Both the position numbers and the translations under genes were made by a program. This document shows positions 1 through 64,000 of a stretch of 64,000 nt of DNA, one piece after another. Source of the stretch: Myxacorys almedinensis A (lineage in GTDB: Bacteria; Cyanobacteriota; Cyanobacteriia; Leptolyngbyales; Leptolyngbyaceae); NCBI RefSeq assembly GCF_010091945.1, contig NZ_WVIE01000004.1:1-64000 (forward strand), in the 5' to 3' direction. Below the pieces are notes generated by a model. It was not told where the DNA came from, did no database searches, and saw nothing but the letters and a program-made list of their open reading frames with translations. Each line of letters begins with the position of its first letter. Positions within the stretch are counted from its first letter, which is position 1.

Positions 1-146
1 TCTAAGTGGGAAGCCCCCCTCAAGATGAGTACTCCCATGGAGTTAATCCAGTAAGGTCACGGGCAGAACACCCGTTGATAGGTCTTAGATGGAAGCTCAG
101 TAATGAGTGCAGTCGAGAGATACTAATAGACCGAGGGCTTGACCTC
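1..146 (+). rRNA. rrl: 23S ribosomal RNA, 3' end (partial)
   Basis: The first ~146 bases match the conserved 3' end of bacterial 23S rRNA: the CCCGTTGATAGG stretch, the GAGATACTAATAGACCGAGG stretch and the terminal GCTTGACCTC typical of cyanobacteria. The 5' part lies outside the window. The exact 3' end is uncertain by a few bases. The 5S gene follows about 100 bases downstream, so this is the tail of an rRNA operon read on the plus strand. Confidence 0.95.
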
Positions 147-245
147 ATCGTGGCGATGATGCAGGGGTGATATTGACATTGCTTTGCTTGCTCTATGCAG
201 CCTTCAAGGTTCTAAGTCGGGTGACTTGGGGCGACTAGAGGGATT

Positions 246-363
246 TCCTGGTGGTTTTGGCGGTTTGGCTCCACCCTCATCCATCCCGAACTGAGGTGTG
301 AAACAAATCTGCGGCGACGATAGTGGGAGGGTTGCTTCCTGTCAAAATAGCGCGCTGCCAGGT
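246..363 (+). rRNA. rrf: 5S ribosomal RNA
   Basis: A 118-base stretch begins TCCTGGTG and ends CTGCCAGGT; the ends pair as helix I of 5S rRNA. The internal CCATCCCGAACTGAG block and the GTGAAAC loop are standard 5S landmarks. Size, position after 23S and the hairpin just downstream all agree. Confidence 0.95.
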
Positions 364-377
364 CGATTATGTTACCC

Positions 378-410
378 ATGGGTCTGATTGGTCTCACCAG
401 TCAGACCCAT
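378..410 (+). terminator. Hairpin ending the rRNA operon
   Basis: ATGGGTCTGA (378-387) is perfectly complementary to TCAGACCCAT (401-410). Four more inner pairs (TTGG/CCAG, with one G-U) bring the stem to 14 bp around a 5-base loop. It lies 15 bases after the 5S end. There is no clear U-tract, so it could be a processing or termination structure. Confidence 0.75.
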
Positions 411-978
411 CTGTATAGGGGCAGGCTCTAGTTGCTCGCATGTACTCCATCCCTACTCCTTCAGCGGCAGGGCTGATTTTGCGTGGGTGAAGCATCAGTC
501 CCATGCGAGTTTGGCTTTACTATGGGTGTCGCACCGACTGTTCAGTCAACTTCAGGTATGTAGAATTCGTTTGTGAGCAACCGTCAATTGACGTTTTGCG
601 ACGACTGATGCATGGGTCAAATTACAGCGTTTACATCTTGTACTCAAATCTGGCAAAGTTGCCTTGGTAAAGTACTGTTAGGCACAACGCGCAACTTTAA
701 TTAAATAGTCAAGCCATTAAGTTTGAGGGCAAGTCGCAGCCGAACGGAAAACTGCTTCAACGCAAAATAGCAGTATCAACTTAATGCTTTGGAACGTTAG
801 TTTGCATAACATTACAGTCTGTAGAAGAGACGTTAGACCGCTACTCGATAAGATGGAGCAGATGAGCACGATCGCACGTTCTAGGATAGGAACTGAGTGT
901 CTAAACTGTGATTTAGGCGTACAGTAAACGTTTATCCCCATCTTTCCTTGAAGCACATCGCGGAGATTTGAAGCTCGA
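411..978. other. Intergenic spacer after rRNA operon
   Basis: This 568-base spacer lies between the rRNA terminator and the SNF2 helicase gene. Short open frames here show no recognisable protein features. No tRNA, repeat or clear regulatory site was seen. Confidence 0.6.
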
Positions 979-3900
979 ATGGCAGTCTTACACGGTAGCT
1001 GGTTGTTTCCTGAGCATGACACAATTGAGCAGAGGGGAAGTTTGTTTCTGTGGGGCGAAACTTGGCGTCGGTTAGATGAGCCAATTGAGCAGGAGCCAAC
1101 CACTGTTTTAATGCATCCCTACGCGATGAATCCGGGAGAGCTACTGGAGTTTTTGAAACCGCTTCATTGCTCTCACCGACTCAAGCTTCCAGCATTAGAG
1201 TTAACTGGTCAAGACGCTCCAAAACGAGGACGAAAGAAAGCGATCGCAACCCCTTCGGGACACGGCAAAGCACCCGATGCGTGGCAAGGGCGCGTGGTTG
1301 CGTTGCCAACGGGCGATGATGGGGTTCCCGTGCTGTCTGCCTCTGAGCTTTTATCGACCGTTACACTGCATCCTTGGCGTATTCAAGGGCTTTGTTTGCC
1401 GCCGATGGAAGCGTTTCAGTTTTTGAATTCACTGCCGTTGGGGTTGCCGACGGGAGAAGATGCATTCCTAGGCGGCGCGTTGCGTTTTTGGTCTCATGTG
1501 GCACGGTGGACATTGGATTTGTTGGCGCGATCGAAGTTTTTGCCGGGACTTGCGATTTACGATGATCACGCAGTGGCACGGTGGGAAGTGTTGCTCGATA
1601 GCTCGACTGATCAAGCCCGACTCAGACAGTTTATTCGACACATGCCGTCGGTGTGTCGTACTTATCAGCCGGAGCATGAAGCCCTTGCAATTCAACTGCC
1701 ACCAGAGCCTAAAGCACTGCTCCTGCATTTTCTCAATCAGATAATGGATGAGCAGATCCGAGTGTCTGCAACGACCTACCCGTTGCCCAATGGTAATGCT
1801 GCGCTAAAACCTTGGCTGCAAGGGTTGAGCCAATCGACAACCCAGCGCGATCGCTCTATTGCAGACCTGTTAGACACAGACTGGTTAAAGGGTGTGCTAA
1901 CAACGTGGAAAACTCCGATCAGCAGTTATCAAACTGATCAATTTCGCACTTGTTTTCATTTAGCGCCGCCGATTCAGAATCAGCGAACCTGGATTTTAGA
2001 GTATTACTTACAAGCGGTGGATGATCCGGATTTTGTGGTGAGTGCGCCAATTATTTGGCAAAACCCGGTCGAACATTTGGTCTATGCAGGTCGGAGGATT
2101 GATCGTCCGCAAGAGACGTTGTTGATGGGGTTGGGCTTAGCGTCGCGTTTGTATCCTTTAATTGAGCCGAGTTTAGACAATGTGCGCCCTCAATCGTGCC
2201 AGCTTGATCCGGTGCAAGCCTACGATTTTATTATGAATGCGGCATGGCGGCTGCAAGATAGCGGCTTGGGCGTGATTTTGCCTCCGAGTTTGGCAGGGCG
2301 CGGCGGGTGGGCAAATCGGCTGGGGCTGAAGATTAGAGCATCAACGCCAACCAAGCGCAAAACAGATCGATTGGGATTGCAAAGTCTGCTCAATTTTGAG
2401 TGGGAATTATCGATCGGGGGACACAGTTTATCAAAGGCGCAGTTCGATCGATTGGTCGCGCAAAATATGCCGTTGGTCGAGATCAATGGCGAATGGGTGG
2501 AACTGCGATCGCAAGATATTCGATCTGCCCAATCGTTTTTCACGGCTCGTAAAGATCAAACTACGCTGTCGTTAGACGATGCCTTGCGGATCAGCACGGG
2601 CGATACGCAAACGATGGAGAAGCTTCCTGTAGTTAGTTTTGAAGCCTCTGGAGCGTTGCATGAGTTAGTGACAGCGCTAACGGGAAACCAAACACTAGAG
2701 GAATTGCCAACGCCAATAGAGTTTCAGGGTGAGTTAAGACCCTATCAATCGCGGGGAGTTGCCTGGTTAGCCTTTCTTGAGAAGTGGGGCTTGGGGGCTT
2801 GTCTTGCCGATGATATGGGACTTGGCAAAACGATCCAGTTCATTGCCTTCTTGTTGCACTTAAAACAACAGAATCTATTAGAACGCCCGATTCTGTTAGT
2901 GTGTCCGACCTCTGTGTTAGGAAACTGGGAACGGGAAGTGAAAAAGTTTGCGCCGACGCTAAGTGCGATCGTGCATCATGGCGATAAGCGTCTTCAGGGA
3001 CACGCCTTTGCAAAAGCGGCACAGAAAAATCATCTCATCATCACGAGTTATGCCTTGCTGCATCGCGATCTCAAGTCGTTGACGAGTGTGGGTTGGCAAG
3101 GCGTGGTTTTAGACGAAGCGCAAAATATTAAAAACCCAGAGGCAAAGCAATCGCAAGCGGTGAGGCAATTTGAAGCAGAATTTCGGATTGCATTGACTGG
3201 AACGCCAGTAGAGAATCGGCTGTCGGAACTGTGGTCGATTTTAGATTTTCTCAATCCGGGTTATTTGGGTCCGAGAAATTTCTTTCAGCGCCGGTTTGCG
3301 ATTCCGATCGAGCGCTATGGCGATGTCACGTCATTGCAAACCTTACGATCGCTGGTGCAACCCTTCATCTTGCGGCGACTCAAGAGCGATCGCACGATCA
3401 TTCAAGACTTGCCAGAAAAACAGGAAATGACCGTCTTCTGCGGATTATCGGCAGAGCAAGCCGCGTTGTATCAAGCGATCGTTGATCGATCGTTAGAAGA
3501 AATCGAGGCGGCTCAAGGCATTCAGCGTAAAGGAATCATTCTGGCGCTGCTGACAAAATTAAAGCAAGTTTGCAATCATCCAGTGTTGGTCAATGCTGAA
3601 AACAGCCAAGCGTCAACCCGATCGTTTCGCAGTCAGTCAGCAAAGCTGCAACGATTGGAAGAGATGTTAGATGAGGCGGTGGCAGAGGGCGATCGCGCGA
3701 TCGTATTCACCCAGTTTGCGGAATGGGGCAAGCTCCTTAAATCGCACCTAGAAGAGCAGTTAGAGCGAGAAGTTCTATATTTGTATGGCGGCACGTCCAA
3801 GAAACAGCGAGAAGCGATGATCGATCGGTTTCAACACGATCCGCAAGCACCGCGAATCTTCTTGTTATCGTTGAAAGCAGGAGGCGTCGGATTGAACCTA

Positions 3901-4182
3901 ACTCGCGCGAATCATGTGTTTCATTTTGACCGGTGGTGGAATCCGGCGGTGGAAAATCAGGCTAGCGATCGCGTCTTTCGGATCGGGCAAACCCGCAATG
4001 TGCAGATCCACAAATTTGTCTGTACTGGAACGCTAGAAGAACGGATTCACGAGATGATCGAGAGCAAGAAAGCGTTAGCGGAACAGGTTGTCGGAACGGG
4101 TGAAAACTGGTTAACTGAACTAAATACCGATCAATTGCGAAATTTATTGATCCTCGATCGCAGCGCTGTTATTGAAGAATAG
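979..4182 (+). CDS. SNF2-family DEAD/DEAH-box helicase
   Basis: This 1067-residue protein is a bacterial SWI2/SNF2 ATPase, a DNA translocase thought to remodel protein-DNA or nucleic-acid complexes. The C-terminal half carries the two RecA-like lobes. Motif I is DDMGLGKT near residue 611, motif II is DEAQ near residue 712, followed by LTGTPVEN. Lobe 2 has the motif V-like GGVGLNL and motif VI-like QASDRVFRIGQ. The N-terminal ~500 residues match the general layout of the bacterial SNF2-associated region and lack catalytic motifs. The ATG at 979 opens with the MAVLHGSW type of start common in cyanobacterial homologues. The SWIM zinc-finger gene follows on the same strand after 123 bases; the two families often pair, which suggests joint action. 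The cellular substrate is unknown. Confidence 0.93.
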   Translation: MAVLHGSWLFPEHDTIEQRGSLFLWGETWRRLDEPIEQEPTTVLMHPYAMNPGELLEFLKPLHCSHRLKLPALELTGQDAPKRGRKKAIATPSGHGKAPDAWQGRVVALPTGDDGVPVLSASELLSTVTLHPWRIQGLCLPPMEAFQFLNSLPLGLPTGEDAFLGGALRFWSHVARWTLDLLARSKFLPGLAIYDDHAVARWEVLLDSSTDQARLRQFIRHMPSVCRTYQPEHEALAIQLPPEPKALLLHFLNQIMDEQIRVSATTYPLPNGNAALKPWLQGLSQSTTQRDRSIADLLDTDWLKGVLTTWKTPISSYQTDQFRTCFHLAPPIQNQRTWILEYYLQAVDDPDFVVSAPIIWQNPVEHLVYAGRRIDRPQETLLMGLGLASRLYPLIEPSLDNVRPQSCQLDPVQAYDFIMNAAWRLQDSGLGVILPPSLAGRGGWANRLGLKIRASTPTKRKTDRLGLQSLLNFEWELSIGGHSLSKAQFDRLVAQNMPLVEINGEWVELRSQDIRSAQSFFTARKDQTTLSLDDALRISTGDTQTMEKLPVVSFEASGALHELVTALTGNQTLEELPTPIEFQGELRPYQSRGVAWLAFLEKWGLGACLADDMGLGKTIQFIAFLLHLKQQNLLERPILLVCPTSVLGNWEREVKKFAPTLSAIVHHGDKRLQGHAFAKAAQKNHLIITSYALLHRDLKSLTSVGWQGVVLDEAQNIKNPEAKQSQAVRQFEAEFRIALTGTPVENRLSELWSILDFLNPGYLGPRNFFQRRFAIPIERYGDVTSLQTLRSLVQPFILRRLKSDRTIIQDLPEKQEMTVFCGLSAEQAALYQAIVDRSLEEIEAAQGIQRKGIILALLTKLKQVCNHPVLVNAENSQASTRSFRSQSAKLQRLEEMLDEAVAEGDRAIVFTQFAEWGKLLKSHLEEQLEREVLYLYGGTSKKQREAMIDRFQHDPQAPRIFLLSLKAGGVGLNLTRANHVFHFDRWWNPAVENQASDRVFRIGQTRNVQIHKFVCTGTLEERIHEMIESKKALAEQVVGTGENWLTELNTDQLRNLLILDRSAVIEE

Positions 4183-4305
4183 CATTGAGTATACCAAACC
4201 TATTAACAGTTGTGTTACCGCATTTATTGATTACTTCTAAAATCAATATTACCTTAACTGATATCGACTTTCACAAAATGCACTTTTCCCCCTTATTGTT
4301 TTCCT

Positions 4306-5202
4306 ATGTCTGACTCTTACTCTCAACCCAGCCGCGAATGGTGGGCACAACGTTGGATCGATGTTCTCGAATCATTTGGCTGGATTCGACGCTTAGCCAG
4401 AGCGCGAACCTACGCCAGAGAAGGCAATGTCTTAAGTCTTGAGTTTGACGGCGCGAAGGTACACGCAGAAGTGCAGGGCACGGCTCCCGAACCTTACCAA
4501 GTGTCTCTGTCGCTCGACCCGTTTAGCGATGAGCAGTGGAGCTACATTGTTGAATCGATGGCAGAACGAGCAATTTTCTCTGCAAAACTCTTGGCAGGAG
4601 AAATGCCGCAAAATATTGAAGATGTGTTTACAGCAAATGGATTGAGCCTATTTCCGTTTAACAAGTTTGATATTCACAGTCGATGTTCGTGTCCTGATCC
4701 GGCAAATCCTTGTAAACACATTGGAGCGGTGTATTACTTGCTGGGCGATCGCTTTAGCGAAGATCCGTTTGTGCTGTTCCAATTGCGAGGACGCACGAAA
4801 GAACAAATTATTGCAGATTTGCGCCAGATTCGGGGAACCGGAGACACCATTAGCATGACGGGCGATACCGAAGGGATTGCACCATCAGAAACTGTCGAAG
4901 ACCTTGCCAGCGCTCAGCCCCCTCGACCGACGCCCTTGAACTGCGATCCAAGGGACTTTGCTGAGCAAGATCCTTTAGAGTCTGGTAGAGCCACTCGCTT
5001 TTGGGATTACCAAGAACAGCTAGAGCCATCCCTAATTGTGATCACGCCTCCACCTACAAGCGAGACAATTTTAGATGTCTTAGGATCGATTCCGTTCAAA
5101 TCTGATGCATCAGAAAACCAAGCCGTTATGGAGTATCTGAGAACAATTTATCAAGCTGCAAGTATGCAGGCAGTGCAAACAGCAATGTCAACAGAAATAT
5201 GA
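4306..5202 (+). CDS. SWIM zinc finger protein
   Basis: This 298-residue protein has a SWIM-type zinc-binding motif, C127-x-C129-x6-C136-x-H138, within RCSCPDPANPCKHIGAVYY. SWIM domains bind DNA or proteins and are often encoded beside SNF2 helicases, as here. Residues 1-110 carry a hydrophobic/charged region seen in this family with no catalytic motif. The C-terminal ~120 residues are acidic and Pro/Ser-rich and probably flexible. Context suggests a partner or adaptor of the upstream helicase; this is inference from adjacency. Confidence 0.88.
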   Translation: MSDSYSQPSREWWAQRWIDVLESFGWIRRLARARTYAREGNVLSLEFDGAKVHAEVQGTAPEPYQVSLSLDPFSDEQWSYIVESMAERAIFSAKLLAGEMPQNIEDVFTANGLSLFPFNKFDIHSRCSCPDPANPCKHIGAVYYLLGDRFSEDPFVLFQLRGRTKEQIIADLRQIRGTGDTISMTGDTEGIAPSETVEDLASAQPPRPTPLNCDPRDFAEQDPLESGRATRFWDYQEQLEPSLIVITPPPTSETILDVLGSIPFKSDASENQAVMEYLRTIYQAASMQAVQTAMSTEI

Positions 5203-5293
5203 GTGATTGAATCGAAAGTTGTCAACAGAAATAGAGTTGCTTTAAGTGAAAACTGTTCGCAAGCCAAATCAACGGTCGTTGAGCCTGAACCCC

Positions 5294-6181
5294 TCAAACC
5301 CCTGCAATCATTCCACCTAGCAAAACGAAGCCAATCCACACGTTTTGTTTGAAAAACTGGGCATAGACGGGGTGAGGAACGATCGGACGAGATAATTTGA
5401 AGTATTGCCATGCCCATCCCATCATCGCGATGCCTAAACTGAGCCAAAATGTCCAACCAAGTTCCATTACAAACCCTAACTGAGCCAAAACTATCCCTGT
5501 GCCCACGTAAAACGCCGCGATCGCATGAGACACATACTTTCCAAAAAATAGCGCGCTCGATTTAACCCCAATGCGCCGATCATCCTCGCGATCGCTCATC
5601 GCATACACTGTGTCAAATCCCAACGTCCACAACACGGTTGCCCCCCAAAGCAACCACGTTTCTTGCCCTAAACATGCCGTCGTCGCCGTTCCAGAACAAC
5701 TTACCGCACTCCAGCTAATGAGAACCGCAAATCCCCACGCGATCGACAGCACAAGCTGAGGAACCGGAAACACCCGCTTTGCGCCTGGATACAGCACAAT
5801 CACCGGAACGGCTGCTACGCATAACCAGAACGTGAGCGGATTGAGAAATAGCGCCAACCCTGCCGCACATAGCAGAGAAACAAATCCCACCGCAATTCCG
5901 ACTTTGATCGAAAGTGCACGAGAGGCTAAGGGGCGATCGCGAGTCCGCTCTACCTGCGGATCAATGTTGCGATCCCACAGATCGTTTGCCACACACCCCG
6001 CCGCGCTCGTTGCCAAGCTTCCTAGCACAATCACACCCACCAATACCCCAGGAGGCGTTCCCCGTGCCGCTAGAAAAACTGCCCACAGCGCCGGAATCAT
6101 CAAAATCAAGCGTCCTTCAGGTTTGTGCCAGCGCAATAGCCGTACAACGATTCGCCAAGTGGGTTCGGGGGTGGTCAACAT
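5294..6181 (-). CDS. ubiA: 4-hydroxybenzoate polyprenyltransferase (UbiA family)
   Basis: This 295-residue membrane protein transfers a polyprenyl chain (solanesyl in cyanobacteria) to 4-hydroxybenzoate, an early committed step to plastoquinone-9. The first Asp-rich motif is N66-D67-L-W-D70-R-N-I-D74, and the second is Y193-A-M-S-D197-R-E-D200. Both coordinate Mg-diphosphate in the family. About eight hydrophobic segments are visible. The ATG at 6181 gives the expected short N-terminus before RWHKPEG. Chorismate lyase, which makes the aromatic substrate, is encoded at 48779-49390. It stands alone between a convergent and a divergent neighbour. Confidence 0.93.
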   Translation of the reverse strand: MLTTPEPTWRIVVRLLRWHKPEGRLILMIPALWAVFLAARGTPPGVLVGVIVLGSLATSAAGCVANDLWDRNIDPQVERTRDRPLASRALSIKVGIAVGFVSLLCAAGLALFLNPLTFWLCVAAVPVIVLYPGAKRVFPVPQLVLSIAWGFAVLISWSAVSCSGTATTACLGQETWLLWGATVLWTLGFDTVYAMSDREDDRRIGVKSSALFFGKYVSHAIAAFYVGTGIVLAQLGFVMELGWTFWLSLGIAMMGWAWQYFKLSRPIVPHPVYAQFFKQNVWIGFVLLGGMIAGV

Positions 6182-6407
6182 AGGGATGAAGAACGGTAAA
6201 TTTAAAGAGTCTCTAATCTAAGAATCTAGCGGTTTTTGTTTGAGATTCGGTCTATTTTCCGGAATTCCAGTAAAAACTGTTTTAGAACCTCTTAAGATTA
6301 TTTTGTCTGTTTGCAATGCCCGGATGCTTCACCAAGACCTTCTGGAGAAGAGTGATGGGTCTCTCAACGATTGTAGAGTGTTCCATTCAGTCGCATCCGA
6401 GTGTGCC

Positions 6408-8066
6408 ATGGTTACTTCATCCTCTGAACCCCAAAATAGCGTGATCAGTCTGCCGACATTGCTTTTGCGCCAAGATCGCATCCTCGCGGCGATCGACGTC
6501 GGCACCAACTCTATTCATATGGTCGTTGCTCAAATTCAGCCAGAGCTTCCGGCGTTTTCTATTATTGCCAGAGAGAAAGCCACCGTTCGGTTAGGAGACT
6601 TTTGTGAGCAAACTGGGCGCTTGACAGAAGCGGCGATGGAACGTGCGATCGCGGCTCTCAAACGCTGTCAAGAGGTTGCCAAAAGCCTCAATGCAGAGCA
6701 AACGATCGCTGTGGCAACAAGCGCCGTCCGGGAAGCCCCGAATGGACGCGACTTTCTGCAACGAGTCGAAGACGAATTGGGACTGATTATCAATCTGGTT
6801 TCGGGCATAGAAGAAGCCCGACGCATTTATCTGGGTGTGCTGTCTGGAATGAACTTCCAGAGCAAGCCTCACATCATTATTGACATTGGCGGCGGTTCCA
6901 CCGAATTGATTTTAGGCGATGGTCACGAACCCCGCACCCTTAGCAGCACTAAAGTTGGGGCTGTTCGACTCACGGCTGAGAAAATCACAACCGACCCCAT
7001 CAGCAACAGCGAGTTTCAGACCTTGCAAGCCTATATTCGAGGAATGTTTGAGCGCTCGGTAGACGAGCTTAAAGCCCACCTAGAGCCATCCGACCATCCT
7101 CGCATGATTGGCACATCGGGCACGATTGAAACGCTGGCAGTGCTTCACGCCCGTGAAAAGTTTGGAACGGTACCCGCGCCGCTCAACGGCTACGAAATGT
7201 CTCAAAAAGATGTGCGCGAGTGGGTCAGTCGGTTCAAGAAAATGAGCTTTTCAGAGCGGTTAGAGGTTCCTGGGTTGTCTGAGCGCCGAGCGGAGATTAT
7301 TTTGGCGGGGGCATTGATTTTGCTAGAAGCGATGACAATGCTCAAAATCGATTCGATTATGATTTGTGAGCGATCGCTGCGCGAGGGCGTTGTGGTTGAT
7401 TGGATGCTGACCCACGGTCTGATTGAAGATCGATTGCGCTATCAAAGCTCGGTGCGCCAGCGCAATGTGCTGAATGTCGCGCAGAAATATCAGGTGAATT
7501 TGGAACACAGTCAACGGGTCGCAGAGTTTGCTCTCAGCTTGTTTGATCAAACTCAGGGGAGTTTGCACGACTGGACAAGCGATGAACGAGATTTGTTGTG
7601 GGCAGCCGCAATTTTGCACAACTGCGGGCATCATGTGAGCCATTCTGCCCACCACAAGCACTCTTACTATCTCATTCGCAATTCAGAATTGCTGGGATAT
7701 ACCGAGATTGAAATTGAAGCGATCGCAAACCTGGCTCGCTATCATCGCAAAAATAGTCCTAAGAAGCGCCACGAGAACTATCGCAGTCTCACCAGTAAAC
7801 GCCATCGCCGTATGGTAGAACAACTCCATCCGTTGTTGCGCTTGGCGGTTGCCTTGGATCGCCGTCAGATTGGGGCAATTCAGTCTGTCCAGTGTGAATA
7901 TTTGTCCGAGCAGCGAGAGCTTCGGTTGCGAATACACCCAGCAGATGCTTCCGACGATTGTGCCCTCGAATTGTGGAGTCTAGAGTATAAAAAAAGCAGT
8001 ATGGAGACAGAGTATGGTATCAAAATCGTTCCGATTCTGCAACCTACTTCTACTAAGCTAGCTTAA
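6408..8066 (+). CDS. ppx: Ppx/GppA exopolyphosphatase family protein
   Basis: This protein of 552 residues (from the ATG at 6408) belongs to the ASKHA-fold Ppx/GppA phosphatases, which remove phosphate from polyphosphate or pppGpp. The phosphate-1 motif IDVGTNSIHMVVA is near the N-terminus and the glycine-rich IDIGGGSTELI follows about 120 residues later. The C-terminal third is an HD-like helical domain. The frame is open back to an ATG at 6240, but those 56 extra residues have no family resemblance, so 6408 is preferred. No strong Shine-Dalgarno supports either start. Polyphosphate versus pppGpp preference cannot be told from sequence. Confidence 0.9.
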   Translation: MVTSSSEPQNSVISLPTLLLRQDRILAAIDVGTNSIHMVVAQIQPELPAFSIIAREKATVRLGDFCEQTGRLTEAAMERAIAALKRCQEVAKSLNAEQTIAVATSAVREAPNGRDFLQRVEDELGLIINLVSGIEEARRIYLGVLSGMNFQSKPHIIIDIGGGSTELILGDGHEPRTLSSTKVGAVRLTAEKITTDPISNSEFQTLQAYIRGMFERSVDELKAHLEPSDHPRMIGTSGTIETLAVLHAREKFGTVPAPLNGYEMSQKDVREWVSRFKKMSFSERLEVPGLSERRAEIILAGALILLEAMTMLKIDSIMICERSLREGVVVDWMLTHGLIEDRLRYQSSVRQRNVLNVAQKYQVNLEHSQRVAEFALSLFDQTQGSLHDWTSDERDLLWAAAILHNCGHHVSHSAHHKHSYYLIRNSELLGYTEIEIEAIANLARYHRKNSPKKRHENYRSLTSKRHRRMVEQLHPLLRLAVALDRRQIGAIQSVQCEYLSEQRELRLRIHPADASDDCALELWSLEYKKSSMETEYGIKIVPILQPTSTKLA

Positions 8067-9537
8067 TTATCTCAGGGTTTGATGACGCCGCGATCGCGCT
8101 TACATTTAAGGCAAGTGTTGCGGTCTAAATCTAATCAATGGTAAACCGCGGCGCTCATGCTTTTACCAATGCTACGAGTAGCTGTCGAGTAGTAAGACAG
8201 AAAAAAAACCATGATTGGCTATGAAACGCTGGTAACAATGCTAGAGTAGTCGCTAATTCTAAATATTACAAACAGTAGGTTTGTTAATGATTGAAGGAAG
8301 AGAACTTTAGCTTCCTCTTCCTAAATGACACAGCATGTCTGAGGGGGTTGCTCAAAGACACTGACCGACAAACGCTCACCACACAACTGACCATTTATAA
8401 TCCAAACTGTATGTCAGTGGATTGGGCAACTGAATCCTATTGAATCAAAATCAGCGATCGCATGCCAGCATTAAACCGTAAAAATACGGTGTCTTCACAG
8501 ACAATAACTATGAATTCACACTGATTTTTATAAGTAAGATCTATCACTTCAGTAACAATACGGTGATAACAAGGATATCATTCGATTGAGCCATGAAAAG
8601 AGCTTGAGGGCGCAGGAAAACATTAGTTCTCTATGATGTGCCTGCTCAAGCACACAACTACCAGAGCGTTAGCTAAACCAACTTTACTTAATCTTTACAG
8701 CAAGCAATTTTTGATATAGTTTATTTGTTCTATCTTCACCTCAAACGCTGGAAACGGCATCTCAAAAACGTGATCTCAAACTCAAAAAACTAATGATCTC
8801 TCTAAAATTGTATTTTTTCAATAAAATCTCCGTGTAAGCACTGGCTTTTGCCATCCCATTTTTGCTAATCAATAGAATGACCACAGGCACAGCGCAGGTA
8901 AAGTCTAGCCGCCAAAGCAGGTTTATCTCGCTGCTCAATCAGCGCTACAAGCGCAATTTTAAAGATGTATCAAATGACATCAGGGCCGAACCTTAGAGGG
9001 CTGGGGATCGTATTCGAGCAAGTACCACATTTTATACAAGGTAACAGAAATGGCGTGCAGAGTCGCTTATCTTCAATATCTGAATCAATACTTAAAGGGG
9101 TTCAATCCTCCAGAGTTCGTATCATATCGTTTGCGGCGGTAAGGCATGGTGCAAAATAAACTGCCCCAATGATCCACTGCCAGACCCCAAAAGGAACAAC
9201 CAGTCAGCTTCGGCATAGCCTGACTTCCCAAACGCTTGTCTAATAGACAATCTAAGTTTTTTCGCGGTTTAAAAAAAGAGATTAGAGTGCCAAGATGAAG
9301 CAAAATCAGCACTCTACCGTAGTCTGTGAAGGTCTTTTGAAGACAGTGCCATCTGCCCCGCTCTGTCTCCAATCCAACTTTGTGTTCCCTACTCCATTAC
9401 TCTGTGAAGCCCATGTGAGCATGACTTGCCCAATCATCTGGAACTGGCTAAACTGACACAGCATTTTGAGATAACTCAACGATTCTGCACAGCAGTAAAG
9501 CCAAGCCAGCGTACATCGAAAAGAGCGATCAAAACTT
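8067..9537. other. Long intergenic region, possible gene remnants
   Basis: This 1.47 kb stretch has no open frame that looks like a complete gene. It is more AT-rich than its surroundings. A short minus-strand frame near 8870-8965 reads plausibly as the end of a protein (about 30 residues ending CACGHSID) but has no start. An imperfect hairpin with GGAAGAG and CTCTTCC arms sits near 8300. The spacer separates housekeeping genes from the sugar cluster and may mark an insertion or deletion boundary. Confidence 0.5.
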
Positions 9538-10389
9538 ATGAAAGTAGCAATTCTTGCAGGGGGTTTGGGTTCCCGCTTAGCGGAAGAAACCGAAATCAAA
9601 CCGAAGCCAATGGTGGAAATCGGTGGACGCCCGATTTTATGGCACATCATGATGCACTATGCCACTTACGGCTACAACGACTTTGCGATCGCGCTTGGTT
9701 ACAAAGCCGAGTACATCAAAAAGTATATGGTTGACTACTGCTCTCTTAGTAGTAATCTGACTGTCAATCTAAAAACCGGAAAAATTGATCAACATGGAGG
9801 GTCTAGACCTGATTGGACGATCGATCTCGTCGATACCGGACTGAAAACTCAGACAGGCGGACGCATTAAGCAGCTTGCGCCCTACATGAACAACGAGACG
9901 TTCATGCTGACATGGGGAGACGGCGTATCTGATGTCAATCTCCACGAGCTTCTGGCGTTCCATCGCTCTCATGGCAAGCTCGCCACCCTCACTGCTGTTC
10001 GTCCCCCGGCAAGATTTGGTCATCTCCAGCTAGATGATGACCAAATTGTCGAGTTTTCTGAAAAGCCTCAGATCGGCGAGGGCTGGATTAACGGCGCATT
10101 TTTCGTTTTAGAACCTGAAATCTTTGACTATATTGATGGCGACCTGACGCACTGGGAGAAAGAACCCCTAGAGCGCCTCGCCAGAGATGGACAACTGATG
10201 GCCTACAAGCACAATTCCTTCTGGCAGTGCATGGACACCATTCGTGAAAAGAAGATCTTAGAAAGCCTCTGGGAAAGCGGCAAAGCACCTTGGAAAACGT
10301 GGGAGGATTACAATGCGAGTATTATTAACGGGACATCGGGGCTACATCGGAACAGTATTGACGCCAATGCTCTTAGCAGCAGGGCATGA
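9538..10389 (+). CDS. rfbF: Glucose-1-phosphate cytidylyltransferase
   Basis: This 283-residue enzyme makes CDP-glucose from glucose-1-phosphate and CTP, the entry step to CDP-linked deoxy or branched sugars. The N-terminus has the nucleotidyltransferase signature (GGLGSRL, then [10 protein letters not shown]) and the RfbF-type region through WTIDLVDTG and WGDGVSD. Typical family members are about 257 residues; here the frame runs about 26 codons past the usual PWK-W ending and overlaps the next gene by 77 bases. The overlap is in a different frame, so the extra tail is probably unselected. It is the first gene of the accessory sugar cluster. Confidence 0.92.
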
Positions 10390-11368
10390 AGTTGTCGGAT
10401 TTGATAGCGATTTGTATCGACGGTGTTCCTTTGGAGAGGGAATCAGCGAGATCCCATGGATTGAGAAAGATATCCGAGATGCCGAAGCCTCTGATGTAGA
10501 AGGATTTGACGCAATTCTTCACTTAGCTGGTCTCTCTAACGATCCCCTGGGCGATCTCAATCCCGATCTCACCTACGACATCAACTTCAAAGCCTCGCTC
10601 CGGCTCGCAGAACTTGCAAAACAAGGGGGGGTAGAGCGTTTCATTTTCTCGTCGTCGTGCAGCAATTATGGTGCGGCAGGCGATACACCCGTGAACGAAA
10701 CCTCGGAATTCAATCCAGTAACGCCTTACGGCTCTTCTAAAGCCATGACTGAGGTTGAAGTTGCCAAACTTGCAGATGATGCGTTCAGTCCTACGTTCCT
10801 TCGCAGTGCCACGGCTTATGGTGTATCACCGCGCCTGAGGTTTGACCTGGTGTTGAACAATTTAGTCGCTTGGGCATACACAACCGGAAAAGTTCATATC
10901 AAAAGCGATGGCACTCCTTGGCGTCCGATCGTTCACATTGAAGACATCTCCCGTGCTTTCTTAGCGGTGCTGCACGCGCCTCGGGAGGCAGTCCACAATG
11001 AAGCGTTTAATGTAGGGCGCACCAGCGAAAATTACCGGATTCGCGAAATTGCTGAAATTGTGAAGGACACGGTTCCTGGCTGTGAAATTGAGTTTGCAGA
11101 AGATGCCGGCCCTGACAAGCGCTGCTATCGCGTCGATTGCGACAAGATCGCTCGCGTCTTACCGGAATTTCAACCGCAGTGGACGACCAAGAAAGGTGCT
11201 GAGCAACTGTACAACACCTACAAAAAGATTGGTTTGTCCCTCGATGAGTTTGAGGGTGAGCGCTACAAGCGCATTGCCCACATCAAATATCTCATTGGCG
11301 ACGGCTTGCTAGATACCAACCTCCGTTGGCAACAGGTAACGTTGACCTCTGCTGGCACAGGCTTGTAG
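10313..11368 (+). CDS. NAD-dependent epimerase/dehydratase (extended SDR)
   Basis: This 351-residue short-chain dehydrogenase/reductase opens with the Rossmann motif TGHRGYIG and has the catalytic S-S-C-S-N-Y-G segment and Y-G-S-S-K pair. It should epimerise, reduce or dehydrate a nucleotide sugar, most likely the CDP-sugar made by the upstream enzyme, although the exact reaction is not predictable. It lacks the TGHTGFKGSW signature of classical CDP-glucose 4,6-dehydratase. A GGGAGG Shine-Dalgarno sits 6 bases before the ATG at 10313, inside the end of rfbF, which supports the overlapping start. The next methyltransferase follows after 28 bases. Confidence 0.9.
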
Positions 11369-11396
11369 GTGCATCTCCACCCTATCCCTTAATACT

Positions 11397-12629
11397 ATGA
11401 GTGACTGGAAAATTTCCGCGTGCCGCTCCTGCGGCAATCCTGACCTAAAGGTTCTGATCGATTTTGGGGATACGCCTTTGGCTGATGCGCTGGTGACAGA
11501 AGCCAAACTCGGGGAGCCAGAAATCTTTGCACGGCTCGATCTTGCTGTTTGTCCTGAATGCTCTCTTGCACAGATTACGGAGACCGTTCCCCCAGAAATT
11601 TTGTTTTGTCGAGACTATCCGTATTTCTCCTCGGTGTCCGCCGCCCTGCTCGAACACTTTGGCGGGAGTGCGCGATCGCTGATCCAAACCCGTCAACTCA
11701 ATAGCAATAGCCTCGTCATTGAAGCGGCTAGCAATGACGGTTACATGCTCAAAAACTTCGTTGATCAAGGCATTCCGGTTTTAGGAATTGACCCAGCCGA
11801 AGGACCAGCAAAGTCTGCCCTGGAAAAAGGCGTTCCAACGTTGAACACCTTCTTTGGAAGTGACCTAGCAAAGCAACTGCGATCGCAAGGCAAACAAGCC
11901 GATGTCTTTCTAGCAAATAATGTTCTCGCTCACGTTGCCGATCTCAATGGCTTTGTCGATGGCATTCGCACTCTCCTCAAAGACACAGGCGTTGCTGTCA
12001 TTGAGTGTCCTTACGTCGTCGATCTTGTCGATCATGGCGAATTTGACACGATTTATCACCAACACCTCTGCTACTTCTCTGTGACTGCGCTAGACAAGCT
12101 GTTCCGTCGGCATGGCTTGTATCTCAACGATGTCAAGCGGACAGCAATTCACGGTGGATCTCTGCGTTTGTTTGTCGAACCCGTTGAAGCCGTCCACGAT
12201 TCTGTCAAAGTGCTGTTGGAAGAAGAAGCAAACCGCAAAGTTGATCGCGTCGATTACTACCTCGATTTTGCCGATCGGGTCGAATCGATTAAGCGCGATT
12301 TACTGGCAATTTTGCATGATCTCAAGGGTCAAGGAAAGCGGATCGCAGCTTACGGAGCGGCGGCAAAAGCAACAACACTTTTGAGCTACATTAGCATCGA
12401 TACGTCACTCGTAGACTATGTAGTAGACCTCAATACATTTAAACAAGGTCGCTATATGGGTGGGAATCACTTGCCGATTCATCCTCCTACAAAGCTCCTT
12501 GACGATCGCCCCGATTACGTCCTGATATTAGCGTGGAATTTTGCAGACGAAATTATGAAGCAGCAAGATGCCTATCGTCAGCAAGGCGGTCAGTTTATCA
12601 TTCCTATTCCAACTCCTCAGATTGTTTAG
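11397..12629 (+). CDS. Zinc-finger SAM-dependent C-methyltransferase-like protein
   Basis: This 410-residue protein has the three-part architecture of sugar C-methyltransferases such as TylC3/NovU. An N-terminal zinc knuckle holds C9, C12, C52 and C55. A class I SAM fold has motif E109-A-A-S-N-D-G115 and GIDPA. A C-terminal Rossmann-like domain carries the [13 protein letters not shown] segment. It probably adds a methyl carbon to a keto-sugar nucleotide made by the two upstream genes. The three genes sit in one tight run and end at a strong terminator. Acceptor and position are unknown. Confidence 0.88.
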
Positions 12630-12657
12630 TTTCCCGATTTATAGGCTTGCATAGCAG

Positions 12658-12690
12658 TGGTAAGAGTAGCTTTGCTCTTACCATTTTTTT
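12658..12690 (+). terminator. Rho-independent terminator
   Basis: TGGTAAGAG (12658-12666) pairs perfectly with CTCTTACCA (12675-12683) around an 8-base loop, followed by seven T residues. It closes the rfbF-SDR-methyltransferase operon. Confidence 0.92.
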
Positions 12691-13251
12691 AGCATTCATC
12701 CTAGCATTGACTTTAATTTCAGAAACCGCTTGATTTGACCTTGCGTTCCGATTAGCAGATTGCTACGCTGCACCATTATGGTTTTGCTCATAGCCGAGAA
12801 GACAGAATTTAGAATCTTGTCAATTTGAAGAAACTTAAGATTAACTATGAAGACTGCGTGAAAACACTTGCTACCCGTTTTAAGGACAGGATAATGTTTT
12901 GGAGTAGCAAGAAGCACAGGAAATAACAGCCTTACGACTGTTGACACAATGCTTCCATACTTTATTCACTATGGAATCAACTAATTAAAAGGGGCATCGG
13001 TCAAGTAGAAGGGGGAAATAATCCGTATTTTTTATACGCCAGAGCAGGTCTAAACATCGTAATTTACGGAGATTCCTAACTTCTTCATGCCCCAGTGATG
13101 GTTTAGAGGGTAATAACGCCAATTACTTAGTCGAGAAGCTATGTTCTCGCCTACTAAGTGGGATCTGTTTCATACCGTCTAACTTTCCGATGAGCGACCC
13201 ATCACAGCCACCTAGCCATACCTACCCTAATTGTTCTGAGGAGAACCTTTG
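12691..13251. other. Spacer and leader before dioxygenase gene
   Basis: No gene is visible in this spacer. Near its 3' end is a long inverted repeat: ACTTAGT (13125-13131) plus CGAGAA (13132-13137) pair with TTCTCG (13144-13149) and ACTAAGT (13153-13159), separated by a 6-base loop and a 3-base bulge. It lies about 90 bases upstream of the next start and could be a terminator, attenuator or RNA element. A GAGGAG ribosome-binding site precedes the ATG at 13252. Confidence 0.55.
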
Positions 13252-14208
13252 ATGCATACGGTTTACGTTGATTCTGCGGTTAACGATCAAGTGAGAAGAG
13301 AACGGCTTTACGACGGTCAAATCTTTGTGTTTACGCCTCGTCCCAGTACGATCGCGCTGATTCAACATGCTCGCAAAATGATTGAAACAGCCTTTGGCAA
13401 GCTTGATCCTCGCGACGCCCAGTTTCATATGTCTGTCGAAGAGTATGTATCGATCGTGGCTCCTCTCAAGCCTCAATTTATCCATCACCCAGAAACTAAG
13501 GGACTGATTCAGGATATTTTGCGGGATTTCTCCTGTGATCTAGAGCAAACTTATCTAGATGTTCCTCGCTTAAGAATGGTGACATCCAACGGTTACCTCA
13601 CCAGTGGAGTTGGCTACGCCCATCACCCCCACCGCGACACCTGGTATTCTGCGCCCATGTGTCAACTAAATTGGTGGCTACCGATTTACGAGATTGAGAC
13701 TGAGTGTTCAATGGCATTCCACCCCCGCTACTGGAGCCAAGGCGTTAGGAACGAATCCAGCAGCTTCAACTACTACGAGTGGAACAAAACTGGACGCAAG
13801 AGCGCTGCACAGCACATCAAATCCGACACTCGCAAGCAGCCCCACGCGGTTGAAGAGATTGAACTAAATCCTCAAATTCGCGTCGTGTGCCCAGCCGGTG
13901 GAATTGTCTTGTTTGCAGGCGCTCAACTGCACTCTACTGTGCCCAACACCTCTGGGTTTACCCGCTATAGCATTGATTTTAGAACGGTTCACCTCGATGA
14001 AGTGAGATCGATGGGGGGTGCGCCGAATGTCGATTCTGAATCCACTGGAACTTCACTAAGAGATTTTATGCGGGGCAGCGATCTCACGCGGTTACCAGAA
14101 GAGATTGTGGCTCAATACGATAAAGGTGATCCAGCCGATGAGGGGTTGATTTTCAAACCTGACTCGTTAGGCGATGTTGACGAACGCGAACTGTCAGTCG
14201 TGTCATAG
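13252..14208 (+). CDS. Fe(II)/2-oxoglutarate-dependent dioxygenase-like protein
   Basis: This 318-residue protein has the facial-triad pattern of non-haem iron oxygenases: H127-x-D129 in HHPHRDTW and a distal H227 in AQLHSTVP, followed by R238 or R244 as candidate 2-oxoglutarate anchors. The overall look is closest to the phytanoyl-CoA dioxygenase/PhyH-like group. It probably hydroxylates or otherwise oxidises a small molecule or sugar. GAGGAG lies about 8 bases before the ATG at 13252, so this start is preferred to the TTG one codon earlier. Neighbours are glycan-modifying methyltransferases and a 2-hydroxyglutarate oxidase-like gene, suggesting the substrate is a cluster intermediate; this is inferred. 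Confidence 0.78.
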   Translation: MHTVYVDSAVNDQVRRERLYDGQIFVFTPRPSTIALIQHARKMIETAFGKLDPRDAQFHMSVEEYVSIVAPLKPQFIHHPETKGLIQDILRDFSCDLEQTYLDVPRLRMVTSNGYLTSGVGYAHHPHRDTWYSAPMCQLNWWLPIYEIETECSMAFHPRYWSQGVRNESSSFNYYEWNKTGRKSAAQHIKSDTRKQPHAVEEIELNPQIRVVCPAGGIVLFAGAQLHSTVPNTSGFTRYSIDFRTVHLDEVRSMGGAPNVDSESTGTSLRDFMRGSDLTRLPEEIVAQYDKGDPADEGLIFKPDSLGDVDERELSVVS

Positions 14209-14211
14209 TGT

Positions 14212-14251
14212 TTTAAGTGCTTCTCGTTACGTCGCAGGGGAAGCACTTAAA
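14212..14251 (+). terminator. 12-bp hairpin after dioxygenase gene
   Basis: TTTAAGTGCTTC (14212-14223) is perfectly complementary to GAAGCACTTAAA (14240-14251) with a 16-base loop. It starts 4 bases after the dioxygenase stop. There is no U-tract, so it may be an mRNA-stabilising or partially terminating structure inside the operon. Confidence 0.65.
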
Positions 14252-14307
14252 CATAGTTGTTGCTTTGGCTAGAGAAACCCATTGTTTACCCTTTTTAAGG
14301 ACCTCCT

Positions 14308-15534
14308 ATGAATCAGCCATCTACACTTGGGCAAAAAATTCCAACCGGAACCCGTCTTGTGTCCTACGAGTGTCCAAGCTGTGGACATCACGAGTCAGCC
14401 GTGTTCTATGAAGTTCGTAATGTTCCGGTACACAGTTGTTTGATGATGCCCAGCTATCAGGAAGCGGTGGACTTCCCCTGCGGTGATGTTGTGTTGGGAT
14501 TTTGCCCAAATTGTGGCTTTGTGACCAACGTCGAGTTTGATGCTAAAAACTCGGATTATTCACCTATCTACGAAGATCAGCAAAGTTTCTCACCGACGTT
14601 TAACTCGTTTGCTTACAAGCTGGCAACTCGTCTCATTGAAAAGTACGACTTGCGGAATAAGAAGATCGTTGAGATCGGATGCAGTAAGGGCGATTTTCTG
14701 CTGTTGATGTGTGAACTAGGGAATAACTATGGTGTTGGAATTGACCCCAGCGCGATCGTAGGTCGAGTTGAAAGTGAAGCCGCCGATCGCGTGATGTTCA
14801 TTCAAGATTACTACTCGGAAAAATATTCAGAACACACGGGCGAGTTTATCTGCTGCCGTCACACGCTCGAACACATTCACCAAACCGCAGAATTGGTTCG
14901 CACCGTCCGGCGTTCCGTGGGCGATCGCCTTGATACCGTCATCTTCTTTGAAATTCCTGACATGGGGCGGGTTCTCACCGAGCAAGCCTTTGAAGATATT
15001 TACTACGAACACTGCTCTTATTTCACGCCAGGATCGTTAGCGCGGTTGTTCCGTCAAGAAGGCTTTGAAGTGCTTAATGTGTATCTAGACTACGGCGATC
15101 AGTATTTGATGATTGAAGCGCGTCCTGTTGCGACCCCATCGACCAAGATTCACCCAGCCGAAGAAAGCGTCGAGCAATTGGTGAAGGATGTTGAGCTATT
15201 TGCGTCCAAAATTGGGGACAAGTTGGGCTACTGGAAGCAGCATTTGGAGACGATGAAAGCGGACGGCAGAAAAGTTGCAGTTTGGGGTTCTGGCTCAAAA
15301 TGCGTCGCGTTCCTCACCACGTTGGGAACCAAAGACCTGATTGATTGGGTTGTCGATATTAACCCCCACCGTCACGGTCGATTTATTCCAGGGGTGGGTC
15401 AAGAGATTCGTTCTCCTGAATCGCTCAAGGATTACCAGCCTGATGAAGTGATCGTCATGAACGCCATCTACTGCAACGAAATTCAAAAAATGCTGGATGA
15501 CATGGGCGTGACAACGAAAGTGGTCGCCATTTAA
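14308..15534 (+). CDS. Zinc-finger SAM-dependent C-methyltransferase-like protein (second copy)
   Basis: This 408-residue protein shares the architecture of the methyltransferase at 11397-12629. Its zinc knuckle is C22, C25, C66 and C69. The SAM motif is IVEIGCSKGDFL with GIDPS. The C-terminal domain carries AVWGSGSKCVAFL and VVDINPHRHGRF. The two copies are clearly diverged paralogues rather than a recent duplication. A strong AAGGACCTCCT precedes the ATG at 14308. A second C-methyltransferase next to a dioxygenase suggests a multiply decorated sugar or lipid-like unit. The acceptor is unknown. Confidence 0.87.
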   Translation: MNQPSTLGQKIPTGTRLVSYECPSCGHHESAVFYEVRNVPVHSCLMMPSYQEAVDFPCGDVVLGFCPNCGFVTNVEFDAKNSDYSPIYEDQQSFSPTFNSFAYKLATRLIEKYDLRNKKIVEIGCSKGDFLLLMCELGNNYGVGIDPSAIVGRVESEAADRVMFIQDYYSEKYSEHTGEFICCRHTLEHIHQTAELVRTVRRSVGDRLDTVIFFEIPDMGRVLTEQAFEDIYYEHCSYFTPGSLARLFRQEGFEVLNVYLDYGDQYLMIEARPVATPSTKIHPAEESVEQLVKDVELFASKIGDKLGYWKQHLETMKADGRKVAVWGSGSKCVAFLTTLGTKDLIDWVVDINPHRHGRFIPGVGQEIRSPESLKDYQPDEVIVMNAIYCNEIQKMLDDMGVTTKVVAI

Positions 15535-15550
15535 AGCATTGGGTTTGGCA

Positions 15551-15575
15551 GGAGGCGTCAGACAATCCCGCCTCC
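15551..15575 (+). terminator. Small hairpin between methyltransferase and lhgO
   Basis: GGAGGCG (15551-15557) pairs with CGCCTCC (15569-15575) around an 11-base loop, extendable by an outer GGGTT/AACCC pair. There is no T-run, so a role in termination is uncertain. Confidence 0.4.
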
Positions 15576-15618
15576 AACCCCTCAGTTGACTTGAGTGAAG
15601 CAAATGTCAGGGATAGTC

Positions 15619-16833
15619 ATGTACGATTATGCAATTGTTGGGGGCGGAATTGTTGGCTTATCGACTGCTGTTGCCCTCGGAAAACGATACCCGAATGCCA
15701 AAGTCTTGCTGTTAGAAAAAGAAGGTCAATGGGCATTTCATCAAACTGGAAATAACAGTGGTGTAATCCATTCGGGAATTTATTATAAGCCAGGAAGTTT
15801 TAAGGCAAAATTTTGTCGGGATGGTAGCCGCTCGATCGTCCAGTTCTGTCAAGAGCATGGGTTAGAGCACGAAATATGTGGCAAAGTAATTGTCGCGACC
15901 AAGCCCGCAGAACTTCCTTTACTAGACAACATTTATCAACGGGGTTTAGACAACGGCTTGAAGGTTGAGAAGATTTCTGCCCAAGCGGTGAACGAAATCG
16001 AACCTCATGTTCGTTGTCTCGCTGGAGTTAGGGTTTACTCGACTGGCATCGTTAGTTATAAACAGGTTTGTCAAAAGTATGCCGAAATCGCTGCCAGCCA
16101 AGGAGCCGATTTGCGGCTGAGTACTCGCGTTGAATCTTGTATCCGAACAACTGAAGGATATGAAATTGCAACGAGCCGTGGCAGTTTTACAGCACGATTT
16201 TTGATTAACTGTGCGGGATTGCACTGCGATCGCGTTGCCAAACTCGCGGCTGCCACACCTCCTGCCAAAATTGTCCCCTTCCGAGGTGAATACTACGAAC
16301 TCACTCCCGAAAAACGTTACCTCGTTAAGGGTCTGATTTATCCGGTTCCCAATCCAAATTTTCCCTTCTTGGGCGTTCACTTCACTCGCATGATTGATGG
16401 AACCGTTCACGCTGGTCCTAACGCGGTGCTGAGTTTCAAGCGAGAAGGCTATCGCAAAACAGATTTTAATCTGCGCGACTTTACCGAAGTAATGACCTAT
16501 CCAGGCTTCTGGAAACTGATGTCAAAACACGCCGATCAAGGCATTCAGGAGATGATTCGCTCGTTGTTTAAGGCGGCATTCGTTCGCAGTTTGCAAGAGC
16601 TAATTCCCGAAGTGCAATCCGCCGATCTGGTTCCAACTCATGCCGGTGTCAGAGCGCAAGCCCTGTTACCCGATGGCAAATTGGTCGATGACTTTTTGAT
16701 CGAGCGAGAACACCATGCGCTTCATGTGTACAATGCTCCTTCCCCTGCGGCAACATCATCGTTAGAAATTGGTAGTGCGATCGCCGCCCAGGTTCCAGAC
16801 TTGCAGACGAGCCAGATTGCTCTCAATTCATAA
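15619..16833 (+). CDS. lhgO: L-2-hydroxyglutarate oxidase-like FAD oxidoreductase
   Basis: This DAO-family flavoprotein of about 404 residues begins MYDYAIVGGGIVGLSTA, the ADP-binding fold for FAD, and has the LhgO landmarks LLEKEGQWAFHQTGNNSGVIHSG (given here in pieces: GNNSGVIHSG is the key segment) and THAGVRAQ near the C-terminus. LhgO oxidises L-2-hydroxyglutarate to 2-oxoglutarate and passes electrons to the quinone pool. The frame is open to a GTG at 15595 and an ATG at 15604, but the family normally starts at the ATG at 15619, with an AGGGA upstream. Its place beside a 2-oxoglutarate dioxygenase is suggestive. In glycan loci, relatives may act on other hydroxyacids or sugars. Confidence 0.87.
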   Translation: MYDYAIVGGGIVGLSTAVALGKRYPNAKVLLLEKEGQWAFHQTGNNSGVIHSGIYYKPGSFKAKFCRDGSRSIVQFCQEHGLEHEICGKVIVATKPAELPLLDNIYQRGLDNGLKVEKISAQAVNEIEPHVRCLAGVRVYSTGIVSYKQVCQKYAEIAASQGADLRLSTRVESCIRTTEGYEIATSRGSFTARFLINCAGLHCDRVAKLAAATPPAKIVPFRGEYYELTPEKRYLVKGLIYPVPNPNFPFLGVHFTRMIDGTVHAGPNAVLSFKREGYRKTDFNLRDFTEVMTYPGFWKLMSKHADQGIQEMIRSLFKAAFVRSLQELIPEVQSADLVPTHAGVRAQALLPDGKLVDDFLIEREHHALHVYNAPSPAATSSLEIGSAIAAQVPDLQTSQIALNS

Positions 16834-16868
16834 ATCACTGCTTTCGCTAGCTGACTCAGGAGCTACTC

Positions 16869-18443
16869 ATGGCAACTCAAAAGCCTTTTCGCCGACACTC
16901 TACTGCTAATCCTGCCCTGAGACCCTGGGCAAACCGCATCATCGGTGGTGCAGTTTTTATCATTTTGATCGCAACGCTGGCACCCTTTGAGTTCATTTCT
17001 GAAGGAGTGACGCCTACGGGCGCAATTCGCGAGTTTTTTGCCCACCCCAGCGATTGGAACGACCTGATTGGAAACGTCCTCTTGTTTATGCCTTTAGGCT
17101 TTGGGATCGCCCTACGGGTTCAATCCCACGGGATGAAACTCTGGAGGGGGCTAGTCATTGCCGCGATCGCTAGCACGCTTCTATCGTTGAGCGTTGAGGT
17201 GTCGCAAGTGTTTTTGCCCTCTCGCAGCCCAAGTTGGATTGATATCTCAACCAATACCACGGGTGGGTTTTGCGGTGCATTGAGCTACCTTGCGCTGGCT
17301 GCTATTGCACCCAATTACCTCCAGTTATTCGACAAACGGGTCAAACGAGTTCTTAGCGTTCAAAATCTAGCGGTCGCCCTCATTACGTGGGTGTTGTTGA
17401 TGGGGCTAATTTCCCTGTCGCTTCAGCAAGCTGCTCAGTTAAGTAATTGGAGTTCTGACTTTCCTCTTTCAATAGGGAACGAGAAAACAGGCGATCGTCC
17501 TTGGAACGGAAGAATTTCTAAGGTAGAAATTAGCGATCGTGCTCTTTCTGAAGCAGAAATTACCCAAGTGTTTCAAGGGAACTTACTGCTGCAACCCGGA
17601 TTAGTGGCAGCCTATGACCTGACTACAGCCACGAACGGTGTGTTAAGCGAAGTGGAGGATCGCACCGGCACTCTGCCAAACTTAGTTGCCCAAAGAAACG
17701 CAGTGCGTGCATCAACCAGAGGCGCGATTGTGTCAGGCGAACAGTGGCTTGAAACGGCTCAACCTGCTGCCGCACTGTCCGAGCGATTGCAGAAGTCATC
17801 TGAATTTACAATTAGTGCGATCGCAGCAACCTCAGATCTCAATCAAGCTGGACCTGCCCGCATCTTATCGTTCTCCAAAGATCCCCTCCAACGTAATTTC
17901 ACCCTAGGTCAAGAAAACAAGCAGCTTATTTTTCGATTAAGAACTCCCATCACAGGAGAAAACGGAGTCTATACAGCACTGATCGTGCCCAATATTTTTC
18001 AAGACTTAGAACTTCATCATTTTCTCCTGACTTACCATCAGAATATGCTTCGTCTCTATGTAGACAATCCTGAGACTATCTACAGTTTAGAACTAACACC
18101 CGAAATCACGTTATTTCGATATCTATTCCCGTTTGAAGGGCGGATTCTACAGCTTACAGATTTCAGCGTTTCTGTACATAAGCTGATGTTTTACGCCGTT
18201 TTTTTCGTACCGTTGGGCTTGCTTCTAGCCCTTATTTCAGCAAAGTTCAAAGAGCAGGTTCAATTTGATATCCTGCTAGTCATAACTGGGATAATTATTC
18301 CTGCCCTGTTACTAGAACCTATCATCCGAAATGGTCAATTTCATATGCAAAATATGATATTTAGCATCGGCATAGCTGCCACAACAATGCTTTTGACTAA
18401 AGGTAGTATGACAGCATGGCTCTACTCGGAAGGTAAGAAATAG
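16869..18443 (+). CDS. VanZ-family membrane protein with LamG-like domain
   Basis: This 524-residue protein has an N-terminal VanZ-like block with about four membrane segments, including LIATLAPFEF, NVLLFMPLGFG and SVEVSQVFLP. A soluble middle region (roughly residues 190-410) reads like a LamG/concanavalin jelly roll (VAAYDL, FTISAIAAT, LRLYVDNPE). Two or three further membrane segments follow. VanZ/LamG fusions are often found at cyanobacterial exopolysaccharide loci, so a role in surface glycan assembly or binding fits the location. A CAGGAG site precedes the ATG at 16869. No enzyme activity can be assigned. Confidence 0.8.
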   Translation: MATQKPFRRHSTANPALRPWANRIIGGAVFIILIATLAPFEFISEGVTPTGAIREFFAHPSDWNDLIGNVLLFMPLGFGIALRVQSHGMKLWRGLVIAAIASTLLSLSVEVSQVFLPSRSPSWIDISTNTTGGFCGALSYLALAAIAPNYLQLFDKRVKRVLSVQNLAVALITWVLLMGLISLSLQQAAQLSNWSSDFPLSIGNEKTGDRPWNGRISKVEISDRALSEAEITQVFQGNLLLQPGLVAAYDLTTATNGVLSEVEDRTGTLPNLVAQRNAVRASTRGAIVSGEQWLETAQPAAALSERLQKSSEFTISAIAATSDLNQAGPARILSFSKDPLQRNFTLGQENKQLIFRLRTPITGENGVYTALIVPNIFQDLELHHFLLTYHQNMLRLYVDNPETIYSLELTPEITLFRYLFPFEGRILQLTDFSVSVHKLMFYAVFFVPLGLLLALISAKFKEQVQFDILLVITGIIIPALLLEPIIRNGQFHMQNMIFSIGIAATTMLLTKGSMTAWLYSEGKK

Positions 18444-18641
18444 TCACTGTTATCTGAAGAAAGATTTGCCAAAGAGTTTCAGCGCCAAAATACCCTTTGT
18501 CATGTCTTTATTCTAATATTGGAACAGTGCTTGCAAAGCAGATTTACCCCATTTATGACATTAACATGGCGGGTCAATCGCCACCGTAAAATCTAACGAT
18601 TTCTATGTCTGCCCATAGCCAGTTGTGAGCACATTAGGAGG

Positions 18642-19430
18642 TTACAAAGCACCCTGAAAATCTTTGGACTTTCGCTGTTGATGCACCTGAGGCAGTGCCC
18701 ACCAAGGAGCATTCGGATATTCGTGATGCTCCAAATGATAGCCGAAGTGATAGCAACTGATAAACGACCAAAACGTAGACCAGTTTGTACTTTGGGCACG
18801 GCTGCTATTTTGATATCCTCCTTTAGGTTCACGATGGGGCAAATAGGTGCCAAAGAAAAACAATTGCATGGAACTTGCGATCGCAGGAGTAATCCAAAAC
18901 CAGTTCAAGTTAGCCACAGGGATATGAAATAGACCCCGTAAGGTATGAAAAACAAGTACTAACCCAATTAGACGAGTCCAACTCCAATAATTGAACATAA
19001 ATTGGAGGAACCAAGCTACTGGATTTTTGAACCGTCCATTATGAAAATCCGGATCACTTTCCGAGGCAGGATGCTGATGATGTAACCAGTGGCTTTTCAG
19101 TAAATTTTTATAAGAAAAAAGGGCATAACAGAAAATTGATATTGAACCAATTAGGCGATTGAGTTTAGGATTTTTTGGTGCGATCGCGCCATGCATAGCA
19201 TCATGGGCATTGATAAAAAGCCCTGTATATAAGAACGTTTGCAGCGCAACCAAGGCAACGCGAGCCGCAATTGGCAAGGCGCTAATGTCAATTCGTAATA
19301 AGACAGACAGAGTAATTGCCCATGCTCCAAAAATACTAGTTGAGATAACAACACCCTTATCACCTTGGTCGCTGACTTCTTGCATTGAAATCAGATGAGG
19401 CTGAATTTTAGTTTGAGATTGTAAAAGCAT
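18642..19430 (-). CDS. crtW: Beta-carotene ketolase, CrtW type
   Basis: This 262-residue membrane di-iron enzyme adds 4-keto groups to beta-carotene, giving echinenone and canthaxanthin. The histidine boxes are H76-DAM-H80, H114-WLHHQH120 and H228-FGYH232-LEHH236. The motifs FLYTGLF, HDAMHG and CYHFGYHLEHHEYP are characteristic of cyanobacterial CrtW rather than of acyl-lipid desaturases. Length is normal. It is transcribed toward the VanZ gene, and no other carotenoid gene lies in the window. The ATG at 19430 is used; a later ATG at residue 16 is possible. Confidence 0.92.
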   Translation of the reverse strand: MLLQSQTKIQPHLISMQEVSDQGDKGVVISTSIFGAWAITLSVLLRIDISALPIAARVALVALQTFLYTGLFINAHDAMHGAIAPKNPKLNRLIGSISIFCYALFSYKNLLKSHWLHHQHPASESDPDFHNGRFKNPVAWFLQFMFNYWSWTRLIGLVLVFHTLRGLFHIPVANLNWFWITPAIASSMQLFFFGTYLPHREPKGGYQNSSRAQSTNWSTFWSFISCYHFGYHLEHHEYPNAPWWALPQVHQQRKSKDFQGAL

Positions 19431-19974
19431 TAGATGACCTTATCAAAAGCATTCTTGAGACTACGTTGATATCGACTTGAGGCAGCAAACTCATCGGTAG
19501 GTTGCGCTTCCTAACAGTCTATAAATTTAACTAATTGGCGCTCTCTTCCAGAGTGCTAACTTGAGTTCAAGTCAAAAGGATGAGCTTTTAACAAGCGATA
19601 TACTACTTTTGAGTAGAAATAGGATCAGCCGCGCTTTTAGACAGGTTTCTCCACCTCAAAAACGACAAGTTCATAGAACAATATTCGCTGTTTAACACGA
19701 GAAATTTTGCATTTCTTGCTGCTCCATCAACGCTGCTGTTGATATGAAAACGCATTTCACCAACCTAATGTAATCAGTACAAAAGAATCTGAAGATGGCT
19801 AGACAAGAAGCATTGAATAATTATTTACGAATCTTAACATATATCTTAGTGCAGATTTTGCTTTGTCTGTTGTCAGGTTCTATGAGCAAGTTCTTGGTGT
19901 TCATAGCTTTATCAATCGTGCCCGCACACCTGCTGATGTAAAGTGCCAGGATTAGTGACAGAGGATTGAACAAT
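19431..19974. other. Spacer with no visible gene
   Basis: This 544-base AT-rich spacer lies between crtW and the SRPBCC gene, both on the minus strand. No gene, hairpin with T-run, or repeat was found in it. The crtW promoter must lie in its first part. Confidence 0.55.
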
Positions 19975-20409
19975 TTAAAGCTTTTCTGCATACTGCTTGA
20001 GTTCCCATGCCATGCGTCGCATCCCTTTTTGCTCATCTTGGCGGATAAACGGCACAAAAAATTTGCAGAGGGAACCAGAAAAGTTTTCTTGGTAAACAAA
20101 TTGGCTACGGTTTCGATCTAGGTCTTGAAGCTGCCAAATATGCTCGTTTTGGAAGCCTGGAATTGACGATACCCACCTTAGACAGGCTTCTGGCTGCACC
20201 AGCGTCACGAGCGGACGAAACTGAATTTCTTCTTCACCCGGAACTCGCAGCAGCGAGAGGGAGACTTCTTGCCCTGGAACAAAGGTCTGATGAGGGTTGC
20301 AGTCGTAAAGGAACGTGTTCCAGTACTTCCATCGTTCTTTTTGGGTCAAAATTTGCCAAACCCGCGATCGCGGCGCATGGATTTCGATTTCGGTGTAAAG
20401 ACTCGGCAT
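19975..20409 (-). CDS. SRPBCC (START-like) family protein
   Basis: This 144-residue protein opens with the START-like pattern TEIEIHAPRSRVWQILT and continues with alternating beta strands and a C-terminal helix, MRRMAWELKQYAE. SRPBCC domains form a deep cavity for hydrophobic ligands. No specific ligand or enzyme role can be read from the sequence. Length is full for the family. Confidence 0.82.
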   Translation of the reverse strand: MPSLYTEIEIHAPRSRVWQILTQKERWKYWNTFLYDCNPHQTFVPGQEVSLSLLRVPGEEEIQFRPLVTLVQPEACLRWVSSIPGFQNEHIWQLQDLDRNRSQFVYQENFSGSLCKFFVPFIRQDEQKGMRRMAWELKQYAEKL

Positions 20410-20604
20410 AAATTCGTGTGTCTAAGTACAGTTCTCTCAAATCGGATTCTCTAAAATAGGCGCGACAACTTATTTGCTATTGAACGATACTTTCTTCACT
20501 TCTTCCATGGGCAAACCAGAATTGCGCTCAAAATCGTTGAGATTTTTTTATTTTGGTTCGTAATTCCCACTAAGATTGAAACTCCGGAATTCAACTTGCA
20601 AGTT

Positions 20605-21996
20605 ATGGCAGACCTAACCCCCAACTCTAGTTTTAGTTTGACAATTCGCTTCCAGGTTCCCAATCGCCCCGGCATGTTGGCGAGCGTGATTCAGGCGATT
20701 TCGTCTGAAGGTGGAAATATAGGACAAATCGACCTGATTGAGCAGACGCGAGACATTTCGATGCGCGATATTACGGTTGATGCGGCAAGTACAGAACATG
20801 CAGAAACTATTGTGCAAGCGGTGAAAGCGCTACCTGACATTAAAGTTTTAGATATTTACGATCGCACCTTTACGCTGCACAAAGGCGGCAAGATTAGTGT
20901 TCAGAGCAAGATGCCCCTGAGAGGACAGGCGGATCTGGCAATGGCGTATACGCCGGGGGTCGGTCGGGTGTGCCGTGCGATCGCAGAGGAACCCGATCGG
21001 GTGTATGAACTGACGATCAAGCACAACACCATCGCGATCGTAACAGATGGCAGCGCTGTTCTTGGGTTGGGCAACCTGGGCGCGGAAGCCTCTATGCCGG
21101 TGATGGAAGGCAAGGCGATGTTATTTAAAGAGTTTGGCGGGTTGGATGCGTTTCCAATTTGTTTGGCAACCCAAAGCACCGATGAAATTGTCGAAACCGT
21201 CAAGCGGATTGCTCCTGTGTTTGGCGGCGTCAATTTAGAAGATATTGCGGCTCCTCGCTGTTTTGAAATTGAAGAACGGCTGCAAAAAGAACTCAACATT
21301 CCGGTGTTTCATGACGACCAGCACGGAACGGCAATCGTGACGCTGGCGGCGTTGACCAACGCGCTGAAACTGGTGGAGAAATCAATTTTTGATGCCCGCA
21401 TTGTGATTAACGGGGCAGGGGCTGCCGGAGTTGCGATCGCCAAGCTGCTGCAAAAAGATGGCGCAGGCAGCATCGTCATGTGCGACTCAAAAGGCATTCT
21501 CTCGACAACCCGCACCGATTTGAATGATCAAAAACTTGCCTTTGCGATCGCTCAGGGCGGCAGTCTTGTCGATGCGATGAAGGGCGCGGATGTGTTTTTG
21601 GGGGTCAGCGCTCCGGGTGTGGTGACGCCGGAGATGGTGCGCTCGATGGCAGCCGAGCCGATCGTGTTTGCAATGGCGAATCCGATTCCTGAAATTCAGC
21701 CGGAATATGTGCGTGATGATGTGGCTGTGATGGCGACGGGGCGCAGTGACTATCCCAACCAGATCAATAACGTGCTGGCGTTTCCAGGTCTATTCAGAGG
21801 AGCACTCGACTGCCGAGCCTCTACCCTAACGACGAATATGTATTTGCAAGCTGCCCTTGCGATCGCGTCCCTCGTTAACCCCGATGAATTGCATCGCGAA
21901 CACATTATTCCGTCGGTGTTTGATGGTCGGGTCGCCCTTGCGGTGGCGGCGGCGGTGCAAAAGGCGGCTCGCGAAGATGGGGTCGCCCACGCTTAG
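20605..21996 (+). CDS. NAD(P)-dependent malic enzyme with N-terminal ACT domain
   Basis: This 463-residue enzyme oxidatively decarboxylates malate to pyruvate. Residues ~10-80 form an ACT regulatory domain (FQVPNRPGMLASVIQAIS), an arrangement common in cyanobacterial and other bacterial malic enzymes. The catalytic part has YTPGVGRVC, TDGSAVLGLGN, VFHDDQHGTAIV and the Rossmann segment INGAGAAGVAIAK. The frame extends to a TTG at 20596, but the ATG at 20605 is preferred. It is divergent from the SRPBCC gene. Confidence 0.93.
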   Translation: MADLTPNSSFSLTIRFQVPNRPGMLASVIQAISSEGGNIGQIDLIEQTRDISMRDITVDAASTEHAETIVQAVKALPDIKVLDIYDRTFTLHKGGKISVQSKMPLRGQADLAMAYTPGVGRVCRAIAEEPDRVYELTIKHNTIAIVTDGSAVLGLGNLGAEASMPVMEGKAMLFKEFGGLDAFPICLATQSTDEIVETVKRIAPVFGGVNLEDIAAPRCFEIEERLQKELNIPVFHDDQHGTAIVTLAALTNALKLVEKSIFDARIVINGAGAAGVAIAKLLQKDGAGSIVMCDSKGILSTTRTDLNDQKLAFAIAQGGSLVDAMKGADVFLGVSAPGVVTPEMVRSMAAEPIVFAMANPIPEIQPEYVRDDVAVMATGRSDYPNQINNVLAFPGLFRGALDCRASTLTTNMYLQAALAIASLVNPDELHREHIIPSVFDGRVALAVAAAVQKAAREDGVAHA

Positions 21997-22152
21997 GGTT
22001 AGCGATCGCGCGGGGCTAAATCTGAGAAAGCCTCGCCATCCCTCGCCGAAAAGAGCAGCGGATTTGACAACCGATGGAGCGGACAAAGTACCCTGGAAAA
22101 TCAACGTTCTCTTACGATATTAAGATCCTCCATCCGTTTCCAAATCCGTCGC

Positions 22153-23052
22153 CTAGGGGTTGACTCTTCGGGCTGCTGCATCAATCTGGCTCCGTACCGC
22201 AAGATTGGCTGACCCATTGACCGCCAAGCCATATCTGGTTTGGAACTCTCGCACTGCCGCTTGAGCCTGGGCATCGTAAAACTGCGTAATCGGCAAATTA
22301 CTTCGCAGCACAACTTTGAGGCTGTTTCTCAGATTTTTGACCAAGGTTGCCATAATCTCTTGAGTGCGCTGATCGGCCTGCCCTGTTTGCGGTAATCCAT
22401 AGAGAAACTGGATATCTTGAATGGCGCGAACCGCAGAAGTGCCATTCAATGGCTGCTGAGGATTGACATCATACCCAAACCCCAACAGCAGCGATCGCAG
22501 TTGCGCTTCTGTATAAATTCCTTGGACAGCACCGCCAGAAGATCCACCCGGCGACGAGCCTTGCCCCGGTCGAGGAAGCGCATCGTTGAGAATATCGTTA
22601 ATGCGTTGGCGCGTTTCCAAGGTAGCGATTCCTGTTTCTGGCAGTTTGTTTTGCTGCTGAAACAACCGTACCGCCGCCTCGGTCTGCCGCCCGTAAAATT
22701 GGCTGGCTGGCAGTGGGTTCTCTAATTTCACCACCCGATTGAGATCCGTTTGCAGTTTCCTGACTAGATCGGCGGCAATGTCTTGCGTCGGAGGATTGAG
22801 CGTTCCATCTACAGGTAGGCGATATTGCAGTTGAAAATCTCGAATCGACTGTTGCACAACTGGGCTGTTAAACACCGTCGTTAAGGTCACCGGATACCCT
22901 AACCCGTTTAAAACTGAAATAAACTGATCCGGCGTATAGTCTTGAGTTCGGGCTGCCCAAGCGGGTTGATAGATTGCGATCGGCTCTGCCAAGCTCCAGA
23001 GGAGCGCACCCCCCAGCAGCGCCGCTACAGCATTTGTGCTTCCGTTCCACAT
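22153..23052 (-). CDS. Secreted peptidoglycan-binding domain protein
   Basis: This protein of 299 residues has an N-terminal hydrophobic segment consistent with a signal peptide or membrane anchor. Two PG_binding_1-like modules follow, each with two linked repeats ([23 protein letters not shown] and [22 protein letters not shown]). Such three-helix modules bind the cell wall. No catalytic domain is present, so it is probably a wall-attached or scaffold protein. The ATG at 23052 is chosen over a GTG two codons upstream. It is divergent from radC and convergent with the malic enzyme gene. Confidence 0.85.
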
Positions 23053-23145
23053 ACTCACACTCTTGTATTGCTCGAATTGATCGATGTACTCCCAGTTTCA
23101 TTTTGCGGGATTACTGTAAAAATATCCGATTCCTGCCCCTGCTTC

Positions 23146-23877
23146 ATGACCTACTCTTTAAGAATTGCTGATCTTCCCCAAAGCGAACGACCCCGCGAAC
23201 GGTTAATTGCTTACGGGGCGAAAACTCTCTCAACGGCTGAGCTAATCGCGATTTTGCTAGGAACAGGACAAGGAGCCGGAAAACTCTCAGCCGTGGGATT
23301 GGGGCAATATATTTTGCAAGAGTTGAGCCAGCATCAGCGCGATCCGTTGGGGGTGCTGCGCGATGTCAACATTCAAGAATTAACCAAAGTTCCGGGCGTT
23401 GGCCCTGCTAAAGCAACCACGATTTTGGCAGCGATCGAGCTTGGCAAACGAGTGTATCAATCCCGCCCACCGGAAAAAACGGTGATCGACGATCCGCAAG
23501 TTGCCGCTGCCGCGCTGAGTAATGAGCTTATGTGGCAATCTCAAGAGCGGTTTGCGGTGCTGATGCTCGATGTGAAAAACAAGCTGATCGCTACACAGGT
23601 GATCACGATCGGCACGGCAACCGAAACTCTGGCGCATCCAAGAGAAATTTTTCGAGAAATTATTCGCCAAGGGGCAACCCGTGCGATCGTGGCTCACAAC
23701 CATCCGTCCGGAAACCTTGAACCGAGCGCAGAAGACCTTTCTCTCACGCGCCAACTGCTCGAAGGTTCGCGATTTCTAGGAATTCCGTTACTGGATCATC
23801 TAATTCTAGGTAACGGAAATCATCTCAGTTTGCGACAAACTACCTCACTCTGGGAAGAAACACCTCAAGGGGCGTGA
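23146..23877 (+). CDS. radC: RadC/JAB-domain DNA repair-associated protein
   Basis: This 243-residue protein has an N-terminal helix-hairpin-helix-like region ([16 protein letters not shown]) and a C-terminal MPN/JAB domain with the JAMM zinc site H184-x-H186-P-S188-G and D197. The ATG at 23146 ([20 protein letters not shown]) is the standard RadC start; the open frame extends about 200 bases further upstream into the divergent region without family likeness. Its role in repair is not well defined; the JAMM site implies a metalloprotease or hydrolase fold. Confidence 0.93.
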
Positions 23878-23905
23878 GGAGCTTTTTCGTACCTGCCGAC
23901 GTGAG

Positions 23906-24034
23906 TTGTTAGCAGAAGCCTTACGACGAGAAGCAACATTCATTATTTTAGAAGAACGAGTATGCCGCAACGCTCAAAACAAATCCCCTAGCTCCGAAGA
24001 ACTAAGGGATCTGCTATTGGTCAGGCTTCAGTAA
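23906..24034 (+). other. Short open frame, possible gene remnant
   Basis: A 42-codon frame beginning at TTG 23906 reads LLAEALRREATFIILEERV and ends at TAA 24032-24034. The composition is protein-like, and the frame is open upstream into the end of radC, but there is no good start or ribosome-binding site. It may be the tail of a decayed gene belonging to the same debris as the hicB remnant downstream. No family was recognised. Confidence 0.3.
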
Positions 24035-24048
24035 GGGTAAACCCTTAC
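24031..24048. promoter_or_regulatory. 18-bp near-perfect palindrome
   Basis: GTAAGGGT-AA-ACCCTTAC is an inverted repeat with a 2-base centre, overlapping the end of the short remnant frame. Its size fits a dimeric repressor operator; it could equally be a weak hairpin. Confidence 0.4.
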
Positions 24049-24065
24049 GTAGCCTCATTATGAGT

Positions 24066-24212
24066 ATGGGTCTATTATACGAGATAGGATCTCCAATTGT
24101 CACCGTACTTTTGCTGAAGCAGAGCATCTCGCCTTTGCATCAGATTTTAGTGAAAGAGATTTACATCGGGAAAGTAATCACAGCGCTCGGACTGGAGGAA
24201 GAAGAAGACTAA
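24066..24212 (+). CDS. Small ORF upstream of hicB remnant (hypothetical)
   Basis: An ATG-initiated 48-codon frame begins MGLLYEIGSPIV and ends with the acidic GLEEEED. It overlaps the start of the hicB-like frame, as toxin-antitoxin partners often do. It does not resemble HicA, which would have a GSHR-type RNA-binding motif. It may be a fragment. No function can be assigned. Confidence 0.3.
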   Translation: MGLLYEIGSPIVTVLLLKQSISPLHQILVKEIYIGKVITALGLEEEED

Positions 24213-24453
24213 GCGAAAGTTTCTAGAGTTTTATCTGAAGCAGAAATATCCAGTAACACTCTACTCCGACCCAGAAGGAGGATACGTCGTTGAAATCAAA
24301 GATCTGCTGGGTTGTATCAGCCAAGGTGAAACGGTTGAAGACGCATTAGCTGAAATTGAAGACGCCCGTGCTTTATGGATTGAATCAGCATGGATTGAAT
24401 CAGCCTATGAGCATGATGATCCAATTCCGCTCAAAAGCGATCTTCAAGACTAA
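24211..24453 (+). pseudogene. hicB: HicB-like antitoxin gene lacking a start codon
   Basis: The frame reads KYPVTLYSDPEGGYVVEIKD then GCISQGETVEDALAEIEDAR, a clear HicB antitoxin N-terminal (partial RNase H-like) domain. No ATG, GTG or TTG occurs in frame after the upstream stop at 24175. A CTG at 24235 lies close to where HicB proteins usually start. The segment WIESA is doubled by a 15-base tandem repeat (24376-24390 and 24391-24405). No HicA toxin is recognisable nearby. It is most likely a decayed orphan antitoxin, although rare CTG initiation cannot be excluded. Confidence 0.65.
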
Positions 24454-24456
24454 AGA

Positions 24457-25386
24457 TCATTTCGCTTGCGCCACGATCGCACGATGTCGCGGCGTATTGC
24501 AGGTGAGCGCGGGTTGAGCAAAGCCAGCCTCCACGATCGCAGCTTCAAGGTCTAACACGAAATACTCGTCCAAATAAGGTTCTGTACTTTTCAACAGCGT
24601 CAGAATGTAGGGCGGCATCTTGGCGTAAATTTCGGATGTTGGGTTCATATCCATGATGGCAAGATGACCACCCGGACGCAGCAATCGTTTAGCTTCTTGG
24701 AGAATCGCGATCGCAGCCTGTCTCGGCAGTTCATGAAACACCAGCGATGCCGACACCAGATCAAACGCAGCGCTCGGTAAACCCGTCGATTCTGCCGCTG
24801 CATGAACCCAAGTCGGATCAGAAAATTCTGTCTCAGTCCGCCGTTGAGTGCGATAGTGGGCAACCGCCAGAAAATAAGGCGACAAATCAACCCCCGTAAC
24901 CTTGGCGTTCGGAAAGGTTCTTTGTAACGCAAACGTGCTCATGCCCACGCTACAGCCCAAATCGACAATATCGTTCGGGGCTTCAGACAGTTGGGCTTTA
25001 AGCGCCTCATGATAGCTTTGCCGCAGGCGCGAATCGCCTTCAATGCCGCCATTTTTCCAGATCCGAGCATGAACGGCATGGGCAGCCACTTCGACTTCGG
25101 TAGCAGGCTGCCAGCCCATGTTGCCTTCTGTGTAGGCATGAAACGGACGCAGATAATACTCTGGATACGCTAGATCAGGGTTATGAACCTGATCAAACTC
25201 GGCTGACCAGTTGCGATCGCGCAATGCCGCCGCTTCCTCTCTCCACGCCACGCCGATTGATTCTGCCCGCCTGATCATCATCTGCCGCGCTCGATATTTT
25301 GCCAAATTAAAGAGCGGTTTGATCGCCAGAAGACCATTTACAGCCTGGGTAACAAGTCTTGGTTTAGAAATAGGCGCAGCCGTCAT
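24457..25386 (-). CDS. Class I SAM-dependent methyltransferase
   Basis: This 309-residue protein has a standard class I SAM fold: motif I VDLGCSVGMSTFAL, the acidic GVDLSPYF, a post-I segment AFDLVSASLVFHEL and RLLRPGGHLAIMD. About 110 N-terminal residues (including LAIKPLFNLAKYRARQMM) form an extra helical region conserved in cyanobacterial relatives. The substrate is unknown. Starts at 25434, 25422 and 25386 are possible; 25386 (MTAAPISKPRLV) is chosen because it matches the expected short N-terminus. It is divergent from lexA. Confidence 0.86.
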   Translation of the reverse strand: MTAAPISKPRLVTQAVNGLLAIKPLFNLAKYRARQMMIRRAESIGVAWREEAAALRDRNWSAEFDQVHNPDLAYPEYYLRPFHAYTEGNMGWQPATEVEVAAHAVHARIWKNGGIEGDSRLRQSYHEALKAQLSEAPNDIVDLGCSVGMSTFALQRTFPNAKVTGVDLSPYFLAVAHYRTQRRTETEFSDPTWVHAAAESTGLPSAAFDLVSASLVFHELPRQAAIAILQEAKRLLRPGGHLAIMDMNPTSEIYAKMPPYILTLLKSTEPYLDEYFVLDLEAAIVEAGFAQPALTCNTPRHRAIVAQAK

Positions 25387-25484
25387 AGTCAAAAATTCAA
25401 AACGGTTTGGGTTAGCCTTCATTATCGCAGGCAAAAGTCACCAAATTTAACGCCCAGAGATCTCGACAAATTCCCTAAATAAGG

Positions 25485-25558
25485 ATACAAATGTCCTTAA
25501 GAACAGATCAACTAATTTAGCCCATCGCCGCGCCTTTTTGGTACAATACAAATGTTCT
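25485..25558. promoter_or_regulatory. Two LexA-box-like repeats upstream of lexA
   Basis: ATACAAATGTCCT (25485-25497) and ATACAAATGTTCT (25546-25558) differ at one base and are 61 bp apart. With the preceding base, the second copy matches the Anabaena-type LexA consensus RGTACNNNDGTWCB at all but one position; the first has two mismatches. A TACAAT -10-like hexamer (25542-25547) abuts the second copy. The placement suits autoregulation of lexA and possibly control of the divergent methyltransferase. Confidence 0.5.
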
Positions 25559-25589
25559 AGTTCTCCCACATCCACCCTCATTTTGTTTT

Positions 25590-26210
25590 ATGGAATCCCT
25601 CACTGACGCCCAGCAACAGCTATATGACTGGCTAGTTGACTACATTCGCGACCATCAGCACGCTCCCTCCATCCGGCAAATGATGACCGCGATGAACCTC
25701 AAATCTCCGGCTCCGGTGCAGAGTCGGTTGGAGCATCTCCGCAACAAGGGCTACATTGAGTGGACGGACGGGCAAGCACGCACCATTCGGATTCTTAACC
25801 CCATGCCGAAAGGGATTCCCATCCAAGGCGCGATCGCGGCAACCAGCTTGGTCGAAACCTTCTCAGATAGCGAAGTTGAGTATTTAGATTTGTCAAATCT
25901 TCTGCTCAAGCCTCGGCATTTTGCTCTCAAGGTGCGGGGGCACAGCATGATCGAGGCACTCATTGACGACGGCGACATCGTGATTCTAGAGCCTGCTAGC
26001 GATCCGAAGACACTTAAAAATGGTGCGATCGTGGCTGCCCATCACCAAGGCAAAACCACGCTAAAATACCTTGAGCGCAAAGGAAGTAAGGTATTTTTGA
26101 AGCCTGGAAACCCAAATCGCGAGCTTTATCCGATCACAGAAGTTTCAGCCTCAGAAGTAGACATTCAGGGGGTGTTGATCGGCGTTTGGCGGGGATATGG
26201 CAAACTGTAA
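25590..26210 (+). CDS. lexA: LexA-like repressor with altered cleavage site
   Basis: This 206-residue protein has an N-terminal winged helix (residues 1-70, with APSIRQMMTAM) and a C-terminal S24 peptidase domain. The catalytic Ser119 (VRGHSM) and Lys159 (TTLKYLER) align with the E. coli positions. The cleavage site normally Ala84-Gly85 reads Ala84-Thr85 (GAIAATSL). Self-cleavage may therefore be slow or absent. In other cyanobacteria LexA homologues regulate genes outside the SOS response. The ATG at 25590 gives the standard start. Confidence 0.92.
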   Translation: MESLTDAQQQLYDWLVDYIRDHQHAPSIRQMMTAMNLKSPAPVQSRLEHLRNKGYIEWTDGQARTIRILNPMPKGIPIQGAIAATSLVETFSDSEVEYLDLSNLLLKPRHFALKVRGHSMIEALIDDGDIVILEPASDPKTLKNGAIVAAHHQGKTTLKYLERKGSKVFLKPGNPNRELYPITEVSASEVDIQGVLIGVWRGYGKL

Positions 26211-26244
26211 CCCTAAATTTCCTAGATTTCTGTAACGCGCGTTT

Positions 26245-26317
26245 TTTAGCATCATGGGCAGGCTCTGGCGTTGGAAGAATTTCCTGCGCCATTTTTGATG
26301 TATGCGATGATGCTAAA
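26245..26317. repeat. Inverted repeat after lexA
   Basis: TTTAGCATCAT (26245-26255) is perfectly complementary to ATGATGCTAAA (26307-26317), enclosing 51 bases that include a weaker GGCG/CGCC pairing. It may act as a terminator for lexA or be a small mobile repeat. Confidence 0.55.
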
Positions 26318-26328
26318 ACACTGATGTG

Positions 26329-26436
26329 ATACCAAATTGATTTTTCACTGCGACAGATCCTCGACCCCCCTGCCTACGGCATCCTTCCTGGGTTAGGAGG
26401 TCGCACGTTTGTAGTATTTACAGATTAATTTGGTAT
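26329..26436. mobile_element. MITE-like element with ATACCAAATT ends
   Basis: ATACCAAATTGAT at 26329 and the complement of ATTAATTTGGTAT ending at 26436 form 13-base terminal inverted repeats with one mismatch, 108 bases in all. Read as CCAAATT ends, each side is flanked by TA, the target duplication of IS630/Tc1-type elements. There is no coding capacity. Ends of this type are common in small non-autonomous cyanobacterial repeats. Confidence 0.5.
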
Positions 26437-26623
26437 GAACTGTGGCAAATTTGCCATATTTTGCTGAAGATCGTGACTCCAATACCTCTGGATCTGCCCA
26501 GCCCTCAGCCTTTCCTGCAAGAGAGAGCCAGAGCCTTTTCTGGTTTTCTAGGAAGCAGATTGTTTTCCAGGAAGCAGGCTCTAGGATAGGTCTTCTCAAC
26601 CCATTGTGTGAGGAAGGTAATCC

Positions 26624-26657
26624 GATATCATCAAACCCTCGATATCATCAAACCCTC
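26624..26657. repeat. 17-bp tandem duplication
   Basis: GATATCATCAAACCCTC occurs twice head to tail (26624-26640 and 26641-26657) with no mismatch. The rest of the 26211-26754 spacer holds only the two inverted-repeat structures listed separately and no gene. Confidence 0.85.
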
Positions 26658-26754
26658 GAAGTATTGAGTTCCTGATCTGTCAGTGTTGCTTTATGTGGGA
26701 ACGTAGTTCCTGAAAGAGCAGTCCCATCGATCGTTCCATCCCATCGCTACCCCT

Positions 26755-28008
26755 GTGGAAACCATTCAATCCCTCGTTAAAGTTTTCCAGAGCCGTAAAA
26801 TGTCGGCACTGCTGTTGATCGGATTTTCGTCTGGACTGCCGTTTTTGCTCACGAGTAGAACGCTTCAGGCATGGATGACGGTTGAAGGCATCAAGCTAAG
26901 TACCATCGGGTTGTTTAGCCTCGTCGCGCTTCCTTACTCCCTCAAGTTTCTGTGGGCACCGGTGCTCGATCGGTTTATTCCTCCCTTTTTGGGTCGCCGT
27001 CGGGGATGGCTTCTTATCACTCAGCTTGCCCTACTGGTGGGCATTGCGGCAATGTCGCTGCACAATCCTCAGCAGTCGCTGCAATTCATTGCCATCAATG
27101 CGATCGTGATTGCCTTTTTTAGCGCCACCCAAGATATTGCGGCTGATGCTTACCGTACCGATGTTTTAGACAAACCCGAACTCGGCGCAGGGGCAGCAAT
27201 CTTTGTCACAGGATACCGAATTGCGCTGCTGATTACCGGCGCGATCGCATTCTTTCTAGCCGATCGCATGCCATGGCAAAACGTTTATTTACTGCTGTCG
27301 TTGCTCATTGGCATTGGCATGGTCGCCGCCTTTTTTGCCCCAGAGCCAGAACAGCAGGCAGTGCCCCCACTCACCTTAAGCGAAGCCGTGGTGCAGCCGC
27401 TCCTCGACTTTTTTGGGCGGTTAGGACGGCTCCGCGGCAGCCTAATTTTGGGATTCATCGTCCTCTACAAGTTTGGCGACTCGCTGCTAAACAATATGGC
27501 AATTCCCTTTTTGCTTCAGACTGGCTTTACCCAAACCGATATTGGAGCCATTCAAGGCGGCATGGGCATCTTAGCCACGATCGTGGGAACGCTGGTTGGG
27601 GGAGCCATTTTCAGTAGAATTGGCGTCAATCGATCGCTGTGGATTTTTGGCGGATTGCAGGCATTCAGCAACGTTGCCTATCTAGTCTTGGCGCAGGTTG
27701 GGCAGAACTACCCATTTATGGTGGTTGCTATCAATGTTGAGAATTTCTGCACAGGCTTGGGGAACGCTGCATTTCTAGCGTTTTTGATGAGCCTCTGCAA
27801 CCAGCGCTTTTCGGCAACTCAGTTTGCGTTGCTTTCAAGCCTCATGGCCGTGAGCCGAGACATTTTGGTGGCACGAGCAGGGGCACTCGCCGAAGCAACC
27901 GGCTGGACAGGCTTTTTCTTCATCACCATCTTGGCGGCAATTCCTGGCTTGCTGTTGCTGCCTGTGTTTGCGCCGTGGAATGAGCAGACGGTGAGCGAGA
28001 AAGGATGA
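26755..28008 (+). CDS. AmpG-like MFS transporter
   Basis: This 417-residue integral membrane protein has about 12 hydrophobic segments. It shows the AmpG-type start FSSGLPFLLTSRTLQAWM, then LKFLWAPVLDRF and the TQDIAADAYR segment. AmpG permeases import muropeptides for wall recycling, although cyanobacterial members may carry other solutes. The likely start is GTG at 26755; the next in-frame ATG would remove a short basic N-terminus. Confidence 0.87.
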   Translation: METIQSLVKVFQSRKMSALLLIGFSSGLPFLLTSRTLQAWMTVEGIKLSTIGLFSLVALPYSLKFLWAPVLDRFIPPFLGRRRGWLLITQLALLVGIAAMSLHNPQQSLQFIAINAIVIAFFSATQDIAADAYRTDVLDKPELGAGAAIFVTGYRIALLITGAIAFFLADRMPWQNVYLLLSLLIGIGMVAAFFAPEPEQQAVPPLTLSEAVVQPLLDFFGRLGRLRGSLILGFIVLYKFGDSLLNNMAIPFLLQTGFTQTDIGAIQGGMGILATIVGTLVGGAIFSRIGVNRSLWIFGGLQAFSNVAYLVLAQVGQNYPFMVVAINVENFCTGLGNAAFLAFLMSLCNQRFSATQFALLSSLMAVSRDILVARAGALAEATGWTGFFFITILAAIPGLLLLPVFAPWNEQTVSEKG

Positions 28009-28186
28009 ACGAAAAGGTCAGTTTGGGTCAGTTTAGGGCGCGATCGCGCCTTAGAGCAAGAGCAAATTTAGCCGCGATTGACCCTTCCATTCAGCAATGC
28101 CCGTATTAGGATAAGAAAGAGAGCAACCTGATCAGATCTTGAATGAACTCTCAGAAACGTATCCTTTTGTAATCGCCGCTTCAGTC

Positions 28187-28426
28187 ATGGTTTTCTTCCG
28201 TCAGAATATCGCTCCATTTCTGGTTGTGTTGGTCTTTATCGTTGCGCTAGTTGCTGTGAGTGCACGCATCTTCTTGCCCGGTGACATGGCAGCCCCTGCA
28301 CCCATTGAAGAGGTTTCCCCAACAGGTAACAAAGCTGCCGCATCGCATGTAGGCACAGTGGCAGGGTTGCCTCCTGCACTGTCTGCCTTGGTAGAAGGGC
28401 TGCCTAAAGATCCTGCCCAATTGTAA
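28187..28426 (+). CDS. Small membrane protein, hypothetical
   Basis: This 79-residue protein begins MVFFRQNIAPFLVV and has one N-terminal transmembrane helix (about residues 7-27). A short soluble Pro/Ala-rich tail follows, ending LPKDPAQL. The frame extends to a TTG at 28139, but the ATG at 28187 is preferred because it places the membrane segment at the N-terminus. It lies 7 bases before the acetyltransferase gene and may be co-transcribed. No function is known. Confidence 0.6.
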   Translation: MVFFRQNIAPFLVVLVFIVALVAVSARIFLPGDMAAPAPIEEVSPTGNKAAASHVGTVAGLPPALSALVEGLPKDPAQL

Positions 28427-28433
28427 ACAACCC

Positions 28434-28928
28434 ATGATAGATGGGCTGCCATGGGGATATCGGCTCCAGCGAGGATCTGCGATCGAGCACTCGCGGCTTC
28501 TGAAAGTGATGGAGCAAACCTACACAGAACTTTACCCAGGTGGCACGTTTTCTCACCTGGCAGCCACCGTTGAACAATACTGCTCTCCAGAAACACCGAT
28601 TTGGTGGGTCGAACAAACCGAAGAGGTCGAACCTTCGATGTTGCCCAGGCGATCGCGCCCCAAACCGATTGGATGCTTGTGGTTGGGGCACGCGATCGAC
28701 AACGCCACCGGAGCGCGCCATGCTCATATCTTTTTGCTCTATGTTGCTCCCCCGCATCGCCGCCAAGGTATCGGCGCAGCGTTGATGCGTCAGGCAGAAG
28801 CGTGGGCAAAAGCCAAGGGTGCTCCGCAGATTGGATTGCAAGTCTTTGAGACAAATCAGCCAGCCCTAAATCTGTATCGATCGCTGGGCTATCACACGCA
28901 ATCGTTCTGGATGACGAAACCGTTGTAA
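28434..28928 (+). CDS. GNAT-family N-acetyltransferase
   Basis: This 164-residue protein carries the acetyl-CoA binding motif A in LLYVAPPHRRQGIGAALM and the C-terminal GNAT pattern VFETNQPALNLYRSLGY. The substrate (amine, protein N-terminus or small molecule) cannot be told. It follows the small membrane protein with an 7-base gap. Length is complete. Confidence 0.9.
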   Translation: MIDGLPWGYRLQRGSAIEHSRLLKVMEQTYTELYPGGTFSHLAATVEQYCSPETPIWWVEQTEEVEPSMLPRRSRPKPIGCLWLGHAIDNATGARHAHIFLLYVAPPHRRQGIGAALMRQAEAWAKAKGAPQIGLQVFETNQPALNLYRSLGYHTQSFWMTKPL

Positions 28929-29342
28929 GCAGTCTGACCTCGATAAGCAATGAGTCAGGTGCCAAATTGCCCAACTCGGATGGTCACGTACGGGCTGATC
29001 GGCGATCGCGCCCTGATACCTCTCTCGATCCAAAGGCTAGCCCTCTGTCTTCCTCCGATGTCCCTTTGCTTTGCTTGCTGGTCGTGGAGGCTCATTCTAC
29101 TGAGAAGACTGTAAAGATCAGAATTCGCAGTATCATGATTAACAATAAACGACCGGATCGCGCTCATCAAAGCCTGCTTATTTCTCACGGTAGAGTTAAA
29201 TTTTTTGAAAAAACGATTAAGTCAAAAAATCAGGTTGGATTTTTTTTGGATGCAGAGTAGGATCGCATCTACTATGTGATTTACCCAAAACCGGATGTGA
29301 TTTACCCAAAACCGGAGCGATACTGCTGTTACCGATGAATTT
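28929..29342. other. Spacer with 21-bp tandem repeat
   Basis: No convincing gene occurs in this 414-base spacer. A 97-codon plus-strand frame at 28967-29260 has no protein-like pattern. At 29274-29294 and 29295-29315 a 21-base unit, starting ATGTGATTTACCC, is repeated head to tail without mismatch. It lies only 28 bases upstream of the next start. Confidence 0.7.
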
Positions 29343-31277
29343 ATGACCAGAAATCGCGGCATTCGAGATCGGCGAGAGGCAAAATCGTCAGAGCGACGCT
29401 CCTCTAGTCAGAAACGTTCAAGGCAGAACGTCCGCTCTGCTGGAATGACACTTTCTCAGCCGCCATCGGATTCTGAGCCGCCCGGTCAACCTGAACTTGG
29501 AATGAAATTAACGCACTTAGGCAATCGATTTGCAACTGCATCTGACACCGCCCGGAAGTGGCTAACGAGTGATTGGAGGATTCCGGTAGCGATCAGCCTA
29601 GCGCTCACGGGTGGGCTGACCACTCTTTCGATGGCATTTTTGCTCAAGCTCCCGGCAGTTCCCAACTGCCCTTCTGTGTTTTGGCCGCTTGCCTCTGGAT
29701 CGTTGCGCCTGCACTGCGCGCAGCTTGCCGCCGGAAAACGAACGACAAACGATTTATTAGAAGCCATCAAACTGCTGGGTACCTTGTCAGCCGATCACCC
29801 GTTGTATGACGAAGCAACGCGAATGGTTGAGTTGTGGTCAAAAGATATTCTCGATCTTGGAGAGGAAGCATTTAATGCCGGAAAATTAGACGAGGCGATT
29901 GGCATTGCCAAAAAAGTGCCTCAGCAGTCGGTAGTAAAGGCTGAAGTAGAAGGACGAATTAAGCGCTGGCAGGGCATCTGGTCAAAAGCGGAAGAGATTT
30001 ATCAGGGTGCGGAAGATGCGCTTCGCAAAGAAAATTGGCGTCAAGCCTCGACGAACGCTTCCCGGCTATTGTCGATAGACAACAGATTTTGGCAGACTAC
30101 GAAGTATCAGGAACTGGCTGAGAAGATTTCCATTACGCGCGATGATATTTCAAAGCTGGCGAAGGCAAAGGATCTGCTCGATCAAGGAGGGTTGAAGAAC
30201 CTTCAGGAGGCAGTCAAGCTTGCGTCTGAAGTTCAAGATCAAAGCTATGTTTATCAAGCTGCACAAGGCGTGTTGGCGAAAACCGGGCAGAAGCTGTTTG
30301 ATCTGGCAGAAGCGACACTCAACCAGCGAGATTTGAATGGGGCGTTGGAAAGCATAAGGCAGATTCCGGCGGCAGCCAACTTACAAAACGAAGTGGAAGA
30401 TTTTGAAAAGCTGGCGATCGCACAATCTAGAACCTGGAGTGGCAACGACGCTGATTTTGATTCTGCGATCGCATCTGCTCAAAGCATCGGCGCTGATCGC
30501 CCGCTCTATGCCAAAGCTAGGCAGTTGGTCGAGCGCTGGCAGCTAGAAAAAGCTGATTTGGCACAGCTAAATCGTGCCCGTCAGCTAGCCCAATCGGGTC
30601 GCCCAGAAGATATTCAAGCCGCGATCGCCAATGCCGCTCAGATTCCTAGCTCCAACCCTCGCTCCGCCGAAGCCCAAAAATTGGTCAGTCAACTCACCGC
30701 CGATTTTCAAACAAAGCAAGATCGCCCCATCCTAGACCAAGCCGAGCAACTTGCCAGTGCCGGGGATTTGGCATCGCTGCAAAGTGCGATCGTACAAATC
30801 GATCGCATTGGTGCTGGACGTGCCTTGTTTACTGAAGCTGAAGATCGACGACAGCAATGGCAGCGACAGATTCGCCAGATCGAAGCGCAAGAACGTGCCT
30901 TGGCTGCTCCTCCGTCTCCAACGACAGACGCGACAGGCTCCCTGTTTCAAAATCCTCAGTCTACTCAAAGTCAAGAAATCCAGGCAGACCAACAAACCTT
31001 GGAAACGGCTCGCAGCGCTGCAAACGGAGGCACGATCGATGACTATGCCAACGCTATTCGGCTCGCAGATGGGGTGCCAGAGACCAGCGCGGTTCGGGGT
31101 CAGGCGCAGCAGTTTATGGATCAACTGAGTCAGCAGATGTATCTTGCCGCTCGAAGCCAATCAGATTTTGACATGCTAGGCGCGATCGCATCGGCAGAAA
31201 AGATTCCCCCCAGAACGGATGCCTATGCTCAAGCTCAGCAGCTTATTCGCTCACTCCGACGCAGTTTGGGTCAGTAG
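29343..31277 (+). CDS. Large membrane-anchored helical-repeat protein, hypothetical
   Basis: This 644-residue protein has a basic, Ser-rich N-terminus of about 75 residues and a single membrane helix near residues 83-103 (VAISLALTGGLTTLSMAFLL). About 500 residues of degenerate alpha-helical repeats follow, of the type A-x-LAxxPxSxPLYxxAQxLVxxW, resembling TPR-like or SEL1-like solenoids. Cyanobacterial homologues are often loosely labelled as chromosome segregation-like. A Gln/Ser-rich linker separates the last repeats. It is probably a periplasmic or cytosolic scaffold; no enzymatic motif is present. Confidence 0.72.
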   Translation: MTRNRGIRDRREAKSSERRSSSQKRSRQNVRSAGMTLSQPPSDSEPPGQPELGMKLTHLGNRFATASDTARKWLTSDWRIPVAISLALTGGLTTLSMAFLLKLPAVPNCPSVFWPLASGSLRLHCAQLAAGKRTTNDLLEAIKLLGTLSADHPLYDEATRMVELWSKDILDLGEEAFNAGKLDEAIGIAKKVPQQSVVKAEVEGRIKRWQGIWSKAEEIYQGAEDALRKENWRQASTNASRLLSIDNRFWQTTKYQELAEKISITRDDISKLAKAKDLLDQGGLKNLQEAVKLASEVQDQSYVYQAAQGVLAKTGQKLFDLAEATLNQRDLNGALESIRQIPAAANLQNEVEDFEKLAIAQSRTWSGNDADFDSAIASAQSIGADRPLYAKARQLVERWQLEKADLAQLNRARQLAQSGRPEDIQAAIANAAQIPSSNPRSAEAQKLVSQLTADFQTKQDRPILDQAEQLASAGDLASLQSAIVQIDRIGAGRALFTEAEDRRQQWQRQIRQIEAQERALAAPPSPTTDATGSLFQNPQSTQSQEIQADQQTLETARSAANGGTIDDYANAIRLADGVPETSAVRGQAQQFMDQLSQQMYLAARSQSDFDMLGAIASAEKIPPRTDAYAQAQQLIRSLRRSLGQ

Positions 31278-31301
31278 CGAAAAAAAGCAGGACAAAACAT
31301 A

Positions 31302-31320
31302 GAGGCGCAGATTACGCCTC
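31302..31320. terminator. Hairpin between convergent genes
   Basis: GAGGCG (31302-31307) pairs with CGCCTC (31315-31320) around a 7-base loop. On the minus strand it is followed by TATGTTTTG and a later T-run, so it could serve the Psb32-like gene; on the plus strand a CCTTTT follows more weakly. Confidence 0.5.
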
Positions 31321-31346
31321 CTGTCGCCTTTTGCAGATCAGATGCT

Positions 31347-32150
31347 CTAGGTATCCGAGGTTGGGGTGCGGTTAAATGCCGGTGCAAGAAACGCCACCAA
31401 CGCCCCGATCGCAAAGCCTGAGATATTACGCACCAACGGTAACCAGTCAGAAGTTCGCGTCACAACCGGGCCAACGCCAAACGCCAGAAACAAAATTCCC
31501 CACAACGGCGAGAAAATCAGCGCCCACTGCCATGCAAACACTTGACCTTGCTTGCGAGGCATTCCCGCAAACCCAAAGATGACGCCGCCCAACGTAGACG
31601 TAATCAGAGTCAGAACCCACTGCTCTCGCGGCAATCCTGGAACAACATTACACCCGCCTCGTCTCAAGCAGCCTTCTACTGCCTCCAACGCTTGAATGAT
31701 CGACTGATCTTCACCATGCTCACGCACAAAGAACTGATTGCCAAACCGAGTTTGCAACTCAATCCAAAACGTCCGAGACAGCAACGGATAAAGTTCGTCC
31801 CCAACACTAAAATTTAGAATGTTGCCGCCCCGTGAATCTGCGACTAACATCACGCTCTTATCATCTAACCCCCAAAAGCCTTTCACTGCTGTTCCAGGCG
31901 TGCGATCGAACTGCGTCAAGACCCGCAACTTCCAGCCCGTTTCCGTTTCAAAGTCAGACAAACGTTGAGACAGTGACTCTTCTTGAACGGAGGTGAGAGC
32001 GTTGGCTAAGTCAATCACGTTGGTCGGCTTGTCTGGTAACAAATCTGGATTGTTGAATGCCTGAGCCGCAGGAGCGATCGACCAAACAGAAAGAAGAACC
32101 AAAAAAGCCGCAAATCCTTGAATTAAGCGGCGTGTCCATGAATTTTGCAT
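31347..32150 (-). CDS. TPM-domain protein, Psb32-like
   Basis: This 267-residue protein begins with a signal peptide (MQNSWTRRLIQG, ending APAAQAF) and then a TPM domain (VIDLANALTSVQEESLSQRL, then VMLVADSRGGNILNFSVG). Two to three hydrophobic segments lie at the C-terminus. TPM proteins in this layout include cyanobacterial Psb32 and plant TLP18.3, linked to photosystem II repair. That assignment is by family resemblance. The frame extends to a TTG at 32195, but the ATG at 32150 gives the proper signal peptide. Confidence 0.8.
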   Translation of the reverse strand: MQNSWTRRLIQGFAAFLVLLSVWSIAPAAQAFNNPDLLPDKPTNVIDLANALTSVQEESLSQRLSDFETETGWKLRVLTQFDRTPGTAVKGFWGLDDKSVMLVADSRGGNILNFSVGDELYPLLSRTFWIELQTRFGNQFFVREHGEDQSIIQALEAVEGCLRRGGCNVVPGLPREQWVLTLITSTLGGVIFGFAGMPRKQGQVFAWQWALIFSPLWGILFLAFGVGPVVTRTSDWLPLVRNISGFAIGALVAFLAPAFNRTPTSDT

Positions 32151-32510
32151 TAGTTGTTGCTTCACGACGACCTTAGAAGAACGATCAATAAACAAAAATA
32201 TGAAGGCGAACCAGGATTGCTAAACCTTATGATGTCTCTTAGCTTACTGTTCTTTACATTTGTTAACCATACTCTAATCTTACAAGGAATTGGACAATCG
32301 GGCAGCGGATCGAGAGAATGCAAAAAAAGCGCATCTCTGCAAGGACACCTCCTGTTCAATAGCACCCTCTGTCTGACCCGCTTCACATCATGTCATCCAC
32401 TAGTACTGTTCCTCTCTCACAAAAGCAGAGCAGGTCAAGCCGCTCTTTCACCCTTGCCCAAACTGCGATCGCAATAGGCAAGAGCAATCCAGACAATCAG
32501 AATACCTCCA
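32151..32510. other. Spacer between sphR and Psb32-like gene
   Basis: Both flanking genes are on the minus strand. The 360 bases hold no recognisable gene. A terminator for sphR and a promoter for the Psb32-like gene are expected here, but neither is clear by eye. Confidence 0.5.
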
Positions 32511-33263
32511 TCACCCAAACCGATAGCCAAACCCTCGGACTGTCGTAACATACTGCGGGCTGCTGGGATCAATTTCTAATTTTTCTCGCAGCCACCGAAT
32601 GTGAACATCAACTGTTTTAGAATCTCCCAAATAGCTGATTCCCCACACTCGCTCTAAAAGCTCTTCACGGGCAAAGACACGACGAGGGTTTCGCATAAAC
32701 AGTTCGAGCAGCGAAAACTCTTTCGGAGAAAGATTAGCTTCTTCACCCCGAACCGTGACCCGATACTCCTGAAGATAGAGCACAATATCTCGAAATCGCA
32801 GAACAGGAGAGGCTTGAGCCGGAGGTTGGGTTTGCCGCCGCAGCAAAGCTCGACAACGGGCGACCAGTTCTCTCAGCCCAAACGGCTTGGTGAGATAGTC
32901 ATCTGCGCCAACTTCCAACCCCACCACAATATCGGTTTCGCTTCCCCTGGCACTCAAAATTAGAATGGGCACTGTATTCCCGTTTTGCCGTATCAACCGA
33001 CACAGATCCAAGCCATTGATATGGGGAATCATCAGGTCTATGATCAGGAGATCAAATTTTGGAATGGAAGAGGCAGCGGTTGGCGATGTGCCTTGAGCCG
33101 CCTCGAACGACTGCTGAACCAGGTGAAGGGCTTGCCGTCCATCTGCCGCAGTGAGGACTTGAAAGCCTTCTTGAGTAAGCGCAAGGGTGACAGATTCAAG
33201 AATTAGAGGTTCATCGTCAACGACTAAAATGCAAGCGAGGTAAGGGGTTTCGGACAACTGCAT
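32511..33263 (-). CDS. sphR: Response regulator, SphR/PhoB-like (OmpR family)
   Basis: This 250-residue two-domain regulator has a receiver domain with acidic pair D16-D17, phosphoacceptor D76, S104 and K126. An OmpR/PhoB winged-helix follows (LSPKEFSLLELFMRNP, RVWGISYLGDSKTVDVHIRWLREK). A Ser/Ala-rich loop of about 15 residues (56-69) is inserted before the phosphoacceptor strand. Position directly behind pstSCAB points to SphR, the phosphate-starvation activator. The partner kinase SphS is not next to it in this window. A TTAA-box array upstream suggests autoregulation. Confidence 0.85.
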   Translation of the reverse strand: MQLSETPYLACILVVDDEPLILESVTLALTQEGFQVLTAADGRQALHLVQQSFEAAQGTSPTAASSIPKFDLLIIDLMIPHINGLDLCRLIRQNGNTVPILILSARGSETDIVVGLEVGADDYLTKPFGLRELVARCRALLRRQTQPPAQASPVLRFRDIVLYLQEYRVTVRGEEANLSPKEFSLLELFMRNPRRVFAREELLERVWGISYLGDSKTVDVHIRWLREKLEIDPSSPQYVTTVRGFGYRFG

Positions 33264-33618
33264 AAATGCGCTAGGGACAGCAATTCTCGCGGCTCAGGAT
33301 CTCAACATTCCAGCATCAGCCCCTGTCTGAGTTGGCACAGATCTGCAAAACGGTAAAACCTTCCTGATTTTTTCTAAGCAGAAAGCCGGTAGGAGGTTTG
33401 GGACGTTTAGGGATCGCTGAGGGGTTGGGCAATCGTTGTTGTGCCGTTGATCGCGCTCAAATCCTTTTTTGTGGACTTGGAGCGATAAAAATCGGTACAC
33501 TAATTGCACGATTAGTGCAAAGCGCAATTTCAAGAAAACTGCGTAAACCATCTATAGAATAAGGGTCGCGCTGTTCATCAAGGTTAAAACCATTTAAAGA
33601 ATAGATTAAGCCTTTGGC
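33264..33618. other. sphR leader region
   Basis: The 355 bases between pstB and sphR (both minus strand) contain the TTAA array listed separately at their pstB end. The rest would be a leader of more than 200 bases if sphR is transcribed from that array. An 85-codon minus-strand frame at 33294-33551 shows no family features. No clear terminator after pstB was seen. Confidence 0.5.
33581..33610 (-). promoter_or_regulatory. Putative Pho box upstream of sphR
   Basis: Read on the minus strand, CTTAATCT (33603-33610), TTTAAATG (33591-33598) and TTTAACCT (33581-33588) resemble the SphR-binding repeat PyTTAAPyPy(T/A). Their starts are 12 and 10 bases apart, the same spacing as in the array upstream of pstS. 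The array lies just after the pstB stop, about 320 bases before sphR. Confidence 0.55.
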
Positions 33619-34437
33619 TCAACCAAACCGCCCTTCAATATAGTCGCGAGTCCGAGAATGACTTGCCGCGCCAAAAATTTTAGCCGTTGCATCAGTTTCG
33701 ATTAAGCGCCCGACCTGGCTTTCGTCAGTGCTAAAAAATGCAGTGCGATCGGAGATGCGGGCAGCCTGCTGCATGTTGTGGGTGACGATCACGATCGTCA
33801 ATTCTTGCTGCAACGAGCGGATCAGTTCTTCGATTTTCAGCGTCGCGATCGGGTCGAGGGCAGAGCAGGGTTCATCCATCAGCAAAACTCTCGGTTTGAT
33901 CGCCAGCGATCGCGCAATGCACAATCGTTGCTGCTGCCCCCCGGACAGGCTCAATGCCGATTTAGTCAAACTGTCTTTGACTTCGTTCCACAGCGCAGCA
34001 TCGGTGAGCGCCGACTCAACAAGCTCATCTAACACCGATCGTGAGGGGCGGCTAAAGACCCGCACGCCATATGCCACATTATCGTAAATGCTCATCGGAA
34101 ACGGATTGGGCTTTTGAAACACCATCCCGATTTGGCGTCTCAACCGATTGAGATTGACCCGTTGACTGTAGATGTTTTGTCCAAAAAATTGAATTTCGCC
34201 CTTGATCCGCATATTGCTTTCGAGTTCGCCGATGCGATTGAGCGCTTTGATAAAGGTCGATTTGCCGCACCCAGACGGTCCAATAATGGCAGTGACTTTT
34301 CCAGGATAAACATCGAGCGAGACATCTTCGAGAACTTTGATCGTGCCGTAGTAGACATCTACACCGCGAGCGCAAAGCGCTAAATCGGGCGTGGGTAAGG
34401 GTGTGGGAGTGGGTTTTGAGGAGTTGGAAGAGTGCAT
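33619..34437 (-). CDS. pstB: Phosphate ABC transporter ATPase PstB
   Basis: This 272-residue ATPase drives high-affinity phosphate import. It has Walker A GPSGCGKST, the PstB-type RIGELESNMRIKGEI region, the signature LSGGQQQRLCIARSLA, Walker B VLLMDEPCSALDP and switch VTHNMQQAARISD. The ATG at 34437 (MHSSNSSKPTP) is preferred to an upstream one at 34524 that would overlap pstA. It is the last gene of pstC-A-B. Confidence 0.95.
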   Translation of the reverse strand: MHSSNSSKPTPTPLPTPDLALCARGVDVYYGTIKVLEDVSLDVYPGKVTAIIGPSGCGKSTFIKALNRIGELESNMRIKGEIQFFGQNIYSQRVNLNRLRRQIGMVFQKPNPFPMSIYDNVAYGVRVFSRPSRSVLDELVESALTDAALWNEVKDSLTKSALSLSGGQQQRLCIARSLAIKPRVLLMDEPCSALDPIATLKIEELIRSLQQELTIVIVTHNMQQAARISDRTAFFSTDESQVGRLIETDATAKIFGAASHSRTRDYIEGRFG

Positions 34438-34480
34438 GATGGGCGGAATGTAGAGGTGAGGAAAGAGCAGGGCTAGACGC

Positions 34481-35362
34481 TCAACGCTTGCGAGTGACAA
34501 ACCGAGAAAGAAGATTGGTGACAAATACCATTCCGAGGAGCACTAGAGAAGCCGTCCATGCTAACTGAACCTGTGCCGCAAACGGGGAGCCAGAATAGTT
34601 GTAAATCATCACCGACAAAGACGGGGTTGGATTGAGAAGCGTCTCGATCCAGCTTTGGCTAAATAAGGCGGTGAAGAGCAACGGTGCTGTTTCGCCAGAG
34701 ACGCGAGCGATCGCAAGCAACACCCCGGTTGTAATGCTGGGCAATGCAGATGCCACTACAATTTTGAACGTCGTTTGGACAGAATTTGCACCGAGGGCAG
34801 CAGAGGCAAGTCGTTGCTGACGGGGAACCAGCTTGAGCGCTTCTTCGGTGGATAGCACCACAATTGGCAACATAATTACTGCTAGCGCAAATGCTCCTGC
34901 CAATGCTGAGAAGCCCTTGTAGTTAAATAGTGTTGCCAACACGACCACGGCATACGCGAAAACGCCAACAACAATGGAAGGAACAGCGCTGAGAATAGAC
35001 ATGACAAATCGAACCGTGTTCGCGATCGCACCTGTTTTGCCAATTTCAGATAGGTAAATGGCGGTGAGAATGCCCAACGGAACGCTGAGCAATGTTGCGA
35101 TCGCAACCATGAGCACTGTACCCTGAATAGCGTTGCCAAACCCAGTGGGAACTCCCGCTTCTCCGGTGGGGGCAGGCAGCGAGGTAAACACGTCCCAGGT
35201 TAAGCCCGGTAAGCCTTGACGAAAGATTTCAAATAGCACAGAAAACAGTGCCAGTAGGGCAAACCCAGTCAACAAGAGTGCGATCGTACCCATGCCATAG
35301 CTAAACAGGTTGCGACTAAATGGCAATGGTTTTGTAAGTTGTTTATCAAAAAAAGTAGTCAT
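34481..35362 (-). CDS. pstA: Phosphate ABC transporter permease PstA
   Basis: This 293-residue inner-membrane permease has about six transmembrane segments and the PstA landmarks GIFTAIYLSEIG-like stretch (here GILTAIYLSEIGK), PSIVVGVFAYAVVV and the cytoplasmic EAL-containing loop STEEALKLVPRQQRLASAALGAN. It starts 6 bases after pstC, so the two are translationally close. Confidence 0.95.
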   Translation of the reverse strand: MTTFFDKQLTKPLPFSRNLFSYGMGTIALLLTGFALLALFSVLFEIFRQGLPGLTWDVFTSLPAPTGEAGVPTGFGNAIQGTVLMVAIATLLSVPLGILTAIYLSEIGKTGAIANTVRFVMSILSAVPSIVVGVFAYAVVVLATLFNYKGFSALAGAFALAVIMLPIVVLSTEEALKLVPRQQRLASAALGANSVQTTFKIVVASALPSITTGVLLAIARVSGETAPLLFTALFSQSWIETLLNPTPSLSVMIYNYSGSPFAAQVQLAWTASLVLLGMVFVTNLLSRFVTRKR

Positions 35363-35368
35363 AAATAA

Positions 35369-36313
35369 TTAGTATTTGAATCCAAATATTTTCACAATTA
35401 TCATCGCTAAAATATTTACGATTAACGTAAGAGCAAACAGAATTAAAGCCAGATACATTAATGCACCGACGTGAAGTTCGTCTAACGCTTCAGGAAATTG
35501 ATTGGCGAGAAGGGCAGGAATCGTATTTCCAGAATCGAGCAATGAAACACTGATCAGATCAGAGTTGCCAATCACCATTGTGACTGCCATCGTTTCGCCC
35601 AATGCCCGTCCCAACCCTAAAATTACGGCTCCTACAATGCCAGAGGCGCTTGCAGGCAGCAAGATTGTAAAAATCATTTCCCAGCGAGTTGCCCCCAAAG
35701 CCATAGATGCCGTACGAAGATCCGACGGAACAGAGGTCATAATGTCCCGGCTGAGTGCCGCGATCGTTGGCAAAATCATGATCGCCAGGATGATCCCTGC
35801 CACTAACATGCTCGGTCCAAAGGTTTCAGTGCTAAATAGAGGAATCCAACCGAACTGATCGTGCAACCAAAGCTGAATCGGTTTGAGAAACGGAATCAGC
35901 ACAAAAATGCCCCACAATCCCACGATGACGCTAGGAATGGAGGCGATGAGTTCGATCAAAAATCCGAGCGGCGATCGCACCCAGGTTGGCAAAAACGGTT
36001 CGCTCGTTACAATGGCAACACTAATGCCAATCGGCACGGCAAACAGCAGCGCGATCGCAGACGTAACCGCCGTACCGTAGAGATAGGGCAATGCCCCAAA
36101 CTGGAGTTGATTTACATCCCAATCTTGGCTGGTTAGAAAGGTTGCTCCAAATTTTGCGATCGCAGGCAATGCCGATTGCAAGATGACGTTGCCCATCCAA
36201 AACAGGAGTGCGATCGCGGCAAGCGCAATCAGTCGGAGCACCCAGGCAAAGCTGCGATCGAGCCACGCCCTATCTCCACCGACGATCGATTCTGAGTGAG
36301 CGTTAGACGACAT
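35369..36313 (-). CDS. pstC: Phosphate ABC transporter permease PstC
   Basis: This permease of 314 residues (from the ATG at 36313) pairs with PstA. It has six hydrophobic segments, ELIASIPSVIVGLWG and the cytoplasmic loop IMTSVPSDLRTASMALGATRWE. ATGs at 36355, 36325 and 36313 are in frame. The 36355 start lies within a terminator-like hairpin (36349-36372), so 36325 or 36313 is more likely; 36313 (MSSNAHSE) is chosen. Confidence 0.92.
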   Translation of the reverse strand: MSSNAHSESIVGGDRAWLDRSFAWVLRLIALAAIALLFWMGNVILQSALPAIAKFGATFLTSQDWDVNQLQFGALPYLYGTAVTSAIALLFAVPIGISVAIVTSEPFLPTWVRSPLGFLIELIASIPSVIVGLWGIFVLIPFLKPIQLWLHDQFGWIPLFSTETFGPSMLVAGIILAIMILPTIAALSRDIMTSVPSDLRTASMALGATRWEMIFTILLPASASGIVGAVILGLGRALGETMAVTMVIGNSDLISVSLLDSGNTIPALLANQFPEALDELHVGALMYLALILFALTLIVNILAMIIVKIFGFKY

Positions 36314-36329
36314 CTGATGGATCATTGGA

Positions 36330-36372
36330 TCATTAAGAAGTAAGAAAAGGGGCATCTACAAAGAAATGCCCC
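36330..36372 (-). terminator. Attenuator-like terminator between pstS and pstC
   Basis: On the minus strand GGGGCAT and ATGCCCC (36366-36372 and 36349-36355) form a 7-bp stem with a 10-base loop, followed by TTTTCTTACTTCTT. Partial termination here would leave more PstS than PstCAB, as is usual for binding-protein transporters. The rest of the 36314-36656 spacer holds no gene. Confidence 0.6.
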
Positions 36373-36656
36373 AGATACAGGGTGTGAAAACAAAACAACT
36401 TCGGGAAGGTGATTAAAAAAAGGGATGCCGCTGATCGAAATGGAGAGACGAAAAAACTATATCCCAATCGCTCTTCATGAACCCTGCTCTAGCGACTTGT
36501 CAAAGCTATTTTAGGCACAGCTACAGTGTCTCTTGGCTAGAGAAAGCTTTTAAGAAAATCTGTCCTCACTTCAAGATTGTCAGTCTACTAGAGCAATTAG
36601 TCCTAAAGCACAAACCTAAAGGGAAAGCGTAAGACTTCACAGGTGTGATTCAACGC

Positions 36657-37694
36657 CTACTTCACTTCGCTCTGAACTTGCTGAAGCGCACGACTCGCCG
36701 TTTCAGCTGGAATGCGGGTGAAGTCGAGAGAAGCGTTGAGTTCTTGCCCTTCAGTCAAAACATACTGCACCCACTTTTTGACGGCTTCTGCCTTTTGGGG
36801 ATCGTCGTATTTCTTGTAAACCATCATCCAGGTTAAGCCAGTGATAGGGTAGCCGTCACTGGGATCACCCTCAAACACGCGGAAGTTGGCTGGGAAATTG
36901 ATCGACGAAAGCGCTTTATTTGTGTTTTCAATCGATGGCGTAAGATACTCGTTTTTCTTGTTTTGCACTGCCGCGGTCGCCAGGTTATTCTGCTTGGCAT
37001 ACGAATACTCAACGTAGCCAATCGATCCCGGTGTTTTCTGCACCAAAGCGGCAACTCCAGGATTTCCACGACCCTTGAGTGGGTTAGTCGTCCAACGAGG
37101 AGACGTTCCTACTCCTACACGACCTTTGAAATAAGGGCTAATAGAACTGAGATGGTTAGTGAAAATAAACGTTGTACCGCTCCCATCTGCCCGCACCACT
37201 GACTTAATTGGAGCGTCTGGAAGATTCACGCCAGGGTTTTCTTGAACGATTTTAGGATCGTTCCATTTGGTGATGCGTCCTGCAAAAATTTCAGGCAAGA
37301 CTTGACGAGAAAGTTTGAGGTTAGAGACACCAGAAAGGTTATAAACCGGAGTAACTGCACCGCCAGCCGTCGGTACAAGAATGACACCACGCGAGACCTT
37401 ATTCATGTCATCGTCGGTCATGGCAGCGTCGCTGCCGCCAAAATCGACAACCCCGGCAATCAGTTGGCGAATGCCGCCACCACTGCCGATCGCTTGGTAA
37501 TTTACCGTAACATCAGGATTCTTTTTCTTAAACTCAGAAATGTATCTTTCGTACAGCAACGCAGGGAATGTAGCCCCGGCTCCGTTGAGCGTAACGGCTT
37601 GGGCTATTGCTGTCAAAACTGGGCTAAATGCGATCGCAGCCGTTATCGCAGAAGCAGTGACAGCACGGCGTAAAACAGAAGCAGAGAGTACCAT
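36657..37694 (-). CDS. pstS: Phosphate-binding protein PstS
   Basis: This 345-residue periplasmic phosphate receptor has a signal peptide (MVLSASVLRRAVTAS, cleavage probably after IAQA) and phosphate-contacting segments NGAGATFPALLYE, AIGSGGGIRQLIAG, VDFGGSDAAM and RADGSGTTFIF. The ATG at 37694 is preferred to one three codons upstream. No lipobox is present. It is first in the pst run and is preceded by a TTAA array. Confidence 0.95.
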   Translation of the reverse strand: MVLSASVLRRAVTASAITAAIAFSPVLTAIAQAVTLNGAGATFPALLYERYISEFKKKNPDVTVNYQAIGSGGGIRQLIAGVVDFGGSDAAMTDDDMNKVSRGVILVPTAGGAVTPVYNLSGVSNLKLSRQVLPEIFAGRITKWNDPKIVQENPGVNLPDAPIKSVVRADGSGTTFIFTNHLSSISPYFKGRVGVGTSPRWTTNPLKGRGNPGVAALVQKTPGSIGYVEYSYAKQNNLATAAVQNKKNEYLTPSIENTNKALSSINFPANFRVFEGDPSDGYPITGLTWMMVYKKYDDPQKAEAVKKWVQYVLTEGQELNASLDFTRIPAETASRALQQVQSEVK

Positions 37695-37785
37695 TGTCAG
37701 CAAAGTCCGATATACGGCAATTCAGGTAACAACGACAACAGTACAACTACAGTAGTTAAGTAAAAACAAACAAACCAATAACAAG

Positions 37786-37815
37786 TGTTTAAGGTAGGTT
37801 AAATCTTTGGTTAAG
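37786..37815 (-). promoter_or_regulatory. Putative Pho box upstream of pstS
   Basis: On the minus strand CTTAACCA (37808-37815), TTTAACCT (37796-37803) and CTTAAACA (37786-37793) fit the repeat PyTTAAPyPy(T/A) bound by SphR in Synechocystis. Starts are 12 and 10 bases apart. The array lies 92-121 bases upstream of the pstS start. The surrounding 37695-38170 spacer has no gene; it also carries AGAGTGAATAG twice (38018-38028 and 38030-38040). Confidence 0.65.
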
Positions 37816-38170
37816 GTAATGGCAACGCTAAGCAGAATCAATAATTTACATCAGTGTCATAGCTGATCATGACAAGAACGATTCAAACTTAACTCCAACC
37901 ATGGGTATATACTGCTTATATGGGATTCATCTTTGGTGATACGAGCGTCAATAAATTACGATCGGCTTTGAAAATCAACATTGCAGATTTAGTTTCCACC
38001 TATTCAATCCCCACTGTAGAGTGAATAGAAGAGTGAATAGATCGGTTTGATAGTGGAATACAAAATCCTAGCTCAGACCCCGTTTAGCTTAGTTAGAATG
38101 CTTGAAGCGTAAAGCTAGCTCATTCCTTTAGCCATTGCCCTGATCGATCCCCAATGCAATCAGCGTAACG

Positions 38171-39250
38171 ATGAAAAATTTGTCTTTACCCTCCAGCCCA
38201 TCTTCTATGCAAGCGTTAATCAGACCGATGCTCTTTGCAGCACTGGGGCTTCATGCGCTGGTTCTCTTCGTGCCGTTTCCTAAAGAGCCGCAAAAGCCGC
38301 CCGAAAACAAAGAGTCACCGGTGAAGATTACTCAGCTACCAACCACCAAATCGCCTGCTCAAAATAAGACGTTGAAGGCAGCGATCGCGAAGCCCAACAA
38401 GCCAACCTTACCTAAAATTAATCGAGCCACGCCCAATCCGGTGATCCAAAAGTCGCCCGTGCAGCCAAAAGCCGCCGAGGCTCCTTCTCCTGCTAAAAGC
38501 CAGACGCTTAGCAAAGCCACTGATAACATGGCGACCTCGTTTGCCGACTTTCCTCAGTATCAGCCCTCGACACCCGACTGTTTTGAGAAAGGGTTAGGCG
38601 AAAACTGCCGCATTGCCACCGCCAATTTGGCTGCGATCGCAACGTTCTACCAGTCTGCACCCAAAGCTAAAGGATTTACGGTAACGCCCGCAGAAGAGAG
38701 CGCCGTCACCAAAATATTTAGCGTGACTTCTAAAAGCGGCGAAACTCGATATTTGAGCCTGTTTAGCGATGAGCCAACCACCGTAATTTTGCTCTCTAGC
38801 GAGAAGATTACCGACTTGGCAAGCCTGAAGGGATCGGTGAACCCTCCGGCAGACTATGTTGAACTGCTCGCAAACGTTTTACCAGAAGGCGATCGCTCAG
38901 ATAGCCCAGCGAACAATGCCAATCCAGAACAATTTGACCAGCCCCAAATGTTTTACAACATTGTCAACGAGGCAGAGCTTCAGCAGGGAACGATTCCCGA
39001 TTTGCGCCCTGGAATTGACACCTCGCCAAAGCTGGCGATCGGGCAGGCTCCTGCGGTGTTCTATAGCGCCACCCTAGAGCCAGAATTGAAGGGTATCTTT
39101 CAGGAAGTTGTCAAGCAAGGGCAATATGGCGGCGGCGATCTCTATCGCTTAAAGAAAGGCGGCACAACGATTTATCTAAACTTAATTCCAGTCAAGGGGC
39201 AAGAAGGCACGATCGTAGTGACATGGTTGAAAGACCCAACCCAGAGTTAA
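38171..39250 (+). CDS. TonB-like protein with N-terminal anchor and Pro-rich linker
   Basis: This 359-residue protein has a short N-terminal leader, one membrane helix near residues 18-36 (MLFAALGLHALVLFVPF) and a Lys/Pro-rich stretch of about 90 residues (KEPQKPPENKE onward). A soluble C-terminal domain of about 220 residues follows that is not the standard TonB fold. The layout is that of TonB/TolA-type energy transducers, and exbD/exbB lie directly beside it in convergent orientation. It probably couples the inner-membrane motor to the envelope. The C-terminal domain was not recognised. Confidence 0.65.
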   Translation: MKNLSLPSSPSSMQALIRPMLFAALGLHALVLFVPFPKEPQKPPENKESPVKITQLPTTKSPAQNKTLKAAIAKPNKPTLPKINRATPNPVIQKSPVQPKAAEAPSPAKSQTLSKATDNMATSFADFPQYQPSTPDCFEKGLGENCRIATANLAAIATFYQSAPKAKGFTVTPAEESAVTKIFSVTSKSGETRYLSLFSDEPTTVILLSSEKITDLASLKGSVNPPADYVELLANVLPEGDRSDSPANNANPEQFDQPQMFYNIVNEAELQQGTIPDLRPGIDTSPKLAIGQAPAVFYSATLEPELKGIFQEVVKQGQYGGGDLYRLKKGGTTIYLNLIPVKGQEGTIVVTWLKDPTQS

Positions 39251-39269
39251 CCGCAGCGGTTTAACGCTG

Positions 39270-39677
39270 TTATTCAATCGCCAGGGAGACGCGATCGCCG
39301 CCCACATCTCGCAAGATTCCCAGGGTTTGCACCACTTTCTCGTAGGGAAGCGACTTATCCGCCTTGAGAACAATGTTGCCCTTCGGGTTTTTCTGAAAAT
39401 AATTTACGACTTGCTGAGCGATCTGCGTATCGTTGGCTGTCGTATTGTCGATCATGACTTGCCCTTGTCTCGTCATACCAACCACCAGTGGATCAGGCGG
39501 TGTTTCCTGACTGATTCCCTTCTCTGTGCTCGGTAGCAATGCATCAACCGATTGAAATTTGGTTAACGACATCGACACTACAATAAAAAAGGTCAGAATC
39601 GTCATGATCACGTCCATCATTGGCAGAAGATTGAGTTCTGGCATTTGGGAGCCGTGATTTTGATGTTTAAACTTCAT
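39270..39677 (-). CDS. exbD: ExbD/TolR-family biopolymer transport protein
   Basis: This 135-residue protein has one membrane helix with the conserved proton-carrying Asp (D22 in LLPMMDVIMTILTFF). A periplasmic domain with VLKADKSLPYEKVVQTL follows. It forms a proton-driven motor with the ExbB protein encoded just upstream; the ATG at 39677 is 2 bases after the exbB stop (a GTG at 39680 would overlap it by one base). Confidence 0.93.
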   Translation of the reverse strand: MKFKHQNHGSQMPELNLLPMMDVIMTILTFFIVVSMSLTKFQSVDALLPSTEKGISQETPPDPLVVGMTRQGQVMIDNTTANDTQIAQQVVNYFQKNPKGNIVLKADKSLPYEKVVQTLGILRDVGGDRVSLAIE

Positions 39678-39679
39678 CA

Positions 39680-40363
39680 CTATCCTCGAAGAGAAACTTC
39701 AGGCGCAGAGGCTCGTTCGATTTCGTCTAAAAATGGCTCATACCAAACTTGACGGTAGATCAGTTCTAGCTCACCGCCCACTTTCGAGAAGTATTCAACT
39801 TGTTGAGCTTGCAGCGTTACAGAAATCCGAAAAGCGCACAGTGCTAAGATCGCCACAACCATACCAACTGCGGTTGATGTAAGAGATTCGCCGATGCCTG
39901 CGGCTGCTTTTGTCGTGTCTGCTGAGCCGCCCCCACCGCCAATGTTGAGGTTGTTGAACGTGAGAATGAGACCTGTCACCGTTCCTAGCAGACCCAAGAG
40001 CGGCGCGAGGGCAACTACCGTTTCTAGCAACTTGTCACCCTTTCGCATTTTGGCAAATTCTTCATCGCCTGCTGTTTCCATCGCGAGGCGAAAGGTTTCT
40101 GGGGTAGGCTGTTGGAGCTTAAGGGGGGCAAGTAAAAATCGACCCAACGGCAGCGATTTCGAGCGCTCTGCGATCGCACGGGCATCAACCAAGCTATAGC
40201 GAGATGCCTCTAAAATGTCATGGGAAAGTCGTGCTTCGGTTCGCAGCAGTTGAAACCAAAACACACTCCGATCGAGGGCGCAGGCAAGAGTCGCGACCGA
40301 CAAGCCCATCAGAGGAATGACGGTGACGCCGCCTTTGCTAATCGCTTCGTACAGGTTGGACAT
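39680..40363 (-). CDS. exbB: MotA/TolQ/ExbB proton channel family protein
   Basis: This 227-residue protein has three hydrophobic segments and the family block LLETVVALAPLLGLLGTVTGL with a following GIGESLTSTAVGMVVAI helix. It pairs with ExbD to use the proton gradient, here probably to energise an outer-membrane transporter or an envelope process. The 253-base spacer upstream (40364-40616) holds no gene. Confidence 0.93.
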   Translation of the reverse strand: MSNLYEAISKGGVTVIPLMGLSVATLACALDRSVFWFQLLRTEARLSHDILEASRYSLVDARAIAERSKSLPLGRFLLAPLKLQQPTPETFRLAMETAGDEEFAKMRKGDKLLETVVALAPLLGLLGTVTGLILTFNNLNIGGGGGSADTTKAAAGIGESLTSTAVGMVVAILALCAFRISVTLQAQQVEYFSKVGGELELIYRQVWYEPFLDEIERASAPEVSLRG

Positions 40364-40616
40364 CAGGCTGGAAAACTTAAGTTAGCGAAGAGTACAACGG
40401 GAAGAGAGACACTCTAGATGAAACAATGAATACATGGGAAGCCACCACTTAGAATAGCGGAAGAGAAACCTGTAATGGTTAAGAGAAGTTAAGCAAAACA
40501 ATAACTTTGAGTTAAAGAATATAGAACGTTACCGATTTGGTTTAGTGAATGAGGATGCGAACGTCTGGCACAAAACCGGATACTGCCGCAATTAACCCTA
40601 AACCTTAGCCCTAAAT

Positions 40617-41477
40617 CTAATCAAAGTCATCTGCTGCCCCCGGTTGGTTAAGAAAGTCTTCGCCCGATGGCTGGCTAGTCGGCGCGATCGCAGGTGGCGG
40701 TGCAGACTGATCGGCTTCGGGCAAGGCTACAGCGCCCGGTTTGGTGGCTGTAGCATCTGGCGGTGTGGGCGAGGCTAACCCTGTTGCAACCTGGGTTGAC
40801 GACGGTAACGTAATAATGCGTTGCCAATCTACATCGCCTGACGACTGAACCGTAATCTGAATTTTTTCTGATGGCTTAGCCACGGTTGATGAGGAAGGTG
40901 ATGATGTCGTTTTTTCTGCCGATTCTAACTTTAAGTCAGCATTTCTTAAGTCACCCTTTTGTGAATCCCTATTTTTGACCTTCGAGGAAGAGGCTGACGT
41001 TGCATCGCGTTTGATAATCTGACACTCAAACGTTTCACCCGGTTTGACAGCCCGGTAGGGGTTGCTGCCGCAATTTACACTAGCCTGACTCACTTCTTTT
41101 TGCAGCCCTCGCTCTATCTCAGCCTGAAGTTTTGCCAGATTTAACAAGCCCCGAACGCTAGGCAAGTCCCACAAAACGCTGCCGCGATCGTCTTGTTGAG
41201 TCACCGGAATTGCAAACCCGCTTCCAGACTCTAGCACTCCGATACATTCAAAACGATGACCCTCCGCAGGGGTAACATTAGTCGGGCAAATCACCGATTT
41301 TAGCGAACTGCCGCCCTGCTTGGCGATCCCTTCTTCGATGGTCGCTTCAAGGTTGGCAGCATCTAGCGTTCTGCCACACCCCGCCACCGTTACAGAGACC
41401 CACATCGACCCTAGCAAAATAGGCGTCGCCCAACGATCGCGCCTTTCCTTGTGTTGCACTTCTAATCCCTCAGACAT
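40617..41477 (-). CDS. Lipoprotein with two DUF4333-like repeats
   Basis: This 286-residue protein has a hydrophobic N-terminus ending in a lipobox VAGC (Cys34). Two repeated modules follow, each with paired cysteines in the pattern C-P/G-x-N...G-x-x-FEC (residues ~45-90 and ~115-160), typical of DUF4333. The second half is low complexity, rich in Ser, Thr, Pro and Ala, and ends acidic. Function is unknown; location is probably membrane-tethered outside the cytoplasm. Confidence 0.75.
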   Translation of the reverse strand: MSEGLEVQHKERRDRWATPILLGSMWVSVTVAGCGRTLDAANLEATIEEGIAKQGGSSLKSVICPTNVTPAEGHRFECIGVLESGSGFAIPVTQQDDRGSVLWDLPSVRGLLNLAKLQAEIERGLQKEVSQASVNCGSNPYRAVKPGETFECQIIKRDATSASSSKVKNRDSQKGDLRNADLKLESAEKTTSSPSSSTVAKPSEKIQITVQSSGDVDWQRIITLPSSTQVATGLASPTPPDATATKPGAVALPEADQSAPPPAIAPTSQPSGEDFLNQPGAADDFD

Positions 41478-41854
41478 GGCGAGTCAGACCCTATCGGGTT
41501 CACACGTTTTTATCGTTTCGTTGTCTTCCACCATTGTCTGGGTAAACGAGAAGAAAAGGGTTAAGCATTGGTTAGGTAACGTTAAAATCGCGATGTTCGG
41601 CTACAAAGCAGCGACTTTGCTCTAGCTGTGAAAATTACGACACTGTTTGTGATACCCCTTTTAGAGCGCAGCCTGAGCCAGAGGGCAGTCTCTTTCTGGT
41701 GAGTTCACCGATACTTTGTTTCTGTAAATACGATATTCTGTAAATACGTTTAATCGTAAACACAGAAATAATTTGTTCATAGCGACATTCCTAAAGGGTA
41801 ATCGCTACGTTTCTGTGGGTACTGTCCTTATTGCTCAACCTGTAGAGATAAATT
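41478..41854. other. Spacer with direct repeats before RHH gene
   Basis: No gene is seen in this 377-base spacer between divergent genes. TTCTGTAAATACG occurs exactly twice, at 41720-41732 and 41736-41748, 16 bases apart. This arrangement is typical of operators for ribbon-helix-helix proteins, and such a protein is encoded immediately downstream. Confidence 0.5.
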
Positions 41855-42262
41855 ATGGCAACCAAAAAAGTCAAAGCTGGCTCAAACTCTCAAGCGCCTT
41901 CGGCTAAAGGCATCACTGAGCCTAGTGAGAATAATGGCGGAGCGGAAACTCCTTTAGCAGAAACACCTGTTGTGGCAGCAGAACCGGTTGAACCCAAGGA
42001 AGCGATCGCCGCTAAGCCTGCGCGGGCGTCCAAAAAAGCAACTGACAAGCAGACTGTGAAGGCTGACAATCCGCAGCCAGAGCCTAAAAAAGCAGCAAAA
42101 AAAGCGGTGAAAAACGACTCTTCTGAAAAAGCGGTGAAAATGAAGCGTCTCACCTTAGATATTTCTAAACCCTTGCATAAAGCGATTAAAGCCAAGGCAG
42201 TCGAAGAAGGCGTTCCGATGGCAGATATGCTGCGATCGCTGCTAGAGCGCCATTACAGCTAA
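41855..42262 (+). CDS. Ribbon-helix-helix protein with disordered Lys/Ala-rich N-terminus
   Basis: The 135-residue protein has about 93 low-complexity residues rich in Ala, Lys, Pro and Glu. The C-terminal 42 residues fit a ParG/CopG-like ribbon-helix-helix: strand KMKRLTLDI, helix KPLHKAIKAKAVEEG and helix PMADMLRSLLERHY. It is likely a dimeric DNA-binding protein. No partition ATPase or toxin lies next to it. Direct repeats upstream may be its own operator. Confidence 0.75.
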   Translation: MATKKVKAGSNSQAPSAKGITEPSENNGGAETPLAETPVVAAEPVEPKEAIAAKPARASKKATDKQTVKADNPQPEPKKAAKKAVKNDSSEKAVKMKRLTLDISKPLHKAIKAKAVEEGVPMADMLRSLLERHYS

Positions 42263-42387
42263 TTGCTTTGCGAGGTGCGATCGCGCGTTGGTAGCTTACA
42301 GCGCGATTGCACCATCCCTTGTCGCTCAAGCGACCGCCCTCTGCCCCATCAGAACTTGCTCAATCTCCCTAACTCAATTCTCCTAAC

Positions 42388-43470
42388 TCAATCTCCTAAA
42401 TAGATGCCTAGCCCTCGCGCAGTTCGGACGGCGGCACTATCTGGATCAACCGTGCAATATTGCGCGATCGCATCGGCAATCGAAACATCAATCACTTGGC
42501 GATCGCGCCATCCCACCATCCGATCAAATTTGCCTTGAGCAATCAGATCCACTGCCGCTACACCAAACATAGAGCCAAGTAGACGATCTAACGGGGAAGG
42601 TGTGCCGCCGCGCTGAATGTGCCCCAATACCGTAACGCGGGTTTCTGCCCCACTCCGGATAGAAATTTGGTTCGCAAGATATTGCCCAATCCCGCCATAG
42701 CGCGACTCTCCAAACGGATCGGTCGAACTGACGATCTCCCCTTCCTCGGTTCGCACCGCTTCAGACACAACAATCAGAGAGTAGTTTTTGCCTTGCTCTT
42801 GGCGGTCTTTCAGCTTGTTGCAGAGGTTTGCGATCGTATACGGAATTTCTGGGATCAAAATCACATCTGCGCCGCCTGCAATGCCTGCACTGATAGCAAT
42901 GTGCCCTGCATCGCGCCCCATCACTTCGAGGATCATCACCCGCGAATGACTCGCTGCCGTAAAGTGCAACCGATCCACCGCTTCGGTCGCAATGTTGACA
43001 GCTGTATCAAAGCCAATCGAACACTCAGTAATGCCCACATCGTTATCAATCGTTTTGGGAATCGTAACTAAATTCATGCCGCCTTGCTGAGCAAGTTTGC
43101 GAAGAATCGCCATGCTGCCATCGCCGCCAATCCCAATCATGGCGTCTAAACCCAGCGTATGATAGCCATCAATAATTTCAGACGAGCGATCGAGCAAATC
43201 GCCATTCGGCATTGGAAACGCAAAAGGATTCCCTTTATTCGTCGTGCCAAGAAAGGTTCCCCCAGCCGTGAGAATGCGATCAACCCGCTCAATATCTAAC
43301 GGCACAATATCAGGGGGACGCTCCATCAATCCGTTGGTGGCTCGACAAATGCCCAAAACCTTCCAGCCATACGTCCCGATCGCGCGAAAGGTGACGGCTC
43401 GAATCACCGCATTCAGTCCTGAACAATCGCCACCACTGGTTAAGATACCAATCCGCTTTATCCCATCCAT
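42388..43470 (-). CDS. pfkA: 6-phosphofructokinase
   Basis: This 360-residue enzyme phosphorylates fructose-6-phosphate. It has ILTSGGDCSGLNAVIRA, the nucleotide-site GIGGDGSMAIL (Gly at the position that favours ATP over PPi), PKTIDNDV with a Lys usually seen in PPi-type or group III enzymes, and the catalytic-site run MEVMGRDAGHIA-like (here LEVMGRDAGHIA). The mixed pattern fits the group III clade. The ATG at 43470 (MDGIKRIGIL) is preferred to one 15 codons upstream. It is divergent from era. Confidence 0.93.
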   Translation of the reverse strand: MDGIKRIGILTSGGDCSGLNAVIRAVTFRAIGTYGWKVLGICRATNGLMERPPDIVPLDIERVDRILTAGGTFLGTTNKGNPFAFPMPNGDLLDRSSEIIDGYHTLGLDAMIGIGGDGSMAILRKLAQQGGMNLVTIPKTIDNDVGITECSIGFDTAVNIATEAVDRLHFTAASHSRVMILEVMGRDAGHIAISAGIAGGADVILIPEIPYTIANLCNKLKDRQEQGKNYSLIVVSEAVRTEEGEIVSSTDPFGESRYGGIGQYLANQISIRSGAETRVTVLGHIQRGGTPSPLDRLLGSMFGVAAVDLIAQGKFDRMVGWRDRQVIDVSIADAIAQYCTVDPDSAAVRTARGLGIYLGD

Positions 43471-43573
43471 GTCGATTACACTAAATAAGTTGTAATGGAT
43501 AACAGCTAAGCGCATTTTGAGAAATAGTATCGAAAACTACGGAATTGATTTAGAAGTGTCAGAAGAGAATGAC

Positions 43574-44515
43574 ATGACAGACAACGCTACACACGACGGA
43601 ATGGGAACCAGCATTCCGATGGCTCCAGAGGGCTACAGATCGGGGTTTGTTGGCATTATTGGTCGCCCCAATGTTGGCAAGTCTACACTGATGAATTTTT
43701 TGGTGGGGCAAAAAGTCGCGATCACATCTCCCGTCGCCCAAACGACTCGCAATCGGCTACGCGGCATTCTGACAACGCCAGAGGCACAGATTATTTTTGT
43801 CGATACACCGGGTATTCATAAGCCGCATCATCAGTTAGGCGAAGTGCTGGTTAAGAATGCTCAAAGCGCGATCGCATCGGTGGATGTGGTTCTCTTTGTA
43901 GTCGATTGCTCGGTCGAACTTGGGGGCGGCGATCGCTTCATTGCCAATCTGCTCACCCACACTCATTGTCCTGTGATTTTAGGACTCAACAAAGCCGACC
44001 AGCAGGGCTATCCTAGCCTCGATCAAGACTACATCGACCTCGCCCAAGCTCAAGGATGGACAGTTGCCAAATTTTCGGCACTCACGGGCGACGGGGTTGA
44101 GCCGCTGCAAACTGCTCTGATCGAAAACCTGGAACCTGGACCATATTACTATCCGCCTGATCTGGTCACGGATCAGCCCGAACGCTTTATCATGGGCGAA
44201 CTGATCCGAGAGCAAATTTTGCTGCATACGCGCGAAGAAGTGCCTCATTCCGTTGCGATCGCGATTGAGCGCATCCAGGAAGAACCCACCATCACCCGCG
44301 TGTTTGCTGCAATCAACGTCGAACGCCCCTCCCAAAAAGGGATTCTCATCGGCAAAGGGGCAACTATGCTAAAAACCATCGGCATTGCCGCCCGCGAACA
44401 AATTCAAAAACTGATCGAGGGCAAGGTTCACCTAGAGCTATTTGTAAAGGTGCAACCCAAATGGCGACAGTCTCGCACCCGCCTCGCCGAATTTGGGTAT
44501 CGCATTGAGGAGTAG
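43574..44515 (+). CDS. era: GTPase Era
   Basis: This 313-residue GTPase assists 30S maturation by binding the 3' end of 16S rRNA. Motifs are G1 GRPNVGKST, G3 DTPG, G4 NKAD and a C-terminal KH domain with GKGATMLKTIGIAAREQIQ. The frame opens at a TTG at 43517, but the ATG at 43574 is chosen. It converges on rsfS; a HIP1-containing inverted repeat lies between them. Confidence 0.95.
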   Translation: MTDNATHDGMGTSIPMAPEGYRSGFVGIIGRPNVGKSTLMNFLVGQKVAITSPVAQTTRNRLRGILTTPEAQIIFVDTPGIHKPHHQLGEVLVKNAQSAIASVDVVLFVVDCSVELGGGDRFIANLLTHTHCPVILGLNKADQQGYPSLDQDYIDLAQAQGWTVAKFSALTGDGVEPLQTALIENLEPGPYYYPPDLVTDQPERFIMGELIREQILLHTREEVPHSVAIAIERIQEEPTITRVFAAINVERPSQKGILIGKGATMLKTIGIAAREQIQKLIEGKVHLELFVKVQPKWRQSRTRLAEFGYRIEE

Positions 44516-44596
44516 CCTGATTTAGGAACGGGCACCGCGCTCACTGTCTTCTTCGGGGGATGAAAGCTTTTTTAGGCATCGGGGTTAGTTAAAACT

Positions 44597-44623
44597 GAGG
44601 CGCGATCGCTGCGATCGCGCCTC
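44597..44623. terminator. GC-rich inverted repeat between era and rsfS
   Basis: GAGGCGCGATCGC and its exact complement form 13-base arms around a single central T. Convergent genes on both sides suggest a bidirectional terminator. There is no T-run, and the arms are HIP1-type sequence, so it may simply be a paired HIP1 site. Confidence 0.55.
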
Positions 44624-44630
44624 GGAGAGG

Positions 44631-45080
44631 TTATGGATTGGCGAGGCTTTCCGCATCGTGCGACAGGCTTAGCGCCGCATAAGTGGTGCTTTCCGCATGC
44701 CCCCAAAATGCCTCTAAGCTGTAGTATTCGCGCTCAGTTGGCATCATTACATGCACAATCACATCGCCATAATCTTGCAGCACCCAGGTGCCTTCGGCAA
44801 GCCCCTCAGAGCGGATGGGTTTGCGATTAAATTGCTCTTCTACATTGTCCTCAATCATACGAGCGATCGCTCGCACTTGAACTTTCGAGAAACCTGTTAT
44901 CAACACAAAATAATCTGCTAACACCGAGACATCGCCAACTTTAAGTAGGACAATATCGCCCCCTTTTCGTTCATCGGCAGCTTCTGCGATCGCCAGTGCC
45001 ATGTCATAGCTTCGATCTGGCGTTTGCGGTGCGGGGTTTGCGATGGGTCGAAGGGTTTGTTGGTTAGAAAGATTTGTCAT
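44631..45080 (-). CDS. rsfS: Ribosomal silencing factor RsfS
   Basis: This 149-residue protein binds ribosomal protein uL14 and blocks subunit joining under starvation. The core block [37 protein letters not shown] and [10 protein letters not shown] are characteristic. The yqeK gene lies upstream on the same strand after 172 bases, a common pairing. Confidence 0.94.
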
Positions 45081-45252
45081 TCAGGTTAAAGTTCCTTTCG
45101 CGATAGGATGAATTGGTTATTGAAACGTTCAGTGGTGAGACTTAAACGCTAAAACTTGGATATTGAGACTTAGACACTGAGCCGTCAAACGGTAAAACTA
45201 TGAACAGTGAACGTATGCACAGCGAGAACCTTGTTGAGTTGGGTGGCATATC

Positions 45253-45948
45253 TTAAGGATAAGAGGATTTTCGAGGGCGTTGCGTTGCGGTTTGTAAAAA
45301 CCAGTTACGAGTATGAACGGTTCGAGGGTGAATCAGATGACGCGCATGAATCAAATGCTTCACAGAACTGTCCGCAGATTTCCAGGTTGCCTCGATTAAA
45401 TCTTGACGGCTTAATCGACGCAATTCTTCTAGCTCTGGCGTGTTACCTCGCCCTGGCTCTAAACCATCGGCTAGATAGACCACACAACTCAGCAAGCTCA
45501 TCTGGGGTCTACCCAAGGTATGATTGCGAATGGCATCCAAAATATCGAGGTCGTGAATGCCAAATTCGTCGCGGGCAACAACTGCGCCAATATCGGCATG
45601 AAGAAGATGAGGATTGAGTTCATCAATGGGATCGAGTTCTAAGCCTTCATCCCTCGCCATTTGTAGAAGTCGATCGGGCTTGAAGAACTTAGCGAGATCA
45701 TGCATCAACCCTGCGATCGCGGCTTTCTCAGGATCAAGATGATGGCGAATCGCTAGCTCGATCGACATCCGTTCCACCCGCAGGATATGGCGCAACCGAG
45801 TTTCCGGCACATTCAGCTTTAGCCAAGCAATGACTCGTTCTCGCAAGGGCTGAAACTCATCCGAAAACTGAGGCTCACTCGAAACGGGAGCATTAGCGAA
45901 CTCAGCTTTAGGATATTTAGGACGGAAGAGTTTCGGCGACTCACGCAT
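45253..45948 (-). CDS. yqeK: YqeK-family HD hydrolase (symmetrical Ap4A hydrolase)
   Basis: This 231-residue protein has an HD domain: H near residue 49 (RHILRVERM), AGLMHDLAKF with the His-Asp pair, and H in LLHADIGAVVA. YqeK enzymes cleave diadenosine tetraphosphate symmetrically. The ~30 N-terminal residues are extra. It sits upstream of rsfS, as in many bacteria, but nadD is not here. The 300-base spacer after it (45949-46248) shows nothing. Confidence 0.9.
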   Translation of the reverse strand: MRESPKLFRPKYPKAEFANAPVSSEPQFSDEFQPLRERVIAWLKLNVPETRLRHILRVERMSIELAIRHHLDPEKAAIAGLMHDLAKFFKPDRLLQMARDEGLELDPIDELNPHLLHADIGAVVARDEFGIHDLDILDAIRNHTLGRPQMSLLSCVVYLADGLEPGRGNTPELEELRRLSRQDLIEATWKSADSSVKHLIHARHLIHPRTVHTRNWFLQTATQRPRKSSYP

Positions 45949-46248
45949 TCAAATGGCACACTCCTGTCGGCAGTTAAGAGCAAGCGCCCTTAAGCTTCCG
46001 AAAGAATCGCGACGGAGTTCGGCAAATAGCGAAAAGGCTTGTTGCCTCTATTCTAGCTCATGAGTTTCGATGCAGAATGTTCACAGTAAGGTACTTGTTT
46101 GTCAAGAAACTTGGGACTCGGCTACGAGCGGCAGATCGAGAAAGAGAGTGTTAGCATAATTTTTGAACGCTAAGCTGCTTTGCGATCGCACAAACGCTGG
46201 ATCGCCTGTTTAGCGATAAATTGGATACAAAGACTGGATATCAAGACT

Positions 46249-46935
46249 ATGTTTTTTCACTGGTCGTATCTGCTGCTCATTCCAGGAATGATTCTCGTGT
46301 TTTGGGCGCAACAGCGCGTTCAACACACCTACCGCAAGTACTCGGAAATTCCGTCAAGCATGGGTCTGACTGGGGCAGAAGTCGCAAAAACTATTCTCCG
46401 GCGCATGGGCATTAGCAATGTGACGGTAGAACCCGTGGCTGGGCAACTCACGGATCACTACGATCCGGGAGGAAAGGTTGTTCGCCTTTCTGAGGGAGTT
46501 TATCGGTCAAATTCTTTGGCAGCAACGGCGGTAGCCGCTCATGAGTGCGGTCATGTTCTGCAAGATGTTAAAGGATATAAGCCGATGAATGTGCGGGCGG
46601 CGCTGGTGCCTGCCGTTAATTTGGGCGCAAACTTCGGACCGATGCTCATCCTCGGAGGCTTGTTTCTCGGCTCGATCGGGGGTATCTTCATCAATATTGG
46701 AATTGCGCTATTTGCCGCCGTAATCATTTTTCACATTGTGACCTTGCCCGTCGAGTTTGATGCGTCGAGCCGCGCCTTGAGACTGATTGACGAGCTTGGT
46801 ATCTTGCAAGGTGAGGAAAATCGAGCGGCTCGAAAAGTCCTCAATGCAGCGGCATTTACGTATGTGGCAACGGCACTCTATTCGTTGTTACAGCTTGCTC
46901 AGTACATTTTGATTGCGATGTCGCGTCGGAATTAA
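46249..46935 (+). CDS. Zinc metallopeptidase, YugP family
   Basis: This 228-residue membrane protein carries the zinc motif H98-E-C-G-H102 in VAAHECGHVLQ. Three to four hydrophobic segments (N-terminal LLLIPGMILVFWA, then two central and one C-terminal) and the family block YRKYSEIPSSMGLTGAEVA match the putative neutral zinc metallopeptidases (PF04298). The ATG at 46249 (MFFHWSYLLL) is preferred to a longer open frame. The substrate is unknown. Confidence 0.9.
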   Translation: MFFHWSYLLLIPGMILVFWAQQRVQHTYRKYSEIPSSMGLTGAEVAKTILRRMGISNVTVEPVAGQLTDHYDPGGKVVRLSEGVYRSNSLAATAVAAHECGHVLQDVKGYKPMNVRAALVPAVNLGANFGPMLILGGLFLGSIGGIFINIGIALFAAVIIFHIVTLPVEFDASSRALRLIDELGILQGEENRAARKVLNAAAFTYVATALYSLLQLAQYILIAMSRRN

Positions 46936-46989
46936 CGCTCTCTGGATCGCGGCGGGGTGATTTGCTCCAGAGTTTCCACAATTTGTTGA

Positions 46990-47039
46990 GCCTTCGTCTC
47001 TACTCAGCTTCTACGAAAAGCTAGGGACGAAGGCATTTT
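46990..47039. terminator. Bidirectional rho-independent terminator
   Basis: GCCTTCGTC (46990-46998) pairs with GACGAAGGC (47026-47034); an inner AGCTT/AAGCT pairing lengthens the stem. ATTTTT follows on the plus strand. It lies between the convergent peptidase and DUF1499 genes. Confidence 0.8.
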
Positions 47040-47042
47040 TAA

Positions 47043-47555
47043 TTACCGAGCGTTTTCAGCCGCTTGCAACTTAGTGCGAATCAATTCAACCCGCTTACGA
47101 TTAGCACCCAGATCCGACTCACCCAACCGAGACGCCGATCGCACGTGAATAACGCCCGCCGGTTTATCTACATAAAACTCTACATCGTCTACAAAGCCCA
47201 TGAGTGGGCTGGTAAATTCGGCATATAAATAGGAATCTGTTTCGCTAATTACCTGGGTTCTAGGCAGGGCTGCGATCGCGTGTTTTAGGGTTGTGAATGC
47301 TTGTTCGGGAGACGAAGTGTAGCGGAGCGGCTCAACCTGGTGGGTGGGGTCAAGGCTGAGGCTGCTCACACAGTTTGGGGTGGGAGGACAGGCTGCAAGG
47401 CGATCGCGGGTTAGCCCCAGGTTGGCGGGTCTAGAACCGGGGAAGCTAAATATGGCAGCGACTGGAACGGGTTGAAGGGGGCGTGCAGCAACGGGCGGCG
47501 TCACCGTGATCCAGCAAAGCGCAACGAAAAGTAGGGGAAGCAAGCGTTTAAACAT
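47043..47555 (-). CDS. DUF1499 domain protein, secreted
   Basis: This 170-residue protein has a signal peptide (MFKRLLPLLFVALCW, cleaved near VAARP) and the DUF1499 pattern CPPTPNCVSSL, then FTSPLMGFVDDVEFYVD and VRSASRLGESDLGANRKR. The function of this family is unknown; its location is periplasmic or thylakoid lumen. Confidence 0.9.
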   Translation of the reverse strand: MFKRLLPLLFVALCWITVTPPVAARPLQPVPVAAIFSFPGSRPANLGLTRDRLAACPPTPNCVSSLSLDPTHQVEPLRYTSSPEQAFTTLKHAIAALPRTQVISETDSYLYAEFTSPLMGFVDDVEFYVDKPAGVIHVRSASRLGESDLGANRKRVELIRTKLQAAENAR

Positions 47556-47631
47556 CTGAGCAGATTTCCTAACAAAACTTAATCTTTAGTGTAAGCTACA
47601 GCGCACGGGCAACGTGTAAGCGGCAGATGCC

Positions 47632-48558
47632 CTACGATACGATCGCACCTTGCAGATCAAGACTCAATACTTTCGCCTGTACGCCAATCCCCTGACCCAT
47701 CCAAGCCGTTGCCATCGCCGATCGCACTGATTCGGCTTGGTCAGCATGGGATAGCGCCAACAGCGTTGGACCTGCTCCACTGATCACCAGCCCATAAGCA
47801 CCCGCCGCGATCGCGCCTTTCTGCACCTCCTTAAACCCGCCAATCAACGCCTGCCGATAGGGTTGATGAATTCGGTCTTGCAAGGCGGCTCTCAACCAAT
47901 CTGCGTTCCCTGTTTCCAACCCCCGCAGCAGTAACCCCAAATGCGCGGCATTGAAGATGGCATCGGCGCGGCTGTAATCTGCCGGTAAAACTTTTCTCGC
48001 GGCGGCGGTCGAAAGCTCAAAATCGGGAATCGCCACGATCGGCACAACATCCGAACTCCAAGCGAGGTCGCAAATTTCCCAAGCTCGATCGGCTCCGTTC
48101 GTGGCGTAGCCTGAGGCTGCCAATCGACACCCCCCCATTAACGCGGGAACGACATTATCAGGATGCCCTTCAAGTTCGGTGGCTAATTCCGCGAGTTGAT
48201 CGAGGGTAAAGGGCGACCCTGCCAGCACATTTGCACCGACGATGCCACCCACGATCGCGGTCGCCGAACTTCCCAACCCCCGCGCTAATGGCACATTCAT
48301 CTCAATCGTGATGTGAATCGAGGGAACTGGAGTTTGAATGCGATCGCAGAGCTTGCAAAACGCTTGATACACCAGATTACTCGAATCCATAGAAACCCGA
48401 CTTGCCTCTGCGCCCCTCACGGTAATCTGCAAGGCTTCTCCATCTGCTAGCAGAGAAAACGCAAACTGATTATAGAGACTAAGCGCGGCTCCCAAGCAAT
48501 CAAATCCTGGACCTATATTTGCAGTCGTAGCAGGAACCGTGACCGTGACAGTAGACAT
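47632..48558 (-). CDS. thrB: Homoserine kinase
   Basis: This 308-residue GHMP kinase phosphorylates homoserine in threonine synthesis. It has [16 protein letters not shown], the ATP-binding [16 protein letters not shown] and the C-terminal [13 protein letters not shown]. The ATG at 48558 ([14 protein letters not shown]) is chosen over one 6 codons upstream. Just upstream, a 15-base unit containing TTTAGAAGAGTATC is tandemly repeated (48603-48632). Confidence 0.94.
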
Positions 48559-48778
48559 ATAGCAGTGTGCAGACAATAAAGAATCGCCGGAATGAACGCT
48601 TTTTTAGAAGAGTATCGTTTAGAAGAGTATCAGCATTTCTTTCTGCAAAAAACTGACGCCTCAGGTGAGTGCTCAAGTCAAATGCGGGCGTCCGAATTTG
48701 TTAAGTAAACGAAACAGTCAAGCGGGGAGCGTTATGATTGAAACTAAGTTAACTTCTGTAAAGCAACCGTAAAGCAAC

Positions 48779-49390
48779 GTGACTGCTACCTTCAAACCTA
48801 AAGACAGCACCTTATTGCCTACCACTTGGTATGCTCTGACTCCGCTTTGGCAGGGTGATGAACACGATATTCAGCAAGGGCTGCCCCACACGCAACTTGC
48901 CCCAACGTGGCAGATAATGATGCTAGGAGACGGCTCTCCGACTCACTGTTTACAACTTCTGACTGGTGAACCTACGGAGGTAGATGTGTTGGACATGTCG
49001 GCCATTGGCTTTGCAACCGATAATGCCCCAAGCTCGATCGAGCAAGTTCCCGGACCTCGGTTACGGCGGCAGATTTGGCTCAAAACCGCTTCGGGTCAGC
49101 GATTGGGCTATGCGACCTCATGGTGGGAACTGAGCCATATTGATGAGTATTTGCAGAACCGATCGCAGCCAATCTGGCTCAATCTCTCTCGCCTCCGAGC
49201 CGAGCTATACCGTGATATTCAAGGCTTGTACTATGGTCACTCCAAGGCTCTAGAAGAAGCGTTCGGACATCCAGGACCTTTTTGGGGACGCCACTATTTG
49301 TTCTGGCATCATGGGCAACCCCTGACCTTGATTTATGAGGTTTTTTCCCCTTACTTAGAGAAATATTTAGGTCCGATGCGGTTAGACTGA
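48779..49390 (+). CDS. Chorismate lyase (cyanobacterial type)
   Basis: This 203-residue protein matches the cyanobacterial chorismate pyruvate-lyase group, with LTPLWQGDEHDIQQGLPHTQ-type N-terminus, RRQIWLKTASGQRLGYATSWW and a C-terminal FWGRHYLFWHHGQPL. It makes 4-hydroxybenzoate from chorismate, the substrate of the UbiA enzyme at 5294-6181. The likely start is GTG at 48779; no nearby ATG fits. It is divergent from thrB. Confidence 0.88.
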   Translation: MTATFKPKDSTLLPTTWYALTPLWQGDEHDIQQGLPHTQLAPTWQIMMLGDGSPTHCLQLLTGEPTEVDVLDMSAIGFATDNAPSSIEQVPGPRLRRQIWLKTASGQRLGYATSWWELSHIDEYLQNRSQPIWLNLSRLRAELYRDIQGLYYGHSKALEEAFGHPGPFWGRHYLFWHHGQPLTLIYEVFSPYLEKYLGPMRLD

Positions 49391-49413
49391 TCGGGTTAGG
49401 CTAATCGACAGAG

Positions 49414-50046
49414 CTAGGGTGCTTGAGACGCTCTGCCATAATGAGGACGGCAGGGCGTTCCCCAGCAAACCTGGCTTTCAGGCAAAGAGCTAAAAACGCT
49501 GCTTCGTGCGCCCACAACGGCATTGGCTCCAACCTTTACGTCTGGGGCAACAAAGCAATCGGTGGCAATCCACACACCGCTACCGATTGCGATCGCACCC
49601 GTTACCAACCCAAAATTCGGATCGCTCAGATCATGACTCCCGGTGCAAAGATAGGTCTTCTGCGAAATCACACAATGTTCACCAACGTGGATGCGATCGA
49701 GGCTATAAAACACCACGTCATCACCGATCCAGCTATAATCGCCAATCTCCACTTTCCAGGGATAGGTAAACCTCGCCGTCGGGCGAATCAGAACCCCTTT
49801 GCCAATCTTTGCTCCAAACAGTCGTAAGATTCTACATCTAAGGGTATTGAGCGGTTGAGGCGTCAGCGGGAATGCGATCGCTTGCACCAACCACCACAGC
49901 AACACGATCCATCCTGGGCGACCGCGATCAAACCAGGATTGGTCATATTTCTGTAAATTGACCCACGCTTTAGCGTCTAAATCGGGCAAAAAATTGACAT
50001 TTTCAGATAGATTTTCGTTAACGCTACCCTTCATTTTTTCCAACAT
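49414..50046 (-). CDS. WcaF-like putative acetyltransferase
   Basis: This 210-residue protein has a left-handed beta-helix of hexapeptide repeats (IGKGVLIRPTARFTYPWKVEIGD, shown by IGDYSWIGDDVVFYS and ISQKTYLCTGSHD) and a conserved catalytic-like H in TGSHDLSD. It resembles colanic acid acetyltransferase WcaF and should O-acetylate a glycan. The ATG at 50046 overlaps the stop of the GT2 gene as TGATG, so the two are translationally coupled. Confidence 0.88.
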   Translation of the reverse strand: MLEKMKGSVNENLSENVNFLPDLDAKAWVNLQKYDQSWFDRGRPGWIVLLWWLVQAIAFPLTPQPLNTLRCRILRLFGAKIGKGVLIRPTARFTYPWKVEIGDYSWIGDDVVFYSLDRIHVGEHCVISQKTYLCTGSHDLSDPNFGLVTGAIAIGSGVWIATDCFVAPDVKVGANAVVGARSSVFSSLPESQVCWGTPCRPHYGRASQAP

Positions 50047-50987
50047 CAAGACTCAGGTTGAGGAATGGGTTGAAGCTTAGAAGACGCCGTGGGCTTTGTA
50101 TTCAACGTGCCGCCACACTGCTGAAGTTCGTAAAGTTTTACTCCAATCTGATATTCGTACTGGCTGAGCAGTCGCCCGTAGGTGTAGCCTGCCTTGCCGT
50201 CTAAAAATCCGAGCCGAATGAAGTAGAACAGCACAAATCGCAACAATGGTTTAAACGGCAATCTTACCCAAATTTTCTTTAAAAACCGCTTGCGCTGCAC
50301 CGCATCACCCAACAGGTTAGCCCCGATCGTGCCACTATCTGCTTTGCCATTGAGGACATTCAAATAGACCTGAGCTTCCCAGTTAGAGTAGCGATTGTGG
50401 CGCTCTAACCAGTGATACAAATCCTTAAAGTCAATATGCAGCATATCCCTGGTTAAATAGCCAACCTTGCCCGATAGCACAACATGTTCATGAACTTCGT
50501 TATCGCCCGTATTGCGAATCTCTTCAGTATTTAAGTTCTCATATCGACCTTTCGCATGTCTAAACAAGCGCAGATTCCAGTCTGGATATTTGCCCCCGTG
50601 ACGAATCCATTGACCCAAGAAAAAAACTCGGCGATTGAGATAGTATCCGTTATGATCAGCCTGTTGAATAGCGGCTTCAATTTCCTCCCAAAGCTCAGGG
50701 GTGATGCGCTCATCGCAATCGACAATCAGCACCCACTCATTGCGAAACGGCAGATTTTCCAGTGACCAATTCTTCTTTTTGGGCCAGCGCCCGTTGAACT
50801 GAAACTGCACCACCGTTGCGCCATACTTTTCAGCCATTTCAGAGGAGCGATCGCTACTCTGAGAATCAACGACAAACACTTCATCGGCTCTAGCAACGCT
50901 CTCTAGGCAGGCAGGCAAGTTTGCTTCTTCATTTCTTGCTGGGATCAAAACAGAAACCGGAACTTTAGCGAGATTGGAAGTCATCAT
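50046..50987 (-). CDS. Family 2 glycosyltransferase
   Basis: This 313-residue protein has a GT-A fold of the WaaE/KdtX-like type: VSVLIPARNEEANLPACLES, the metal-binding IVDCDERI and a C-terminal membrane-associated region (LLRFVLFYFIRLGFLDG). It probably transfers a sugar during polysaccharide or glycolipid assembly. It is coupled to the WcaF-like gene downstream. Confidence 0.9.
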   Translation of the reverse strand: MMTSNLAKVPVSVLIPARNEEANLPACLESVARADEVFVVDSQSSDRSSEMAEKYGATVVQFQFNGRWPKKKNWSLENLPFRNEWVLIVDCDERITPELWEEIEAAIQQADHNGYYLNRRVFFLGQWIRHGGKYPDWNLRLFRHAKGRYENLNTEEIRNTGDNEVHEHVVLSGKVGYLTRDMLHIDFKDLYHWLERHNRYSNWEAQVYLNVLNGKADSGTIGANLLGDAVQRKRFLKKIWVRLPFKPLLRFVLFYFIRLGFLDGKAGYTYGRLLSQYEYQIGVKLYELQQCGGTLNTKPTASSKLQPIPQPES

Positions 50988-51308
50988 GATTCGGTCAACA
51001 GAGTAGGGAAGGAGATCACATCTCAGGTCAAGCAGCGCCTCATCTATTCACACAGCCTGCATCTTGGCAGGATAAATCGACGAATCGCTTGATGTCGTCT
51101 TTATAATGCCCACTCTTCAACCCTGAATTGCCAAAATTTTACAGTCTGCATTTTGTCTCGCAACAGTTTGAGACACTGCTTTACACACCTCGTAGCCCTG
51201 TAGAAACAGAGGAACCCGCTTCAAAAAGACTCTAAACCACCATAAAAATGGGGCTGACGTTCAATCTGTAAACCCCAACCCCTAACAAAGATAGAAATGG
51301 AGAGCCAA
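50988..51308. other. Spacer between GT2 and WcaI-like genes
   Basis: No gene or strong hairpin with T-run is seen in this 321-base spacer. The upstream gene is on the same strand, so a promoter for the GT2-wcaF pair may lie here. Confidence 0.5.
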
Positions 51309-52589
51309 TCAACTGCTTGACTTATTCACACTCAACGCATATGCAGGCTTGACCACCTCAGCACTTTCTTTCACTTTTTGGAAGAGAGCCTCATATTGAC
51401 TCAAAGCTTGCTCAAACGAATACCGCTCGATCGCATACTGACGACCTTGTTTGCCAAGCAATGCAGCATATTCAGGATTGTTGTAGAGTTCTAAAATTTG
51501 ATGCGCCAACGCTTCCGGGTTTTCTGGCTCCACAACCACGCCACCATGACTTTTCTCAATCGCTTTCGCTGCACTCCCCGTACTCGGCACAGATGCAATC
51601 ACCGGACGCCCACTTGCCAACAGCACTTGTGTTTTAGACGGCATGTTAAACGACACCACGTTTTGCTTTTGCACAATTAGCCCAACGTCAGCCGCCGCCA
51701 GCATTTCAGGTAATTTTTCTCGAGGCTGGAAAGGCAGAAGAATAACATTTTCAGCGCCACAGGCAGCACAATGCTCTTTGAGTTTTGCGATCGCTTTCGA
51801 TTCCCCCACAATTACAAAGGCAATGTCAGGCAGATCTCGTAACCGAGCCGCCGCCTCGACCACCGTTTCTAGCCCTTGGGTTAGCGCAATATTGCCGGAA
51901 TATTGCACGACAAACTTACCCTCAAGGTTATGGGCTTTTCGGAAGGCGTTCTCCTCTTTCGGCAAGGGTTTGATAAAGTGAACATCGACCCAATTGGGAA
52001 TGCAGGTGATTTTACCAGGTGGAACACCTTTGCGCTCTAAATTATCGACAAAGCCATCTGCAATCACGCTCACGGTGTGGGCAGTGCGATAGGCAAACTT
52101 TTCTAACGACTCAAGCACCCGGATCATTAGCTTGTTCTTGATCAGCCCTACATGCACCGCCGCTTCGGGCAAAATGTCTTGAACATTGAGGATAATTGGG
52201 CAATTGTGAATCCAGCCTAGAAGGGCGGCAGGCACGCTCACTGGCAGAGGTGGCACAGTTAAAAGAATCAGATCTGGTCGCCACCCTCGGAGTGCTTGAA
52301 AGAAACTAGTAAAGACAAAGCTACTATCTAGCAAGATGCGATCGAACAAATTTGGTTTTGGTTTAATCCACACATAGCTGCGCTGGATGGTCACTCCGTT
52401 TCGTTCTTCGGTTGTGTAAAGCTTTCCCCGATACGCCTCATAAATTTGTCGCTGCGGGTAGTTTGGCATCGCGGTGATGACTCGAACATCATGCCCTCGT
52501 TTTGCTAATCCTTCGGCGAGTTCGGTCATGAGCGGTGCAATCCCGATCGGCTCTGGATAGTAGTTGTAAGAATAGATTAAGACGCGCAT
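51309..52589 (-). CDS. WcaI-like family 4 glycosyltransferase
   Basis: This 426-residue GT-B enzyme begins MRVLIYSYNYYPEPIGIAPL, a hallmark of the WcaI/WbuB group. The C-terminal lobe has VQYSGNIALTQGLETVVEAA and AADVGLIVQKQ...FNMPSKT...GRPVIAS, the donor-site region. It probably adds a sugar to a lipid-linked exopolysaccharide unit. The ATG at 52589 is preferred to one 12 codons upstream. Confidence 0.92.
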   Translation of the reverse strand: MRVLIYSYNYYPEPIGIAPLMTELAEGLAKRGHDVRVITAMPNYPQRQIYEAYRGKLYTTEERNGVTIQRSYVWIKPKPNLFDRILLDSSFVFTSFFQALRGWRPDLILLTVPPLPVSVPAALLGWIHNCPIILNVQDILPEAAVHVGLIKNKLMIRVLESLEKFAYRTAHTVSVIADGFVDNLERKGVPPGKITCIPNWVDVHFIKPLPKEENAFRKAHNLEGKFVVQYSGNIALTQGLETVVEAAARLRDLPDIAFVIVGESKAIAKLKEHCAACGAENVILLPFQPREKLPEMLAAADVGLIVQKQNVVSFNMPSKTQVLLASGRPVIASVPSTGSAAKAIEKSHGGVVVEPENPEALAHQILELYNNPEYAALLGKQGRQYAIERYSFEQALSQYEALFQKVKESAEVVKPAYALSVNKSSS

Positions 52590-53236
52590 AGCTTGTGGAC
52601 TCAAACGGTGACGGGTCGCCTTCAACGGGTCATTCTGGGGGGACGATGCGGGGGGAAATACGCAATCTAGTCGAATTAATCAGAGGACACAGTGGGGGAC
52701 TTGTCGGGGGCTAAACGCAGTGTCGATCTAAATTACTTAAGTAGGGTGTTGCTAGGGGGGTAGCCGTACCATAGCGAGCGGGATGTGTTCTCTGAAACCT
52801 TTCTGCAATAGTCTTCAAGAAATCTTTTTGCCTCTTTGGGAGTCTCTAAAGCTTTCTTGAAGAATTATTACCTAGTTTCACTGAGTTTAAAGTACCCTTC
52901 TAAGTTACTTTATATACTCAAATTTAAGCGTAGAGTTTTGCATCTCTTCCCTAATGGTGAGAGGCTTAAAGCATTACCTGTAGCTAAAAGCACAAAGATA
53001 AGGGGTAAGCCGTTGTGCTAGTGATGGTTTGATGAGAACGACAACTAATGTATATTTCATTTCCAGAAGATTCTTTCCGGAAAGTAATAGGTCTTTTCGG
53101 ATACGTTTGATGCGGGTGCGATCGCAGGTCAACTATCGAATGGCGGGGTTTTTGAAAGTGTATCAAACGTTAGATCGGTATCCGAAGATCCCTCAGCCGA
53201 GTTTTGCCTGAGCCATCTTCAATTTCAGTCCATTGA
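52590..53236. other. Spacer, possible short remnant
   Basis: This 647-base spacer has no convincing gene. A plus-strand frame near 53110-53211 reads VNYRMAGFLKVYQTLDRY before its stop, which looks protein-like but lacks a plausible N-terminal part; it may be a C-terminal remnant. No hairpin or repeat stands out. Confidence 0.45.
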
Positions 53237-54094
53237 CTAAGGACAGATAATGGAGAATAAAGAGGCATAATCTTCTTCTGCAAGCCCCTGCTGAAGCGCT
53301 GCTTTGAGAATTTCGCCAACGCCTTCTACAGGTTCAACCCTTAACTGATTGGCTTGAGCGGTGGCAATAAACAGGTCAATGTCTTTTTTGAGATGTTTTG
53401 TTGGGAAGTTGGGATTTGAGTAGTCTTGATCGAGCATTCGCTGTAGTTTTTTATCAAACGTCGGAGCATATAACGCGCTTTTACGCAGAATATTCATAAA
53501 TGCGGCGGTCTCTACATTTTGACGGAGCACCAATCCCAAACTGGCAGAAAAAGCGCTGGTCATCGTGCCGATCAACTGATTGAGCGCTAGTTTCGTTGTA
53601 GCCGCAGCCCCTACTGAACCGAGGAGAACTGGTTCAGAACCGAAGACGCTTAACACGGGCAGCGATCGCTCAAATTGCAACGGCGTTGCACCAACCATGA
53701 CAATCAAATTGCCCGATCGCGCTTCTGGAATACTGCCTAATACTGGCGCTTCAATATATTCTCCGTTTGCAGCAGCAACCTCATCTCGAATCGCCCGGCT
53801 TTCATCGGGTGCGATCGTACTCATCTGAATCACGGTTCGTCCTGAAAGGTGGCGGCGTGCTTGCTGTGTTAACAACACGCTGCGAATCGCTGAGGCATCA
53901 GTAAGCATGAGAACCACAAACTCAGAGGCGGCAATTACGGCGTCTGGAGAGGCGGCAATCTTGGCTCCAGATGCCCTCAGTGGTTCTACCTTGGCTGCCG
54001 TACGATTGTAAACGCTGAGAGCATGATGGGCATCGAGTAACCGGTGCGCCATAGGCAAACCCATTAATCCAGTTCCAATAAATCCGATGTTCAC
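53237..54094 (-). CDS. NAD(P)-dependent oxidoreductase, 3-hydroxyisobutyrate dehydrogenase family
   Basis: This 285-residue beta-hydroxyacid dehydrogenase has the Rossmann start NIGFIGTGLMGLPMA, the substrate motif APVLGSIPEARSG and the catalytic region ALNQLIGT (with K in TTKLALNQ). The substrate is unknown; plant and cyanobacterial relatives include glyoxylate/succinic semialdehyde reductases. The likely start is GTG 54094, with GGAGG 8 bases upstream. The alternative ATG at 54139 falls inside the terminator of the preceding gene. Confidence 0.88.
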   Translation of the reverse strand: MNIGFIGTGLMGLPMAHRLLDAHHALSVYNRTAAKVEPLRASGAKIAASPDAVIAASEFVVLMLTDASAIRSVLLTQQARRHLSGRTVIQMSTIAPDESRAIRDEVAAANGEYIEAPVLGSIPEARSGNLIVMVGATPLQFERSLPVLSVFGSEPVLLGSVGAAATTKLALNQLIGTMTSAFSASLGLVLRQNVETAAFMNILRKSALYAPTFDKKLQRMLDQDYSNPNFPTKHLKKDIDLFIATAQANQLRVEPVEGVGEILKAALQQGLAEEDYASLFSIICP

Positions 54095-54101
54095 AGAGGG
54101 T

Positions 54102-54148
54102 GCCTCCAAAAAACTCAAAAGCGCTGAAGGGGGAACCATCCAGCGCTT
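54102..54148 (-). terminator. Rho-independent terminator after Hpt gene
   Basis: On the minus strand AAGCGCTG (54141-54148) pairs with CAGCGCTT (54119-54126) around a 14-base loop, then TTTTGAGTTTTTTGG. Between it and the Hpt stop, CTTAGATATTGA is repeated in tandem (54146-54157 and 54158-54169). Confidence 0.8.
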
Positions 54149-54184
54149 AGATATTGACTTAGATATTGAGTTTAATCGTAACGG

Positions 54185-55138
54185 TTACTGAATGGCTTTC
54201 ATCAAAAACTCAGCAATTTCAATCAGTTCAGATTTGTTAAACACTTCTAGTAGAGTTCTGGCAGCGGCTCTCGGTTCACGGGGAATAGATACTTGCGGTT
54301 TGGTCGCAGCAGAGGCACGATTAGCGGTTTGAGGAGCAGACGGCGAGGAGGATGGCGGAGTTGGTACGACAAGTTTTTGCAAGTTAGCGCTAGCGGCAAT
54401 TTCGGCAGTGCGCCCTGCCAAGAGTAGGTCGCTGGAGTGCTTCAAGTCTTTGATCACAACCGGCGCGATCGCAGCATAAGAATGCTGAGTCTTTGCGATC
54501 GCGCGCTGCACCACCTGAATGATGGCAATCCAAGCCGTTTCTCTAGGGCTGACTTGAATCAACCGATGGCACAACCCAATCAACTGCTGTCGGCTTTTCT
54601 GAGAATCGCCTTGCTTAAAAAGTTGCAGCATCGCCTTGAGAATCGTGGTAAGCTGAACCGCCGCATTCGCAGGAAGAGCAGAAGCAGGCATCCCTTTAGG
54701 CGCAGACATCGGTTTGCCAGAAATGAGAAGTTGCAAATACGTTTGCAATTCGTTAAACGTTGGTTCTGCCGCCAAGACGGCTTGCTGAGCCGTTTCTTCT
54801 CGCAACCCAAATGGGCTTTGAAGCTCCACAATTAACGCCTTCAGCGTGTCAAATCCTGTCAAAAACAGATCTTCAACCCGCTGATCAACCTTAACCGAAT
54901 GCTCTTTAAGAACTTTGAAACAATCTTCAAAATGGTGCGCCGTTTTTTGGATGCTGTCAAAGCCCAACATGGCGGCTCCGCCTTTAATAGAGTGCGCTGC
55001 CCGAAACAACTCATTGACGCGCTCAGAGTCTGCCATCGTCGATCTCAAATCGACTAACCCCTGCTCGATCGTATCAAGATGTTCTTTTGCTTCTTCAAGG
55101 AAATAGCCGAGAATTTGCTGCTGCTTAACTGATTGCAC
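54185..55138 (-). CDS. Hpt-domain phosphotransfer protein
   Basis: This 317-residue protein has an N-terminal Hpt four-helix bundle with the phospho-histidine in FRAAHSIKGGAAMLGF (near His49). The middle region is helical, and a Ser/Pro/Ala-rich linker leads to a short C-terminal segment (LLEVFNKSELIEIAEFLMKAI). There is no kinase, receiver or output domain, so it is a stand-alone phosphotransfer protein. GTG 55138 is the likely start, with AGGAG upstream. No cognate kinase or regulator is adjacent. Confidence 0.87.
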   Translation of the reverse strand: MQSVKQQQILGYFLEEAKEHLDTIEQGLVDLRSTMADSERVNELFRAAHSIKGGAAMLGFDSIQKTAHHFEDCFKVLKEHSVKVDQRVEDLFLTGFDTLKALIVELQSPFGLREETAQQAVLAAEPTFNELQTYLQLLISGKPMSAPKGMPASALPANAAVQLTTILKAMLQLFKQGDSQKSRQQLIGLCHRLIQVSPRETAWIAIIQVVQRAIAKTQHSYAAIAPVVIKDLKHSSDLLLAGRTAEIAASANLQKLVVPTPPSSSPSAPQTANRASAATKPQVSIPREPRAAARTLLEVFNKSELIEIAEFLMKAIQ

Positions 55139-55542
55139 TGCCCTGCTCCTGGAGTAATCAGTACCGAATAGACGTAACCTTGTCTTGCATTGAGTGTTCC
55201 CAAAAACCTGCTCTGTTCACGGTGAGATGGGATTTGGAAACCAAGCCCAGAATTTGATTGGAGATTTGATTGGGGGGTTTCCTGACCGTGCGGTTCCTAC
55301 GGAGTTGCGCTATGCGCTAATCGCACCCTTGCACTGTGAACTTAAGGTGGATTTAAGTCAGAACATTAATGCATGAGAAAATTAACCGAGAAGTGAAATG
55401 CCCAATTCAGCTTTTTACCCAGAATGATGTAGATTTAAGAGCAAACTGCCTCTGTCATGCGATCGGAGGCGTCAATGGGTTGACAGGTTATTTGAACGGG
55501 TCGTTTGAACAGCAAATTACTCCACATCGAGAACTTTTTCAG
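55139..55542. other. Divergent spacer before pilin-like gene
   Basis: This 404-base spacer holds no convincing gene. The pilin-like frame is open back to 55369, but those 58 codons do not resemble the family N-terminus. A repeated GATTTGATTGG-like segment occurs near 55251-55275. Confidence 0.45.
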
Positions 55543-56592
55543 ATGGAACAGTCGAATCTTTTAGATCTCGCTAAACAGGGTGAGCCAGACGCGATCGCAG
55601 CACTCATGAATGCTGTCTTAGAACCCAAAGGCATCGTCGCCCATGCCGAACGAGAACGCGACTGTTTATCTATTCTTCTAGAGTCTTCTAAAGCACTCAA
55701 CCGGGAGACGCTGGTTGCTTTCATTCAAAAAGGCTTGTTAGAGCTTGGAACACCCTCCATCAAAACAGCCAAAGTCAAAAGCCAAAAGCTTGGAACCGCC
55801 TCCCTTTTTTGGACAAAAGACCTTGAGTTGTACCCCAGGTTGGCAGATGATTTACTCTGGCTTGACGACCCAGACGAAAATCTTGACGAGCCAGACGCCC
55901 TGATCGAGCTTGAGGAAGACAGCCCCCTCTGGCTAGAAGATTTTGAAGTAGAAGAACCGGATGCGCCAGAACCAATCGTAGAAGAGACCTCTGAAGCAAC
56001 AGAAGCAGAAGCAGAAGAATCTGAGGAGCCGATCAGCAGTTTCATTTCATCGTTGAAGACTTACTGGCTGGCTTACTCGTTGCCTGTGTTAATCGTGGTC
56101 ATTGGGGCATTTCTGACCGGAGGCGTCATGGCATTTCTTTCCACCTCAAAAGCCGTACAGAGCGAGGCAGAAAACGCGGTGACACCCCCTGATGAGCAAA
56201 CGCCAGAAGACCAACAGCAAGGGGCAAAAGATTACCTCAAAGCGATGAACACGGCGCAGGAAAAGTTTTATCAGCAAAATAATCGCTTTGCCAATAGCTT
56301 AGAAGAACTAGAGCGATCGGCAAATCTGATCGCTCAAAGTTATGACTACGCCTACCGCCTAAAAGTAAGCAATGCTTCTGGAGACGGCTCAGGTCAGCGC
56401 GCGTTGCTCACCGCCTCACCCCGAGAAGCCGGACTCAGGAGCTACATTGGCGGAGTTTTTGTGGCGCAAAAGGGCACAACATCCGTAATTTGCCAAACTC
56501 AGAAGCCTTCTATGGACGCTCCTTTAGTTCCTGAATTTTCTAGCAAAGGTGAAGTTAGCTGTGCCCCTCGATCGGCAAAGGTGCAAGAATAA
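55543..56592 (+). CDS. Type IV pilin-like G/H protein with internal membrane helix
   Basis: This 349-residue protein has an N-terminal helical domain (MEQSNLLDLAKQGEPDAIAA) found in many cyanobacterial proteins and a strongly acidic linker (residues ~93-165). One membrane helix spans ~174-199 and the C-terminal domain from ~225 (GAKDYLKAMNTAQEKFYQQN) matches the pilin G/H-like family. Because the membrane helix is internal, it is not a standard prepilin peptidase substrate. Its role may be envelope sensing or pilus-related. The ATG at 55543 is chosen. Confidence 0.75.
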   Translation: MEQSNLLDLAKQGEPDAIAALMNAVLEPKGIVAHAERERDCLSILLESSKALNRETLVAFIQKGLLELGTPSIKTAKVKSQKLGTASLFWTKDLELYPRLADDLLWLDDPDENLDEPDALIELEEDSPLWLEDFEVEEPDAPEPIVEETSEATEAEAEESEEPISSFISSLKTYWLAYSLPVLIVVIGAFLTGGVMAFLSTSKAVQSEAENAVTPPDEQTPEDQQQGAKDYLKAMNTAQEKFYQQNNRFANSLEELERSANLIAQSYDYAYRLKVSNASGDGSGQRALLTASPREAGLRSYIGGVFVAQKGTTSVICQTQKPSMDAPLVPEFSSKGEVSCAPRSAKVQE

Positions 56593-57074
56593 TGAGGGAA
56601 ACTCCGATTGGTCTCAAATCTATGATTTCCCTATCTCCTACCCCCGCGCTGACAGGATGTTTGCGAAGCGTTCACCACATCGCATTGAATGTGCGAGACA
56701 TGCAGGCGTCGCGTCACTTTTACGGTACCGTTTTAGGACTCCATCAGTTGCAGGGTGCAGACGTGCCCGAAACCTTACAAGCAGAGGTTGCCTCTGGAAA
56801 GGTAACAAATTTTAGAACTCCCGATGGCGTTATTGTCGATTTGTTTTGGGAACCTGAACTCTTGCCTCCTGACCCAGACCCAAAAGCCGCATTTACACGA
56901 GCAAATCACCTAGCGTTTGATATTGCGCCAGAGTTGTTTGAGCAAGCGATCGCAGTGTTGCACGCCCATCAAGTGTTGATCGATCATGGTCCTGTGAGTC
57001 GCCCAACCGGGCGGGGCGTTTATTTCTACGATCCCGATGGGTTTATGCTGGAAATCCGATGTAATCAAGCTTAG
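56592..57074 (+). CDS. VOC-family (glyoxalase-like) protein
   Basis: This 160-residue protein has paired beta-alpha-beta modules of the vicinal-oxygen-chelate fold: VHHIALNVRDMQASRHFYG with a metal-ligand His, ANHLAFDI and YFYDPDGFMLEIR with a C-terminal Glu ligand. It could be a dioxygenase, glyoxalase or resistance-type protein. Its ATG overlaps the upstream stop as TAATG, showing translational coupling to the pilin-like gene. Confidence 0.88.
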   Translation: MRETPIGLKSMISLSPTPALTGCLRSVHHIALNVRDMQASRHFYGTVLGLHQLQGADVPETLQAEVASGKVTNFRTPDGVIVDLFWEPELLPPDPDPKAAFTRANHLAFDIAPELFEQAIAVLHAHQVLIDHGPVSRPTGRGVYFYDPDGFMLEIRCNQA

Positions 57075-57297
57075 GATTAGGCAATTGTCTAAATTTCATG
57101 AGATTTTTTCATACTTTGTGTAGAAACAACAGTTCTTGTGAGATCGATCACATGGTAAAGTTCAAAAGTATAGGAATCTAAGTCAAGCTGAGGAAGCGCA
57201 TCAGTCGCAAGGGAAAACTGGCTAGGGAATGAGTTCCGCCCTGTGCAAAGTAAGACGCTGCTCAGCGAGTTCCTAACTGTTCGAGTGAGGTCGGAAG

Positions 57298-57435
57298 ATG
57301 CTGGCAAGACTATTTCAAGCCGCAATCATAACGCTACTACTCAGTGGTTTGGCAGGGGTAGGAATTCTGGAAGACCCAGTATTGTCCAACTCTGTTTTGC
57401 ACTCTATCTCATCGCTTGAGTTGAGCCAGCGCTAA
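57298..57435 (+). CDS. Small secreted or membrane peptide, hypothetical
   Basis: A 45-codon frame begins MLARLFQAAIITLLLSGLAG and ends at TAA 57433. The N-terminal half is a basic residue followed by a hydrophobic stretch, like a signal peptide or single-span anchor. GAGG and GGAAG motifs precede the ATG. It lies in a 400-base gap between two short genes on the same strand. It may be a real small protein; evidence is limited to sequence pattern. Confidence 0.45.
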   Translation: MLARLFQAAIITLLLSGLAGVGILEDPVLSNSVLHSISSLELSQR

Positions 57436-57477
57436 CCTCTTCGTGTCAACCCAGCGTTGGGCGGAACCTAAACAGAA

Positions 57478-57825
57478 ATGGCATTGATTGTGCACATTAC
57501 CCAGAACGACCAGTGGCAACACGCAAAGCTCACGGGTTTCTACCGGGGTGACACTTTAGACTCAGAAGGCTTTATTCACTGCTCTCGACCCGACCAAGTA
57601 GTCTGGGTTGCTAACCAGTTGTATCGGGGGCAATCTTCGTTGGTGCTGCTGTGCATCGAGCCAAAAAAGGTTCGGGCGGAGATTAAGTATGAGGGACTTG
57701 AGGGAGGCGAAGCGTTTCCTCATGTTTATGGGGCACTTAATGTAGACGCGATCGCAGGGGTCTTACCGTTTGAGCCAGAGGCAGACGGTCACTTTACCTT
57801 ACCCGACGAATTAACCACACCTTGA
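57478..57825 (+). CDS. DUF952 family protein
   Basis: This 115-residue protein has the DUF952 signature: VHITQNDQWQHA near the start, DSEGFIHCSRPDQV and the C-terminal FPHVYGALNVDAI. The fold resembles ADP-ribosyltransferase-like enzymes, but function is unknown. Length is complete. Confidence 0.92.
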   Translation: MALIVHITQNDQWQHAKLTGFYRGDTLDSEGFIHCSRPDQVVWVANQLYRGQSSLVLLCIEPKKVRAEIKYEGLEGGEAFPHVYGALNVDAIAGVLPFEPEADGHFTLPDELTTP

Positions 57826-57930
57826 AGCCGCACCAAAACCGATAACAATATCTGGAATCCTCTCGCGAATTGTGTAGCATTTGTTAAGATTTTAAAACCG
57901 ATAACCCGCTACCTGTCCTGGAGAAATTGC

Positions 57931-59643
57931 ATGCTGCGATTGGAACACATTAGTAAGATTTACTCGACCGGGGAAGTTCTCAAGGATATTAATTGGGAAG
58001 TCAAGTCGGGTGATCGGATCGGGCTAGTTGGCGTAAATGGTGCCGGAAAATCAACCCAACTCAAAATCGTCGCAGGTGAGATTGAACCGACCTCTGGGGA
58101 AATTATTCGCCCATCTAGTCTCCGAATCGCGTATTTAACTCAAGAGTTTGAGGTTGATCCCACTCGGACGGTGCGGGAAGAGTTTTGGCGCGCCTTTCAA
58201 GAAGCCAACGATGTTCACGAAGCCCTGTCTGATATCCACCTTGCCCTAGAGAGCGCCGCCCCAGACGAGTTAGACGCGCTGCTTAACAAGATGGACAAGC
58301 TCCAACGGAAATTTGAAGGGATGGACGGCTATGGGCTAGATGCCAAAATTGAGAAGATCTTGCCAGATTTAGGATTTGAGGGAGAGGATGGCGATCGCTT
58401 GGTCAGCGCCTTTAGCGGCGGTTGGCAAATGCGAATGAGCTTAGGCAAGATTTTGCTTCAGACCCCAGATTTGCTGCTGCTAGATGAGCCGACCAACCAT
58501 CTGGATTTGGAAACCATCGAATGGCTAGAAACCTATCTCAAGGGCTTAACGACGCCCATGGTGATTGTTTCCCATGACCGCGAATTTTTAGATCGGCTCT
58601 GCACCCAAATCGTGGAAACAGAGCGCGGTGTCTCGACAACCTATCTTGGCAACTATTCGGCTTATTTACAGCAGAAACAAGAGATTCGGGATGCTCAACT
58701 GAGTGCCTTTGAGCGGCAGCAAAAAGAACTAGACAAGCAGCAAGCTTTTGTGGATCGCTTTCGGGCAAGTGCCACCCGCAGTACCCAAGCGAAAAGCCGC
58801 GAGAAGCAACTAGACAAAATTGAGCGGGTTGAAGCTCCTGATGCTGGCATGCGATCGCTGCACTTCCAATTTCCTCCTGCTCCCCGAAGCGGTCGCGAAG
58901 TCGTCATGATCGACCATCTGACCCATATTTATGATGACAAAATCTTATTTCTAGACGCCGAATTGCTGATTGAACGAGGTGATCGACTTGCTATTTTAGG
59001 GGCAAACGGAGCCGGAAAATCAACCCTACTTCGGCTAGTTACTGGAGCCGAAGCCCCAACAGAAGGGTCGGTAAAGTTAGGGGATCATAACGTTATTGCA
59101 AATTATTTTGAGCAAAATCAAGCCGAAGCTTTGGATCTCAAAAAAACTGTTTTAGATACGATTCATGACGAAGTACCCGACTGGAAAAATGAGGAAGTTC
59201 GCACATTGTTAGGGCGATTTCTGTTTAGCAGTGATACCGTCTTTAAAGACGTAGAGGCATTGAGCGGCGGGGAAAAAGCCCGGCTGGCTCTCGCAAAAAT
59301 GCTGCTTCGCCCTGCCAACCTACTGATTCTCGATGAGCCAACCAATCACCTCGATATTCCGGCTAAAGAGATGCTAGAAGCTGCCATCCGCAACTATGAT
59401 GGCAGCGTCATTATCGTGTCTCATGATCGTTACTTTATTTCGCAAACTGTAAACAAAATTGTTGAGATTCGAGACGGCGAATTGAGGCTTTATCGCGGCG
59501 ATTATCACTACTACCTCGACAAAGTTGCAGAAGAGAAGGAAAAAGCCAAGCTCTCTAAGATCGAGGCAGAAAAAGTAGAAAAAGTAGCGGCAAAACGCAT
59601 GAAGCAAAAAGAAAAAGAAAAGGCAAAAAAAGGGCAAAAATGA
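57931..59643 (+). CDS. ABC-F family ATPase (ribosome-associated)
   Basis: This 570-residue protein has two ABC domains and no membrane segment. Walker A sites are GVNGAGKST and GANGAGKST. Signatures are SAFSGGWQMRMSL and EALSGGEKARLALA. Walker B motifs are LLLLDEPTNHLD and LLILDEPTNHLD. An interdomain linker of about 80 charged residues and a Lys/Glu-rich tail follow the Uup/YfmR pattern. Members regulate translation on stalled ribosomes. GGAGA precedes the ATG. Confidence 0.92.
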   Translation: MLRLEHISKIYSTGEVLKDINWEVKSGDRIGLVGVNGAGKSTQLKIVAGEIEPTSGEIIRPSSLRIAYLTQEFEVDPTRTVREEFWRAFQEANDVHEALSDIHLALESAAPDELDALLNKMDKLQRKFEGMDGYGLDAKIEKILPDLGFEGEDGDRLVSAFSGGWQMRMSLGKILLQTPDLLLLDEPTNHLDLETIEWLETYLKGLTTPMVIVSHDREFLDRLCTQIVETERGVSTTYLGNYSAYLQQKQEIRDAQLSAFERQQKELDKQQAFVDRFRASATRSTQAKSREKQLDKIERVEAPDAGMRSLHFQFPPAPRSGREVVMIDHLTHIYDDKILFLDAELLIERGDRLAILGANGAGKSTLLRLVTGAEAPTEGSVKLGDHNVIANYFEQNQAEALDLKKTVLDTIHDEVPDWKNEEVRTLLGRFLFSSDTVFKDVEALSGGEKARLALAKMLLRPANLLILDEPTNHLDIPAKEMLEAAIRNYDGSVIIVSHDRYFISQTVNKIVEIRDGELRLYRGDYHYYLDKVAEEKEKAKLSKIEAEKVEKVAAKRMKQKEKEKAKKGQK

Positions 59644-59758
59644 GGCTTTATTCACAAGCAAAATAGAGGACTACATTAAACTCCGTCGGGGATCATTCAT
59701 AGAATGTGTAACGTTAAGAGTTTGTACTCATTTACGAATGAGGAATTTCGGTTAACTA

Positions 59759-59782
59759 TTGAAGCGTAAGTTGAAGCGTAAG
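59759..59782. repeat. 12-bp tandem duplication
   Basis: TTGAAGCGTAAG is repeated head to tail (59759-59770 and 59771-59782) in the spacer between the ABC-F gene and gpmI. Confidence 0.85.
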
Positions 59783-59914
59783 TCCTTCAACATTGACTTA
59801 ACCGATTCTTAAATTTCATCCCCAAGCCGATTTTTTGGGAGAGCAAGGAATTTAAGAGCCTTGAATGCAGTGGTATGATTTGCGGAGAAATATTAAGTGA
59901 AAGGGCGCGAATAT

Positions 59915-61513
59915 ATGGGTCAGATGCCTGTTTCTCCCGTAGTCCTGATTATTCTTGATGGATGGGGTTATCGCGAAGACACCGATGGCAACGCGATCGC
60001 AGCAGCAAAAACTCCGGTGATCAACAGCCTTTGGGCTGCTTACCCTCACACCCTGATTCGCACATCTGGCAAAGATGTCGGGTTGCCCGATGGTCAGATG
60101 GGCAACTCAGAGGTAGGGCATCTCAATATCGGAGCGGGCAGAGTTGTCCCTCAAGAATTGGTGCGGATTTCGGATGCGGTTGAAGATGGCAGTTTGCTCA
60201 GAAACCCAACGCTTGTGGAGGTCTGTCAAACGGTCTACCACCGTCAGAGCAAGCTTCATCTCGTCGGTTTGTGCTCCAATGGGGGCGTTCATTCTCACCT
60301 TAGCCATCTGTTAGGGTTGCTCAACCTGGCAAAGGCACAGGGCATTGCCGAGGTCTGTATCCATGTCACCACCGATGGGCGCGATACGCCACCGACCTCA
60401 GCACGAGACGACATTCGTTACCTCCAGGCGCACCTCGATCGCGTTGGCATTGGGCGCATTGTGACAGTGAGCGGACGCTACTACAGCATGGATCGCGATC
60501 ATCGATGGGATCGGGTACAGCGCGCCTACGACGTGATGACCCAAACCGGAGACGGAACGGGGCAATCGGCGGTGGATGTGCTCAACGCTTCCTACGCTGA
60601 AGGGGTGACAGACGAATTTGTGGTTCCAACCCGCATCGCTGCGGGAGCCGTTGAAGCCAATGATGGGGTAATTTTCTTTAATTTCCGCCCCGATCGCGCT
60701 AGACAACTGACTCAGGCGTTTGTTGATCCCCATTTCACTGGGTTTGAGCGCACCCCCATCGAGCCGCTCTCGTTTGTGACCTTCACGCAATACGATCCCT
60801 CGATGCCAGTTGCCGTTGCCTTTGCGCCGCAAAATCTAGACAACATTTTAGGGGAAGTCATTTCTCGTCAGGGGTTGCGCCAGTTTCGTACGGCTGAAAC
60901 TGAAAAGTATGCCCATGTGACGTACTTCTTTAATGGTGGGTTAGAAGACCCGTTGCCAGGAGAAGATCGAGAGCTAGTGCCAAGCCCGATGGTGATGACC
61001 TACGATCGCCAGCCTGAAATGTCAGCCGATGCGGTGACCGATGTTGCGATCGCGGCTATTGAAAAGCGCCTCTATTCCTTAGTTGTAATTAACTACGCTA
61101 ATCCGGATATGGTCGGGCACACTGGGCAGATGGATGCGACGGTGTGTGCCTTAGAAACGGTCGATCGATGTCTAGGCAAACTGCTAGAGCGAATTATTCA
61201 AGCGGGTGGAACGGCAATTATCCTCGCGGATCATGGCAACGCTGAGGTGATGTGGGATGAAAACGGCAACCCCTGGACAGCCCACACGACTAATCCTGTT
61301 CCGTTTATTCTGGTCGAAGGAGAAGGGATCAAGATTCCAGGGCATGGAACCGAGGTTGTGCTGCGAGAAGATGGGCGATTGGCAGACGTCGCGCCAACCA
61401 TTCTGGACATCCTGCAATTAGAGCAACCGGTAGAAATGACAGGACGTTCTATGATTCAGAAAGCCGAGTTTGATGTGAGAGCAAATCGGACACCTGTGAA
61501 AATTGCGCGATAA
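59915..61513 (+). CDS. gpmI: 2,3-bisphosphoglycerate-independent phosphoglycerate mutase
   Basis: This 532-residue Mn-dependent enzyme interconverts 3- and 2-phosphoglycerate. It has VLIILDGWGYR with metal-binding Asp15, the catalytic Ser65 in QMGNSEVGHLN, TDGRDTPPTSA and C-terminal NPDMVGHTG and ADHGNAE metal sites. The ATG at 59915 has GAAAGG upstream and is preferred to a GTG 6 codons earlier. secG follows after 90 bases, a common cyanobacterial pair. Confidence 0.95.
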   Translation: MGQMPVSPVVLIILDGWGYREDTDGNAIAAAKTPVINSLWAAYPHTLIRTSGKDVGLPDGQMGNSEVGHLNIGAGRVVPQELVRISDAVEDGSLLRNPTLVEVCQTVYHRQSKLHLVGLCSNGGVHSHLSHLLGLLNLAKAQGIAEVCIHVTTDGRDTPPTSARDDIRYLQAHLDRVGIGRIVTVSGRYYSMDRDHRWDRVQRAYDVMTQTGDGTGQSAVDVLNASYAEGVTDEFVVPTRIAAGAVEANDGVIFFNFRPDRARQLTQAFVDPHFTGFERTPIEPLSFVTFTQYDPSMPVAVAFAPQNLDNILGEVISRQGLRQFRTAETEKYAHVTYFFNGGLEDPLPGEDRELVPSPMVMTYDRQPEMSADAVTDVAIAAIEKRLYSLVVINYANPDMVGHTGQMDATVCALETVDRCLGKLLERIIQAGGTAIILADHGNAEVMWDENGNPWTAHTTNPVPFILVEGEGIKIPGHGTEVVLREDGRLADVAPTILDILQLEQPVEMTGRSMIQKAEFDVRANRTPVKIAR

Positions 61514-61603
61514 TGAGGTGAATATAGGGTTGAGTAGCGAGGACGGGTTGCACTGCCCGCTGCTCAAGTCATTCGCTTTACGTTTGGGGAGATCTTCTGT
61601 ACG

Positions 61604-61837
61604 ATGACGCTGATTACTGTTCTAAAAGCCATTTGGATGCTCTCTGCGGTAGGAATTATCATTCTTGTGCTGTTGCATAGCCCGAAAGGGGATGGTTTGG
61701 GAGGCTTGGGCGGACAATCTCAACTGTTTACCAGTGCCAAGAGCGCTGAAACAACGTTGAATCGAACAACTTGGATTTTAACCGTTCTGTTTATGGGACT
61801 CACCGTAATTTTGAGCGCAGGGTGGTTGGGTCGATAG
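61604..61837 (+). CDS. secG: Preprotein translocase subunit SecG
   Basis: This 77-residue membrane protein has two hydrophobic helices (VLKAIWMLSAVGIIILVLLH and TWILTVLFMGLTVILS) joined by the conserved Gly-rich loop SPKGDGLGGLGGQSQLF. It is the auxiliary subunit of the SecYEG channel. Confidence 0.94.
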   Translation: MTLITVLKAIWMLSAVGIIILVLLHSPKGDGLGGLGGQSQLFTSAKSAETTLNRTTWILTVLFMGLTVILSAGWLGR

Positions 61838-61868
61838 AGAGCCTGGCTCATGGCGCGGAGAATTGCCT

Positions 61869-62585
61869 ATGAACTGGGTTAGACGAGTGCTCCATCCAAT
61901 TTTGAGCAGGCATTTAGGGGCTAGCCTCGCTGGATGCCTTTTTTTGCTGTTGATTTTGTGTCCGGCTATATCTGAGGCGTTGCCTGCCGCTCAGACCCAT
62001 CCTTTACCACCCCGGTTAGCCCAGTGGCACGATCGAGCTAATCGTGGAGACTATTTTGAGCGAGTAGAGAAAACAACGCCAGGCTATCTGGTGTGGTCTG
62101 AGTTTCCGGTTAAGGTTTATGTCGATGGGGGGCGAGAGGAGGCGCGATCGCAGGTCTGGGATGATGCCGTTCGCCAAGCTGTGGACGAATGGAGCGCCTA
62201 CTTGCCCTTGCAGACTGTGACCCAAGCGCAACAGGCGGATATTGCGATCGTGCGGGCGGCTCCTCCCTTAAAATTTCCGCCGACGCAACGAGTCCGCTCG
62301 GCAGAAACTCGATTTGAGCTTTACACGAAGGGATCACCGGCTATTTTGTATCATCGCTGCTCAATTTTTATTCAGCCAAGTCAGGCAGATATTTATCTAG
62401 TCGCGGCGGCGCGGCACGAGCTAGGTCATGCGTTGGGTATTTGGGGGCATAGCCCAGTGGAGACAGATGCGTTATATTTTTCGCAAGTTCGCGATCCCTT
62501 GCCCATTTCCGAGCGAGATGTAAATACGCTAAAGCGCGTTTATCAGCAACCCACGCGGCTAGGATGGAAGGTGTCTAAAAAATAA
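61869..62585 (+). CDS. Metzincin-like (matrixin-type) secreted peptidase
   Basis: This 238-residue protein has a signal peptide (hydrophobic LAGCLFLLLILCPAISEA) and a zinc motif H183-E-L-G-H187-A-L-G190-I-W-G-H194. That is HExxHxxG with the third His one residue later than in the classical motif. A YFSQVRDPLPIS segment and the C-terminal NTLKRVYQQP helix agree with bacterial matrixin-like proteins. It is probably an exported protease. The ATG at 61869 is preferred to a TTG two codons earlier. Confidence 0.85.
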   Translation: MNWVRRVLHPILSRHLGASLAGCLFLLLILCPAISEALPAAQTHPLPPRLAQWHDRANRGDYFERVEKTTPGYLVWSEFPVKVYVDGGREEARSQVWDDAVRQAVDEWSAYLPLQTVTQAQQADIAIVRAAPPLKFPPTQRVRSAETRFELYTKGSPAILYHRCSIFIQPSQADIYLVAAARHELGHALGIWGHSPVETDALYFSQVRDPLPISERDVNTLKRVYQQPTRLGWKVSKK

Positions 62586-62625
62586 TCTGGCTGTAGCAAA
62601 TAGCTTACGCTACGGATGGGAGTGA

Positions 62626-63834
62626 ATGACCGAGCGAGATGTGGTTGCCCAAATTCAAGCCTTTAACAAAGGACGCCATCCTCAAGCGCTGATCTTGAAG
62701 TATAAAGCGATGGCAAAGAACGCCTTTGGGTTTCTGCGCGGAACGTGTCATCTGTTCTATCAGGATTTGCCTGCTGCCCTGCCGGTCTTTCAAAAGGCTC
62801 CACTTACTTGGAGTTGCGGCGATTTGCACTTTCAAAATTTTGGCAGTTTCAGAGGCGACGATCGCCTAGTCTATTTCGATGTGAATGATTTTGATGAAGC
62901 GCTGCTTGCCCCTTGTACATGGGATATTTCACGATTTCTAACGAGCATTTTAGTTGGAGCGCATACCCTCGGCGTCACCGACGAAGACGCGCAAGCCTTG
63001 TGCCAGTGCTTTTTGAAAACTTATACGGCGGCATTGGCAACGGGAAAAGCGAGCACAGTGCACGGCACAACGGCAACCGGACTTGTAAAAGACCTGTTAA
63101 AGCATCTCAAAACCCGAAGCCGTAAACAGTTTTTAGACGAGCGAACCATTGTGAAGGGTAAGACGCGATCGCTAAAATTAATCCCAGACAAAACCCTTGC
63201 CATCCGTGATTGCGATCGCACCCGCATCACAACGTTGATCAATACGTGGGCAGCCCATCAGAGCGATCCCCAATTCTTCAACGTGTTAGACGTCGCCTAT
63301 CGCATCGCTGGCACTGGAAGTTTGGGCTTAGAGCGCTACAGCGTTCTGGTGGAGGGATCGTCTCACGGCAATTGTTTGCTCGACCTCAAAGCCGCGCGAC
63401 CGTCCTCGCTTCAACCCTACGCCCAATTTCCCCAACCGATCTGGGGCAGCGAAGCTGAGAGAATTACAGCAATTCAGTTTCGGTTTCAAGAATCTGCTCC
63501 GGCGTTGCTCAATCCGCTCACGCTAGCCGATAAATCCACCGTTAAATCCTTCGTGCTGCGAGAACTTCAGCCCACAGCCGATCGCGTGGATCTCAATCAA
63601 TGGAAGGGCAAAATCAAACGCCTACAGAACGTAGTGGAAACCATGGCAGAAGTGACCGCATGGGGACAGTTACGAAGTGGTGGGCGGCAAGGATCTGCGA
63701 TCGCAGATACCCTGATCGCCTTCGCGGAAGATCCCGTTTGGCATCCCCCTATTCTGGACTATGCGCGATCGTACGCCGCTCAAGTCGAAGCCGATTATCA
63801 GATCGCTCAGTCTGCCTGGAATGACCTTGCCTAA
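62626..63834 (+). CDS. DUF2252 family protein
   Basis: This 402-residue protein has the DUF2252 core: SWSCGDLHFQNFGSF-type (here TWSCGDLHFQNFGSF) and YFDVNDFDEALLAPCTWDI, which resemble the catalytic HxxN and DxND sites of aminoglycoside-kinase-like folds. Kinase activity has not been shown for the family to my knowledge. The ATG at 62626 gives full length. The stop overlaps the end of the convergent gene by 4 bases. Confidence 0.9.
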   Translation: MTERDVVAQIQAFNKGRHPQALILKYKAMAKNAFGFLRGTCHLFYQDLPAALPVFQKAPLTWSCGDLHFQNFGSFRGDDRLVYFDVNDFDEALLAPCTWDISRFLTSILVGAHTLGVTDEDAQALCQCFLKTYTAALATGKASTVHGTTATGLVKDLLKHLKTRSRKQFLDERTIVKGKTRSLKLIPDKTLAIRDCDRTRITTLINTWAAHQSDPQFFNVLDVAYRIAGTGSLGLERYSVLVEGSSHGNCLLDLKAARPSSLQPYAQFPQPIWGSEAERITAIQFRFQESAPALLNPLTLADKSTVKSFVLRELQPTADRVDLNQWKGKIKRLQNVVETMAEVTAWGQLRSGGRQGSAIADTLIAFAEDPVWHPPILDYARSYAAQVEADYQIAQSAWNDLA

Positions 63835-64000
63835 GCGTCTCCGCCTGCCCTTGCCGATGTTGGCACCCACGTCTGGCAGGCATTAATCCCTAGCTGCGGA
63901 TTCTGTTCGTACTCTGCGCCTGTTACCCAAACACTGATCGAGCGATCTGCGTCTACAAAGTAAAGATAGCGAGCCGTGGGATCATACTTCAACCCCACCT
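63831..64000 (-). CDS. Conserved hypothetical protein, C-terminal part (partial)
   Basis: A minus-strand frame enters from the window edge and ends at TAG (63831-63833). The 55 visible residues read DPTARYLYFVDADRSISVWV and end ARAGGDA. It overlaps the DUF2252 stop by 4 bases in convergent orientation. The composition is protein-like; the N-terminus lies outside the window and the family was not recognised. Confidence 0.6.
   Translation of the reverse strand, partial: VGLKYDPTARYLYFVDADRSISVWVTGAEYEQNPQLGINACQTWVPTSARAGGDA

Follow-up and report, generated by a model that had tools for sequence, protein, structure and literature searches.

The window analysed here, a stretch of 64,000 nucleotides from the filamentous cyanobacterium Myxacorys almedinensis A, encodes a LexA repressor that retains the Ser-Lys catalytic dyad and carries Ala84-Thr85 at the scissile site. 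We consider it an even call that this protein exemplifies a stable natural class of LexA with an Ala-Thr bond, whose protease and loop are both under strong selection and which is either a slowed or differently triggered self-cutter with co-adapted Thr85 and Lys155, or a repressor that works as a regulated switch by latching an uncleavable loop in its Ser-Lys site. It is common to infer a functional SOS switch from an intact Ser-Lys dyad or from the Ala-Gly pair; if such a class exists, possession of the dyad would be separated from being a RecA-triggered SOS switch. The P1' residue has changed while the surrounding loop and the dyad stay fixed across many species, and these proteins offer a natural experiment both on the part that the scissile residue plays in setting the switching threshold and on the departure of some cyanobacterial LexA proteins from SOS control.

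The gene, lexA, is an ATG-initiated open reading frame on the forward strand (25590..26210) that encodes 206 amino acids, in a genome of 4.96 Mb in 85 contigs. Its product scores 181.7 bits against the lexA equivalog profile TIGR00498 (cut-off 110.95, residues 1–201), and both LexA domains, the winged-helix DNA-binding domain PF01726 (residues 1–65) and the S24 peptidase domain PF00717 (residues 80–197), exceed their cut-offs. Structure searches with an AlphaFold model of the protein (mean pLDDT 79.9, pTM 0.58) returned LexA structures as the best matches (1jhe: Z 16.3, rmsd 2.5, 120 residues aligned); the cleavage-loop region is weakly modelled, with block means of 64 for residues 81–90 and 57 for residues 91–100, and of 57–66 for the loop blocks overall. 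The relatives are cyanobacterial, the nearest named one being the LexA of Myxacorys californica (92%), which also has Thr at P1'. The product is thus a cyanobacterial LexA orthologue, and it is a member of the LexA family by profile score, by its two domains and by an operator-like site at its own promoter. We nevertheless class it as a variant, since the Ala-Gly feature of canonical self-cleaving SOS LexA is absent.

Alignment with Escherichia coli LexA pairs Ser119 (25944..25946, within RGHSM) and Lys159 (26064..26066, within KTTLK) with Ser119 and Lys156, and Ala84-Thr85 (25839..25844, Thr encoded by ACC) with Ala84-Gly85, all on the forward strand. The canonical dyad is therefore present and the Ala-Gly (or Cys-Gly) pair is replaced by Ala-Thr, as a preliminary description of this DNA had read directly from the translation, with residue numbers that prove correct. 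Its authors had named an alignment that places an Ala-Gly elsewhere as a refutation; an alternative Ala-Gly in the loop is rejected, as the alignments made contain none. A loss of the catalytic Ser of the Synechocystis type was likewise not found in the window LexA, which keeps Ser119. Among family orthologues Ser is kept in 40/40 and Lys in all 38 that reach the relevant column, and both residues occur in 81/81 rows comprising 80 named loci and the window. The residue just before Ser119 is His118 in the window LexA and Asp in 61 of the same 81 rows.

Threonine at P1' is common within the family of the host and was found nowhere else in the class sample by the search used. The family sample comprised the 42 available genomes of the order (probably Leptolyngbyales, to judge from the names of the relatives), which all belong to a single family; 41 of them gave a LexA match; 40 orthologues were taken, G008 having no match and G003 being left out with only paralogues (47% and 40%). 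Of these 40, 22 have Thr and 18 have Gly at P1', two of the latter (G011 and G014) being broken or cut short. When residues 84 and 85 are aligned with those of related proteins, as the preliminary description had proposed, the nearest relative (92%) and 20 further family genomes show Thr in the same column. The named set, which consists of the best 80 of 392 relatives plus the window and shares several genomes with the family set, contains 12 Thr and 69 Gly among its 81 members. When 388 genomes of the class were searched with a loop pattern, 38 matched; 22 of these are Thr-lexA, all in the window's family. No Thr-LexA was found outside it by this Thr-specific pattern, which is confined to loops reading G..[IV]AAT..(hydrophobic)(V/I/M)(E/D). 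For the 16 remaining matches (L373–L388, from G036 and from 15 genomes outside the family) a LexA match beyond the loop motif was absent or weak, and the weak pair L380 and L382 proved on reading to be unlike LexA. A second search that allowed any P1' codon was limited to LVE-like loops and missed many LexA proteins. In the accessible portions of the open-licence literature searched, we found no LexA described as having Thr at P1'; the authors of one study state that the Ala-Gly site across cyanobacteria is under examination (PMC7567884), so a survey of the scissile site that we have not seen may exist.

A tree of 49 LexA rows (38 from the family and 11 outgroups), built without the columns for residues 85 and 118, resolves Thr85 into two changes: one for a 20-genome clade (support 97/91) and one for the pair G025/G026, which reflects either a second gain or a reversal to Gly in between. 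Both Thr groups fall among LexA proteins with His, Gln or Leu rather than Asp at residue 118, and the change at that position therefore seems older than Thr85. Within the main Thr clade (20 genomes, tree length 2.83) the cleavage loop, residues 80–89 with the sequence GAIAATSLVE (25827..25856, forward strand), is the slowest ten-residue stretch of the C-terminal part. It has accumulated 0.1 changes per column against 1.21 for residues 1–66 and 1.68 for residues 93–206, the lowest value of 130 ten-residue windows with no other as low. Among 15 family rows with Gly, the loop shows 0.5 changes per column and seven of 130 windows, the loop included, are as low; the Thr loop is thus under no less constraint than the Gly loop. 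Codon 85 of the Thr clade is ACC, ACG or ACA, with at least eight silent third-base changes and no replacement. Ser119 and Lys159 are unchanged throughout the clade, as are 104 of the 206 columns, so the invariance of the dyad says little by itself. The fixation of Thr85 in 20 genomes, the slow loop and the record of at least eight silent and no replacement changes at codon 85 together argue for stable selection and not for visible decay towards the Synechocystis condition, and on these grounds the intermediate state envisaged in the preliminary description is not supported.

Only two positions occur in 20/20 members of the Thr clade and in 0/27 Gly rows, namely Thr85 and Lys155 (26052..26054, forward strand), the latter aligned with E. 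coli Glu152. The named set shows the same association, with Lys155 in 12/12 Thr rows and 0/69 Gly rows. The second Thr group, G025/G026, has Gln155, from which it follows that Lys155 is not needed for Thr85; moreover, the pairing represents one event on the tree and could be the product of shared ancestry alone. In E. coli the substitution E152A, jointly with L89P and Q92W, promotes RecA-independent cleavage (PMC3834820).

The likely consequences of Thr85 can be judged from the geometry of the cleavage loop. The loop of E. coli LexA lies either at the active site or about 20 Å away from it, and RecA favours the cleavable state (PMC3834820). Residues 83–86 form a turn with a phi angle of +79 degrees at the third residue, a position occupied by Gly in about 68% of that turn class (PMC10020695). 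The underlying turn table derives from 1JHF, according to its PDB title a G85D mutant, so a non-Gly residue can occupy the turn in the crystal. A beta-branched Thr should nonetheless fit badly in a positive-phi turn and slower cutting would be expected, which makes the poor substrate bond proposed earlier plausible as an inference. Even modest rate shifts alter SOS output, as illustrated by the E. coli LexA variants G80A, slowed about 5-fold, and E86P, accelerated about 10-fold (PMC4980697). Titles in the PDB include two P1' mutants, LexA G85D and P. aeruginosa LexA G91D. In both of these proteins cleavage is blocked and they are used as non-cleavable variants. Gly is reportedly preferred at P1' in a mutagenesis study of LexA. 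These precedents count against residual cleavage at Ala84-Thr85.

Comparison with characterised systems places the window LexA apart from each of them. Like LexA of Anabaena sp. PCC 7120, it has the Ser/Lys dyad and operators of a related type, but the Anabaena protein has Ala84-Gly85; self-cleavage of the Anabaena repressor is reported to depend on pH and not on RecA in vitro, and to be undetected at physiological pH or in vivo (PMC7567884, PMC13416735). Nostocales rows (L162, L170, L182) have Asp before the catalytic Ser where the window LexA has His. LexA of Nostoc PCC 7120 binds before lexA and recA (PMC3091678). Synechocystis sp. PCC 6803 LexA is also cyanobacterial and also lacks the Ala-Gly pair, but it has Gly-Gly at the scissile site and Asp for the catalytic Ser (PMC3091678), whereas the window LexA keeps dyad and loop; the Synechocystis protein has non-SOS roles (PMC3091678, PMC7567884) and its control by modification has been proposed (PMC7567884). 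E. coli LexA shares the two-domain fold, the dyad and the position of the loop with the window protein and differs by Gly85 and Glu152 in place of Thr85 and Lys155; its operator, CTG(TA)5CAG (PMC3091678), differs from the type seen here. The E. coli lexA gene has two operators (PMC9210283), and two operator-like sites precede lexA in the window as well.

The first of these sites, AATACAAATGTTCT (25545..25558, forward strand), lies 45 bp before the start codon and was detected by pattern and matrix scans; the second, GATACAAATGTCCT (25484..25497, forward strand), lies 106 bp before it and was found by the matrix scan. The matrix was derived from 82 sites upstream of lexA at the 80 named loci, and the upstream score of at least 11.1 at 40/40 family lexA loci is partly circular because the matrix was trained on the lexA sites of relatives. 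An independent scan picks the same lexA sites with a consensus known from Nostocales work. Two sites of score 15 or more precede lexA in 13/13 genomes of a Thr subclade, window included, that spans the genera g1, g12, g15 and g6. A SAM-dependent methyltransferase gene (PF08241; 24457..25386, reverse strand), identified by domain match and neighbourhood comparison, diverges from lexA and adjoins it in 11 of the 12 two-site genomes with a long enough locus (window included), and the methyltransferase may therefore share the lexA operator region. The exceptions are G017, which lacks it, and G009, whose locus is too short to score. A scan for sigma-70 promoters before lexA found none. A proposed tie between Thr85 and a GATAC operator half is incomplete, since G025, G026, G031 and G032 have GGTAC and GATAC also precedes three Gly lexA genes (L176, L180, L189).

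In the window genome the best site upstream of recA scores −4.1 and no site upstream of uvrA scores 7 or more, values that apply to operators of the matrix type, as a divergent operator would escape the matrix. The preliminary description had pointed out that some cyanobacterial LexA proteins regulate non-SOS genes; the lack of operator-like sites at recA and uvrA agrees with that part of its reading. Across 41 family genomes no operator-like site of score 8 or more was found in the 350 bp before recA in 35, against a background in which shuffles of 12 upstream regions reach score 8 in 4.7%. The six genomes with such sites are the Thr genomes G001, G005, G006, G007 and G017 (weak) together with G008, in which lexA was not found. 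By P1' class this amounts to 5/21 Thr and 0/18 Gly genomes, leaving 16/21 Thr genomes without a site, and the idea that Thr85 is linked to a loss of recA control is thereby rejected. The recA sites of G001, G005, G006 and G007 are paired and lie 30–32 bp apart, which suggests that Thr LexA may act on an SOS gene. These pairs belong to genera g2 and g5 (L220, L229, L231, L232, L237), and no other scanned family genome has a pair of score 8 or more. Outgroups reach this score at 8/24 recA or recA-like loci in 20 genomes. No operator-like site was found before uvrA in 13/14 family genomes, the exception being G002 with a weak site (10.0), and G004 has no uvrA match. The Nostocales outgroups G408 and G402, in contrast to the window genome, have strong uvrA sites (19.0 and 19.2); a third outgroup, G399, has none. 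With 16/21 Thr genomes lacking a recA site and 13/14 family genomes lacking a uvrA site, cleavage may have few genes to switch.

On the scale of whole genomes, the exact pattern RRTACNNNTGTTCT, which would miss looser operators, occurs at nine sites in the window genome against five for the reversed control. The corresponding numbers are 10/1 (G018), 7/4 (G029), 6/3 (G027) and 4/4 (G006) in other Thr genomes; 8/8 (G033, Gly), 17/4 (G015, Gly) and 12/3 (G025, Thr of the second group) in comparison genomes; and 16/11 in G408 and 5/5 in G410. As G018 and G025 exceed the reversed control, further targets may exist. The only gene with an upstream site in all five scanned main-clade Thr genomes is lexA; a site also precedes the second-LexA gene in two genomes (G000 and G018) and a 471-aa gene in the same two, there inside the preceding reading frame. 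The regulon of the window genome is thus likely to be small. In the Gly85 genome G015 (L305/L300) an operator-like site, AGTACATCTGTTCT, lies 19 bp before an integrase gene and a further one 27 bp before an SbcC-like gene; by eye we presume these to be a relative of integron integrases and an SbcC-like gene, respectively, and LexA control of recombination genes in this genome is possible.

Taken together, these observations lead us to regard the window LexA, with about even confidence, as a retuned self-cleaving autorepressor maintained by selection, probably slower or differently triggered. It would repress its own gene, probably from the two operators, while both the Ser119-Lys159 protease and the loop that serves as its substrate have been preserved, with Thr fixed at P1'. 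In all likelihood the loop continues to dock in the active site, where Ser119 would attack Ala84; Thr85 should disfavour the positive-phi turn at the bond, so that cutting would be slower or would need another trigger. This effect may be partly compensated by Lys155, which occupies the E. coli Glu152 position near the catalytic Lys. Such a LexA would have a reduced regulon and either a high threshold or a different trigger. The main rival, tentative and given less credence, holds that cleavage has been lost altogether: the loop would sit in the cleft as an uncleavable pseudo-substrate, the dyad would be kept to hold it, and relief would come from modification, a ligand or turnover, as proposed for Synechocystis LexA. 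The strain that a P1' Thr should place on the turn (PMC10020695) would suit this mechanism, as would the missing operator-like sites at the expected SOS targets (recA and uvrA here, uvrA in 13/14 family genomes), the status of lexA as the sole shared gene with a site in the five Thr genomes scanned for the exact pattern, and the proposed modification of the Synechocystis repressor (PMC7567884). Synechocystis, however, replaced both the Ser and the Ala-Gly pair (PMC3091678), whereas dyad and loop are unchanged here, and a docked loop has no obvious need for Ser119 and Lys159 as such. We favour a self-cutter that has a high threshold, or that responds to a different trigger, over a latched loop in view of the turn strain, the effect of modest rate changes and the precedent of Anabaena, whose Ala-Gly LexA is reported to stay uncut at physiological pH (PMC7567884).

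That Gly was lost by chance and its replacement is without effect seems unlikely. The two changes on the tree, and paralogues with His or Ser, do indicate that Gly is not strictly obligatory at the site, but drift sits poorly with a codon that has no replacements against at least eight silent changes and is surrounded by the strongest constraint in the C-terminal part. It is highly improbable that Thr85 itself is a chemical player whose hydroxyl attacks the preceding carbonyl in an N-to-O shift. Other self-cutting proteins do use Ser, Thr or Cys at P1' for this chemistry; the retention of the dyad and the paralogues with His at the same site, which are incapable of it, both speak against such a role.

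The window genome encodes a second LexA (G000:C38; L002, ORF 68-577, reverse strand) of 169 aa with an Ala-Gly pair, whose C-terminus, close to a contig end, lacks about 35 residues and whose start is preceded by an operator-like site, AGTACAATTGTTCT, at 30 bp. Rescue by a second Ala-Gly LexA is rejected as a general explanation: no separate second LexA was found at E 1e-10 or better in the Thr genomes G006, G007, G009, G027, G029, G031 and G032. In G009 an additional row is merely the other piece of a frame-broken lexA. A paralogue with an Ala-His scissile pair (AAHSLVE) occurs in ten family genomes, counted as loop-pattern matches inside paralogue matches (G015:C1:2448078, G017:C1:4212662, G019:C2:241795, G020:C26:35438, G033:C41:44834, G034:C11:166234, G035:C39:122941, G036:C64:11718, G037:C80:161100 and G038:C79:194704), as well as at L050 (G003) and at L110 from another family. 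The dyad is present in those that were read (L047, L048, L050, L066, L071 and L110), and a further paralogue, L046, has Ala-Ser at the scissile site. On contig C15 of G001, about 5 kb separates a second recA (64%) and a second lexA (80460-81293 and 86624-87202), perhaps a mobile pair. Finally, the loop codons of the window lexA (25827-25856) contain the octamer GCGATCGC, known as HIP1 and common in cyanobacterial genomes; it is frequent in the DNA matched by the loop-pattern searches, and the codon choice of the loop may therefore be partly set by this repeat.
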